Below, in pieces: positions 1 to 36,566 of a stretch of DNA of 36,566 nucleotides. Location: the IMG/VR virus record IMGVR_UViG_3300010354_000244, positions 1 to 36,566 of that record; one strand, written 5' to 3'. Position 1 is the first letter of the stretch. The number at the start of each line of letters is the position of its first letter. The notes beneath the pieces were generated by a model. It was not told the origin of the DNA. It made no database searches and saw nothing but the letters and a program-made list of their open reading frames with translations. This DNA comes from a virus. Both the position numbers and the translations under genes were made by a program.

Positions 1-6
1 CCCCAA

Positions 7-28
7 GCCCCAGGCCTAGCCCTGGGGC
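7..28. terminator. GC-rich hairpin at window start
   Basis: G7-CCCCAGG (8-14) pairs perfectly with CCTGGGG-C (21-28) across a 6-nt loop. Only two T residues follow on the + strand and no U tract follows on the - strand, so it may be a weak terminator or a structural element between the C-rich right end and the small rightward genes. It is seen directly; its function is inferred. Confidence 0.35.
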
Positions 29-48
29 CTTAACATCAAATAGTACCT

Positions 49-228
49 ATGAAACCCTCAAAGCTACCTCACGTAAAAATCCCCCCGCTGCGCGCCTCTC
101 TATGGGCTCGATGGGTCGATCAACTGGACAGGGGCCAAGGCCCCTTGTATTGGGCCATAGTCGCATGGGCTGCCATCGTCTGCTATGTCGTGCTATCCGC
201 GACCTTGGCGCTAGGGGAGGGTATGTAA
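49..228 (+). CDS. small membrane protein, 59 aa
   Basis: This reading frame of 59 residues begins MKPSKLPHVKIPPLRASLWA and carries one predicted membrane segment at about residues 35-56 (YWAIVAWAAIVCYVVLSA). The N-terminal half is basic (K, R), which suggests an N-in, C-out topology. Its stop TAA (226-228) overlaps the ATG of the next small gene by one base, which argues for a real two-gene unit. No good Shine-Dalgarno precedes the ATG, so the start is less certain than the frame. The family is not recognised. Its isolated rightward position with a membrane segment could fit a lysis or superinfection-exclusion role, but nothing in the sequence proves this. Confidence 0.5.
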   Translation: MKPSKLPHVKIPPLRASLWARWVDQLDRGQGPLYWAIVAWAAIVCYVVLSATLALGEGM

Positions 229-302
229 TGTTGTGGGTTTTACTATTCGTTTTTACGGTGCTCCCCGTGATCCTGGCGATCGTTTTTCTGGAGGACGAAT
301 AA
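228..302 (+). CDS. micro-membrane peptide, 24 aa
   Basis: The 24-codon frame begins at an ATG overlapping the previous stop (TAATG) and is preceded by a strong GGGGAGG Shine-Dalgarno a few bases upstream. The product, MLWVLLFVFTVLPVILAIVF followed by LEDE, is one hydrophobic helix with an acidic tail. Size and composition resemble single-helix membrane peptides that oligomerise or bind a membrane partner. The function is unknown. The strong ribosome site and the overlap with the 59-aa membrane gene upstream are the evidence that it is translated; it is far too short for family assignment. Confidence 0.5.
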   Translation: MLWVLLFVFTVLPVILAIVFLEDE

Positions 303-329
303 ACAAAAGGGCACCTATAAGGTGCCCTT
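301..329 (-). terminator. intrinsic terminator of the leftward replication operon
   Basis: AAGGGCACC (307-315) and GGTGCCCTT (321-329) form a 9-bp stem with a 5-nt loop. Read leftward, the stem is followed by TTGTTTATT, a U-rich tail. It lies about 90 bp beyond the primase-helicase stop, so leftward messages would end here, overlapping the 24-codon gene on the other strand. Confidence 0.65.
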
Positions 330-385
330 GTGCGTATAATTGCCCTTGCGTTGTCAGGCCGGCCTACTCCCCCGGCTCACTCTGG

Positions 386-418
386 CCCCCAGGCTCACTC
401 CCTGGGGGTTTATTTTTT
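386..418 (+). terminator. intrinsic terminator of the small rightward unit
   Basis: CCCCCAGG (386-393) pairs perfectly with CCTGGGGG (401-408) around a 7-nt loop and is followed by TTTATTTTTT (409-418). This is a textbook rightward terminator placed just before the tail of the convergent primase-helicase gene. Together with the leftward terminator at 301-329 it makes a crossed pair in which the opposing transcripts overlap by roughly 100 nt. Confidence 0.8.
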
Positions 419-421
419 GGC

Positions 422-2758
422 TTACCCGCCAGCGACTAAACGCGGTCCCGTAACGCCAGCAAGCACACCGCCAGGGGCCTCTTCAACCCATCGCCTCAGC
501 TCGGATTTCGAGCGATCTCGTGCCACATCCGGCGCAGCGTACAAATGCTTTTTGCTGGGGTAGTCGCCAGATGCCACGCGGCCCAGATCCACCCAGCCCG
601 CCTCTTTGAGTGCGTGCAACAGCGCCCCCTGCGGCACTTTGCCCGATGGGGCAGCGCCCGCTAGACGGTCGCAGAGGGCATGGAATGGCGACCCGATAAC
701 ACCTCGCGAAAATTCCCCTTGACGACGGCGCAGCATATCAACTAGGTACGACTCCACGGCGCTCATGCCCTGCTCGACCATGCTAGCCTTAAACTCGGTC
801 CAGGCAGGCGCCGCTGCTGGGTTGAAATTAGATACATCACGCCGGTGAAGCCAGCCCGCTACAGCCGAAAAACCCCCGCCCTGGTACCAACCCCATAGGG
901 CCCGGGCAGCGTCGGGGGCCATCCGAGGTGCGGCAGACCAGATGCAAAACCACCTGCGGTCCTGTGAGTCTATCGAGATGGGTACGGGATCATTCGAGAA
1001 TGCCAAAACGAACATGCGGTTGGCCATGTCGTAGGGGTGCAAACCCTTACGATTCACGGTCAACATCTCCGGCGGCGCGGCAATGATGGGCTTCAGTTTG
1101 TTGGCCATGGCACGGCGCTCACGGGCTTCGGGCTCGCGCAATTCATTCAGTATCAATACCTCGGATTCCAGCGCATACCCCCATTGGCTCCCGAGTGTGT
1201 CACTGTCCAGCAACCCCCGATTTTTCAACCCCGGCCCGCACACGGCCCATAAGAAAGGCGCCCACAGGGTATCTTTCCCGCACCCCTGATCGCCCCCGTG
1301 CAGCACCGCATGATTGATCTTGACGGCTGGGTGTTGGACTTTGAAAGCCATCACATCCCACACGTGCTCCCGCTCGCTAGGCTCGGAAATGAGGCGCTCG
1401 CAGTGCTCGATCCAGGGCGTAACATCGCCAGCACCTGGGGCTGGTCGTGCATCGCGCCAGCGGTTGCCGTACACATCCCCGTCCCGCGCACACAGCACCG
1501 ATTCGCCCGCAGCGTAGGTGATGCCGGCCAACACCCGCGCACCCTTGGCTTGGCGGTTTTCGTCGTAGCAAGTACTCGCTTCGATTTTTTTCCCGGAATG
1601 AATGCTCTTGCAGGGGATATGCCGGAAAAGCGCATCAAACGCTTGGCGGCTAATTTCCCGCCTGTCTTGCAGGTCAAAAAACGAATGATCGGAAAGCACA
1701 TAGGCAAAACGCTCGTACCAGTTCGCTTTTTCAAGCCGACCTAACTCTTTACGCTCAACATCAGCGATAACCACTGCCGCGTCATCGTTGAAAAACTCGG
1801 CGGGCTCCAATTTTTGGATAGCATCAGTCATCACAGCGGCCATTAGATCGTCACGCACGCCAGGATCATGTTTCGGCCCCCCGTTATCCGCCACCCAACT
1901 CAAAAACGTCTTGGTGTCTAGGTCTACGCAGTGCGAGTGCATACAGCAATAGGCCCGCGTTGCGGGCATATAGCGGCCCTCTGGGTTGCCGTCGGTGTGC
2001 TCGGCATGATTCGGGCAGATCACGCCCGCCCAGCCCTCGGCGTTAGGTCTTGAGAGCACAAGCCCCTGCTCTGCAAGCCAGCCAAAAACATCATCCTGGC
2101 CGGTGTCAGCGAGGCGGATCGGCCTTGGCCCGACGCTATCGGGCTCGGCAGGAGTCACGCCCAGGGCGGCGCAGATTTGAGGCAGCGTAAACTCGCGTCG
2201 GGGGTGGAATTCAACTAGGTGCGAAGCAAAATTATTGCGTCCGGGCTTGAGGTTGATCGACCCAGGCAGGCGAAAATTGCGTACAGCGTTCGAGGCCCCC
2301 GGGTCGGTATATCCGGCGTCAGCAATCGCACGGATCGCAGCGGCGAACTCGTTTTTCGTGGGCTGGTCGCCAAAAACATAGCCCCACTGAAAGTTACCGG
2401 GGCTGGTTTCCATGATCCAAGTGGGATCGAGCGGCGGGGTCTTGCTCTTGCTGCCGATGTCATCAAGCACCATTACCAATACATACTCGCAACAGGCGGC
2501 GCTGGCGCTCACGCGGCCAGACTCGAAGCGATCAATGATGAAGCTGGCCGTGTTGCCGTACCATGCTTGGCCCGCTTTAAGGTGGCCAGGATCGGGCAGG
2601 TACGCAGGCCAAGTGCATTTGATGGCCCCGTCGGCGTGGTATTGCATACGCCCATCCGCTAGTTTCGGCTTTTGCCGCACGATCAGCGCGGTTTCGCCCT
2701 CTGGTGCCAAGCCGGCCAGGAATTCCAAAAACTCAAAAGTCTGCGTTGTCATGGTCAC
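422..2758 (-). CDS. primase-helicase (AEP-like primase plus SF3/D5-type helicase)
   Basis: The 778-aa product probably makes primers and unwinds DNA at the phage fork. The N-terminal part resembles RepB/AEP-type primases (LDDIGSKSK about 98-106, METSPGNFQWGY about 116-127, FRLPGSINLKPG about 162-173). A putative zinc knuckle follows (CPNHAEHTDG from 248, CCMHSHC 271-277). The C-terminal helicase has Walker A GGDQGCGKDT (488-497), a Walker B-like VLILNEL (534-540), sensor FSND (587-590) and a DRRW arginine-finger motif (600-603), as in DUF5906/VirE/D5 proteins. The start is a GTG overlapping the polymerase stop (GTGA), a translational-coupling arrangement; an ATG two codons later is the alternative. 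It is the last gene of the leftward replication operon. Confidence 0.9.
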   Translation of the reverse strand: MTMTTQTFEFLEFLAGLAPEGETALIVRQKPKLADGRMQYHADGAIKCTWPAYLPDPGHLKAGQAWYGNTASFIIDRFESGRVSASAACCEYVLVMVLDDIGSKSKTPPLDPTWIMETSPGNFQWGYVFGDQPTKNEFAAAIRAIADAGYTDPGASNAVRNFRLPGSINLKPGRNNFASHLVEFHPRREFTLPQICAALGVTPAEPDSVGPRPIRLADTGQDDVFGWLAEQGLVLSRPNAEGWAGVICPNHAEHTDGNPEGRYMPATRAYCCMHSHCVDLDTKTFLSWVADNGGPKHDPGVRDDLMAAVMTDAIQKLEPAEFFNDDAAVVIADVERKELGRLEKANWYERFAYVLSDHSFFDLQDRREISRQAFDALFRHIPCKSIHSGKKIEASTCYDENRQAKGARVLAGITYAAGESVLCARDGDVYGNRWRDARPAPGAGDVTPWIEHCERLISEPSEREHVWDVMAFKVQHPAVKINHAVLHGGDQGCGKDTLWAPFLWAVCGPGLKNRGLLDSDTLGSQWGYALESEVLILNELREPEARERRAMANKLKPIIAAPPEMLTVNRKGLHPYDMANRMFVLAFSNDPVPISIDSQDRRWFCIWSAAPRMAPDAARALWGWYQGGGFSAVAGWLHRRDVSNFNPAAAPAWTEFKASMVEQGMSAVESYLVDMLRRRQGEFSRGVIGSPFHALCDRLAGAAPSGKVPQGALLHALKEAGWVDLGRVASGDYPSKKHLYAAPDVARDRSKSELRRWVEEAPGGVLAGVTGPRLVAGG

Positions 2759-4716
2759 TTTCCGTATCTAGCCATCGTTTTCACCTCGGCTTTCAGGGGC
2801 AAGCCGTTAGCCCATGTTGGGGGGTTGCACATCCTAACGCTAAGTGACTGCGCGGCGGCGTCGGCGTTGGCTTCGGGCACCTCGAGCACAATCTCATCAT
2901 GTACGTGTAGAACCGCGCCATCGAGCCCGCGCAAAGCTGCACGCAACACATCGTTGGCGGCGGCTTGGCAGATGTTCTCGCACGCCAGACCCTTCCAGAG
3001 CCGCGCCCGTGGCCATTCTTTTGCGTCAGCGGCGGGCTTCCAGGCGGCTTTGGCGTAGCTCACCCCCTCGGCGTCAAGCCGGGCAAACGGATAGCACAGC
3101 ACCCGCCCGGACGGCAGGGCGTACCACAAATGCTGTCGATCAAAGTAGTACGTCACGCGCCCCGCTGCGAATTCGTGCCCGGGATTACGCATGGCCCGGG
3201 TGTATGCGCTTTCCAGGTCGCGCCAGTACCCTACAGCCCAAAGGTTTGCGCGACGCCACGCATCAACCATCCGGCGCGAGTCAGATTCGGGCAAATGCAC
3301 ACCGTAGACGCGGCCCATTGCGGCGAAAGCACCCACACCGCCCCCGTAACCGCAGGCCAATTCCTGCACCTTGCCAATTTGCCGCTGGTCGTCGGTCACA
3401 GCGTCAACGGCTACGCCGAAAGTCGCGGATGCATTATGTTTGTACACATCTTGGTTGTCGCGGAACAGGTCCAGCTTGGCCTCGCTGCCGTAGCCAGCCG
3501 ACAACCAGGGATTCATGCGTGCTTCGATAGCTGCCCAATCTGCTACGATCAACACATGCCCCGGCGCAGGCACAAGCGCAGGCCTAAGCATTCCCTTGAG
3601 CACATCGGTCACTCGTTTGCCGTATAGGGGGACGATTTGGTGCCCGCGCACCATGGCCTGACGCACTTCGGCTGGGTTTTTGGCTGTCTTACGGGCAAAA
3701 TTGTGAACCTGGGCTCCGTAGGATGACGCTCGGCCCGTAGCGGCCCCGCCAGCAAATACGAACGCACCCCGCACGCGCCCGTCGTCATCGTCAGCCAGGG
3801 CAGCGAGGCGGCTGAACTTGGCCACGCTTGAGGCCCACAGATCATCGGCGCACTGCACCACCTCGGCCACATCAGCGGGCACTTCGTCGGGGTTCTCTTC
3901 GGCCAGCGCAAGCAGGTTTGCGCGAACCGTCTTGTCGATGCTGTACTTTTTTTCGCCGTCTTTGTGCGCAACCATCAGTTTGCGGGCTTGATCGCCCACG
4001 CGCTCAAGCACCCACTGTCTCATTGAAGGGCTACGCACGCTTGAAACGGCACCGTCCGTCACTTCGGCCACGATTTGCTCAATCTCCACCAGTTCATCCT
4101 GGGCATACCGCACTGCCGCACGGCACAGCGCAACATCAACCCCGACGCCTCGATCATTGATGCGCTCGTTGGTGTGGTAGTCGGCAAGTTCGTCAACTGA
4201 CAGCGGGCGCAGGGCCTTCGATACTGCACGCATAGCCCGCACATCCTGGGCGCAGTAGTCGAACAGGTCCAACAAGTCCTGCTCGGTGTGCTTGAAGGGC
4301 GGGCAGCAACATTTGCGAACCAGTTGCGCCCCCTTATGGTCCTTCCGCATACCTGCACCAGCAAACCGGCCCACATCCTCTAATGAACCTGGGGCGCAGT
4401 TGGATCGGGCTTGCGTAGCGGTGCAATAGTATTGCTCCAGCTTCGGCACCGGCACGCCGTGGTCAGGCCCCAGCACATACGACCAGATCAGCCGCTCAAA
4501 GGCGGCGTTGTGGGCGTAGATCATTTGCCCATCCCGCACTGCGTTGGCCACAGCTTGCGGGAACGGGTCAACTGCCGCTCGCCACACGCTTACCTCGCCA
4601 TCGTCAATCGCCCAAGCCATACACAACACCTTCGTGCTGATGTCGCAGGCGTAGTTGTAAACCCCTCTGGCGGGTAGGTCGCACTCAGACCGCGTTTCAA
4701 AATCCACCCAAATCAT
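2755..4716 (-). CDS. family A DNA polymerase with 3'-5' exonuclease
   Basis: The 653-aa replicative polymerase has a proofreading domain with exo I DFET (5-8), exo II NAAFE (70-74) and exo III YCAQD (154-158). The polymerase domain carries motif A VADWAAIEAR (391-400, catalytic D393), motif B RQIGKVQELACGYGGG (445-460) and motif C HDEI (606-609). All key acidic residues are present. It is shorter than bacterial Pol I because the 5' nuclease domain is absent, as is usual for phage enzymes of this type. A strong intrinsic terminator precedes it inside the operon, so expression may be lower than that of the upstream DUF2815 gene. It is coupled to the primase-helicase by a GTGA overlap. Confidence 0.95.
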   Translation of the reverse strand: MIWVDFETRSECDLPARGVYNYACDISTKVLCMAWAIDDGEVSVWRAAVDPFPQAVANAVRDGQMIYAHNAAFERLIWSYVLGPDHGVPVPKLEQYYCTATQARSNCAPGSLEDVGRFAGAGMRKDHKGAQLVRKCCCPPFKHTEQDLLDLFDYCAQDVRAMRAVSKALRPLSVDELADYHTNERINDRGVGVDVALCRAAVRYAQDELVEIEQIVAEVTDGAVSSVRSPSMRQWVLERVGDQARKLMVAHKDGEKKYSIDKTVRANLLALAEENPDEVPADVAEVVQCADDLWASSVAKFSRLAALADDDDGRVRGAFVFAGGAATGRASSYGAQVHNFARKTAKNPAEVRQAMVRGHQIVPLYGKRVTDVLKGMLRPALVPAPGHVLIVADWAAIEARMNPWLSAGYGSEAKLDLFRDNQDVYKHNASATFGVAVDAVTDDQRQIGKVQELACGYGGGVGAFAAMGRVYGVHLPESDSRRMVDAWRRANLWAVGYWRDLESAYTRAMRNPGHEFAAGRVTYYFDRQHLWYALPSGRVLCYPFARLDAEGVSYAKAAWKPAADAKEWPRARLWKGLACENICQAAANDVLRAALRGLDGAVLHVHDEIVLEVPEANADAAAQSLSVRMCNPPTWANGLPLKAEVKTMARYGK

Positions 4717-4737
4717 TTAATCCCCCGTTTTGCAGAC

Positions 4738-4767
4738 AAAAAAAGGCCGCAATTCACACTGCGGCCT
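4738..4767 (-). terminator. intra-operon terminator or attenuator before the polymerase gene
   Basis: AGGCCGCA (4744-4751) pairs perfectly with TGCGGCCT (4760-4767) around an 8-nt loop. Leftward, the stem is followed by a run of seven T residues (A tract 4738-4744 on the + strand). It sits between the DUF2815 and polymerase genes of the same operon, which suggests partial termination that lowers polymerase and helicase expression relative to the upstream genes. Confidence 0.8.
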
Positions 4768-4779
4768 GTGCTTTGTTGG

Positions 4780-5430
4780 TTATACGCGACGACGACGACG
4801 CGGGGCTTCCTCTGCTGCGGCCTCCTGCGCGGCCCCAGCATCCTCTTCTTCGGCGGCGGGCCCGTCCATGCTCACCCATTCCTGCACGTCAAAGACCGGG
4901 GTGTAGATGCGTCCGTATGATTTATGCGTATAGTGGTCTTTTTTGAGCCTCACGACTGGCACGGGCTTGGTTTGGTCCTTCTCCACTTGCGCGGCGATTG
5001 CGACGGCCAACGTCTGGACGCCACGCTTCCCTCCTACGCTGGTGGCCGAAAACCGCACCTCCAACCCCGCGTCCTCCCCGCCGATGCACTTCAGGCTCAT
5101 GCCCACCTGCATTTCCCATCCGCGTTTGGCGTTTGCCGGGGCTTCATCAACCTCGGGCAGCGGTTGCGTCACCGGGACCATTTTTTCGCCCAACACCTCT
5201 CCATCCCCCCAGGCGATGTAGCCGTGGACAAACGAGAAGGGATTGACTGCCCAAAGGCTGTCGTCCTCAACCTCGGTCTGGTCTGCGCCAAACACCCAGT
5301 GCCCGGTCTTGTCCATTTTCAGGATGACTGCGCCAGCCCCGCCCACATCTTTTTCAAGGCTTCGCAACGCCGTCGAAAGGGATTGCACAGACGGGAGGTT
5401 TGCTTGGTTGAATGCAACTAGATTACTCAT
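4780..5430 (-). CDS. DUF2815-family protein, probable ssDNA-binding/annealing factor
   Basis: The 216-aa protein begins MSNLVAFNQANLPSVQSLST and ends in an acidic, Ala/Glu-rich linker (about 190-210) closed by a basic tail RRRRRV. The position between a DUF2800 nuclease and a family A polymerase is the typical context of DUF2815 proteins, thought to have a single-strand binding or annealing role. The acidic tail region would fit an SSB-like partner-docking segment, although the terminal arginines are unusual. The start has a good AAGGAA Shine-Dalgarno. It is followed by a strong intrinsic terminator, so it is likely the most abundant product of the operon. Assignment rests on context and overall resemblance, not on a catalytic motif. 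Confidence 0.7.
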   Translation of the reverse strand: MSNLVAFNQANLPSVQSLSTALRSLEKDVGGAGAVILKMDKTGHWVFGADQTEVEDDSLWAVNPFSFVHGYIAWGDGEVLGEKMVPVTQPLPEVDEAPANAKRGWEMQVGMSLKCIGGEDAGLEVRFSATSVGGKRGVQTLAVAIAAQVEKDQTKPVPVVRLKKDHYTHKSYGRIYTPVFDVQEWVSMDGPAAEEEDAGAAQEAAAEEAPRRRRRV

Positions 5431-5438
5431 GATTTTCC

Positions 5439-6554
5439 TTACTGGAGTTTAGAAAGGGCTTGCGTCAATTGCTTGCCCAGGTTTAACACGGCGGGCCGGG
5501 GATCGCTCTCCGGCGCCAACGTGCTGCCGCTCGACACTGCCACAACAAGATCGTCAGGCAGCGCCAGCTTGCTCTTTTTCAGCACCTTCTCTGCTTGAGC
5601 AGGGCTGAGTAGTTCTTCTTTGAAAATTTCTGTGCGGGGGATGTTAAGTGTCAGTAGCGCCTCGGCAGCTTTTGCTTCGTCAATCCACTGCCGTGTCGCC
5701 CGCTTAGCCACCAGTTTGTACCCCGGGACAGGCATATCTTTTTCGAGCCTCGCGTGCGCTAGTGCTCGCGCATCTGCGATAAAGGACTCTAGCCGCTCGG
5801 CCAAGGCCAGTGCAGCGCCAAGGCGCTCCGCTGACAGTAGTTCCAGCGAGACATGCACCGCACGATCAATCTCGCCCGTCATCTGCGGGCATACAGGCTT
5901 TGCAGCGCACCACCTACACCAATCCCCAACCGCTAACTTCGCGTCGGGCTGTTTTGCCGCGTGGACTGCGGCTTTCAGGTCGGCCATGAATTGCAGCACG
6001 CGGGCTTTGGTTGTCACCCAGCGCCGTGTTTGTGGAGGTTGGACAATAACCACTTCGATTTCATTGGTATCCAGAAACGCCCACGCGGTTTCCGCAGTGT
6101 GCATCGCAGCGGCAGCGTAGAACAGAGCTTGCGCGTTTTCTTCTGCATCGACCATTACGCCGTCGCCAAACTTCCAGTCTAGAACGATTGTTCGTGCGCC
6201 TAGTTTGCCGATCAAGTCCACAGATCCAAAAACACCTTCGAGCCCTTTCACCCCCTCAAAACCTACGCGGGCCTCCTGGCGGAACACCATTTCTTGATCG
6301 GGGTCTATGGTGTCCAGAGCGTCAACGCAATACTGAAGCTTAGCGGCTTGCTCGTCGCTGAGCCGGTTCAGCGCGATCACATCGCCCAAATCTTCGTCGC
6401 CCAACGCGGCCTCAATGCACGAATGCAAAAGCGTTCCCTCTGCGGCGTATTTGCTCTCCGGTTGCGGCGGCATCTGCGCCACTAACGCCACAGACCCGGG
6501 GCAGTTCATCACCCGCTTAGCGGTGCTGCCCCCTACCACTTTACTGTGCTTCAT
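5439..6554 (-). CDS. DUF2800 Cas4/RecB-like PD-(D/E)XK nuclease
   Basis: The 371-aa product starts MKHSKVVGGSTAKRVMNCPG. The nuclease fold is shown by AEGTLLH (38-44, catalytic H44), GSVDL (D113) and VLDWK (D126, K128), followed by QALFYAAA in the Q-x-x-x-Y helix. Cysteines C18, C213, C216 and C222 (CRWCAAKPVCP) are placed like the iron-sulphur cluster ligands of Cas4/AddB-type nucleases. Such enzymes process DNA ends for recombination or replication. The ATG at 6554 lies inside the end of the 54-aa leader gene (14-nt overlap) and has a G-rich ribosome site. A longer in-frame extension exists upstream but lies entirely over the leader gene in another frame, so it was not used. Confidence 0.88.
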   Translation of the reverse strand: MKHSKVVGGSTAKRVMNCPGSVALVAQMPPQPESKYAAEGTLLHSCIEAALGDEDLGDVIALNRLSDEQAAKLQYCVDALDTIDPDQEMVFRQEARVGFEGVKGLEGVFGSVDLIGKLGARTIVLDWKFGDGVMVDAEENAQALFYAAAAMHTAETAWAFLDTNEIEVVIVQPPQTRRWVTTKARVLQFMADLKAAVHAAKQPDAKLAVGDWCRWCAAKPVCPQMTGEIDRAVHVSLELLSAERLGAALALAERLESFIADARALAHARLEKDMPVPGYKLVAKRATRQWIDEAKAAEALLTLNIPRTEIFKEELLSPAQAEKVLKKSKLALPDDLVVAVSSGSTLAPESDPRPAVLNLGKQLTQALSKLQ

Positions 6555-6705
6555 CGCTGCCCCCCGAGGTTTCCTTAGACACCACCACGTTGCTGACATA
6601 GCCGTACAACTCGGCCACCGTGTTGAACTGCCCAAGAGGGCAAATCCTGTTCGCGTGGGCCAGGATAAGCGCCAAAATTTCTTCGCGGCTGAACTCTAAT
6701 TTCAT
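6541..6705 (-). CDS. small leader gene of replication operon, 54 aa
   Basis: The frame begins MKLEFSREEILALILAHANR and continues as a mostly helical soluble peptide with a polar C-terminus. It has a GGAG Shine-Dalgarno five bases before the ATG, starts about 23 nt after the predicted leftward transcription start, and its end overlaps the DUF2800 start by 14 nt. These three points support translation even though it is short. It is not recognised from any family. As first gene of the early leftward operon it could be a replication accessory or a host-takeover peptide; there is no direct evidence for either. Confidence 0.7.
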   Translation of the reverse strand: MKLEFSREEILALILAHANRICPLGQFNTVAELYGYVSNVVVSKETSGGSDEAQ

Positions 6706-6734
6706 GTGCACTCCAATTGATTGAACGAGGCTTC

Positions 6735-6762
6735 ATGCTATCACTCAAAAAAGACTTGTCAA
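6735..6762 (-). promoter_or_regulatory. leftward early promoter
   Basis: On the minus strand a perfect TTGACA (6762-6757) is followed 16 nt later by TAGCAT (6740-6735), a 4/6 match to TATAAT. Transcription would start near 6728, leaving a short leader with a GGAG ribosome site before the 54-aa gene. Its -35 overlaps the -35 of the rightward promoter on the other strand. Confidence 0.65.
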
Positions 6763-6784
6763 GAACTTTTTGACGGGCTATGAT
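6756..6784 (+). promoter_or_regulatory. rightward early promoter
   Basis: TTGTCA (6756-6761), a 17-nt spacer and TATGAT (6779-6784) form a near-consensus sigma70 promoter. The expected start, seven bases past the -10, is at about 6791, the A of the VRR-NUC ATG, which predicts a leaderless message. Confidence 0.7.
6758..6774. promoter_or_regulatory. operator-like palindrome between divergent promoters
   Basis: GTCAAGAACTTTTTGAC is a 17-bp palindrome centred on C6766 with a single mismatched pair. It covers most of the rightward spacer and the shared -35 area, so one bound dimer could control both early promoters. No matching repressor gene is obvious; the winged-helix protein at 9019-9399 is a candidate only by location. 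Confidence 0.5.
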
Positions 6785-6790
6785 TGCACC

Positions 6791-7066
6791 ATGCTTGAAA
6801 AACACATAGAAGCCCATCTGGTCAAACGCATCCGTGAAATCGGCGGTGTGGCCTACAAGTTCACCAGCCCCGCGCAGCGCGGCGTCGCGGATCGCATCGT
6901 TTGCTTACCTGGGGGCCGAGTGTGGTTTGTCGAACTGAAAGCAGAGGGCGGGCGGCTATCGCCGCTGCAGCAAGTGTTCGCTGCTGAAATGCAACGGATG
7001 GGGCAGCAGTATGTATGTCTGTGGTCAAAAGAGCAAGTAAACGAATGGATACAAAACCAACTTTAA
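6791..7066 (+). CDS. VRR-NUC domain nuclease
   Basis: The 91-aa protein is a minimal VRR-NUC (PD-(D/E)XK) nuclease, a family associated with structure-specific cleavage of branched DNA. The core motifs are visible: E3/H5 in an N-terminal helix, GVADRI (catalytic D at about residue 34), then VWFVELKAE (E-x-K at about 47-49), and Q58-x-x-F. Length fits the stand-alone phage version. The ATG at 6791 is preferred; an upstream in-frame TTG (6770) lies inside the promoter and before the likely transcription start. It is the first gene of the rightward operon and belongs to the replication module although on the opposite strand from the polymerase. Confidence 0.9.
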   Translation: MLEKHIEAHLVKRIREIGGVAYKFTSPAQRGVADRIVCLPGGRVWFVELKAEGGRLSPLQQVFAAEMQRMGQQYVCLWSKEQVNEWIQNQL

Positions 7067-7281
7067 GTGCGCTGGATCGCCAGGAAGGCGGCAGTCACTA
7101 CAAGAACCTGCCAATCCAGCCGATTGAGTTCATCTACGCCAACGGCATTCCGTTCTGCGAGGCCAATGCCATCAAGTACTTGTGCCGCTGGCGCGACAAG
7201 GGCGGCCTTGCTGACCTCGCTAAGGCGAAGCACTACATTGACCTGCTGATTGAATTGGAGTCGCGCAAATGCTCGCCTTGA
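7045..7281 (+). CDS. DUF3310-family protein
   Basis: The product has the compact DUF3310 signature: EGGSHYKNLPIQPIEFI near the N-terminus, NAIKYLCRWRDKGG in the middle and DLAKAKHYIDLLIELE at the end. Members are common in phages, often near nucleotide-metabolism or replication genes, and the biochemical role is unsettled. The ATG at 7045 (78 aa) is chosen; an in-frame ATG at 7015 would add ten residues but increases the overlap with VRR-NUC to 52 nt. The 3' end overlaps the helicase start by 13 nt, indicating coupled translation. Confidence 0.85.
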   Translation: MDTKPTLSALDRQEGGSHYKNLPIQPIEFIYANGIPFCEANAIKYLCRWRDKGGLADLAKAKHYIDLLIELESRKCSP

Positions 7282-8561
7282 GGCCCTATCAGGACGACGC
7301 GGCCGACTTCCTGTTCGGGCACGACCGCGCCATGGTACTTGCGCCAGTCGGAGCGGGTAAGACCGCCATCACGCTCACGGCCATGCGCGACATGTTGCGC
7401 GGCGGGTTAGTGCGGCGCTGGCTTGTGGTCGCGCCGAAGCGTGTGTGTACGGATGTGTGGCCCGTAGAAGCGCCGAAGTGGGCACCTGACCTGACCTTGG
7501 CGCTTGCTATGGGTTCGCCCGCCAAGCGGGCGGCGGCGCTGGCCAGCGCAGCGCAAGTAATTGTCATCAACTACGACAACCTGCAATGGCTGGCGGCGCA
7601 GAAATTGGACTTCGACGGGGTGGTGTTTGACGAACTAACCAAGCTGAAAAACCCCAGCGGCGCACGGTTCAAGGCTCTGGCAAAAGTTCTTGATTGCTCA
7701 GTGCGCTGGGGTCTGACCGGCTCGTTCACCAGTAACGGTCTGGAAGATGTATTTGGGCAATGCAAGATCATCGACCAAAGTTTGTTGGGGCGCAGCAAAG
7801 GGGCGTTTCTGCAACAGTATTTCACTTGCGCCAGCTACAGCGGCCACGACGAATGGACACCCAGGCCGGGGGCGCTGGCGCAGGTCATGGAGCGCATCAA
7901 GCCCGCCACGTATGTACTAGAGCCCGGGCAGTACAAGGACAATCTGCCACCCTGTCATGTTGTCGAGGTGCGCGTTGATTTGGATGATCGAGGGCCTTAC
8001 GAGGGGATGAAAAAGGACTTTGTTGCCCAGTTTCCTGACGCCCAAGCGGTAGCTCAAAACGCGGCAGTGGTGACTCAGAAGCTGCAACAAATGGCATCCG
8101 GGTTTGTTTACACCCCTGCGCCTGTCTGGTTCAGCCGCCACAAGTTCGATGCGTTGCAGGATTTGCTGGACGAAAACCAACACGCCAACACGATTCTTGT
8201 GTACCAATTCAAGGAAGAACTAGATGAACTCAAACGGAGATACAGAAACCTTACCACGCTGGACGATGCAGACGCCGTGCAAAGATGGAACGCTGGCGAC
8301 GTTCCACTTCTGGCCGTGCACCCGAAATCCGCAGGTCACGGGCTTAACCTCCAGCACGGCGGGAATCACATGGTTTTTTTGTCCTTGCCGTGGAGTCTTG
8401 AGTTGTGGGAGCAAACCATTGGGCGATTGCATCGCTCAGGCCAAACCCGCGACGTTTGGGTCTACGCTTTGATGGGGCGCGACACGGTGGACGAGCAAAT
8501 ATGGGGCGCGTTGCGTAGTAAACGCGCTATTAGTGACGTAGCTATGGAGGCGTTAAAGTGA
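7269..8561 (+). CDS. SNF2/DEAD-type superfamily 2 helicase
   Basis: The 430-aa ATPase has motif I APVGAGKT (25-32), motif Ia-like VVAPKRV (about 53-59), motif II DELT (121-124) in place of DEAH, motif III-like LTGSF, and a C-terminal RecA lobe with VHPKSAGHGLNLQ and the motif VI sequence QTIGRLHRSGQ typical of SNF2-like proteins. It lacks accessory domains, as is usual for small phage members. It probably remodels protein-DNA complexes or forks during phage replication. Start overlaps DUF3310 and the stop overlaps the next gene by GTGA, so it sits within a tightly coupled operon. Confidence 0.92.
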   Translation: MLALRPYQDDAADFLFGHDRAMVLAPVGAGKTAITLTAMRDMLRGGLVRRWLVVAPKRVCTDVWPVEAPKWAPDLTLALAMGSPAKRAAALASAAQVIVINYDNLQWLAAQKLDFDGVVFDELTKLKNPSGARFKALAKVLDCSVRWGLTGSFTSNGLEDVFGQCKIIDQSLLGRSKGAFLQQYFTCASYSGHDEWTPRPGALAQVMERIKPATYVLEPGQYKDNLPPCHVVEVRVDLDDRGPYEGMKKDFVAQFPDAQAVAQNAAVVTQKLQQMASGFVYTPAPVWFSRHKFDALQDLLDENQHANTILVYQFKEELDELKRRYRNLTTLDDADAVQRWNAGDVPLLAVHPKSAGHGLNLQHGGNHMVFLSLPWSLELWEQTIGRLHRSGQTRDVWVYALMGRDTVDEQIWGALRSKRAISDVAMEALK

Positions 8562-8752
8562 CGCACACAATTAAAGTACTGCAGGTAAAACTCAAGGCGG
8601 CCAAGATTGAAGAGCGCCAGTGGGCCAAAGCCTACAACAGGGCCGAGCGCGGGATGCTGCGCGTCGGGAGACAGATTCAAGATTTGGAGAACAAAATTGG
8701 ACATGAGTTGGCGAAAGCTGAACAAAGACATACCTCTGATGCCCGAAGCTAA
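8558..8752 (+). CDS. small charged helical protein, 64 aa
   Basis: The gene starts with GTG overlapping the helicase TGA (GTGA). The product, beginning MTHTIKVLQVKLKAAKIEER, is rich in K, E, Q, R and A with heptad-like spacing over most of its length, which suggests a single coiled coil. No catalytic residue pattern or membrane segment is present. It overlaps the following gene by 50 nt in another frame. The family is not recognised; coupling to the helicase hints at an accessory role but that is inference. Confidence 0.65.
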   Translation: MTHTIKVLQVKLKAAKIEERQWAKAYNRAERGMLRVGRQIQDLENKIGHELAKAEQRHTSDARS

Positions 8753-8888
8753 GGTGTTGGAGCTATTGCATCAAGAAATGGCGGGAAAAAAGCGGCTCTC
8801 GATTCTTGAGCGGTTGCATCAGAGGTACACCGCGTTGCGGGCAGCGAGAGAACGAATTGAAATCATCAAAGAGGCTAAAGCACTATGA
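8703..8888 (+). CDS. small phage protein, 61 aa
   Basis: The product starts MSWRKLNKDIPLMPEAKVLE and continues as an amphipathic helix-rich chain with LERLHQRYTALRAARERIEI. Short proteins with this LxLLxxE and LERLHQRYxxLRAxRER pattern recur in beta-proteobacterial phages, without known function. The frame remains open well upstream, but the ATG at 8703 gives the typical MSWRKLN beginning; an ATG at 8739 is the alternative. The stop overlaps the next ATG (ATGA), so it belongs to the coupled accessory string. Confidence 0.65.
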   Translation: MSWRKLNKDIPLMPEAKVLELLHQEMAGKKRLSILERLHQRYTALRAARERIEIIKEAKAL

Positions 8889-9022
8889 GCAAAAAGAAAC
8901 CCAAGCAATACGAATTATTTGAATTGGATGGAAGCGGCGAATTTGAGGAAGCAATGGTGTGGCTAAAGGCCGCGATCATTGTCGCCGTGATTGGTTGCAT
9001 AGCTGCGGTGGTGTGGCAGTGA
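8885..9022 (+). CDS. small single-pass membrane protein, 45 aa
   Basis: The frame begins MSKKKPKQYELFELDGSGEF and ends in one membrane helix (about residues 26-44, WLKAAIIVAVIGCIAAVVW). The basic N-terminus followed by an acidic stretch suggests N-in topology. It shares an ATGA overlap with the preceding gene and a GTGA overlap with the following gene, so it is embedded in the operon and very likely translated despite its size. Function unknown. Confidence 0.65.
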   Translation: MSKKKPKQYELFELDGSGEFEEAMVWLKAAIIVAVIGCIAAVVWQ

Positions 9023-9399
9023 CGCGGCGAGGGTATGGGGCGACCGTCCTGGCCATCGAGATTGTCCTGAGTCAGCAAGGGCCGATGACCCGAAGCCAGA
9101 TCGAGAATGAACTAGGTGTCGGTAGAGCGCAAGTCAGTGCCGTGCTCACTCGCATGAGACGGCGCGATAAATCGGGCGTGAAGCGTATCTACATCAAGTC
9201 GTGGCAGCACACGCATGAGGGCGGCAGGAGATATCCGCGTGCGGTCTATGCCATAGGCGATAAGCCTTGCAAGCAAAAGCCCAAGTCAGACATTGCCGGC
9301 AACAAGAAGCGATACCTAGCCGGGAAGCGGGCAACGCTCAAAGCCAATTTTGTGTTTCACCTCGGCCTAACAGACCGGCAGATTGGGATTCACACCTGA
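9019..9399 (+). CDS. winged-helix DNA-binding protein
   Basis: The 126-aa protein begins MTRRGYGATVLAIEIVLSQQ with a GTG overlapping the previous stop. Residues about 20-50 (GPMTRSQIENELGVGRAQVS AVLTRMRRR read as one helix-turn-helix) match the recognition unit of winged-helix regulators, where one helix enters the groove and an RIY beta hairpin forms the wing. The C-terminal third is Lys/Arg-rich. It is the only clear transcription-factor-like protein in the early region and could act at the divergent operator at 6758-6774, which is a guess from position. It could equally be a DNA-packing or replication accessory. Confidence 0.7.
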   Translation: MTRRGYGATVLAIEIVLSQQGPMTRSQIENELGVGRAQVSAVLTRMRRRDKSGVKRIYIKSWQHTHEGGRRYPRAVYAIGDKPCKQKPKSDIAGNKKRYLAGKRATLKANFVFHLGLTDRQIGIHT

Positions 9400-9611
9400 T
9401 GGCGCGTATAGAGTGCCCCGTGTGCGGGGCGGATACCAGAGTGTATGAATCGCGGGGCAACACCCGCCGAAGAGAATGCACAAACGGACATAGATTTTTG
9501 ACCGTAGAGCAATGGCAGAAAAACCTACCCCAAAAAAGGAAACGAAGTGAGCAATTGGCTAACGCATGGAGCACCAAAGAAACCACCGGCCATGCAAGCA
9601 ACGAAGGCTAG
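9399..9611 (+). CDS. zinc-ribbon protein resembling the NrdR N-terminus, 70 aa
   Basis: The ATG overlaps the previous TGA (TGATG). The N-terminus MARIECPVCGADTRVYESRG followed by NTRRRECTNGHRFLTVE resembles the zinc ribbon of NrdR regulators: CPVC, then a basic RRRECTNGH, then RFLTVE. The four probable ligands are C6, C9, the Cys of RREC and the His of NGH. The ATP-cone domain of true NrdR is absent, so this is a stand-alone zinc ribbon probably binding nucleic acid. Such short forms are known in phages. The C-terminal third is polar and disordered. Confidence 0.75.
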   Translation: MARIECPVCGADTRVYESRGNTRRRECTNGHRFLTVEQWQKNLPQKRKRSEQLANAWSTKETTGHASNEG

Positions 9612-9618
9612 AAGGTTG

Positions 9619-9735
9619 ATGCAGTGTTACAAGTGCAACGAAACAAAACGGCCTGAATTCGGTGTGGAAATTTCAGCCGATCAATTCATGTGTAATGAGT
9701 GTTACCGGGTAACACTTTGGAGACGTAGGAAATGA
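9619..9735 (+). CDS. small zinc-ribbon protein, 38 aa
   Basis: The product MQCYKCNETKRPEFGVEISA continues with DQFMCNECYRVTLWRRRK. Two CxxC pairs (CYKC and CNEC) about 27 residues apart make a minimal zinc ribbon, followed by a basic tail. The ATG at 9619 has a GAAGG ribosome site just after the previous stop. In-frame starts at GTG 9547 and ATG 9592 would add residues over the end of the preceding gene. The stop overlaps the next ATG (ATGA). Function unknown; RNA, DNA or protein binding is possible. Confidence 0.6.
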   Translation: MQCYKCNETKRPEFGVEISADQFMCNECYRVTLWRRRK

Positions 9736-9953
9736 ATTCAATTCTTATTGTTGCGGCTGTGAAGTATGCGCTTTTGAGCCGTGATGCTTGGCTTGAGGCT
9801 CAATGTGTAGATTGGCTTGGGGCCAATTGGTACATTCTGAGCGATAGTGCTCAGACTGAGATTCGCCGTAGCATAGAGCGAGAATTTGAATCAAGCTATG
9901 AATATGCAAATAATGTATGGCGGGGAATTAGACAGATTTGGATTGGAGATTGA
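9732..9953 (+). CDS. hypothetical phage protein, 73 aa
   Basis: The product begins MNSILIVAAVKYALLSRDAW and is rich in aromatic residues with many Trp (DAWLEAQCVDWLGANWY, NVWRGIRQIWIGD). The first 15 residues are hydrophobic but the helix is short for a membrane anchor. The start overlaps the previous stop by ATGA, and the gene ends two bases before the next start. No family recognised. Confidence 0.6.
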   Translation: MNSILIVAAVKYALLSRDAWLEAQCVDWLGANWYILSDSAQTEIRRSIEREFESSYEYANNVWRGIRQIWIGD

Positions 9954-9954
9954 A

Positions 9955-10170
9955 ATGACACGCGATGAAATCATCAGCATGGCGCGGGAGGCAGACAGCT
10001 ACGCGAAGGGCCAAACGGACGATCTCCATTACGAGCGTGAGCTTCGGGATATACGCTTCGCCGCCCTTGTCGCTGGAAAAGAGCGTGAGGAATGCGCGAA
10101 GTTGGCTGCATGGATTCTAAAAATGCCTGAAAACGATGTGAGTTCTGCCATCCTAGCAAGGGGGCAATGA
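9955..10170 (+). CDS. hypothetical phage protein, 71 aa
   Basis: The product begins MTRDEIISMAREADSYAKGQ and shows the MTRxEIIxMAREAG-type opening widespread among small hypothetical phage proteins, followed by a Glu/Arg-rich helix (GKEREECAKLAAWI). That opening often belongs to proteins of phage early accessory regions. The ATG at 9955 was chosen over upstream in-frame starts because it directly follows the previous stop and has GGAG in the end of the preceding gene. The next gene starts on the base after its stop. Confidence 0.65.
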   Translation: MTRDEIISMAREADSYAKGQTDDLHYERELRDIRFAALVAGKEREECAKLAAWILKMPENDVSSAILARGQ

Positions 10171-10455
10171 ATGAAATACACACTGCAAGAACTGATGGAC
10201 ATGAAGGGCACAAGCGAGCCCGTTCGTCATGCGCTTCAAGCCATGTCAGACGAGGTTGAAGCACTGCGCCGTGACGCAGAGCGTTACCGCTGGCTGCGTC
10301 AAACAAGATTTATTTGGGGCGACTTCACCTATATAGGGCAGTCGCACAAAAAGGTTGTTGGGATTGAGTTTGGATGGCTCCCGGCAGACGCGGCAACAGG
10401 TAAACCAACAAGGGAAGACCTTGACGCTGCGATTGATGCGGCCATGAAAGCCTGA
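10171..10455 (+). CDS. hypothetical phage protein with RDAERYRWLR motif, 94 aa
   Basis: The product starts MKYTLQELMDMKGTSEPVRH and contains EVEALRRDAERYRWLRQ at about 29-45, a motif shared by many small phage proteins of unknown function, and ends in an amphipathic helix (TREDLDAAIDAAMKA). The start is immediately after the previous stop. It is the last gene before the first attC-like element, whose left arm begins about five bases after its stop, so it may mark the border of the phage-own operon. Confidence 0.65.
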   Translation: MKYTLQELMDMKGTSEPVRHALQAMSDEVEALRRDAERYRWLRQTRFIWGDFTYIGQSHKKVVGIEFGWLPADAATGKPTREDLDAAIDAAMKA

Positions 10456-10459
10456 AGCC

Positions 10460-10549
10460 CCACAACGCCTTTGAGTTAACGGGCGCGAGCGCCCAAGCAG
10501 GAGAAGGAACACATGCCGAACGAGCGTCCCGTTGAACGAATGGTTAGGC
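10460..10549 (-). repeat. attC-like site 1 (degenerate outer left arm)
   Basis: The right arm is CCCGTTGAACGAATGGTTAGGC in two pieces: inner CCCGTTGAACGA and outer GTTAGGC (10543-10549). The left arm has an eroded outer box ending in AAC (10460-10466), then TTTGAGTTAACGGGCGC. The inner arms pair as AACGGG-CGC with GCG-T-CCCGTT, leaving one bulged T, as in the other sites. The centre contains a GGGCGC/GCGCCC hairpin and an AGGAG ribosome-binding sequence followed by an ATG at 10513. Confidence 0.6.
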
Positions 10550-10572
10550 GGCGTTTTGAAAGGAAACCATGA
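10513..10572 (+). CDS. possible 19-codon leader peptide inside attC-like site 1
   Basis: MPNERPVERMVRRRFERKP is encoded from an ATG in the variable centre, through the right arm of the site, to a TGA that overlaps the start of the next gene (ATGATG at 10569-10574). AGGAG and AAGGAA lie just upstream of the ATG. The peptide is very basic and is probably translated for coupling rather than for its own function. This is an inference from signals; conservation was not tested. Confidence 0.3.
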   Translation: MPNERPVERMVRRRFERKP

Positions 10573-10844
10573 TGACAAAGACACAACGTAAATGCACTTG
10601 CCACCCTGACGACAACCCGCCGAAGCCATGCGCTCAGCGGTACGCGATGGGGGAGTGCAAGGCGTATCAATGTGGGCGCGATGACGCAATGAAATGGGCT
10701 GATGCAACATGGGCTGAGACGGTGCGCCAAACGCAAGCCGCCTATCAGGAAAAATTGGATGCCCTTGGCTTAGCGATTGTCAATGCTGGATACACATGGA
10801 CTACGGAAATGCGAGAGGCGTATGAGATGCCGCCTAACGCTTGA
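10569..10844 (+). CDS. cysteine-rich cassette protein, 91 aa
   Basis: The product begins MMTKTQRKCTCHPDDNPPKP and has CxCH, then C and CKAYQC, enough ligands for a small zinc site in the first 40 residues. The rest is helical (WAETVRQTQAAYQEKLDALG). It starts at tandem ATGs with AAAGGAAA upstream and stops at TGA 10842-10844 inside the left arm of attC-like site 2. The gene is thus bounded by attC-like repeats on both sides. Sequence style is that of a phage accessory protein; function unknown. Confidence 0.7.
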   Translation: MMTKTQRKCTCHPDDNPPKPCAQRYAMGECKAYQCGRDDAMKWADATWAETVRQTQAAYQEKLDALGLAIVNAGYTWTTEMREAYEMPPNA

Positions 10845-10888
10845 GCTAACCGGCGCCGTAAGGCGTCCGGTTGAGCGAATGGTTAGGC
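10832..10888 (-). repeat. attC-like site 2 (best preserved, 57 bp)
   Basis: Perfect outer arms GCCTAAC (10832-10838) and GTTAGGC (10882-10888) match the integron consensus RYYYAAC/GTTRRRY. An unpaired 9-nt spacer follows on each side. The inner arms AACCGGCGCC and GGCGTCCGGTT pair with a single bulged T, around a GTAA loop. The preceding gene stops inside the left arm. Confidence 0.75.
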
Positions 10889-10920
10889 ATTGCCTGTTTG
10901 ATAGCAAAGGAACTACCAAA

Positions 10921-11244
10921 ATGAGCTTGGATGTTTTGCTGACAGATGCTGATGGAGTCGAGGTTTACTCGGACAACATTACGCACAACTTAGGCAAGAT
11001 GGCGGACGAGGCAGGAATCTATGCTTGCCTGTGGCGTCCCGACGAGAACGGCATCACGCATGCAAAGCAGATCGTGGAACCGCTGGCGGCTGGGCTGGCG
11101 CTGTTGGTGGCAGATCCTGCTCGGTTTGAGAAGCTGAATGCGCCTAACGGGTGGGGCAAATGGAAGGACTTTGTGCCGTGGTGCGCTCGCTACTTGCAGG
11201 CTTGTCGCAACAACCCCGAAGCGCTGGTGCGCGTGTGCCGTTGA
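10921..11244 (+). CDS. phage accessory protein, cassette-borne, 107 aa
   Basis: The product begins MSLDVLLTDADGVEVYSDNI and contains THNLGKMADEAGIY, WRPDENGITHA and NGWGKWKDFVPWCARYL. This pattern (N-terminal D(L/V)L, ITHNLGxMAxEAGIY, WRPxExGI and NGWGxYxxFVxWVxxYL) is widespread in phage and prophage small proteins of unknown function. Start has GGAA upstream and lies 32 bases after attC-like site 2; the stop lies 9 bases before site 3. Soluble and mixed alpha/beta by composition. A recognisable phage protein inside an attC-bounded unit is notable. Confidence 0.8.
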   Translation: MSLDVLLTDADGVEVYSDNITHNLGKMADEAGIYACLWRPDENGITHAKQIVEPLAAGLALLVADPARFEKLNAPNGWGKWKDFVPWCARYLQACRNNPEALVRVCR

Positions 11245-11253
11245 ATTGCCAAT

Positions 11254-11355
11254 GCCTAACGCTTGAGCTAACCGCGCCAATGACGGCGCTACAGGAGCAT
11301 GAAGATGGAACAAAGCAACACGCCGGCATTGGTCCGGTTGAGCGAGGGGTTAGGC
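11254..11355 (-). repeat. attC-like site 3 (long centre, 102 bp)
   Basis: Outer arms GCCTAAC (11254-11260) and GTTAGGC (11349-11355) are intact. The left inner part GCTTGAGCTAACCG is identical to site 2, and the right inner part CCGGTTGAGCGA is nearly the same. The centre is about 50 nt long and carries an AGGAG sequence and the start codon of the next gene, so the right arm is translated as part of that protein. Confidence 0.7.
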
Positions 11356-11625
11356 CCCTGGGTTGAGTGCCCGCGCATGACACGTTGGGGCTCTGGCATG
11401 GTGGAGGCACTTGTTGCCGTGACCAAGGACGAGACAGCGCGTGTGATTGCGTCCGAGGATGCCGCGCCAATGGTGGCAGACGCCATTGTCTCAGCCGTGC
11501 GCAAGCCGCTGACGCTGGCGCAATGCCGGGCATTGGTGGCGCAGCACTTTGAGCATGGCGAGATGAATGGCGACGACGTGACGCTGATTCGCGCCGTGGA
11601 GCGTGCTCACGGTATTGGGGCCTAA
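11305..11625 (+). CDS. cassette-borne hypothetical protein, 106 aa
   Basis: With the ATG at 11305 (AGGAG eight bases upstream) the product begins MEQSNTPALVRLSEGLGPWV, and its first residues are encoded by the right arm of attC-like site 3. A second possible start is ATG 11377, beyond the site, giving MTRWGSGMVEALVAVTKDET. The remainder is an acidic helical protein with SEDAAPMVADAIVSAVRKPL and a C-terminal ERAHGIGA. The stop TAA (11623-11625) is inside the GCCTAAC box of the partial site 4. No family is recognised. The choice of start decides whether the attC arm is coding. Confidence 0.65.
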   Translation: MEQSNTPALVRLSEGLGPWVECPRMTRWGSGMVEALVAVTKDETARVIASEDAAPMVADAIVSAVRKPLTLAQCRALVAQHFEHGEMNGDDVTLIRAVERAHGIGA

Positions 11626-11647
11626 CGCACATTAGCAGGCGTTGAAC
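11620..11647 (-). repeat. partial attC-like site 4
   Basis: A GCCTAACGC box identical to the left end of sites 2 and 3 is followed by a diverged inner part with a GGCGT/ACGCC hairpin (about 11638-11650). No clear GTTAGGC partner is found downstream; GTTGAAC (11641-11647) fits GTTRRRY but would give a very short site. It is probably a decayed or truncated copy. The 11648-11781 stretch otherwise holds no convincing gene; a 22-codon frame at 11712-11780 ending just before the next ATG is possible but unsupported. Confidence 0.45.
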
Positions 11648-11781
11648 GCCACATAATGCACACGGCTACTAGGTAAAGCATGGACAAAGACAGGCCGAAT
11701 GCTCGGTGAGTATGCGAATGTCTCTCCCATACAATAGCCCTTGGTTGCGCTTGGGCCTGTCGCCATTCATAGGAGCATGAA

Positions 11782-11973
11782 ATGGAAAAGAAGCTTTGCA
11801 CATACTGTATGCAAACTGGCCATAGGGCCAGCCATTGCCCACATCGACCAGCTGAATGCTGCACAGAAATCGGCGCAGATGCTCAAGATGAGCCGCTCAT
11901 CCCGTCCTGGATATTGGGCGTCGCATGTGTTGCATGCTTGATCGGTTACACGCTGATGTTTTTCGTGCTCTAG
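11782..11973 (+). CDS. zinc-knuckle membrane-anchored protein, 63 aa
   Basis: The product begins MEKKLCTYCMQTGHRASHCP, a complete CCHC zinc knuckle (C-x2-C-x4-H-x4-C) as in retroviral nucleocapsid-type RNA/ssDNA binders, and ends in a membrane helix (about 42-63, SWILGVACVACLIGYTLMFF). A good AGGAG site precedes the ATG. A nucleic-acid-binding knuckle tethered to the membrane is an unusual combination. It is the last rightward gene, and its TAG shares bases with the stop of the convergent holin. Function unknown. Confidence 0.7.
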   Translation: MEKKLCTYCMQTGHRASHCPHRPAECCTEIGADAQDEPLIPSWILGVACVACLIGYTLMFFVL

Positions 11974-12335
11974 CGTTTGCGGGCGTGAAACAACGTCCGA
12001 TCACCGAACAGGTAAAAGCCAACCGCAGCGGCGAAGTTGTCCACCTCTACGCTGGATTGCCCCTGCATCTTGAGTGTGGCCCAGGTGCCAAGCACCACCA
12101 GGGCCACGGCTGGGCGCATGAGCCGTACAACCGCCTCAACCCAGGGATAAGAGGTGTTGGTGCCGCCAGCATCATTCATAGTCCTGAACAGGTCAAGATC
12201 AAGCTGCTTCATCCTGACGTATTCGTCCACATTGACTGGCTTGTAGTCGTCTTTCTGAACGAAGCGACCAATGAGCGATTTGCCCAGGTCTACGACCAGT
12301 GGGCCGAAGGCTGCAAGTACGGTTAGAGGCTCCAT
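11970..12335 (-). CDS. holin, GTA_holin_3TM-like
   Basis: The 121-aa protein begins MEPLTVLAAFGPLVVDLGKS and fits the three-membrane-segment holin family: a hydrophobic N-terminus (about 4-22), a second helix RLMRPAVALVVLGTWATL (about 71-88) and a third around FAAAVGFYLFG (about 101-111). The RP before the second helix is typical of this family. It directly follows the endolysin with a TAATG overlap. In the cell it would form the membrane lesion that releases the endolysin. An in-frame upstream extension lies over the endolysin gene and is not used. Confidence 0.8.
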   Translation of the reverse strand: MEPLTVLAAFGPLVVDLGKSLIGRFVQKDDYKPVNVDEYVRMKQLDLDLFRTMNDAGGTNTSYPWVEAVVRLMRPAVALVVLGTWATLKMQGQSSVEVDNFAAAVGFYLFGDRTLFHARKR

Positions 12336-12721
12336 TATGGGTATCTCCTGCGGTCTAGCTCGAAGTGTGGGCCATCTTTGAATGAAACCCAATCACCGCC
12401 CCACACAATCGGCACGCTTAATTCTTTGGCTGCTTGCTTCATGGCTATTGCGATGCGTGCGTATAGCGGCCAATCCCACCTCACGCCGCCAGCCACTACC
12501 GCAGCAACGTCAATTGCATGGCCGGTAATGTGCCGGCTGTTCATGGTCTTGCTTGCCCCGGCGGCCATGAGTTCCGCTTGCCGTTCTTTGGTACGCAAGC
12601 CCTCAGTTACGACAAAATCAACAGATGACAATTCCAACGCTTTACGCGCAACTGCAACGAGGTCAGGATGCACGCCGCGTAAATTACGCAGCGACCGCTC
12701 GCCAAAGTTAAACGCGGTCAT
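12335..12721 (-). CDS. endolysin, M15 family L-Ala-D-Glu-type peptidase
   Basis: The 128-aa enzyme has the VanY/M15 zinc motif SRHITGHAID (62-71; ligands H64 and D71), a substrate-side GGDWVSFKDGPHFEL with the third ligand H119, and TEGLRTKERQAEL near the N-terminus. Length and order match small phage peptidases of the T5 endolysin type, which cut the peptide stem of peptidoglycan. No signal peptide or cell-wall-binding domain is present, so export depends on the holin next to it. It overlaps its upstream neighbour by ATGA. Confidence 0.92.
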   Translation of the reverse strand: MTAFNFGERSLRNLRGVHPDLVAVARKALELSSVDFVVTEGLRTKERQAELMAAGASKTMNSRHITGHAIDVAAVVAGGVRWDWPLYARIAIAMKQAAKELSVPIVWGGDWVSFKDGPHFELDRRRYP

Positions 12722-13107
12722 CCTGGAAGGCCATCAATTTGAGGGAACGGCGTAGTTACTTCGTTCCGGTTATTTTTCCGCCTATCGAGTTTGCCTTCTC
12801 TTGCCAGTTGATCAACAACGGCTTTCCGGCTGATAGCAGTGCTCATATCTGCAATTTTCGCTGTGAGTGTTGTAACCGTTTCCCTGAGTCTATCTATTTC
12901 AGACCTCAACCGACCAACCTCGTCGTGCAGTCGTGCATTTTCGGCACGCAAACCTTCCATAGCAATCTGCATGGATTTGTGCGCGGAAGCGTCGGCGGCG
13001 TCGTGGGCCATGCTACGTCGGATTTTGCTCCATAGTAGCAAAACTCCCGCAAATGCGCCGACACCCCCGGCGACAATGTGTTCAGTGGCTACGGTTTCGA
13101 TTGGCAT
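12718..13107 (-). CDS. membrane-anchored coiled-coil protein, possible i-spanin
   Basis: The 129-aa product begins MPIETVATEHIVAGGVGAFA. One membrane helix (about 10-27) is followed by a long coiled coil (about 45-95, with ENARLHDEVGRLRSEIDRLR) and a basic tail. This is the architecture of inner-membrane spanins and of DUF2730-type phage proteins. The location just before the endolysin supports a lysis role. No embedded Rz1-like lipoprotein frame was found in the region, so spanin function stays tentative. Start abuts the preceding ejection-protein gene and the stop overlaps the endolysin start (ATGA). Confidence 0.65.
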   Translation of the reverse strand: MPIETVATEHIVAGGVGAFAGVLLLWSKIRRSMAHDAADASAHKSMQIAMEGLRAENARLHDEVGRLRSEIDRLRETVTTLTAKIADMSTAISRKAVVDQLAREGKLDRRKNNRNEVTTPFPQIDGLPG

Positions 13108-13110
13108 GGG

Positions 13111-15951
13111 TTATCTAGCAAGAGCATTAGCGGGTTGAGGGGCTAGAGCATTCTGCGGTTTTTGCGTTTGTTCATCTAACTTTGCCCCCGAAATTCTCGC
13201 CGCTTGCGCCGCAGTTTGCAATGTTTTTCCGGGTACTCCGGCAGTTTTTGCGCGTGCAATAGCTTGTTCCAGCGCCTCTATTGCTGCGTCGGGGTTGATG
13301 TGCATTAGCGTAACCAATTCAACTGCCGAGCGACGGTTAATGCGTTGCTCCAGATTAACCCAGGTGCTGCGGGCAACGGTAGCCGCACGGCTCAATAGCT
13401 GGGGAAACTTGCGTGCAGATATTGCTTGGGTTTCTGCGGCTTCAGTGGCCAGTTCTGCCACATCCGGCGCGGCTACTTTTTTACCGGCTTGCGCCAGCGC
13501 GGCGGCTTGCTGCGCCCTTTTTACATCTTTGGCAACCAAAGACAGGTTTGTTAGTTGCTCAGGCGTAAACCCCTGCGTATCTACTTTGACGCGCTGAATT
13601 ACTTTGGCTTTGTCGCTGAACGCGGCGACGTTTTTAAGCTGCTTACCGACTTCCTGCCCAAACTGCGCTTGTTCCAGTAAATCGTTGTATGCCGCACGGC
13701 CAAGCGCCTGACGGGCTGTGGCCGCGTTCTCAGTGAGGAACTTCACAGCCGCGTCAGCATCCCCAGCTTTCAGCGGGGCCATAGCGCGGTCGGCCACTTC
13801 ACGAGCCAACGCGCTTTGCGCGTCTTTGCCGATCCGCGTCTGCACTTGGCTCATATTGGATGGGTGCTGAAGCGCGTAATCCACCACTTCGCGGGCCGAT
13901 TTTTTGCCGAATTCGCTGGACAACGAGGCAAGTCTCTCGAAACCTTTGCCGAGTTTGGTGGCTTCTTGCTGCACCTGGGTAAGCCGCTGGCGTAGCCCGC
14001 CACCCACTGCGTCAATCTGTCGCCCGTACTTCTGCAAAAACGCGGCAGCGGCTTCGGGCTTTACAGTTTTGGTCGAAGCGTCAACCACTTCGCGCCTAAA
14101 CAAGTCCTCAATGCCTTGTTGTGCAGTTTGTCGCGCAGCAGGGCTATCCCCCAAAGCGGTTAGCAAGTCCCTCGCGCCAGTTTCGGTTTGCAAGATGGTC
14201 CGGGCAATGTTCTCGTCGCCCAATAGCGCCACGTTGCTTGCGCCTTCGCGGAATAGCTTGCTGGCCGTGCCTGTGTAGAACCGATCTGCTACCTCGGTCG
14301 CGTGCGCCCGTTGGGCTGCGGCGTAGGCGTCTTTTGCCTCACGGCTCAGCCCGCTGTTGGCGATTGCTTCGTTTAGCGCACCGCGCATCTTGTTGATGTT
14401 GCCCCGCGCAATGTTGGCTGCGGAATCCGTTGATCCCTTCAGCGCGGCGTAGTCGATGTTCAACGCCTTGCCGAGTGCAGATGCCTGTTCCAAGTTCACG
14501 ACAGGCGGCAGCTCAGGCGGCGCGGGCTGTTTCATCTTGCTCGTTACCAACCCCTTGCCTACTGCTTCCTCGGGGGCTGCTTTTGCGCCGTACAGTTCGA
14601 GCACTTTCGCCGTTTCCGGCGCAAGGCCCTTGAGTTGCGTAATAGGCTGATCTCGAATGATGCCAGCACGCGCCACCACCGATTCAAAGGGGATGGCGGG
14701 CGTATCACCCGCCAGTTGCATAGCTTGTGTATACGCGGCAGTAACTCGCGTTTTGGCTGCGTTCAGTTCCGTTTCAGCCGCCCCGGCCAGCACGCCGCCG
14801 ATCTCAAGCTGCGACACATCAGGCAAAGATTTAGCCAACGCGGTTTGCGCGGTTTGCACCTCGTTTCGAGCTTGCGCCAGCCCTTGCATAAGTTGGTCAC
14901 GCACGGCGCGGAGTTCGGTCTGGGCTTCTGGCCGCAAAGCGTTTACGCGGGTTTGTAGCTGCTGCTCTACCCGCGCCAATTGGTCTTGCAACGCGCTTAC
15001 GCGCTTCTGCGCCGCAGCGTAAATCTGACGGTTGGCCTTGGGGGATGCGGCAGCAAGGCGGGCTTCCATCGCCGCAAGCGTGGGCGTGGCCGCGCCGCCC
15101 TCCACTAAGCGTTCAGTCATCGTGGGGGTGAAACCCGGCGTGGTTTCCATACCCTTTGTGGCTCGCAAAGCGTTTACCAGGGCTTGCGGGTCGTCGGTTG
15201 CTCCCAACAGTGCCCGTTGTGCAACAAGGCTTGGCTGCACATACGGCTCGATCAAACCTCGATACACACCAGACACTGCGCCGCGCACTGGTGCCACTAC
15301 TGCGGGCACTGCTGCGCCTATAGCCGCCCCCATTCCGGCATCTTCTGGACTGATTAGCGCCGTACTGGCGGCACCGCCAGCCGCCCCGCCACCCAGGCGC
15401 AGTGCCGCGCCTTTAAGGGCTGTTTTTACGCCGGTCGGGGCCAAGCCGCCGAACTCAAGCGCCCGCACTACAGACGGCGCAGCGCCCGCAGCTTTTGCGG
15501 TTGTGGCGAGCGCGGCGGGCGTCCCTATAGTGCTGAGAACTTCCCCGCCAATTTGGCCGCCTTTGAAAGCCAAACTTTCGGGGTCAGCCCCCAGTGTTTG
15601 CAGCGCGGCAGTCATGGCCTGCCCGCGTTCTTTTACGCGGGGCAAAAAGGTTTCGGCGGGCTGTGCGGTTACGCGGCCCGATACAAGCTGCGGCAACGCT
15701 TGCAGTACGCCTGTCGGCCCTGGTAGCTGTGTGCGGGCCAATTCTGCAATGGTCGCGCCCATTGACCCAACACCCCTAAGCAAGCCACCGTAAATATCCC
15801 GCGCCATTTGCGCGTTCTTTTCGATTAGCGAAGGTGCTGGGGCAGGGGCTTTTGTGAGGGCTTCTGCGGGGGCGACTGTTGCTTCCTGCGCTCGCAAACG
15901 AGCGCGGGCTAACGCAAGTGCTTTTTTCTGCTCAAGCGTCATTTCTTCCAT
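13111..15951 (-). CDS. large ejection (DNA transfer) protein, gp16-like
   Basis: The 946-aa protein opens MEEMTLEQKKALALARARLR and is overwhelmingly alpha-helical, Ala/Gln-rich and without catalytic motifs I can name. A hydrophobic Gly/Ala-rich stretch lies at about 130-210. It is the third and largest of three consecutive helical virion proteins, matching the position of P22 gp16 after gp7 and gp20, which are ejected to form a channel for DNA entry. The ATG at 15951 is chosen for its GAGGAA ribosome site; it overlaps the upstream gene by 13 nt. The homology assignment is by order and composition. Confidence 0.7.
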   Translation of the reverse strand: MEEMTLEQKKALALARARLRAQEATVAPAEALTKAPAPAPSLIEKNAQMARDIYGGLLRGVGSMGATIAELARTQLPGPTGVLQALPQLVSGRVTAQPAETFLPRVKERGQAMTAALQTLGADPESLAFKGGQIGGEVLSTIGTPAALATTAKAAGAAPSVVRALEFGGLAPTGVKTALKGAALRLGGGAAGGAASTALISPEDAGMGAAIGAAVPAVVAPVRGAVSGVYRGLIEPYVQPSLVAQRALLGATDDPQALVNALRATKGMETTPGFTPTMTERLVEGGAATPTLAAMEARLAAASPKANRQIYAAAQKRVSALQDQLARVEQQLQTRVNALRPEAQTELRAVRDQLMQGLAQARNEVQTAQTALAKSLPDVSQLEIGGVLAGAAETELNAAKTRVTAAYTQAMQLAGDTPAIPFESVVARAGIIRDQPITQLKGLAPETAKVLELYGAKAAPEEAVGKGLVTSKMKQPAPPELPPVVNLEQASALGKALNIDYAALKGSTDSAANIARGNINKMRGALNEAIANSGLSREAKDAYAAAQRAHATEVADRFYTGTASKLFREGASNVALLGDENIARTILQTETGARDLLTALGDSPAARQTAQQGIEDLFRREVVDASTKTVKPEAAAAFLQKYGRQIDAVGGGLRQRLTQVQQEATKLGKGFERLASLSSEFGKKSAREVVDYALQHPSNMSQVQTRIGKDAQSALAREVADRAMAPLKAGDADAAVKFLTENAATARQALGRAAYNDLLEQAQFGQEVGKQLKNVAAFSDKAKVIQRVKVDTQGFTPEQLTNLSLVAKDVKRAQQAAALAQAGKKVAAPDVAELATEAAETQAISARKFPQLLSRAATVARSTWVNLEQRINRRSAVELVTLMHINPDAAIEALEQAIARAKTAGVPGKTLQTAAQAARISGAKLDEQTQKPQNALAPQPANALAR

Positions 15952-17264
15952 AGCGCCCGTTCCTCTGGTGTCATGACATTCCAAAGCGCCGGATCAACCC
16001 CCGTTGGCACCCCGCCTGACGGCTCGGAAGGTTTTTTATCGGTTTTTTGTCGGTCTTTTTCGACTTGCCTTTCAACCCCTGCAATAACACTGTCCAACTG
16101 CCCAAGTGTCTCCCGCACAGTTTCTATTGATTGCCGTGGGTTGGTAAGCGCATTCAACCAAGTTTGCAATTCGACGTTAGAGTTCATTTGTTGGGCAGAC
16201 GCGCCCGTAGCGTTTTTGATGTGACTCAACAATCTTTGGCGCGAATTTGCAATGTTGTCTCTTAGCGTCTGCGCTTTCGTTGCGACTGTTCTTTCAAATC
16301 CTTGGCCCATTTCAGACGAGCGAACTGACGCCAATATGTTTTCAGGCGCGGTGCGGGAAGGGCTAGGCATAGCCCTCATATCGTTCAAGTTTTCGTAGTA
16401 CCCCAGTACCGTCCCAAGTTCTTGCGACAGCATGATTTTCGCTTCAGATTGCGCTTGCGCTTTGGCTTGTTGCGCGGGGGTGCCTACAGGCACCCTTGCG
16501 GGTGCTGCCGCTGGCGCTGCTGCTGCTGGTGCTGCTGCTGGCTGGCGCTGCGCGGGTGCAGCTTTAGGCGATGGCGGGGCGGTGTAAATTCGCTTCCCCT
16601 CTGGCGAAACCAACACCTGCCCTGGGGTCATCAGAATTGGCTTATCAAGTTCTTGTTGCCTTAGATGTTCCGCCACAGTCGCCGCGCCAGTCGTCGCACG
16701 TTCCAAGTATTGCGCGATTGCTTGCGGGCCGCCTTGCGCTATGCGGGCAATTTCAGCGCGGCCACGTTCAGCCGTTGCACCAAAATTTTTAACCAAATAC
16801 GAATTCATGTCCGGGTCTGCATGAGTCGCTTCATGCAAGGCCATAATTCGTTCTGCGGCGTCAGGCGCGGCAGGGTCGATTTGCGCCAAATAGTCCCGCG
16901 CATCTTCGGCTTTGCTGCGGATAATGTTAAGCCGCGATTTTTCGCTGGCCATTTGTCGGGTGTCTTGCGCCGCCCGCGCCTCTTCAAACTGGGGCGTAAG
17001 GTAGCCTAGCCCCCGCCTAGCCGCTGCGGCGGTCAATTTGTTGTAGTCTACGGTCCCCTGCGGGGTTACGGCTTCACGGTACAAGCCGCGCAAAGCGTTT
17101 TGTTCTTGCCGCGCTTGTTCTTCTTGGGCGATTTGCATTTGCATCAGCGCGTTCTGCTGCTGCGCTGCCTGCGCTTGCATAGCGCGTTTGTATTGCTCTA
17201 GCGGGTTTTCAATTTGAGCCCCTCGAAACCCCATAGCGATAGAAGGATCAAGCGCCATTGCCAA
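15939..17264 (-). CDS. ejection (DNA transfer) protein, gp20-like
   Basis: The 441-aa product starts MAMALDPSIAMGFRGAQIEN and continues with a Gln/Ala coiled coil (QYKRAMQAQAAQQQNALMQM). A proline/alanine low-complexity linker (PAAAPAAAAPAAAPARVP, about 240-260) separates two helical halves, and the C-terminus carries LWNVMTPEERALWKK. This layout is common in the middle ejection protein of P22-like phages. A GGAGGT ribosome site lies in the end of the preceding gene. It probably leaves the virion with the DNA. Confidence 0.7.
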   Translation of the reverse strand: MAMALDPSIAMGFRGAQIENPLEQYKRAMQAQAAQQQNALMQMQIAQEEQARQEQNALRGLYREAVTPQGTVDYNKLTAAAARRGLGYLTPQFEEARAAQDTRQMASEKSRLNIIRSKAEDARDYLAQIDPAAPDAAERIMALHEATHADPDMNSYLVKNFGATAERGRAEIARIAQGGPQAIAQYLERATTGAATVAEHLRQQELDKPILMTPGQVLVSPEGKRIYTAPPSPKAAPAQRQPAAAPAAAAPAAAPARVPVGTPAQQAKAQAQSEAKIMLSQELGTVLGYYENLNDMRAMPSPSRTAPENILASVRSSEMGQGFERTVATKAQTLRDNIANSRQRLLSHIKNATGASAQQMNSNVELQTWLNALTNPRQSIETVRETLGQLDSVIAGVERQVEKDRQKTDKKPSEPSGGVPTGVDPALWNVMTPEERALWKK

Positions 17265-17924
17265 TTACCTCCAAGCCGCGTGCCGAGCGGGGTACTGCGC
17301 GTCAGCCTGACCAGCTTGCAGCATTTTCAAATAATTCTGCCCGCCCATGTAGTTTCCAAGAGAGCCCAAACCTTGCGAAATAGCGTTCGCCGTGCCGATA
17401 TAGCCTGACGCCCGCGCATTCGCGCCTTGCAACATCAGATTACCTACGTTAGCCCCCATCTGCCCCGCGTAACCCGCCATCTGATTAGATGCGGTTTGCC
17501 CGATTCCGGCAAGCGCGGCGGTAGTGTTGTATTGCGTCAAAGCGCGGTTGTAGGCGTTCTGGTACTCTTGGGATGCCAAGTCTTGCCCAAACCGTTGTGC
17601 GGCCCGCATAGTGCCGCCTGACAGCAAGCCGCCCCTAGCTGCGGCTGATCGCTCTAGTGCTTTCATACCTTCGGACAAACGAAACGCATACCCGGGGTCT
17701 TGGGTCAAGTCCACTTGCCCAGTAAACCCAGTACCTATTTTAGCCAGCGCATTAGCCCCGGCCAAACGCCAGGGCTCGTTAAGTTCCAATTGTTTTTGGA
17801 ACATTTCACGCTGTAGGGCCTCTGCGCTTTTAGCTGCGTCAGACTGAGTTTTCGCCGCTCTACGCGATGCGCTTGCGTTTAAAACCGCAGAGCCTACCGC
17901 TACCCCAACACTCCACCAAGTCAT
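17265..17924 (-). CDS. ejection (DNA transfer) protein, gp7-like
   Basis: The 219-aa protein begins MTWWSVGVAVGSAVLNASAS with a hydrophobic N-terminal segment, followed by KSAEALQREMFQKQLELNEP and a Gly/Ala-rich middle with RGGLLSGGTMRAAQRFGQDL and ASQEYQNAYNRAL. These are recurrent signatures of the smallest podoviral ejection protein (P22 gp7 or DNA transfer protein group). It is followed without a gap by the gp20-like gene. The membrane-active N-terminus fits a role in crossing the host envelope. Confidence 0.8.
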   Translation of the reverse strand: MTWWSVGVAVGSAVLNASASRRAAKTQSDAAKSAEALQREMFQKQLELNEPWRLAGANALAKIGTGFTGQVDLTQDPGYAFRLSEGMKALERSAAARGGLLSGGTMRAAQRFGQDLASQEYQNAYNRALTQYNTTAALAGIGQTASNQMAGYAGQMGANVGNLMLQGANARASGYIGTANAISQGLGSLGNYMGGQNYLKMLQAGQADAQYPARHAAWR

Positions 17925-17926
17925 AA

Positions 17927-18394
17927 TTACGCCTCGATCTGGGTATGTTTGATTTTGTTCCCTGCATCGTACATGGATTTAGGGTCTCGCTCTATCAATT
18001 CTGTTTCGGCAGCTTCAGGTGTTTGCGCGTCGGTTGCGTGGAACGTCATGCAAACCGCATCCGTCAATGCGTACACAGCGCGTTTTGCGCCCGGTTTGCT
18101 GAGAAACAAATGCGGCCCCGTTACTTCCTCTACGTGGCCGCTTCCGTCCGTAATCGCCACCGTACCTGACGCGATGAAATAGAAATGTTCTTTTTTGTGT
18201 ACCGCCCCAACAACCAAAACGCCCGCAGGGCGAAACACTTGGCGGCAGTACATTCCGCCGTGAAAATAGTGTTTTGTCTCAGGCTCGTATTGTGGCAGTT
18301 CCGAAAGTTGCTGCTGCAAAACGTCGATTTTTTGCCTCAGTACGTTTGGCAGCGCAATGTCGAACCCTTCGCCGTAGGTGACAGTTAAGCTCAT
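17927..18394 (-). CDS. cupin-like virion-region protein
   Basis: The 155-aa product has a small double-stranded beta-helix pattern: HYFHGGMYCRQVFRPAGVLV, then GAVHKKEHFYFIASGTVAIT, with the paired His/Glu (HKKEHF) and a G(T)VAITDG turn characteristic of cupin barrels. Such proteins recur just before ejection genes in podoviruses; whether they bind metal or sugar is unknown. The start overlaps the preceding gene by four bases (ATGA). Annotating it as a structural accessory is reasonable but unproven. Confidence 0.7.
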   Translation of the reverse strand: MSLTVTYGEGFDIALPNVLRQKIDVLQQQLSELPQYEPETKHYFHGGMYCRQVFRPAGVLVVGAVHKKEHFYFIASGTVAITDGSGHVEEVTGPHLFLSKPGAKRAVYALTDAVCMTFHATDAQTPEAAETELIERDPKSMYDAGNKIKHTQIEA

Positions 18395-18732
18395 TGCGTA
18401 ATCTCACGGCCAGATGCGCGAATGTTGAGGGCCGCAGCTTGGCTGGCCAGGGTGGAGATAAAGCCCCCCGGCGCGATTGCAGACCCCACCAATTCAGGAA
18501 AAGTGTACGTTTCGTTTGGCTGCAACGTGCGCGACGACACAATTTTGTTGGTATTGGTGGCGGTGCCCCCTACCGTCACCAGATTAACGATGATTGACCT
18601 AGCAACAGTGTCGTAGTTCGTGCAAGTGAATTTATCAATGATGGCGTGGACGCCTGTGGGGGCTGTGTACTGAATGGTGTCGATAGCTTCCACAGACTTA
18701 GCTGGAATCAAAACTTTGACATACACGCTCAT
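18391..18732 (-). CDS. small beta-rich virion-region protein, 113 aa
   Basis: The product begins MSVYVKVLIPAKSVEAIDTI and alternates short beta strands with Thr/Val-rich segments (CTNYDTVARSIIVNLVTVGG). This resembles small jelly-roll decoration or fibre-tip proteins. Longer in-frame starts upstream overlie the membrane-protein gene and are not used. It shares ATGA overlaps on both sides. The family is not recognised with confidence. Confidence 0.6.
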   Translation of the reverse strand: MSVYVKVLIPAKSVEAIDTIQYTAPTGVHAIIDKFTCTNYDTVARSIIVNLVTVGGTATNTNKIVSSRTLQPNETYTFPELVGSAIAPGGFISTLASQAAALNIRASGREITQ

Positions 18733-18974
18733 TTGAACACCTCCAACAAGGCCCAAGCCGCCCACCCTGGGGCTGCGGTCGCTACCGCGTCCCACACATC
18801 CACCACCCCCTCGCGCCGATACCACTGCTGCGCTTCATAGAAGATGCCAAACATGGTGGCTACGAAGGCCAGCGCAGCGCCCAAACGCCAGTGCGCCAAT
18901 GATACCGCCGCAAGTGTAACCACTACAGCGGCGACACCCATCACGATATGCAAAACTTTATCCTTGGCGATCAT
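18729..18974 (-). CDS. membrane protein, 81 aa
   Basis: The product MIAKDKVLHIVMGVAAVVVT continues with two membrane helices (about 10-27 and 33-48) and a third hydrophobic patch near the C-terminus (VATAAPGWAAWALLEVF). The pattern KxLHxxxG, then ExxQ and DVxA(T), is shared with small phage proteins sometimes annotated as lipoprotein-like or RzoR-like, but no lipobox is present. It starts inside the tailspike stop (ATGA). It may serve lysis or superinfection exclusion. Confidence 0.6.
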   Translation of the reverse strand: MIAKDKVLHIVMGVAAVVVTLAAVSLAHWRLGAALAFVATMFGIFYEAQQWYRREGVVDVWDAVATAAPGWAAWALLEVFK

Positions 18975-20773
18975 ACGATGCCCACCCATACGCCAGCGCG
19001 TTTTTGATAAATGGTTGTCATGGGGCCGCCATCGCTGCGGAAATAGAAATCCCCATTGTTTCCGCCAGCATTCGGGCCGGTGCCCGAATTTAACGGCGCA
19101 CCTGTACCGGCCAAGAATCCGGTAACTTGTTGCTGGCCGCCTCCCGGAACGCCGGGGTAGATGTGTCTGCCTGAGCCAATCGTGCCGAATTCTGGAAGAA
19201 TGAAAAAGTTATCCGTCAGGCTCGAAGTGCCGCCCCAATAGAAATTGCCATTTTTGAGCATTCGCCCGCGCGTCACACCGTCGATGTCGATGTTAAAAAC
19301 GCCGTTTTGGTTGCCAACAAAGCCATTCCAGAATGCCACCTTAGCGGATACCGGGTCGGTACTTTTGAACGCGATTTGCTCGAATGCGTTTGTATTGTCA
19401 GCCGTATAGGCAAGATTAACCACCGCCCCAAGGTCTGAATTAACAACCTTGGTGGTAGGTGGGGCCATGTTTGCGCCGCCGTTAGTGTGTGCAAACTTAC
19501 TGCTTTCAATCAGGAATTGACCTTGACCAGACACATTCGTATTCAGGAAAAGGTCTGGCCAAGTGGCATTTCCAGGGGTTGACCGGCAGTTGCGAATGAT
19601 TACCTGAGTGGATGGAGGCCCAGCCCCTTTATCAACGCTGAATTGATAGTACCCGGTAGGGATAGAAACGTCGTAAGCCATGCAATTGTCGATAATTGCA
19701 TGAGTCACGCTCAACAATCGAATACTGCCTGATGCTGGGAACTCAAACACACCATCGCGCACAGTGATGTTGAACGCTGCGCCGCCAGGGTTTGTGCTCT
19801 CGATGTGGATAGCTGGTTTACCTGTAGAGTTTTGCTGCATACAGGTTGACCAGAATTTGTCAATCACTACGGAATTGACGGTCGTGCAAGCAATGTTGAT
19901 GGCCGGATTGGTGTTTGCCGGTTCATACGCAAACTCAAAGTCATGGAACCACAAAGAACCAATGTACTCAGAAGGGCCTACGCCGTACAAAACACATTTT
20001 GAAGCGTTGCGCTGCAACAGGGCGCACCCGTCCACCTCGATTTTGGCGACAATGCCTGAGCCAGACCAATTGAACACATGGCCACCGCCCGGCTGAGATT
20101 CGATTTCTAGGTCACGGAAGCATATTTCAGTGAGCGCTTCCGAAGAATTACGGAAAATATCGCTGTTGGTGCTGAAAATTTTTGACTTGTTGTTGGCACC
20201 TTGCAACGCGGCTTTCCCCGGCCCCCGATAGGTGACGTTCCGCGTCATAACGATAGGTGCCGTGACTCGGTACTCTCCAACAGGGAAATACAAAGTGCCG
20301 CCGCCGACTGTGGCCAAATACGCCTGCGCTTCATTTATGGCAAGCGTAGCGTCGTCGCCAGGAAGGCCAGTTGCGCCGAAATCCTTTACCGATACAAAGT
20401 CGCGCAGTTTGCTCTCTACTGTCCGGACATCCGCCCCTGGCCCTGCAGGTAAGAAACCCACAAGCGCAGACCCGCCTGAAGTTGCCAGCTGTTGCAGCGT
20501 AACCGCGCCGCCAACATTGTCCACTGTCCACACATCTACGTCAGTGGCCGTAGTCAAGCGCAGCTTATACAGCGCGGAGCCGAGCCATACCGAGGCTTCA
20601 CCTCGACTATCGAGAATGACAGGGTTGGTGTTTGGGGTGTTGCCGCTGGCGTCTGTGTAAGTGACGATTGGCGTAGTGGTCCCTGCTTCAAAACTGTAGA
20701 GTTTGCCGCCCACAAGCGGGTTGCCGTTAGCGTCAAAAAACTGAAGCTTAGGTGTTGGTGAAATGACAGCCAT
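18971..20773 (-). CDS. tailspike with pectate-lyase-like beta-helix
   Basis: The 600-aa protein has a virion-binding head (1-95; KLQFFDANGNPLVGGKLYSF, NTNPVILDSRGEASVWLG) typical of podoviral tail fibres. A linker SALVGF...KLRDFVSVKDFG (102-133) follows, then a right-handed beta-helix (about 134-480; GGTLYFPVGEYRVTAPIVMT and repeated short V/I strands) and a Gly/Asn-rich C-terminal domain (about 530-600). Such spikes bind, and often cut, surface polysaccharide. Catalytic residues cannot be assigned by eye. The linker is shared with the 495-aa fibre at 23389, indicating module exchange. Confidence 0.85.
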   Translation of the reverse strand: MAVISPTPKLQFFDANGNPLVGGKLYSFEAGTTTPIVTYTDASGNTPNTNPVILDSRGEASVWLGSALYKLRLTTATDVDVWTVDNVGGAVTLQQLATSGGSALVGFLPAGPGADVRTVESKLRDFVSVKDFGATGLPGDDATLAINEAQAYLATVGGGTLYFPVGEYRVTAPIVMTRNVTYRGPGKAALQGANNKSKIFSTNSDIFRNSSEALTEICFRDLEIESQPGGGHVFNWSGSGIVAKIEVDGCALLQRNASKCVLYGVGPSEYIGSLWFHDFEFAYEPANTNPAINIACTTVNSVVIDKFWSTCMQQNSTGKPAIHIESTNPGGAAFNITVRDGVFEFPASGSIRLLSVTHAIIDNCMAYDVSIPTGYYQFSVDKGAGPPSTQVIIRNCRSTPGNATWPDLFLNTNVSGQGQFLIESSKFAHTNGGANMAPPTTKVVNSDLGAVVNLAYTADNTNAFEQIAFKSTDPVSAKVAFWNGFVGNQNGVFNIDIDGVTRGRMLKNGNFYWGGTSSLTDNFFILPEFGTIGSGRHIYPGVPGGGQQQVTGFLAGTGAPLNSGTGPNAGGNNGDFYFRSDGGPMTTIYQKRAGVWVGIV

Positions 20774-20785
20774 GTGTACCTCGAA

Positions 20786-21613
20786 TCAATGGGGGTCTAT
20801 GTTGTTGGTGACGGTCAAAATTGCCGATGGCACTGTGGGATGTAGCGACACGCTAGGCGTAGCGGTTAGCTCTACCCGAACATCGTTAGTAGCCCACATG
20901 ATCTCAAAATAATCATCTGCCTTAAACTGATACAGGTAGTTCCAAGCCGCCACTTTATCGTCATCGTTGCCTTTTAACACAAGGCGGCGTGTGGTGTTGG
21001 CAACATCGCTATTGTTTACCTTTAGCCACACATGAACGGTGTGGTCGCCGCTATGGGTGTTATCAAACTGCAAGCTAATTTGAATGTTGTACACCCCTTC
21101 ACGGTCTACGTAAACCTTTGACCGTGTGGACGTAGGGATAGACACGCCAAGAGATAGCTCTTCAGTGTCGTAAGTCACGGCATACGCGGTGTCGGGGAGC
21201 GCCGCACGTTGTGTTGTGGTGCTGTTGAACGCCCCGTATCGCGCAGGGGATATGTGCGGGGTATTGGCAGGGCCGACTGCAAGCGATTGTACTGCGTTTT
21301 GCAGTACTGCCACTTCTTCCCGCAAGCAGCAAGTTTTTACTTCTAGCCCTTGCGCGGTTTTCTGTAGTTCTGCGACATCGGCCTCCGCGCCGGGGTTTTG
21401 CGCGGCTAGTTGTGCATTTTGCGCCGCGTTTGCAATTTCGCCCGCCAAGTCGGAAACTGGCGGCCCTTTGAGCATACCGTCTACTTTTTCCGCTTCTTTG
21501 AACAAGCTCAAAAGGAACATATACCAAGAACGGTCAATCAAACCCGTTTCTAGGTCGATAACCGGCACACGCGGGGGCGTGATAGGCGTCGGTGTCGCGC
21601 TTGGAAGGCTCAT
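20786..21613 (-). CDS. tail protein with C1q-like C-terminal domain
   Basis: The 275-aa product has an N-terminal proline-rich segment followed by VIDLETGLIDRSWYMFLLSL, a motif common in short phage structural proteins. A coiled coil (about 70-110, EVAVLQNAVQSLAVG) leads into a beta-sandwich (about 140-275; YVDREGVYNIQISLQF, HVWLKVNNSDV, YLYQFKADDYFEI) resembling C1q/TNF-type heads used in receptor binding. Start at ATG 21613 follows the gp10-like stop by 4 bases; an upstream ATG at 21652 is the alternative. Confidence 0.7.
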   Translation of the reverse strand: MSLPSATPTPITPPRVPVIDLETGLIDRSWYMFLLSLFKEAEKVDGMLKGPPVSDLAGEIANAAQNAQLAAQNPGAEADVAELQKTAQGLEVKTCCLREEVAVLQNAVQSLAVGPANTPHISPARYGAFNSTTTQRAALPDTAYAVTYDTEELSLGVSIPTSTRSKVYVDREGVYNIQISLQFDNTHSGDHTVHVWLKVNNSDVANTTRRLVLKGNDDDKVAAWNYLYQFKADDYFEIMWATNDVRVELTATPSVSLHPTVPSAILTVTNNIDPH

Positions 21614-21617
21614 GGGG

Positions 21618-23153
21618 CTACGCGCCTGTAGGGCTGATGCTAAGTTCAGCACCCAAAACGGCGATTTTTACGGGGTCAGTACCGCTGATTTCATACACGC
21701 GGTCGCGCAGTTTTAACGTCATGCCTAAGCGCCGCCAAAAAACCCGCCGCCCATATTGGCCTACTCGGCCCATTTCGGCCCAGTGCTCGTTAGACCACGT
21801 ATGCCCGCCATCATCGGACCAACGCAACATAACGCGGGGGTTGGCCCCTTGCGCCACTGCTGTCGTTACTTGGAAAGCCACACCGTTTTCTGTGGTCAAA
21901 GTGTCGTTGTTTTCGGTCAGCAACAATCCGTAAAAGTCCGTGAAATCATCGCCGCTCAACCCCACGCCGGATTCGCAGTCAAGCTGTAAGCTGTGGTGCG
22001 CGGTGCGTTTAAGGTCGTTTTGACCAGTGGGCAAGGCCCGCCAAGACCTTAACCACCGTTGCGGCTGGTCGTGGTCTGAATACGCATCCAAGTCAAGCGC
22101 GTAAATGTTGCCGTTTTCATAGTCGCCCACCACGATTTCACCGTTGTAGGACATTTGGCAATTAGCGCGATGCCTTGCGAACTCACCGTTGCGCCAGCTT
22201 GCCCGCTCATGCCACGCATTCGTTGATACGTCATACACCCAGGTTGCGTTCGCGCTTGGGAACGTCAGCACATAAAAACTATGCCCGTCTTGCTGGTACG
22301 TGAACGCGATAGCATCTGAAAGATTGGCGTATTGTTGAATTTGCCACTCGACCGCGTGAGTGCTGATGCGCTGCCCTTGATACCCATTAGCACGGTACAC
22401 CATGCCGCGCCCGCGTGCGTCTGCCCCAAGCCAAAAGACGCTGTTATCTAGCTTAGCGATGCTGTTAGCTGCCGCGCAACCAAGCTCATTAAACGCGCCT
22501 TGCACGCGCTGGAAAGGGAAATCAAGCGCCCCGGAGTTATACCAGACTTCGACGCTATTGGTGCCAAACAGCCATAGCTCGCGATGGTCTGCGATCAGCC
22601 CAACCAAAACATCCGATGATCCTTCCGCGCTGCCAATGTCGAAACCATCGACAGTGCTGCCTTCGAGTAGGCCTGTAATGCGAAAAATTTGGGTTCCTGG
22701 CTGGTTAAAGACAAAGTAGCCGTCTATGTACGCCACATTGCCCGCGCCCTGGAAGTTTTCGCTGGTTATCTGCGTCACTGTGTTGGACACAGTATTAAAA
22801 ATGTACCCATAAGCGCCAGCAGCGATGAACACTTGCCGCCCGTTATCCGCCATGCTTACCGGCCCCGCCCCGCCAATATAGCCGACTGTTTTGGCGCTCC
22901 AATTTCGGTTTAGCCGGTAGAGCGTGCTCCCTGACACCACCAAAGCTGAAGAGGGGTCAGACTGCAAAACCCACAGCCCCCGAATCGGGCCGGTGCCTAA
23001 GTTGGCAAGCAAACGCAAACCCGGGCATCGCTGCAAAAACGCCGCGTCTTTGCCACCGTCTAGCAAAATCTCTGGATATAAGTTGACCATGCGGCTATCC
23101 GCAGCGTTAGGGCTGCGGGCCACATAGCTAGAGCCGAGAATGGGGGTTTTCAT
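21618..23153 (-). CDS. packaged DNA stabilisation protein, P22 gp10-like
   Basis: The 511-aa protein starts MKTPILGSSYVARSPNAADS, with RMVNLYPE next, the hallmark opening of the P22 gp10 family, which closes the portal after packaging and forms the tail hub. The body has beta-propeller-like repeats (GLWVLQ, VSGSTLYRLN, YIDGYFVFNQPGTQ, HRELWLFGTNSVEVWYN). It is placed near gp4-like and ejection genes as expected. In-frame codons upstream (to 23243) cover the small membrane gene in another frame and lack support. Confidence 0.9.
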   Translation of the reverse strand: MKTPILGSSYVARSPNAADSRMVNLYPEILLDGGKDAAFLQRCPGLRLLANLGTGPIRGLWVLQSDPSSALVVSGSTLYRLNRNWSAKTVGYIGGAGPVSMADNGRQVFIAAGAYGYIFNTVSNTVTQITSENFQGAGNVAYIDGYFVFNQPGTQIFRITGLLEGSTVDGFDIGSAEGSSDVLVGLIADHRELWLFGTNSVEVWYNSGALDFPFQRVQGAFNELGCAAANSIAKLDNSVFWLGADARGRGMVYRANGYQGQRISTHAVEWQIQQYANLSDAIAFTYQQDGHSFYVLTFPSANATWVYDVSTNAWHERASWRNGEFARHRANCQMSYNGEIVVGDYENGNIYALDLDAYSDHDQPQRWLRSWRALPTGQNDLKRTAHHSLQLDCESGVGLSGDDFTDFYGLLLTENNDTLTTENGVAFQVTTAVAQGANPRVMLRWSDDGGHTWSNEHWAEMGRVGQYGRRVFWRRLGMTLKLRDRVYEISGTDPVKIAVLGAELSISPTGA

Positions 23154-23163
23154 GCAGAGTCTA

Positions 23164-23370
23164 TTACTTCTTTGCTTGCCCACCCACTGCCAACGGTTGC
23201 GTCGTAATAACCCGCAAAATGATGTTGACAATAGGCAAGCCAATCAATAGCCAAGGCGCGGCGGCTGGAGGCAGCAACGGGGTTAGTACACCCACCTGGG
23301 CCTCAAGCATTAGCAGCACAGCCGATAGGATGTTAAACCAAAGCGTTTTGGAAGCAAGTGGGTGTTTCAT
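23164..23370 (-). CDS. small two-helix membrane protein, holin-like
   Basis: The 68-aa product starts MKHPLASKTLWFNILSAVLL and has two hydrophobic segments (about 10-32 and 40-58) separated by PPAA, ending NIILRVITTQPL. Proteins with this xxNIxLRxxTTxP ending occur in many phages as small holin-like membrane proteins. It lies between fibre and gp10-like genes rather than beside the endolysin, so a role as holin is uncertain since a 3-TM holin is present at 11970. A TTG five codons upstream is a less likely start. Confidence 0.7.
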   Translation of the reverse strand: MKHPLASKTLWFNILSAVLLMLEAQVGVLTPLLPPAAAPWLLIGLPIVNIILRVITTQPLAVGGQAKK

Positions 23371-23388
23371 GGTGTTTTTGCTCAATAC

Positions 23389-24876
23389 TTAAAAGCTACG
23401 ACTAACCTCAAACCATCTGGCGCTTAATGTTGAATCGTATTCAAAAGTCATAAATTGCCCAACAGAAGGCGTAACATTTACGCCGCCGCGCAAAGTGAGA
23501 TTGTTTGTTCCTGTTCCGTGAACAACAGTCGTATTACTGTTATCAAAACGCAAACTCACAATCATTTTGGTGCGGCTTGCTGGAGGAACCATCGTGCTCA
23601 TGTTCGTGGCGCTACCGTTTTCAACCTTCCCCGCGCCAGTAACCGGCGCATTAGGGCCAGTGCCTGTAACTGATACGCGGGTAGGAGATTGCGCGGTTCC
23701 AATTTCAAAACCTGCGGCAGTTGAAACTGCAAAAATGTTCAGACCTCGGGTAACATCGCGGGCCGTGATGGTTCCCGTGGAATCATCCAGTTCCAAGTAC
23801 CAAGATTTTGAACCGGCCATTTGCGTATGTCTAGCAACTCCATTGGCCGGTGCGTACTGCCCAGACTTTCCATCCTCAAACCAATCAAACCTAGTCGCAT
23901 CAATAGATAATGCTGCTTGAACGTACTGCCACGTTACGCCGCCGTCGTTAATTGAAGTCCCTGTCCCAGTCGGCGCGGTTGCGCCGGAAGTGCCGCCTGC
24001 CGTTGTGGTGTAAATTTTTCCGCCATCACTGACGCAGTATGCATTTGCGGGGTAAACCGTAGCTGTCACCCAAGGCTGCGGGTTTTTAATAGCCACGTTG
24101 TATGGCGTTTGAAGGCGCATAGATGTGCGCCACTGGGCCGCGCCTGGGTCTTTGGCAAACTGATAAATCCAGCCAAGCAAAGGATCGCCTGCGTAATCCT
24201 TCCCAACACCCTGCAAAATTGTAGCGTATCTGGATGCCGCCGCCTGGCTTGAATCCGTACCCATATTTAGCAACATCAACGCAGGGTGATGTGGGCTTGC
24301 GATAATTTCTTGGGTGTCGTCTGCAACATTATCGCCAGAATATGTAATAAGAAACTTATTCTTGTAGCTTGGCGGTTGCCCCCAGTTAATACTGGATTCG
24401 TCTTGCAATATGACGCCCAACGGAACAGCAGCGTATACCGTTGAAACATCAAATTTAGTGTTATACGGGATGTTAACTACACCCCTATACCCGGAAGCCG
24501 AAAGCGCCGACATTAGCGACGTAAGTGCAGATGTTTGGCTTGTCGAACCGTCAGCAACAATGCCAAAATCCTTCACGCTCACCACATCCCGCAGTTTGTC
24601 CTGCGCCGTGCGGTTGGCGGCCCCAGTGCCTGATTGGACGAAGCCAACGAGCGACGACCCGGAAGGCGCGGCCAAGTCGCTCACAATTTCGTTAATTGCG
24701 CCCTGCACATTGGTGGAAGACACCGTGCCTGCTGGCGTGTTAAGGATTTGTGCGGCGGGGATTGTGCCCCCGATGGCTGCGCGTTTGGTGACGCCGCCTT
24801 GCACAATGGGCACTTGCTCAGCGCCGCTTAGTGGAGTAGTGGCTGCTGGAAGTTCGCTGATCTTGATGTTTGCCAT
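23389..24876 (-). CDS. tail fibre/spike 2 with chimeric N-terminus
   Basis: The 495-aa protein opens MANIKISELPAATTPLSGAE, nearly the same opening as the 783-aa fibre next to it (MANFKVSELPSTTS), a virion-attachment module. Residues 74-105 (SSLVGF...KLRDVVSVKDFG) match the tailspike linker. A beta-helix-type region follows (NIPYNTKFDVSTVYAAVPLG), then WVTATVYPANAYCVSDGGKI with a carbohydrate-binding appearance, and a C-terminal beta-rich domain. It therefore looks assembled from parts of its two neighbours. It probably contributes host recognition. Confidence 0.8.
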   Translation of the reverse strand: MANIKISELPAATTPLSGAEQVPIVQGGVTKRAAIGGTIPAAQILNTPAGTVSSTNVQGAINEIVSDLAAPSGSSLVGFVQSGTGAANRTAQDKLRDVVSVKDFGIVADGSTSQTSALTSLMSALSASGYRGVVNIPYNTKFDVSTVYAAVPLGVILQDESSINWGQPPSYKNKFLITYSGDNVADDTQEIIASPHHPALMLLNMGTDSSQAAASRYATILQGVGKDYAGDPLLGWIYQFAKDPGAAQWRTSMRLQTPYNVAIKNPQPWVTATVYPANAYCVSDGGKIYTTTAGGTSGATAPTGTGTSINDGGVTWQYVQAALSIDATRFDWFEDGKSGQYAPANGVARHTQMAGSKSWYLELDDSTGTITARDVTRGLNIFAVSTAAGFEIGTAQSPTRVSVTGTGPNAPVTGAGKVENGSATNMSTMVPPASRTKMIVSLRFDNSNTTVVHGTGTNNLTLRGGVNVTPSVGQFMTFEYDSTLSARWFEVSRSF

Positions 24877-24888
24877 TTTCTGTGCCTG

Positions 24889-27240
24889 TTAAGTGGTGGG
24901 GCCTTTGATAACTACAAAATTCAGTACCGGAGCGTCAACAGCCGTGCCTGCGATAGATAAAAACGTGATTGTAAAACTACCCGCCGCAGTGGCGGTAACG
25001 TCGAATCTATAAGAATTCGTTCCTGATCGCTGCGAGACATAAACTACATCGTTCACCCCAACTAGAGAATTGGTCACGGTAAAACTGGTTGGCGTCGATG
25101 TATTACCCGCCGCGCTGAAAAGCGTAATGCTTCCGTTTGCTCTGTCTAGAGTTACGCCGGTGGTGCGGCTTGTTGTCTGCGTAACCGAACCACCTGTACC
25201 CGCGCCGTAGCCCATCGCGCCCGTCGTTGAGGTAATCAGCAGATTTCCGGCTGAGTCAATAGTGGCTCTGTTTGAACCATTGACCAAAAACGTCATGCTG
25301 TCATTGGCGTGTGCGTATACGATGCGCCCGATAGCCGGAGCGTCAGTGTCGCCAAAAATAAGCGCACTATCTGACGTGTTACCAGCCCTTATTTGAATCT
25401 GTGAACTAGCGGCGGCGTTTACTACCAGCGGATAGGCTGGCGAATCTGTCCCAATGCCTAGGTTGCCGGATGAGTTAAGACGCATGCGCTCGGCACCACT
25501 CCCCGACAAGAACGCAAGGTATCCTGCCGTGATCGTGCCAAAGTTGACGCCAGTGCCAGTATCCTCAATAAGCGAGTTTGTTGTTCGGATGTTTCCTACG
25601 ACATGCAGTTTCTGCACTGGCGAACCCGTCCCGATGCCAAGGTTGCCGGAGGAATCGAGGGTGGCTAGTGTTGAGCCAGCAGAGAAAAACCGAATCGAAT
25701 TGCTTGGGGACGCACCAGCGCCAGTGACATACATACCTGTCGTACCAAGCGAGTCCATGAACTCGGTAACTCCTGTACCTGATCCCCAGAATGCAGGAGC
25801 TACAAATCTTGTGGATGCCCGAGCCACGCCAACCACATCTAGCTTCGACCCCGGTGAACTCGTCCCAATGCCGAGGTTGCCGGAGGAGTCTAGGCGCATG
25901 CGTTCGCCGTTGATGTCAAACAGAATGGGATTACCCGCTGGCGCACCAATCGTCATCTGACTGCCGTCACTGATCCAATAGCCTGCGGCAACTCCGCCGA
26001 CACCAAGGCCAAACATTGCTGAGCTTGTACCGTTGGACTGAATAATTCCACGGTTTGCAACAGCATACGGATTGGCAGTACCACCCACCAGCAAGTTCCC
26101 TGATGCATCCAGCGTCATCGCTTGGGTGAAGCTGATGGCGCTACCTGCGGTGCCGGAGGGGGCCGTGAACCATTGATGAGTACTATTGATTTGACGGTAC
26201 TGAGATGCAAAACCGTTGCCGATGTACTTGTAGCTGCCGTCAAAAAAGGCGTTTGAGAAAACAGCAGTATCAGCCCCCGCATAACCAGCAAGTGCGCTCC
26301 ACCCAGTCTGCATTGCCTTGTATGTTGCCCAAGCACTCGGCGTAACCCCAAGGCCGAGGTTGCCGGAGGCGTCAAGGGTTGCGCTGACCCCGTTGCCAGT
26401 AATGAACTTTAAAGCATTAGATTCGCCGCGGAGTCGCACAAAACCGTTGGTCGTTCCAGAGTCCGTAAGGAATATATCCGCCGTTGCGTCAGAATTGTTT
26501 AAGCGAATTACAGGGCCAGACACATCCAACTTATATGCCGGACTGCTCGTGCCGATGCCGAGGTTAGTGCCATCAAAAACAAATCCTGCCCCACTTGTCG
26601 CAGCCTTGGATGCGTTTAAATAAACGACACCATTTGCCGTCCCACTTGGCAAGGTAAGACTAGACACTGATGCGGTGCCACCAGTGATGGCCACAGCATT
26701 TGCATCCTGCTTCGCCATCGTGCCCTCAACTTGGGTGGCATCAATGACAGAGGTTAGGGACACATTTCCAGCGTCTTTTGCAGCGCACCGAACTTGATAC
26801 ACCAGACCAACAGGATAGGCGCTAGGAGCGCCAGAGAGTGTATAACTGCCACCAACCCCAAGGGTTGCTGTGATTACGGCTCCTGCGGCTGTTCTGGCGG
26901 CTTGGTCGATTGGGCGTCCGTTTGCGTCGAGAGCGGTGACAATAGCGTTTTGACCAGCGTATTCGCCCACGACGAGCGTGGAGCCGGTTGGGTAGGTGAT
27001 GGTTCCGCTTGTGCCGCTTGCAATGCTTGCGAAAACTTCGTATTCATATTGGATGTTCTCAAGAGTTGTAACACGGGATGTAAGCCCACTAACTACAGTG
27101 TCTGATACTAAAGCAACCGCTGCGGCGTTCATTTGCGCGATGGTTGCGCGTTTGTTGTGCCCTTGCTGAATAACCATCACAACATCGTCATCGGCAACGG
27201 ATGTTGTTGACGGAAGTTCACTGACCTTAAAATTTGCCAT
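24889..27240 (-). CDS. long tail fibre 1 with GNLGIGT repeats
   Basis: The 783-aa protein begins MANFKVSELPSTTSVADDDV and uses a repeated unit of the form SGNLGIGTxSPxxKLDVxG (at least five recognisable copies, including GTSSPAYKLDVSG, GTSSPGSKLDVVG, GTGSPVQKLHVVG, GTDSPAYPLVVN), separated by variable beta-rich blocks. Such repeats form trimeric beta-prism or triple-stranded shafts and often precede an S74 chaperone domain, but no chaperone is visible at this C-terminus (FVVIKGPTT). The DNA between about 25430 and 26570 holds the corresponding near-identical repeats, a likely substrate for recombination and length change. Confidence 0.85.
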   Translation of the reverse strand: MANFKVSELPSTTSVADDDVVMVIQQGHNKRATIAQMNAAAVALVSDTVVSGLTSRVTTLENIQYEYEVFASIASGTSGTITYPTGSTLVVGEYAGQNAIVTALDANGRPIDQAARTAAGAVITATLGVGGSYTLSGAPSAYPVGLVYQVRCAAKDAGNVSLTSVIDATQVEGTMAKQDANAVAITGGTASVSSLTLPSGTANGVVYLNASKAATSGAGFVFDGTNLGIGTSSPAYKLDVSGPVIRLNNSDATADIFLTDSGTTNGFVRLRGESNALKFITGNGVSATLDASGNLGLGVTPSAWATYKAMQTGWSALAGYAGADTAVFSNAFFDGSYKYIGNGFASQYRQINSTHQWFTAPSGTAGSAISFTQAMTLDASGNLLVGGTANPYAVANRGIIQSNGTSSAMFGLGVGGVAAGYWISDGSQMTIGAPAGNPILFDINGERMRLDSSGNLGIGTSSPGSKLDVVGVARASTRFVAPAFWGSGTGVTEFMDSLGTTGMYVTGAGASPSNSIRFFSAGSTLATLDSSGNLGIGTGSPVQKLHVVGNIRTTNSLIEDTGTGVNFGTITAGYLAFLSGSGAERMRLNSSGNLGIGTDSPAYPLVVNAAASSQIQIRAGNTSDSALIFGDTDAPAIGRIVYAHANDSMTFLVNGSNRATIDSAGNLLITSTTGAMGYGAGTGGSVTQTTSRTTGVTLDRANGSITLFSAAGNTSTPTSFTVTNSLVGVNDVVYVSQRSGTNSYRFDVTATAAGSFTITFLSIAGTAVDAPVLNFVVIKGPTT

Positions 27241-27248
27241 ACTTGTCC

Positions 27249-27962
27249 TTAATAGTTCCCCGCGTATACATTAAACCGTTTCCGCGTAGAAATCAAAGAA
27301 TAAGGCATCGACATTAAATCGTCGGGGTTGTTGATGCGCTTCAGATTGCGCTTAGATGTCATGGCAATTCGCTGAACCTGCGGCGAAGGCTCTACGCCAA
27401 ACTCAGGGGCCAATTCCATAGCTAGGTTGTACGTGAACGCACGCAAATACCCAGGAGGGAAAGTTAGTTGAGTGGCGAGCAGCGCGGGCTGCGACAGTTC
27501 ATCTACGCTTACAAAATGCCATTCCAAGTCCCGGATAGGCACGGGGTAAACGTACATTTCAACGTCCGGATTCGTCATGTTCACCCACAAAACTTGAGGG
27601 TACGTGGACGTAACGGTTTTGACAGCTATGCCGTTGTATTGCTGTTGATTGATGATGCGAACCCCGTAGCTGACGTTTGTAGCAGGGTCGCGGAAATACG
27701 TAGCGTCGTCCAACATAATTGGACGATTCCCCACAAAATCGCCAGTGGGGCCTAATGTTCGGCTGCGCTGGCCTGCGGGCCAAGTGAATACTTGCTCTTG
27801 CGTAGCGTACACGGCAAGTCGCTCGGTACTCCACGAGTCAATCATTTGATTGAGCGCGGTCAACGCATCTTGGGATACCGCAGCAGACGGCGTTTCGCCT
27901 TCTGCTAGTACGCCAAGCAACCGGAGCGCACGGTTAATCTGTTCACCCGCTGTAGTCGGCAT
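27249..27962 (-). CDS. head completion/tail accessory factor, P22 gp4-like
   Basis: The 237-aa product starts MPTTAGEQINRALRLLGVLA and contains LNQMIDSWSTERLAVYATQE and LEWHFVSVDELSQPALLATQ, the family pattern of P22 gp4, the first factor that adds to the portal after packaging. P22 gp4 also has muramidase activity, but that residue set was not verified here. It overlaps the upstream 73-aa gene by 20 nt. Confidence 0.88.
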   Translation of the reverse strand: MPTTAGEQINRALRLLGVLAEGETPSAAVSQDALTALNQMIDSWSTERLAVYATQEQVFTWPAGQRSRTLGPTGDFVGNRPIMLDDATYFRDPATNVSYGVRIINQQQYNGIAVKTVTSTYPQVLWVNMTNPDVEMYVYPVPIRDLEWHFVSVDELSQPALLATQLTFPPGYLRAFTYNLAMELAPEFGVEPSPQVQRIAMTSKRNLKRINNPDDLMSMPYSLISTRKRFNVYAGNY

Positions 27963-28164
27963 TCGATGTGTCCTTGCGGCGGCGACGATTCATGGTGTTT
28001 GGCACTGCCTCTGCGCTAGGCTCCTGCGCGGGGGCCTCTATATGCGGTGCAATCTCGCTTGGGTCGTACCGCACCCACCCTCGGCTTTCATCGTGCCTAG
28101 CCTCAAGCTCCATAGTGGCCACTTTTTGGCCATGTACGGGGTGTTTCAGATAGATGATGCTCAT
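27943..28164 (-). CDS. small conserved virion-region protein, 73 aa
   Basis: The product begins MSIIYLKHPVHGQKVATMEL, then ARHDESRGWVRYDPSE, a signature of small proteins found beside the capsid genes of P22-like podoviruses. The C-terminal half is Pro/Glu-rich and ends with a basic cluster NRRRRKD. No enzyme motif is seen. It lies between a UUCG hairpin and the gp4-like gene. Confidence 0.65.
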   Translation of the reverse strand: MSIIYLKHPVHGQKVATMELEARHDESRGWVRYDPSEIAPHIEAPAQEPSAEAVPNTMNRRRRKDTSNADYSG

Positions 28165-28167
28165 AGC

Positions 28168-28190
28168 GGAAAATGGGGGCCGAAGCCCCC
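28168..28190 (-). terminator. UUCG-capped hairpin 1
   Basis: Leftward RNA reads GGGGGC-UUCG-GCCCCC (28190-28175) followed by AUUUUCC. The C(UUCG)G loop is exceptionally stable. It lies just after the 182-aa virion gene and could terminate partially or protect the 3' end of capsid messages. Confidence 0.6.
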
Positions 28191-28196
28191 TTGTAG

Positions 28197-28745
28197 TTAG
28201 GCAACGGTGAAAACCAAACTGTAAACGGGGAATGTAACAGTATTGGCCAGCGTACCCGTAGCCGCTGCGCGGATACGCAAACGGTCGCCCGCAGATACGA
28301 CCAAATTAGCCGCAGTGCCGGACAAAGCCAAAGACCTCGCGGCGTTTGCGCTCAACCCAGTGCCGCCCGTGGCTTTGGTGGTGTTGGCGTCCGTAGCCGC
28401 CAGCATGGCAGCAGACCCCGCACCAGCTTGGCCCAAGTTGGTGATGCTGAACGTAATGAAATTCGCATCGCTTGCGGTGAGTGCATCCGTGCCTGAGAAT
28501 CGAGCAGCAGACAGCACTCCGTTTGCGGGGGCGATTACAAACACATCACTGTTGCCAGTAGTGGCGACAGTCGCGCCCTGTTGCGTTGCCGCGAACCCTG
28601 CCGGGATGTTGGAGCTAATTCGAGCGGTAGCGTCAATGGTGGTGCCTGTGATAGACCCGCCGACAATAACCGCGCCGGTAACAGTGGTTCCTGAAACCAG
28701 TTCGGGGTCGGCAAAAGCCACCCCAATCGCTTTGGTATTAGGCAT
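28197..28745 (-). CDS. putative head decoration/fibre protein, 182 aa
   Basis: The product starts MPNTKAIGVAFADPELVSGT and is a chain of Thr/Ala/Gly-rich short beta strands (ITGTTIDATARISSNIPAGF, SGTAANLVVSAGDRLRIRAA). Positioned two genes downstream of the major coat, between hairpins, it is likely an abundant virion surface or decoration protein. A long in-frame extension upstream (to 28877) runs through hairpin 2 and is not used. The family is not certain. Confidence 0.6.
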   Translation of the reverse strand: MPNTKAIGVAFADPELVSGTTVTGAVIVGGSITGTTIDATARISSNIPAGFAATQQGATVATTGNSDVFVIAPANGVLSAARFSGTDALTASDANFITFSITNLGQAGAGSAAMLAATDANTTKATGGTGLSANAARSLALSGTAANLVVSAGDRLRIRAAATGTLANTVTFPVYSLVFTVA

Positions 28746-28757
28746 ACCAATTCCTTT

Positions 28758-28782
28758 CAAAAATAAGGGGCCGTAGCCCCTT
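28758..28782 (-). terminator. UACG-capped hairpin 2
   Basis: Leftward RNA reads AAGGGGC-UACG-GCCCCUU (28782-28765) followed by AUUUUUG, a terminator-like tail. C(UACG)G is also a stable tetraloop. It stands between the 133-aa and 182-aa virion genes. Confidence 0.6.
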
Positions 28783-28788
28783 TTGCGG

Positions 28789-29190
28789 TTAGGAAATGCG
28801 GTAACAAGTCCAAGCGCCGTCGCCCGTTTTACGTGCGCGGAAGTGCGCGGAAGTGTTGACCGCAACCGCCCCTGCACCCACTAGCGTCCAGCCTGCACCG
28901 ACAGCAACCGTAATGGCATCAGAACCCGCTGCATCAATGTTAATGACGTAGAAATCAAAAGCCACATTGGGCTTTTGAACAGAAGGCAACTCCGCTTCCA
29001 GCAGCGCAACGGTAGGCAAAACCATATTGCCAGCCGTGCCGTTGAAAGTAAACAAGCCGCTGACAAGCTGCGCGGCGGTGACAGTCGCACCAGCGGTCAG
29101 TGCAGTAGGGTCGCCCTGCGGGAAAAGAATAGCTGAATTCAGGTTGCCGTCGCCAACCTGAAAGCCACCAGAACCATTAGAGATAGGCAT
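28789..29190 (-). CDS. small virion protein after the coat gene, 133 aa
   Basis: The product begins MPISNGSGGFQVGDGNLNSA and has a beta-rich core with VAFDFYVINIDAAGSDAITV and a C-terminal WTCYRIS. Similar short beta proteins follow coat genes in several podoviruses, where they act as decoration or head-stabilising proteins. The coding sequence is set off by stable hairpins on both sides. Identification rests on position and composition. Confidence 0.65.
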   Translation of the reverse strand: MPISNGSGGFQVGDGNLNSAILFPQGDPTALTAGATVTAAQLVSGLFTFNGTAGNMVLPTVALLEAELPSVQKPNVAFDFYVINIDAAGSDAITVAVGAGWTLVGAGAVAVNTSAHFRARKTGDGAWTCYRIS

Positions 29191-29220
29191 TTTGAAATCC
29201 TTTCAGTACCAAATTGGATG

Positions 29221-29240
29221 TAAGGGGCCGAAGCCCCTTA
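29221..29240. terminator. UUCG-capped hairpin 3 after the coat gene
   Basis: TAAGGGGC (29221-29228) pairs with GCCCCTTA (29233-29240) around CGAA, which reads UUCG in the leftward RNA. The leftward flank (CAUCC) is not U-rich, so it is more likely an mRNA-stabilising or processing element than a strong terminator; rightward it is followed by TTTGTTT. Confidence 0.55.
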
Positions 29241-29245
29241 TTTGT

Positions 29246-30451
29246 TTAGCCCCACAGGCGGCAAGCCATTTGCGGGCGAATGACGTTGTAGCCGTACAAA
29301 ACGTCAATCCGGCAGGGCAGTCGGTCGTTGTTAATGTCGTACTGGCGCACGACACGCAAGCTGATACCGTTGTGGACAGCGCGGGCCGCCATATCGACAC
29401 CTTGCGGCAGCAAGAGGTCGGCGGTGGCGAACGTGATAGCGTCCTTGTGGTAAATCAGGTTTTGCGGGTACTGCGTATTGGCTGCACCAAGGAACGTAAC
29501 TGCGGCGAGGTTGGCCGGGAACGTATCGACGGTGGCCAATGCGTGGTTTGCGGTATAGATCGCAGGGAAAATCGCCACATCGGTAAATTTGTTGCCCGCA
29601 GCGGTATTTGCTTGGGTGACAACAAACTGTTGCAGCGAACCCGTGGACTCGCGGGTTTGCGGGTTCACGGCAAACACGCCAGCAATGGTAAACACATCGC
29701 CCACAGCCAGGGTGTGGCCGGTGGTGCCGTTTAGCGTGATGCGGGATACGCCTTGGGTGCTATACGTACCATCGACAGTAATCGTACCTGCACGGGTGCC
29801 GGTAGTAAACTGCTTAATGGACTGCGACATGTTGATTTCATCGAAACCAAGCACGCCAGTACCCATCATGCCGTTCTTAAACTGCTTGCTGATGGTGTCG
29901 GTCGGGTTGAACAGACCTTTCATGCCTTCCACCAAGCCAGCGTTAGCCGCAGGGTTCACAGTGGCGTAGCGAGGCGACATCACAGCAGCGTTTTCGTTGA
30001 GCTTCTGCTGAGCTTGCAGCAGAACCAGCGAGGTGCTAGGGGTAGTGCCGGGGGTGCCAACAGAGTTACCAATGCCACGATAGGCGTTTGCGACATCTGC
30101 GTCGATACTAGCGGCAAGCTGGCTGATACGAGGCTTCAGCACACGGTCGGCGAAGTCGTCCAATTGCAGCGTAAGCTCAGCAGTCGTGAAGTTCACGCCG
30201 ATATGCTTTTGGGACGCAACGGTCAAGGTAGTGAATTGCTCGTTGTCATCCTGCACTTGCAGCGCAGCACCATCAGTCACCAAAGCGCGGTCAGGCAAAC
30301 GGACGCGCAAGGTAGAGCCGATTTTGGCCCCCTCAACGGCGAACGAATCGTCATATTGACGGTTCACGTTGCGGGTAAGAACGAGATTGTTTTCGAGGAT
30401 TTCCAGGGCTTTCCTGGTAATCATGTCGATAGTAAGAAGTGAATTGCTCAC
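29246..30451 (-). CDS. major coat protein, P22 gp5-like
   Basis: The 401-aa protein starts MSNSLLTIDMITRKALEILE and NNLVLTRNVNRQYDDSFAVE, the typical beginning of P22-type coat proteins, followed by RLPDRALVTDGAALQVQDDN. An insertion domain appears at about 225-300 (GVSRITLNGTTGHTLAVGDV), as in P22, and the C-terminus returns to the HK97 fold (ATADLLLPQGVDMAARAVHN). It builds the icosahedral shell with the scaffold encoded upstream. A GGAAA ribosome site precedes the start. Confidence 0.92.
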   Translation of the reverse strand: MSNSLLTIDMITRKALEILENNLVLTRNVNRQYDDSFAVEGAKIGSTLRVRLPDRALVTDGAALQVQDDNEQFTTLTVASQKHIGVNFTTAELTLQLDDFADRVLKPRISQLAASIDADVANAYRGIGNSVGTPGTTPSTSLVLLQAQQKLNENAAVMSPRYATVNPAANAGLVEGMKGLFNPTDTISKQFKNGMMGTGVLGFDEINMSQSIKQFTTGTRAGTITVDGTYSTQGVSRITLNGTTGHTLAVGDVFTIAGVFAVNPQTRESTGSLQQFVVTQANTAAGNKFTDVAIFPAIYTANHALATVDTFPANLAAVTFLGAANTQYPQNLIYHKDAITFATADLLLPQGVDMAARAVHNGISLRVVRQYDINNDRLPCRIDVLYGYNVIRPQMACRLWG

Positions 30452-30467
30452 AGTGGTTTCCTTTGAT

Positions 30468-31265
30468 TTAGCGGTTCATGTTGGCTTGCAGCTTGCGGAT
30501 TTGCCTAGCTCGCTCGGCCTCGATCCATTCAGACGCGCTCATGGTCTTTGTGGATCGTGGGTCGGTCGTGTCATACGCCACGTTTGCGGCGCGGCTGGTA
30601 ACAGGTGTGATAGGCGCAGGTGCAGTTGAAGCCTTCTTGGTTGGGGTAGGTTCCGAAGCAATTTTAGCTTCGATTTTTCCAATTTCGCGTGCCTGCAAAA
30701 TAGGCGAAAGTTGAGAAATTCGACCCGCCTCTTTTGGGTTGCTGCCTAGCCAATATGCCAAGTCAGGCCCAATATCGGAGGATTGAATAGCCTCTGCCAT
30801 CGTTTGCGTGATGGGCAATTTAGGGTTGTACGCAACCTGCTCAAAGTCGCTGTACTTTTCCCTCGCTTGCTCTTCGCGCTCGTGGTAGGCTTCTTGAATC
30901 GCCATTTGCTGCTTTTGGATTTCCCGTTGTTGCAGCAATTCTTCGGCTTTCCGAACGGCCAGCGCTTCCGCGTAGGCTTCGGGAGACTCGAATTGATCAA
31001 CAGACGGTGTTTCCGCAGCATTCGCGGGTTTGGCTTGCGTTTCCGCAAGTTTGGCCTGCTGCTGGCGTTCCCACTTTCGTTGCTCTCTTGCAAGGCGTTT
31101 GCCGATTAGCTCGTCAAGCTCGGCCTGCGTGAACTTACGTTCATCGGCCTTCTGCTCGGGCGGATTCTCGACAATTTCCGGCGCTTCATGTGCAATTTCC
31201 GGGGTTGCCGTTCCCTCGGGCACTGGCGCGGATTCCACTTCCGCTAGGACTGCTTGGTCTGTCAT
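30468..31265 (-). CDS. scaffold protein
   Basis: The 265-aa product is acidic and proline-rich at the N-terminus (ESAPVPEGTATPEIAHEAPE), coiled-coil in the middle (KFTQAELDELIGKRLAREQR, KWERQQQAKLAETQAK) and ends in basic IRKLQANMNR, matching P22-like scaffolds whose C-terminal basic helix binds coat. Placement immediately before the coat gene is diagnostic. It is preceded by a terminator and a possible extended -10 promoter. Confidence 0.85.
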   Translation of the reverse strand: MTDQAVLAEVESAPVPEGTATPEIAHEAPEIVENPPEQKADERKFTQAELDELIGKRLAREQRKWERQQQAKLAETQAKPANAAETPSVDQFESPEAYAEALAVRKAEELLQQREIQKQQMAIQEAYHEREEQAREKYSDFEQVAYNPKLPITQTMAEAIQSSDIGPDLAYWLGSNPKEAGRISQLSPILQAREIGKIEAKIASEPTPTKKASTAPAPITPVTSRAANVAYDTTDPRSTKTMSASEWIEAERARQIRKLQANMNR

Positions 31266-31328
31266 ATTTGCTCACTGGAGCCCTGATTAACCTAACCAGT
31301 AAGGGGCGCAAAATGCAGCGCCAACGCA

Positions 31329-31334
31329 AATATA
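31329..31334 (-). promoter_or_regulatory. possible extended -10 promoter before scaffold-coat
   Basis: On the minus strand TGC-TATATT forms an extended -10 (TGnTATAAT-like), 64 bp upstream of the scaffold start and directly after a terminator hairpin. No good -35 is present. It could give scaffold and coat their own promoter. Confidence 0.3.
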
Positions 31335-31362
31335 GCAAAAAATATCCGTGTTTGGATATTTT
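31335..31362 (-). terminator. intrinsic terminator upstream of the scaffold gene
   Basis: AAAATATCC and GGATATTTT (31339-31347 / 31354-31362) form an AT-rich stem with a 6-nt loop, followed leftward by a T tract (UUUUGC). It would end or reduce messages coming from the terminase and portal genes before scaffold and coat. Confidence 0.6.
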
Positions 31363-31369
31363 GGGTGCA

Positions 31370-31534
31370 CTATTCCAGCAAGATAACCCCGCCGCTTTCA
31401 AGCAGCAGGTTGTTATCGTTTTCGGCCAGTAGGTGGCCTACCGACCCGCCTTGACCAAAAGCGCCAGAAAAAAGCGAAACTAGGCCCGCAACGCCAATGG
31501 CGACTGCATTGCGAGCGCCGGCACCGAAACTCAT
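31370..31534 (-). CDS. small virion-region protein, 54 aa
   Basis: The frame begins MSFGAGARNAVAIGVAGLVS, a short hydrophobic stretch (about 10-22), and ends ENDNNLLLESGGVILLE, a repeated xNLLLESG-type motif seen at the tail of many small phage structural proteins. The ATG overlaps the stop of the upstream 100-aa gene (ATGA), which supports translation. It is too short for family assignment; a minor head component is plausible. Confidence 0.65.
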   Translation of the reverse strand: MSFGAGARNAVAIGVAGLVSLFSGAFGQGGSVGHLLAENDNNLLLESGGVILLE

Positions 31535-31833
31535 CGAATGTTGATAGGTTTGCAGTAGATACTGCCGTTGTCAGCTACCCGAACTGCGCTCACCCGCCAA
31601 GGTGCGCCAATATTAGGCTCCAAAAAGATAGGCACGGGGGTGTATGCTGGGATAGGGGTGCTGCTGGCAGTGGCTTGCGCGTTTACGCCAACACTCACAT
31701 AGCATGGGGTCGTAGACCACACCATCACCCCCTGCGCCCCGGGCGGCCATGTGGCGGTTTCTGCCGAAGTGGCCGTGTACGCGGCGGTTTGCGCGGGGAA
31801 ATACGCATCGGCCAAAGGTCGCAACAGTTCCAT
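31531..31833 (-). CDS. small beta-rich virion-region protein, 100 aa
   Basis: The product begins MELLRPLADAYFPAQTAAYT and contains WPPGAQGVMVWSTTPCYVSV, PVPIFLEPN and WRVSAVRVADNGSIYCKPIN, a compact all-beta pattern frequent in small podoviral structural proteins located between portal and scaffold. It is coupled to the following 54-aa gene. The role is unknown, probably a minor virion protein. Confidence 0.65.
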   Translation of the reverse strand: MELLRPLADAYFPAQTAAYTATSAETATWPPGAQGVMVWSTTPCYVSVGVNAQATASSTPIPAYTPVPIFLEPNIGAPWRVSAVRVADNGSIYCKPINIR

Positions 31834-31842
31834 TAGGTTTCC

Positions 31843-32205
31843 TTACGCCAAAAAGCGCAGTTTATACAGGGTCGCCAAATACAGCCCGATGATTTCATCT
31901 AGGATGTTTTGCAACGCAGAATCGGTTTTCTCGCACACCTTATACCGCATTTCTTCAACGCTGGCTAGTGATCCTTCCAAAAATTCCACTATATTTCCGG
32001 TTTTTTTGGCATTCATTAAGTTTACGGGGCCGATCAATCCGTGTCTCCCTTGGTAGGCTTCCGCGAACTTATCGGCCAAGGGCACGATGCCGTCATAGAA
32101 TTCGTTAAGCGCGGTGTGTTTAGAAAAGCTGCGGGTGTTCAGATGGGCGGAATGCGCTACATCCCGAGCCAAAAACAGGTGCCCAATCAAGTCAGCGCAA
32201 CTCAT
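31843..32205 (-). CDS. DUF5856-like ferritin-type helical protein
   Basis: The 120-aa protein begins MSCADLIGHLFLARDVAHSA and continues HLNTRSFSKHTALNEFYDGI, then LADKFAEAYQGRHG. The RDxxHxxHLxTxSFxxHxALxxFYD pattern is that of the DUF5856/Dps-like helical family found in phage structural regions. His and Glu/Asp spacing would allow a metal site, but this is not proven. It overlaps the portal gene by four bases (start ATG inside the neighbour's frame), so it is expressed with the head genes. Confidence 0.7.
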   Translation of the reverse strand: MSCADLIGHLFLARDVAHSAHLNTRSFSKHTALNEFYDGIVPLADKFAEAYQGRHGLIGPVNLMNAKKTGNIVEFLEGSLASVEEMRYKVCEKTDSALQNILDEIIGLYLATLYKLRFLA

Positions 32206-34355
32206 TGTTGGACCTCCTGCTGCGGTTCGGCCAAGCGGTCAGCCCCCATTGCCTCTCCTACAGCCATAATGTCGCGGAGAGTCTGCATTACGACTTCCTG
32301 CACTTGCTCAGGTTGCATACCTGCTGCCATAGCTTGAAGCCTGCGCGTTTCCGCTTCGTAGGTTTTGACTTCGGCGTCGGTTTCTGCTTTGAACCTGTCG
32401 ATATTCAACTGCTGCGCCTCCATAGAGGACTGCACCTGCTGAAGCATATCGGCCATCTGCTGCATTTCCTGCGCCATAGCTTGCATCTGTTGGTTAGCGG
32501 CTTGCAGCGCGGGATCTTCGTCGTCAGACACCAATTTAGGATCAATGGTTTTACGTAGCCGCGCCGCCATTTCTTGCGCTCCTGGCCAATCCATGTTTTT
32601 AACAAACAGATCGCCAGCCACCGCCCACAACTCAGGGTTGCCCTGCAGAATCTGCCCCATGGCCTCCATGGATTCCTGCCGTTTAGTCAGGTAGCTTGGG
32701 CCTGTGGTGACAACTACGTCATACCGGCCCACACTTGGGTTGAATATCTTATCCAGCACAACCCCCGTTTCGTTCGTGATTTTGCGAACGGCTTGCGGTT
32801 GCGTGGGGTCGAACTTGACCATGTTTGACTCACCATCCTCCCCGATGATGCGAGCAATCCGTTGGGTGTCGTAAATCTTGGGAATGAGGTCGATAAGCTG
32901 CCGCGTCACATGGCGCACAGCGCGGGCCAAGTTGTCCACGTAATGGTACGTGCCCGTATCCCCTTCACGTTGCCGCGCCAAAATCGCTTTGCCTGACCGT
33001 TCGTTGCCCTGCATCCCCAAAGAGGCGTCATACTGCCCCGTGGTTGACTTAATATCCTCAGAAGCCCCGAGTTTGGCTTGCAGAAGCCCGCTTGAAGCCA
33101 TAGGCGGCTGTGCCCGTTGCGGCAAAGGAAGCATATTGCCTTGCCCGTCTGTGGCGTCTGGATTGACTTCCAAATACGGCCAGTTTTGCGTGTTGGCTGT
33201 TTTCCATTGGGTTTCGTAACCCTCAAACTGCCCGCCGTACCCCACAAACGGCGCTTTGGGGGCCAAGGCCAGCATTTCAGCTTCTTGGCTTACCCAGTAG
33301 TTATACATACGCTGTGCGTCTTTAGCGTTCCGCACGATGCCGCTAATGTAGATGCGGCCGTCCACTTCAAATTCGTTCCCGATAACGCGGACCACGGGAA
33401 TCCAATTGCCTGCCCACTCGGATTCCTCCAGCACTTCGTAGCCGTTAATCTTGCACCATTTAACCCGTTTGCGGTCGGCGCGGCGGCTGCGGATAGGTTT
33501 CCCGTACATGGCTCGTAAAGCCGCATCGTCGGGAGTGCCATCAAAAGCCGTTTGGTTGCCAGGGAACAAGTTTAGTGTGGCGCGTTCGTGCTCCACATAG
33601 AAATACTCGGCAATTCGTACCGTGTCATCGTGCAACCACATCGTAAAAGACTGGTCGCCCACGCCTAAGCTCATGAGCGTGGAGACTGGCGAAGCGTCCG
33701 GGTACAGCCGTTCGTATTCGTCTTTTGTCAAGTCCTCAGTGATAAAACACCATTTTGCGTCAGACCCGCATGGGTCTTGAATGGTGGGGTCCATATACAC
33801 GCTGAAGGAATTGCGAATGCGCCCGATTTTTATGTCTTGGTCAAAACTGTTGGCGTCGCAGTATTCCGTCAGGATTCGCAAATACCCCTCGCCATAAGCC
33901 ACTTGGTTTTCGCAAGCCGTGTCATACGCTACGTCAGCATCGCTGATGTATTCGATGTGTCGCACCACACCGTTTAGCACTTCGGCTAATTCCACATCGG
34001 CGCTGTCGTCGGCGGGAATCACTTTGCCGCTTGGCCGGTTTTGCCGTTGCTCATTCGTCACTTGCCGAACGTGCTGAGGCAGCTTGTTAATGGTCAAGCA
34101 GGGTCGAGCATTGATTGATTGCCCTTGCACCGCCCCGCGAGTGGCCAGCACATCAGCGGGCCATTGCCATTGATTGTCCGGGCTACCTGCGTAGAACCGC
34201 AGGTCGTCAATTTCGTTTTCGCGGGACTCCGCGTAAGCTGAAATAGCCATGTTCAGCCGTTTGCGGGCTGTGGCCAGTAGTTGCGACGAGTTGGCACCGC
34301 GTTTGCCGCCGTTGCTGACTGCGCCAGCGGCGATAATGTCTGAAGGTGTGGCCAT
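32202..34355 (-). CDS. portal protein, P22 gp1-like
   Basis: The 717-aa protein shows the P22-type portal body: an N-terminal helix-rich wing, RPCLTINKLPQHVRQVTNEQ and RQNRPSGKVIP (about 85-115), CENQVAYGEGYLRILTEY, and RIRNSFSVYMDPTIQDPCGS. A long C-terminal Gln/Met coiled coil (MQAMAQEMQQMADMLQQVQS, about 625-690) fits the barrel of gp1. It forms the dodecameric DNA gate at one vertex, docks terminase, and later the gp4- and gp10-like factors encoded in this same operon. Confidence 0.92.
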   Translation of the reverse strand: MATPSDIIAAGAVSNGGKRGANSSQLLATARKRLNMAISAYAESRENEIDDLRFYAGSPDNQWQWPADVLATRGAVQGQSINARPCLTINKLPQHVRQVTNEQRQNRPSGKVIPADDSADVELAEVLNGVVRHIEYISDADVAYDTACENQVAYGEGYLRILTEYCDANSFDQDIKIGRIRNSFSVYMDPTIQDPCGSDAKWCFITEDLTKDEYERLYPDASPVSTLMSLGVGDQSFTMWLHDDTVRIAEYFYVEHERATLNLFPGNQTAFDGTPDDAALRAMYGKPIRSRRADRKRVKWCKINGYEVLEESEWAGNWIPVVRVIGNEFEVDGRIYISGIVRNAKDAQRMYNYWVSQEAEMLALAPKAPFVGYGGQFEGYETQWKTANTQNWPYLEVNPDATDGQGNMLPLPQRAQPPMASSGLLQAKLGASEDIKSTTGQYDASLGMQGNERSGKAILARQREGDTGTYHYVDNLARAVRHVTRQLIDLIPKIYDTQRIARIIGEDGESNMVKFDPTQPQAVRKITNETGVVLDKIFNPSVGRYDVVVTTGPSYLTKRQESMEAMGQILQGNPELWAVAGDLFVKNMDWPGAQEMAARLRKTIDPKLVSDDEDPALQAANQQMQAMAQEMQQMADMLQQVQSSMEAQQLNIDRFKAETDAEVKTYEAETRRLQAMAAGMQPEQVQEVVMQTLRDIMAVGEAMGADRLAEPQQEVQQ

Positions 34356-34372
34356 TGGTCATCCAAAAAATT

Positions 34373-35902
34373 TTACGCACCCATCCAGCCCGCCGACACC
34401 GCGCCCCGGTCGTAAGATTTAACAGTGCGGGCTTTTTCCACATACTCACGGTGCGCTACAGGGAAAGCAAAAGTCACGGCCAGAGCGTCGGCGGCGTCGG
34501 GGGATGCTAACCCACGGGCTTTCATTTCCTTTTTGCCTTCAAGAAAAATTGTACCTGACGAATTGGGCTTAATTGTGGGGCCTGTCAAGTCGGTTTTAAG
34601 TGCTCTGTCGCTCAAAATTGACGCAGTTCGTAGCCAATCTTTCATCGCGCCCCACAATTCCGCCCGTTTGTTGCCGTACATCACGGGGTTTTTGGCTTTC
34701 CACCCAAAATTCACCCCTCGAACCATCTTGTACCGCTGTTCGTGCAACCTGTCCAGGATGCCATACCCCAGGCCCCCTTCGTCCAGCACCACCAACGTGG
34801 GTTTGTACTCGTCGATAGCGTCAATTACCCGCCCAACAATCGCCATTGTGTCCTCGCCCTTGTAGCGATGCAGCGCCACTAGGTCGCGGCCTTGACGCAC
34901 GGCGATAACCGTGGAGTCGGCCCCGCCTCGTGCAGGGTCCACACCGATGATGATGGGGGCGGTAGTGTCTTTGTACCTGGGCCGCGCCGATGCCTCGGCT
35001 ACGTGCTGCGGGCTTATAAACTGGTCGTCGCCAGCAGAAGGGAATTCGCCATACACCTCAACCCGCGCTTGGCTGGAATCCTCCCCGTACTCGTCAATAA
35101 TTTGCTGGTAGACCTGCTTGTCTGTGTCCTCTACCGTGCGGGCGTCCACTTGGCGAGCGTTCCAAAAATCCCGTTTGGCGTGGAAACACTCGAAAAAATA
35201 CCCTGTGTTGCGCCGAGGGTTGCTAAACGCAAACCAGTACCTATCCAGGATGTTTTCAGTGAAGAAGCCCGCGCCCACTGACCATATCGCATCAGGAATG
35301 CCGCTGGCCTCGTCGAAAATCAGCATCATGCCATCGTGGTTGTGGACACCCGCGTAGCTGTCTGGATTCTCTTCGGACCACAGTTTCCCCTCAGCGGCCC
35401 AGTACCGCGTGCCTTTCTTCAAGTCGCGCTCTACCAAGTCGCATAGCCATTTCGCGGGCTGTAGTTTTGTTGCGCTGATTTCCCACCAGTGTGAATTGAC
35501 AATCATCGTTGACCATTTCGTCAGTTCGCCCCAAGTCACAGAGCGAAGCTGCGCCTCGCTGTTGGCGCTCACAATGACACTAGCCCCAATGCGGGTGGTG
35601 AGCATCCACAGGATTAGCCAGCTTACTAGCGCAGACTTACCAATCCCCCGGCCAGAACTCACCGCCTCGCGCAGCGTGTCCATGTTGACCTGACCCTTGT
35701 TTTTGGCGATGTGCGCCTTGATGTCGCGCAGCACCTCCCGCTGCCACTTACGCGGGCCTTTGTATTTCGCCAGCGGCGTGTTTTCCTGCCCCCAAGGGAA
35801 AGCAAACAACACAAACGCTTCCGGGTCATCTTTAATCGACGGGCTCCATAGCCGCGTCATTAGCAACTGTTCGTCGTCAGGGGAATAGATGGGTTTTTGC
35901 AT
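34373..35902 (-). CDS. terminase large subunit
   Basis: The 509-aa packaging motor has Walker A SGRGIGKSA (83-91), Walker B MLIFDEAS (193-200) and a C-terminal RNase H-like nuclease with GVDPARGGADST (320-331, D322), VVLDEGGLGYG and SPDAADALAV. All expected acidic residues are visible. The start overlaps the small-subunit stop by one base (TAATG). It cuts and pumps the genome into the prohead through the portal encoded next. Confidence 0.95.
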   Translation of the reverse strand: MQKPIYSPDDEQLLMTRLWSPSIKDDPEAFVLFAFPWGQENTPLAKYKGPRKWQREVLRDIKAHIAKNKGQVNMDTLREAVSSGRGIGKSALVSWLILWMLTTRIGASVIVSANSEAQLRSVTWGELTKWSTMIVNSHWWEISATKLQPAKWLCDLVERDLKKGTRYWAAEGKLWSEENPDSYAGVHNHDGMMLIFDEASGIPDAIWSVGAGFFTENILDRYWFAFSNPRRNTGYFFECFHAKRDFWNARQVDARTVEDTDKQVYQQIIDEYGEDSSQARVEVYGEFPSAGDDQFISPQHVAEASARPRYKDTTAPIIIGVDPARGGADSTVIAVRQGRDLVALHRYKGEDTMAIVGRVIDAIDEYKPTLVVLDEGGLGYGILDRLHEQRYKMVRGVNFGWKAKNPVMYGNKRAELWGAMKDWLRTASILSDRALKTDLTGPTIKPNSSGTIFLEGKKEMKARGLASPDAADALAVTFAFPVAHREYVEKARTVKSYDRGAVSAGWMGA

Positions 35903-36363
35903 TATGCAGTCTCTTGTCGGCCCATTTCGCGCAGCAAAGGCACAGGTGAGGGTGCGCTAGTCACCAATTCCGTCACCATCCCTTCGATGGTTCGCGCTTC
36001 GGCGGCTTTAAGCGCGTCCAACACACTGATGCGCTGGTCCACTTCAATGCTAACCGCTTGCTTGGCCACCCAGCCATGCGTGTGCTGCAAGATCGCCAGC
36101 GTGGCCTTCGCGTCGCCGTTTGCCGCCGCTTTGTGCAGAAGTTGGCTGTTGTCGCGTTCGCTGTCGGCGCGTCCTTTGAGTTCGGCCATTTGGGCCATTT
36201 GGTCAAGCTCTTTCAGTTGACGGTACTCTACAGGCAGCATTCCAGCCGCTAACGCCAGCGAATCCTCTTTCAGACCTAAATACGCAGCTTCATAGATGCG
36301 CTCTAGCGTGGCCTCTGTGGCGCGTAGCTGTCTGACAGTTAAAGGTAGGCTTTTGAATGTCAT
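35902..36363 (-). CDS. terminase small subunit
   Basis: The 153-aa protein (from MTFKSLPLTVRQLRATEATL) has an N-terminal helix-turn-helix-like region (LALAAGMLPVEYRQLKELDQ) and an all-helical core (LLHKAAANGDAKATLAILQH THG read in two parts), the usual form of small terminases that recognise the packaging start. It is directly upstream of the large subunit. ATG 36363 is chosen by the SLPLTVRQ beginning; an in-frame ATG at 36399 adds 12 residues. Neither has a good Shine-Dalgarno, so the start is uncertain. Confidence 0.82.
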   Translation of the reverse strand: MTFKSLPLTVRQLRATEATLERIYEAAYLGLKEDSLALAAGMLPVEYRQLKELDQMAQMAELKGRADSERDNSQLLHKAAANGDAKATLAILQHTHGWVAKQAVSIEVDQRISVLDALKAAEARTIEGMVTELVTSAPSPVPLLREMGRQETA

Positions 36364-36399
36364 GCGCGAGAGTTTACGCCCGCCCGAATAAAAACGCAT

Positions 36400-36566
36400 G
36401 GCCTAAATGGCCCAATTGACCCAACAAGGCGCAAAAAATAAAAAATTTCGTGCGGGAGGTGCACAGAAAAAACGCCTTTCGCTCGGCCCCCCCCTCCCCC
36501 CCCTCCCTGGTCGCCCGCCCCCAGCCTTCAGCCCCCAGCTCCCCGCCCTGGCCCCCTCTCCCCCCC
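36400..36566. other. C-rich right end upstream of terminase genes
   Basis: No gene is seen. An AT-rich patch (about 36430-36450, AAAAAATAAAAAATTT) is followed by 36480-36566, almost entirely C with runs of seven to eight. The complementary strand has many G runs able to form G-quadruplexes. The position in front of the terminase small-subunit gene is where packaging sites and late promoters often lie. It could also be a low-quality contig end. Confidence 0.6.

Follow-up and report, generated by a model that had tools for sequence, protein, structure and literature searches.

An attC array of reversed polarity at the downstream end of a phage operon

The window analysed here is the whole of virus record IMGVR_UViG_3300010354_000244 (36,566 bases), which encodes a family A DNA polymerase (Pfam) and a large terminase (phrog_2; closest named relative phage DSL-LC05, 74%). 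A cassette array formed the tail of a rightward operon, right before a convergent endolysin gene (Table 1). An initial annotation, made from the sequence alone, had claimed attC-like sites between the genes of a phage operon, and three such sites were confirmed by a covariance model and an arm profile. The three cassette units drawn by the cut-site rule agreed with the range that had been proposed (10460-11650).

Table 1. Features of the cassette array and its flanks in the window.
Feature	Position	Strand	Remarks
Left flank, conserved	9550-9981	+	81-84% to relatives L124 and L260
Gene A, 94 aa	10171-10455	+	phrog_4029, E 9e-6; final operon gene ahead of the array
attC1	10457-10549	-	R1 30.2 bits, E 3e-5; profile 39.0; array end farthest from the attI-like site
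Leader ORF MPNERPVERMVRRRFERKP, 19 residues	10513-10572	+	Begins in attC1 loop, runs through its arm
Gene B, 91 aa	10569-10844	+	Unit 10466-10837; stop within attC2 spacer
attC2, complete, 57 nt	10832-10888	-	R1 66.3 bits, E 8e-14
Gene C, 107 aa	10921-11244	+	Unit 10838-11259; phrog_4019, E 6e-12
attC3, complete, 102 nt, long variable loop	11254-11355	-	R1 45.0 bits, E 1e-8
AGGAG ribosome site and gene D ATG	11293-11301	+	Inside attC3 loop (from sequence)
Gene D, 108 aa	11299-11625	+	Unit 11260-11625, of which the gene D TAA is the final triplet; possible inner start 11377
Lone attI-like simple site GCCTAACGCACATTAGCA	11620-11637	-	Conserved right flank starts here; kept in L124 and L260
Conserved small gene, zinc-knuckle-like	11782-11973	+	Just past the attI-like site; 89% aa to L124, 69% to L260

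The covariance model, R1, was built from 15 bacterial attCs with the window sites excluded. Run on the window, as the initial annotation had suggested, it matched all three sites on the minus strand with 30.2-66.3 bits. On the plus strand attC2 scored only 14.2 bits and attC3 only 8.8 bits, compared with 66.3 and 45.0 bits on the minus strand, so that the arms, spacer and extrahelical base gave these sites the strand polarity of attCs. An independent arm profile scored attC2 at 77, attC3 at 67 and attC1 at 39; the best score per shuffle, over 100 shuffles of the window, had a mean of 6 and a peak of 22. The outer boxes GCCTAAC and GTTAGGC that had been described for the repeats were present on both sides of attC2 and attC3, which form perfect R''/R' palindromes and fit the box pair RYYYAAC and GTTRRRY perfectly. 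At attC1 that description held on one side only, with R' degenerate (GTTGTGG/CCACAAC) and the site still recognisable. The unpaired spacer, the inner L''/L' arms and the single extra base, also part of the original description, were found in both attC2 and attC3. The DNA folds lay far below those of shuffles for attC2 on each of its strands (z -4.5 and -4.7) and for attC3 (z -3.95), and the fold of attC1 was no better than shuffles (z +0.6). Given the degenerate R' and poor fold of attC1, cassette B may be stuck.

The sites resembled those of bacteria. The attC2 region was about 79% identical to the attC of class 1 cassettes (aadA, aadB; best E 5e-7, blastn) and had matches in 1904 plasmids (best about 79%), and the right arm of attC3 was identical, letter for letter, to one in a Rhodocyclaceae array. 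Rfam gave no match at the gathering threshold. True sites in the Shewanella phage and at a number of class 1 loci escaped a strict box scan, and the profile and covariance model were therefore built instead. A 24-nt exact arm had no match in bacterial genomes, and a shorter arm was used. Among 150 viral attC sites, 209 compensatory cells were counted compared with 68.5 in shuffles (reached in 0 of 500), and this covariation shows that the attC fold is kept in phages. The region 1991-5164 of L016, a viral contig of 97 kb with a gene C homolog of its own, holds three near-identical attC-like sites of 87-88 nt, two of them with degenerate outer boxes. In Rhodanobacter and Dyella loci (L134-L252), a subtype of attC whose L' arm contains an additional C (GTCCGCCTTGAACGA) is frequent; it is poorly fitted by the pairing used here.

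The stop of the leader ORF overlapped the start of gene B (ATGA), an arrangement also present in relative L260. The codon model placed gene B on the plus strand (10.3 compared with -24.2 for minus). Gene C, which had been singled out earlier as a recognisable phage-family protein, proved to belong to phrog_4019 and had 37 viral homologs; two other phages likewise carry it between attCs (the arrays of L003 and L004), and it has relatives in further viral contigs in which the model detected no attC. In phage TJE1 (L305) a gene C homolog (44%, 48869-49189) lies directly before the published attC cluster, outside it. No relatives of gene D were found among viral contigs. A weak Pfam match of gene D to phage lysozyme fell below the cut-off and was dropped.

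All three attCs of the window were on the minus strand and genes B, C and D on the plus strand. This opposite orientation had escaped the initial annotation, as had the facts that the genes begin in or just after one attC and finish in the next, and that a lone attI-like box closes the array downstream. In a bacterial-type cassette the gene lies upstream of its attC and on the same strand; genes B and C were opposite by the codon model. As a yardstick we used the class 1 array L253, where the match to the window plus strand runs opposite to aadB, aadA1 and blaOXA-10. The window sites therefore point canonically along the minus strand with the genes on the plus strand, and the array is accordingly not of bacterial type.

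The reversed layout recurred in dozens of other viral contigs. Viral loci were picked by exact arm patterns with gene direction ignored, five at first and then 42, and most of them held arrays of 2 to 16 sites (covariance model, profile). Strand was called with a codon model for which genes lying outside the arrays served as the training set; the model and the profile were both built for this analysis. Among viral genes between attCs, 122 were opposite to the sites, 7 were on the same strand and 20 were ambiguous; after removal of duplicate contigs and of L287 the count was 115 opposite against 1 same (116 calls). Bacterial arrays found by an arm pattern gave 384 same and 50 opposite with the codon model of the viral case, and 297 same and 33 opposite with their own; the bacterial count set against the viral 115 to 1 was 299 same and 31 opposite (330 calls). 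The contrast between viral and bacterial polarity was stable at codon-model margins of 5, 10 and 15. By contig, 37 viral contigs were wholly reversed (34 without duplicates), 1 was mixed and 3 had no call; the sole viral contig of wholly same polarity, L287, holds a complete integron integrase. Strand calls from the longest ORF were sound for bacterial arrays (632 same, 36 opposite); for the short, GC-rich genes of the viral contigs they were noisy (43 same, 65 opposite), and for that reason they were replaced by the codon model. Four reverse-polarity cassettes were also seen on L176, a 3 kb contig in a Verrucomicrobiota MAG bin with a protein that resembles gene Y of L124 by eye; it is probably a phage contig within a bacterial bin.

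As a result of the reversed polarity, a phage cassette has its attC first and its gene second, and reads C-attC-gene-YTAA/C in the gene sense (the slash marks the cut). The stop codon coincided exactly with the TAA of the next attC R box in 41 of 115 called genes, and in a further 10 of the 115 the stop fell at the position that the TGA takes within GCCTAACGCTTGA, as it does in gene B. Of 167 viral attCs, 38 had a loop with a ribosome site and a start from which reading proceeds outward through the arm, compared with 1 on the other strand; the same count in 844 bacterial sites gave 30 and 7. An effect of attC on translation in bacteria is already known (Jacquier 2009, from its title as cited in PMC8946536), and the loop-borne starts suggest that phage cassettes may use their attCs in translation as well.

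The initial annotation had called for a comparison of cassettes and breakpoints in related phages. In this same-site comparison of three phages (the window, L124 and L260), cassette content differed and the borders lay at the integrase cut. To the left and to the right of the array, L124 and L260 matched the window backbone (76-87%, near flanks); between these flanks they held different genes and attCs. Their right-hand homology began at window position 11619/11620, at the box GCCTAAC (GGCTAAC in L124), and the last gene was a different one in each of the three phages, ending every time in the TAA of that right-flank box. Cassette X, common to L124 and L260 (81%), had both its borders exactly at YTAA/C. 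Over all array contigs, 8 of 94 homology ends lay within 3 nt of a cassette cut, compared with 0.9 expected. L003, L004 and most other array phages had little backbone in common with the window, and the evidence there is therefore of shared cassettes and not of same-site swaps. The profile found no attC in the nearest named phages (DSL-LC05, MW202483), and 80 helicase relatives had no covariance-model match at the limits used; arrays are thus no constant trait of this broader set of phages. Relative L122 has no array and carries half an attC (one arm, about 2805-2825, minus strand) directly upstream of its homolog of gene A (75% aa), which is likely a deletion scar.

After the box at 11620 comes an inverted TTAG, so that the two are arranged as in an attI simple site. 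Sites of this kind stood where the last gene stops in 11 of 24 arrays, compared with 1 of 1022 other gene ends; these counts describe the arrays and do not test the pattern, which was drawn from the same arrays. The motif was thus present at only about half of the array ends. Like an attI simple site, it consists of a lone R box and an inverted TTAG box (as in L274, GCCTAACCGTTATTAGGC) at the canonical start of the array; unlike it, the window site has no accompanying intI, and no DR1 or DR2 repeats were identified. Judged by this layout, the box may function as an attI. The zinc-knuckle-like protein that adjoins the site was observed next to it in related phages, and also in L122, where the site is missing.

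The earlier statement that the phage has no integrase agreed with our searches, as neither TIGR02249 nor PF00589 had a match in the window. The window thus lacks the integrase gene of a complete integron and has the make-up of a CALIN, with three attCs inside 900 nt and no TIGR02249 match in the record. Among 45 viral records, many of them fragments, an integron integrase above the cut-off was found only in L287/G039. No PF00589 match was found in 37 of 43 array contigs, the window included and many being fragments; the other 6 carried some tyrosine recombinase. The bacteria with near-identical attC arms carry IntI, and the Rhodocyclaceae genome with the attC3-identical right arm has integron integrases above the cut-off. 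IntI1 in E. coli is reported to recombine 5 of 6 phage attCs tested (PMC9892861). Single-stranded DNA favours attC folding, and phage infection is one named source of it. Host integrases would be the simplest source of the enzyme. A Pc promoter would point the wrong way here, as the genes run in the sense of the phage operon. A 120-residue piece similar to the N-terminus of IntI was observed close to the array of G025 (the contig of L273; 18372-18734, minus strand; L310). It is about 45% identical to plasmid IntI and lacks the catalytic domain; it resembles an intI remnant in a phage, and suggests that this array descended from a full integron.

The sites, their polarity, the lack of a detectable integrase, the cut-precise differences between relatives and the conserved attI-like end were observed directly. 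With these in hand, we consider it probable that the locus is an integron cassette array without an integrase that has become adapted to use by phages, with its polarity reversed and its cassettes exchanged by an integrase supplied by the host. On this model, the rightward operon ends in three single-gene cassettes, bounded by gene A on one side and by the lone attI-like box on the other. Each cassette would comprise, in the operon sense, an attC (whose loop in some cases contains a ribosome site and start), a gene, and a stop that may be the TAA of GCCTAA/C. Cassettes would be gained, lost and exchanged between phages, possibly to this day, by site-specific recombination at YTAA/C (G/TTARR on the attC bottom strand), and the enzyme would most likely be an integron integrase that the infected bacterium provides and that acts on single-stranded DNA while the phage replicates. 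A bacterial-type cassette, once captured, would be antisense in the phage operon, as a phage cassette would be in a host integron, and polarity should therefore keep two largely separate cassette pools. We also favour, with somewhat more reserve, the idea that phages have a cassette pool of their own, walled off by its reversed polarity, with starts in the attC, stops in the cut box, a phage attI-like landing site and the host integrase.

Could the array instead be an ordinary CALIN, detached from a bacterial integron and carried as a passenger? Phage CALINs are already known (PMC9892861), and the arms match Rhodocyclaceae and class 1 sites. However, in a fragment of bacterial origin genes and attCs would still share a strand, as they do in TJE1 and in 299 of 330 bacterial calls. 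With 37 viral contigs wholly reversed and a gene C of phage type, passive carriage appears very unlikely. Ribosome sites and starts in the loop and overlapping leader ORFs would also be expected if the repeats now acted in mRNA, where they would form translated leaders or hairpins that couple neighbouring operon genes, and had lost recombination. We regard this as very unlikely, since the strand-specific extra base and the cut box are retained and close relatives differ in cassettes with borders at the cut; moreover, roles in mRNA and in recombination can coexist.

The enzyme and the process of exchange could also differ from those proposed. An unrecognised recombinase encoded by the phages themselves would suit the apparently phage-only pool, the reversed polarity and the piece of IntI (N-terminal) that lies near the G025 array, but the absence of a PF00589 recombinase from 37 of the 43 array contigs, the window included, makes it highly improbable. 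Homologous or illegitimate recombination between short repeats could have produced a mosaic, as the arms are near-identical between sites. Its borders would then fall anywhere in the arms, and they fall instead at the A/C cut of a 7-nt box, as seen in cassette X and in the excess of homology ends within 3 nt of the cut; we therefore give this explanation hardly any weight. Exchange by a host-supplied integron integrase remains our preferred reading.

If this reading is true, integron recombination also drives the modular evolution of phages that have no integrase, which would explain the swapping of small accessory genes as exact units, and cassette polarity would be a simple rule for separating phage from bacterial cassettes in metagenomes. 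The array also bears on two open questions, the origin of cassettes and the translation of genes beside attC hairpins.

Phage CALINs are published, and the reversed-polarity array is a variant of these; in the literature searched, of which coverage was partial, we found no account of reversed polarity. The CALINs of virulent phages (Qi et al. 2023, PMC9892861; for example Tetrasphaera phage TJE1) are like the window in having attC arrays without intI in phage genomes. In contrast to the window, TJE1 has bacterial polarity, with attCs and genes both on the plus strand by the model of this analysis, and the passages of PMC9892861 consulted do not describe reversed polarity, loop-borne starts or an attI-like end. 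Complete integrons in temperate phages (Shewanella M16-3; viral contig L287/G039) likewise place attC arrays on phage contigs, but they carry intI and have bacterial polarity (PMC9892861). The class 1 aadA and aadB cassettes share with the window, beyond the similarity of the attC2 region, the same boxes, extra base and cut site. However, in bacterial cassettes the gene stands before its attC on the same strand, whereas in the window it follows its attC on the opposite strand, with no intI.
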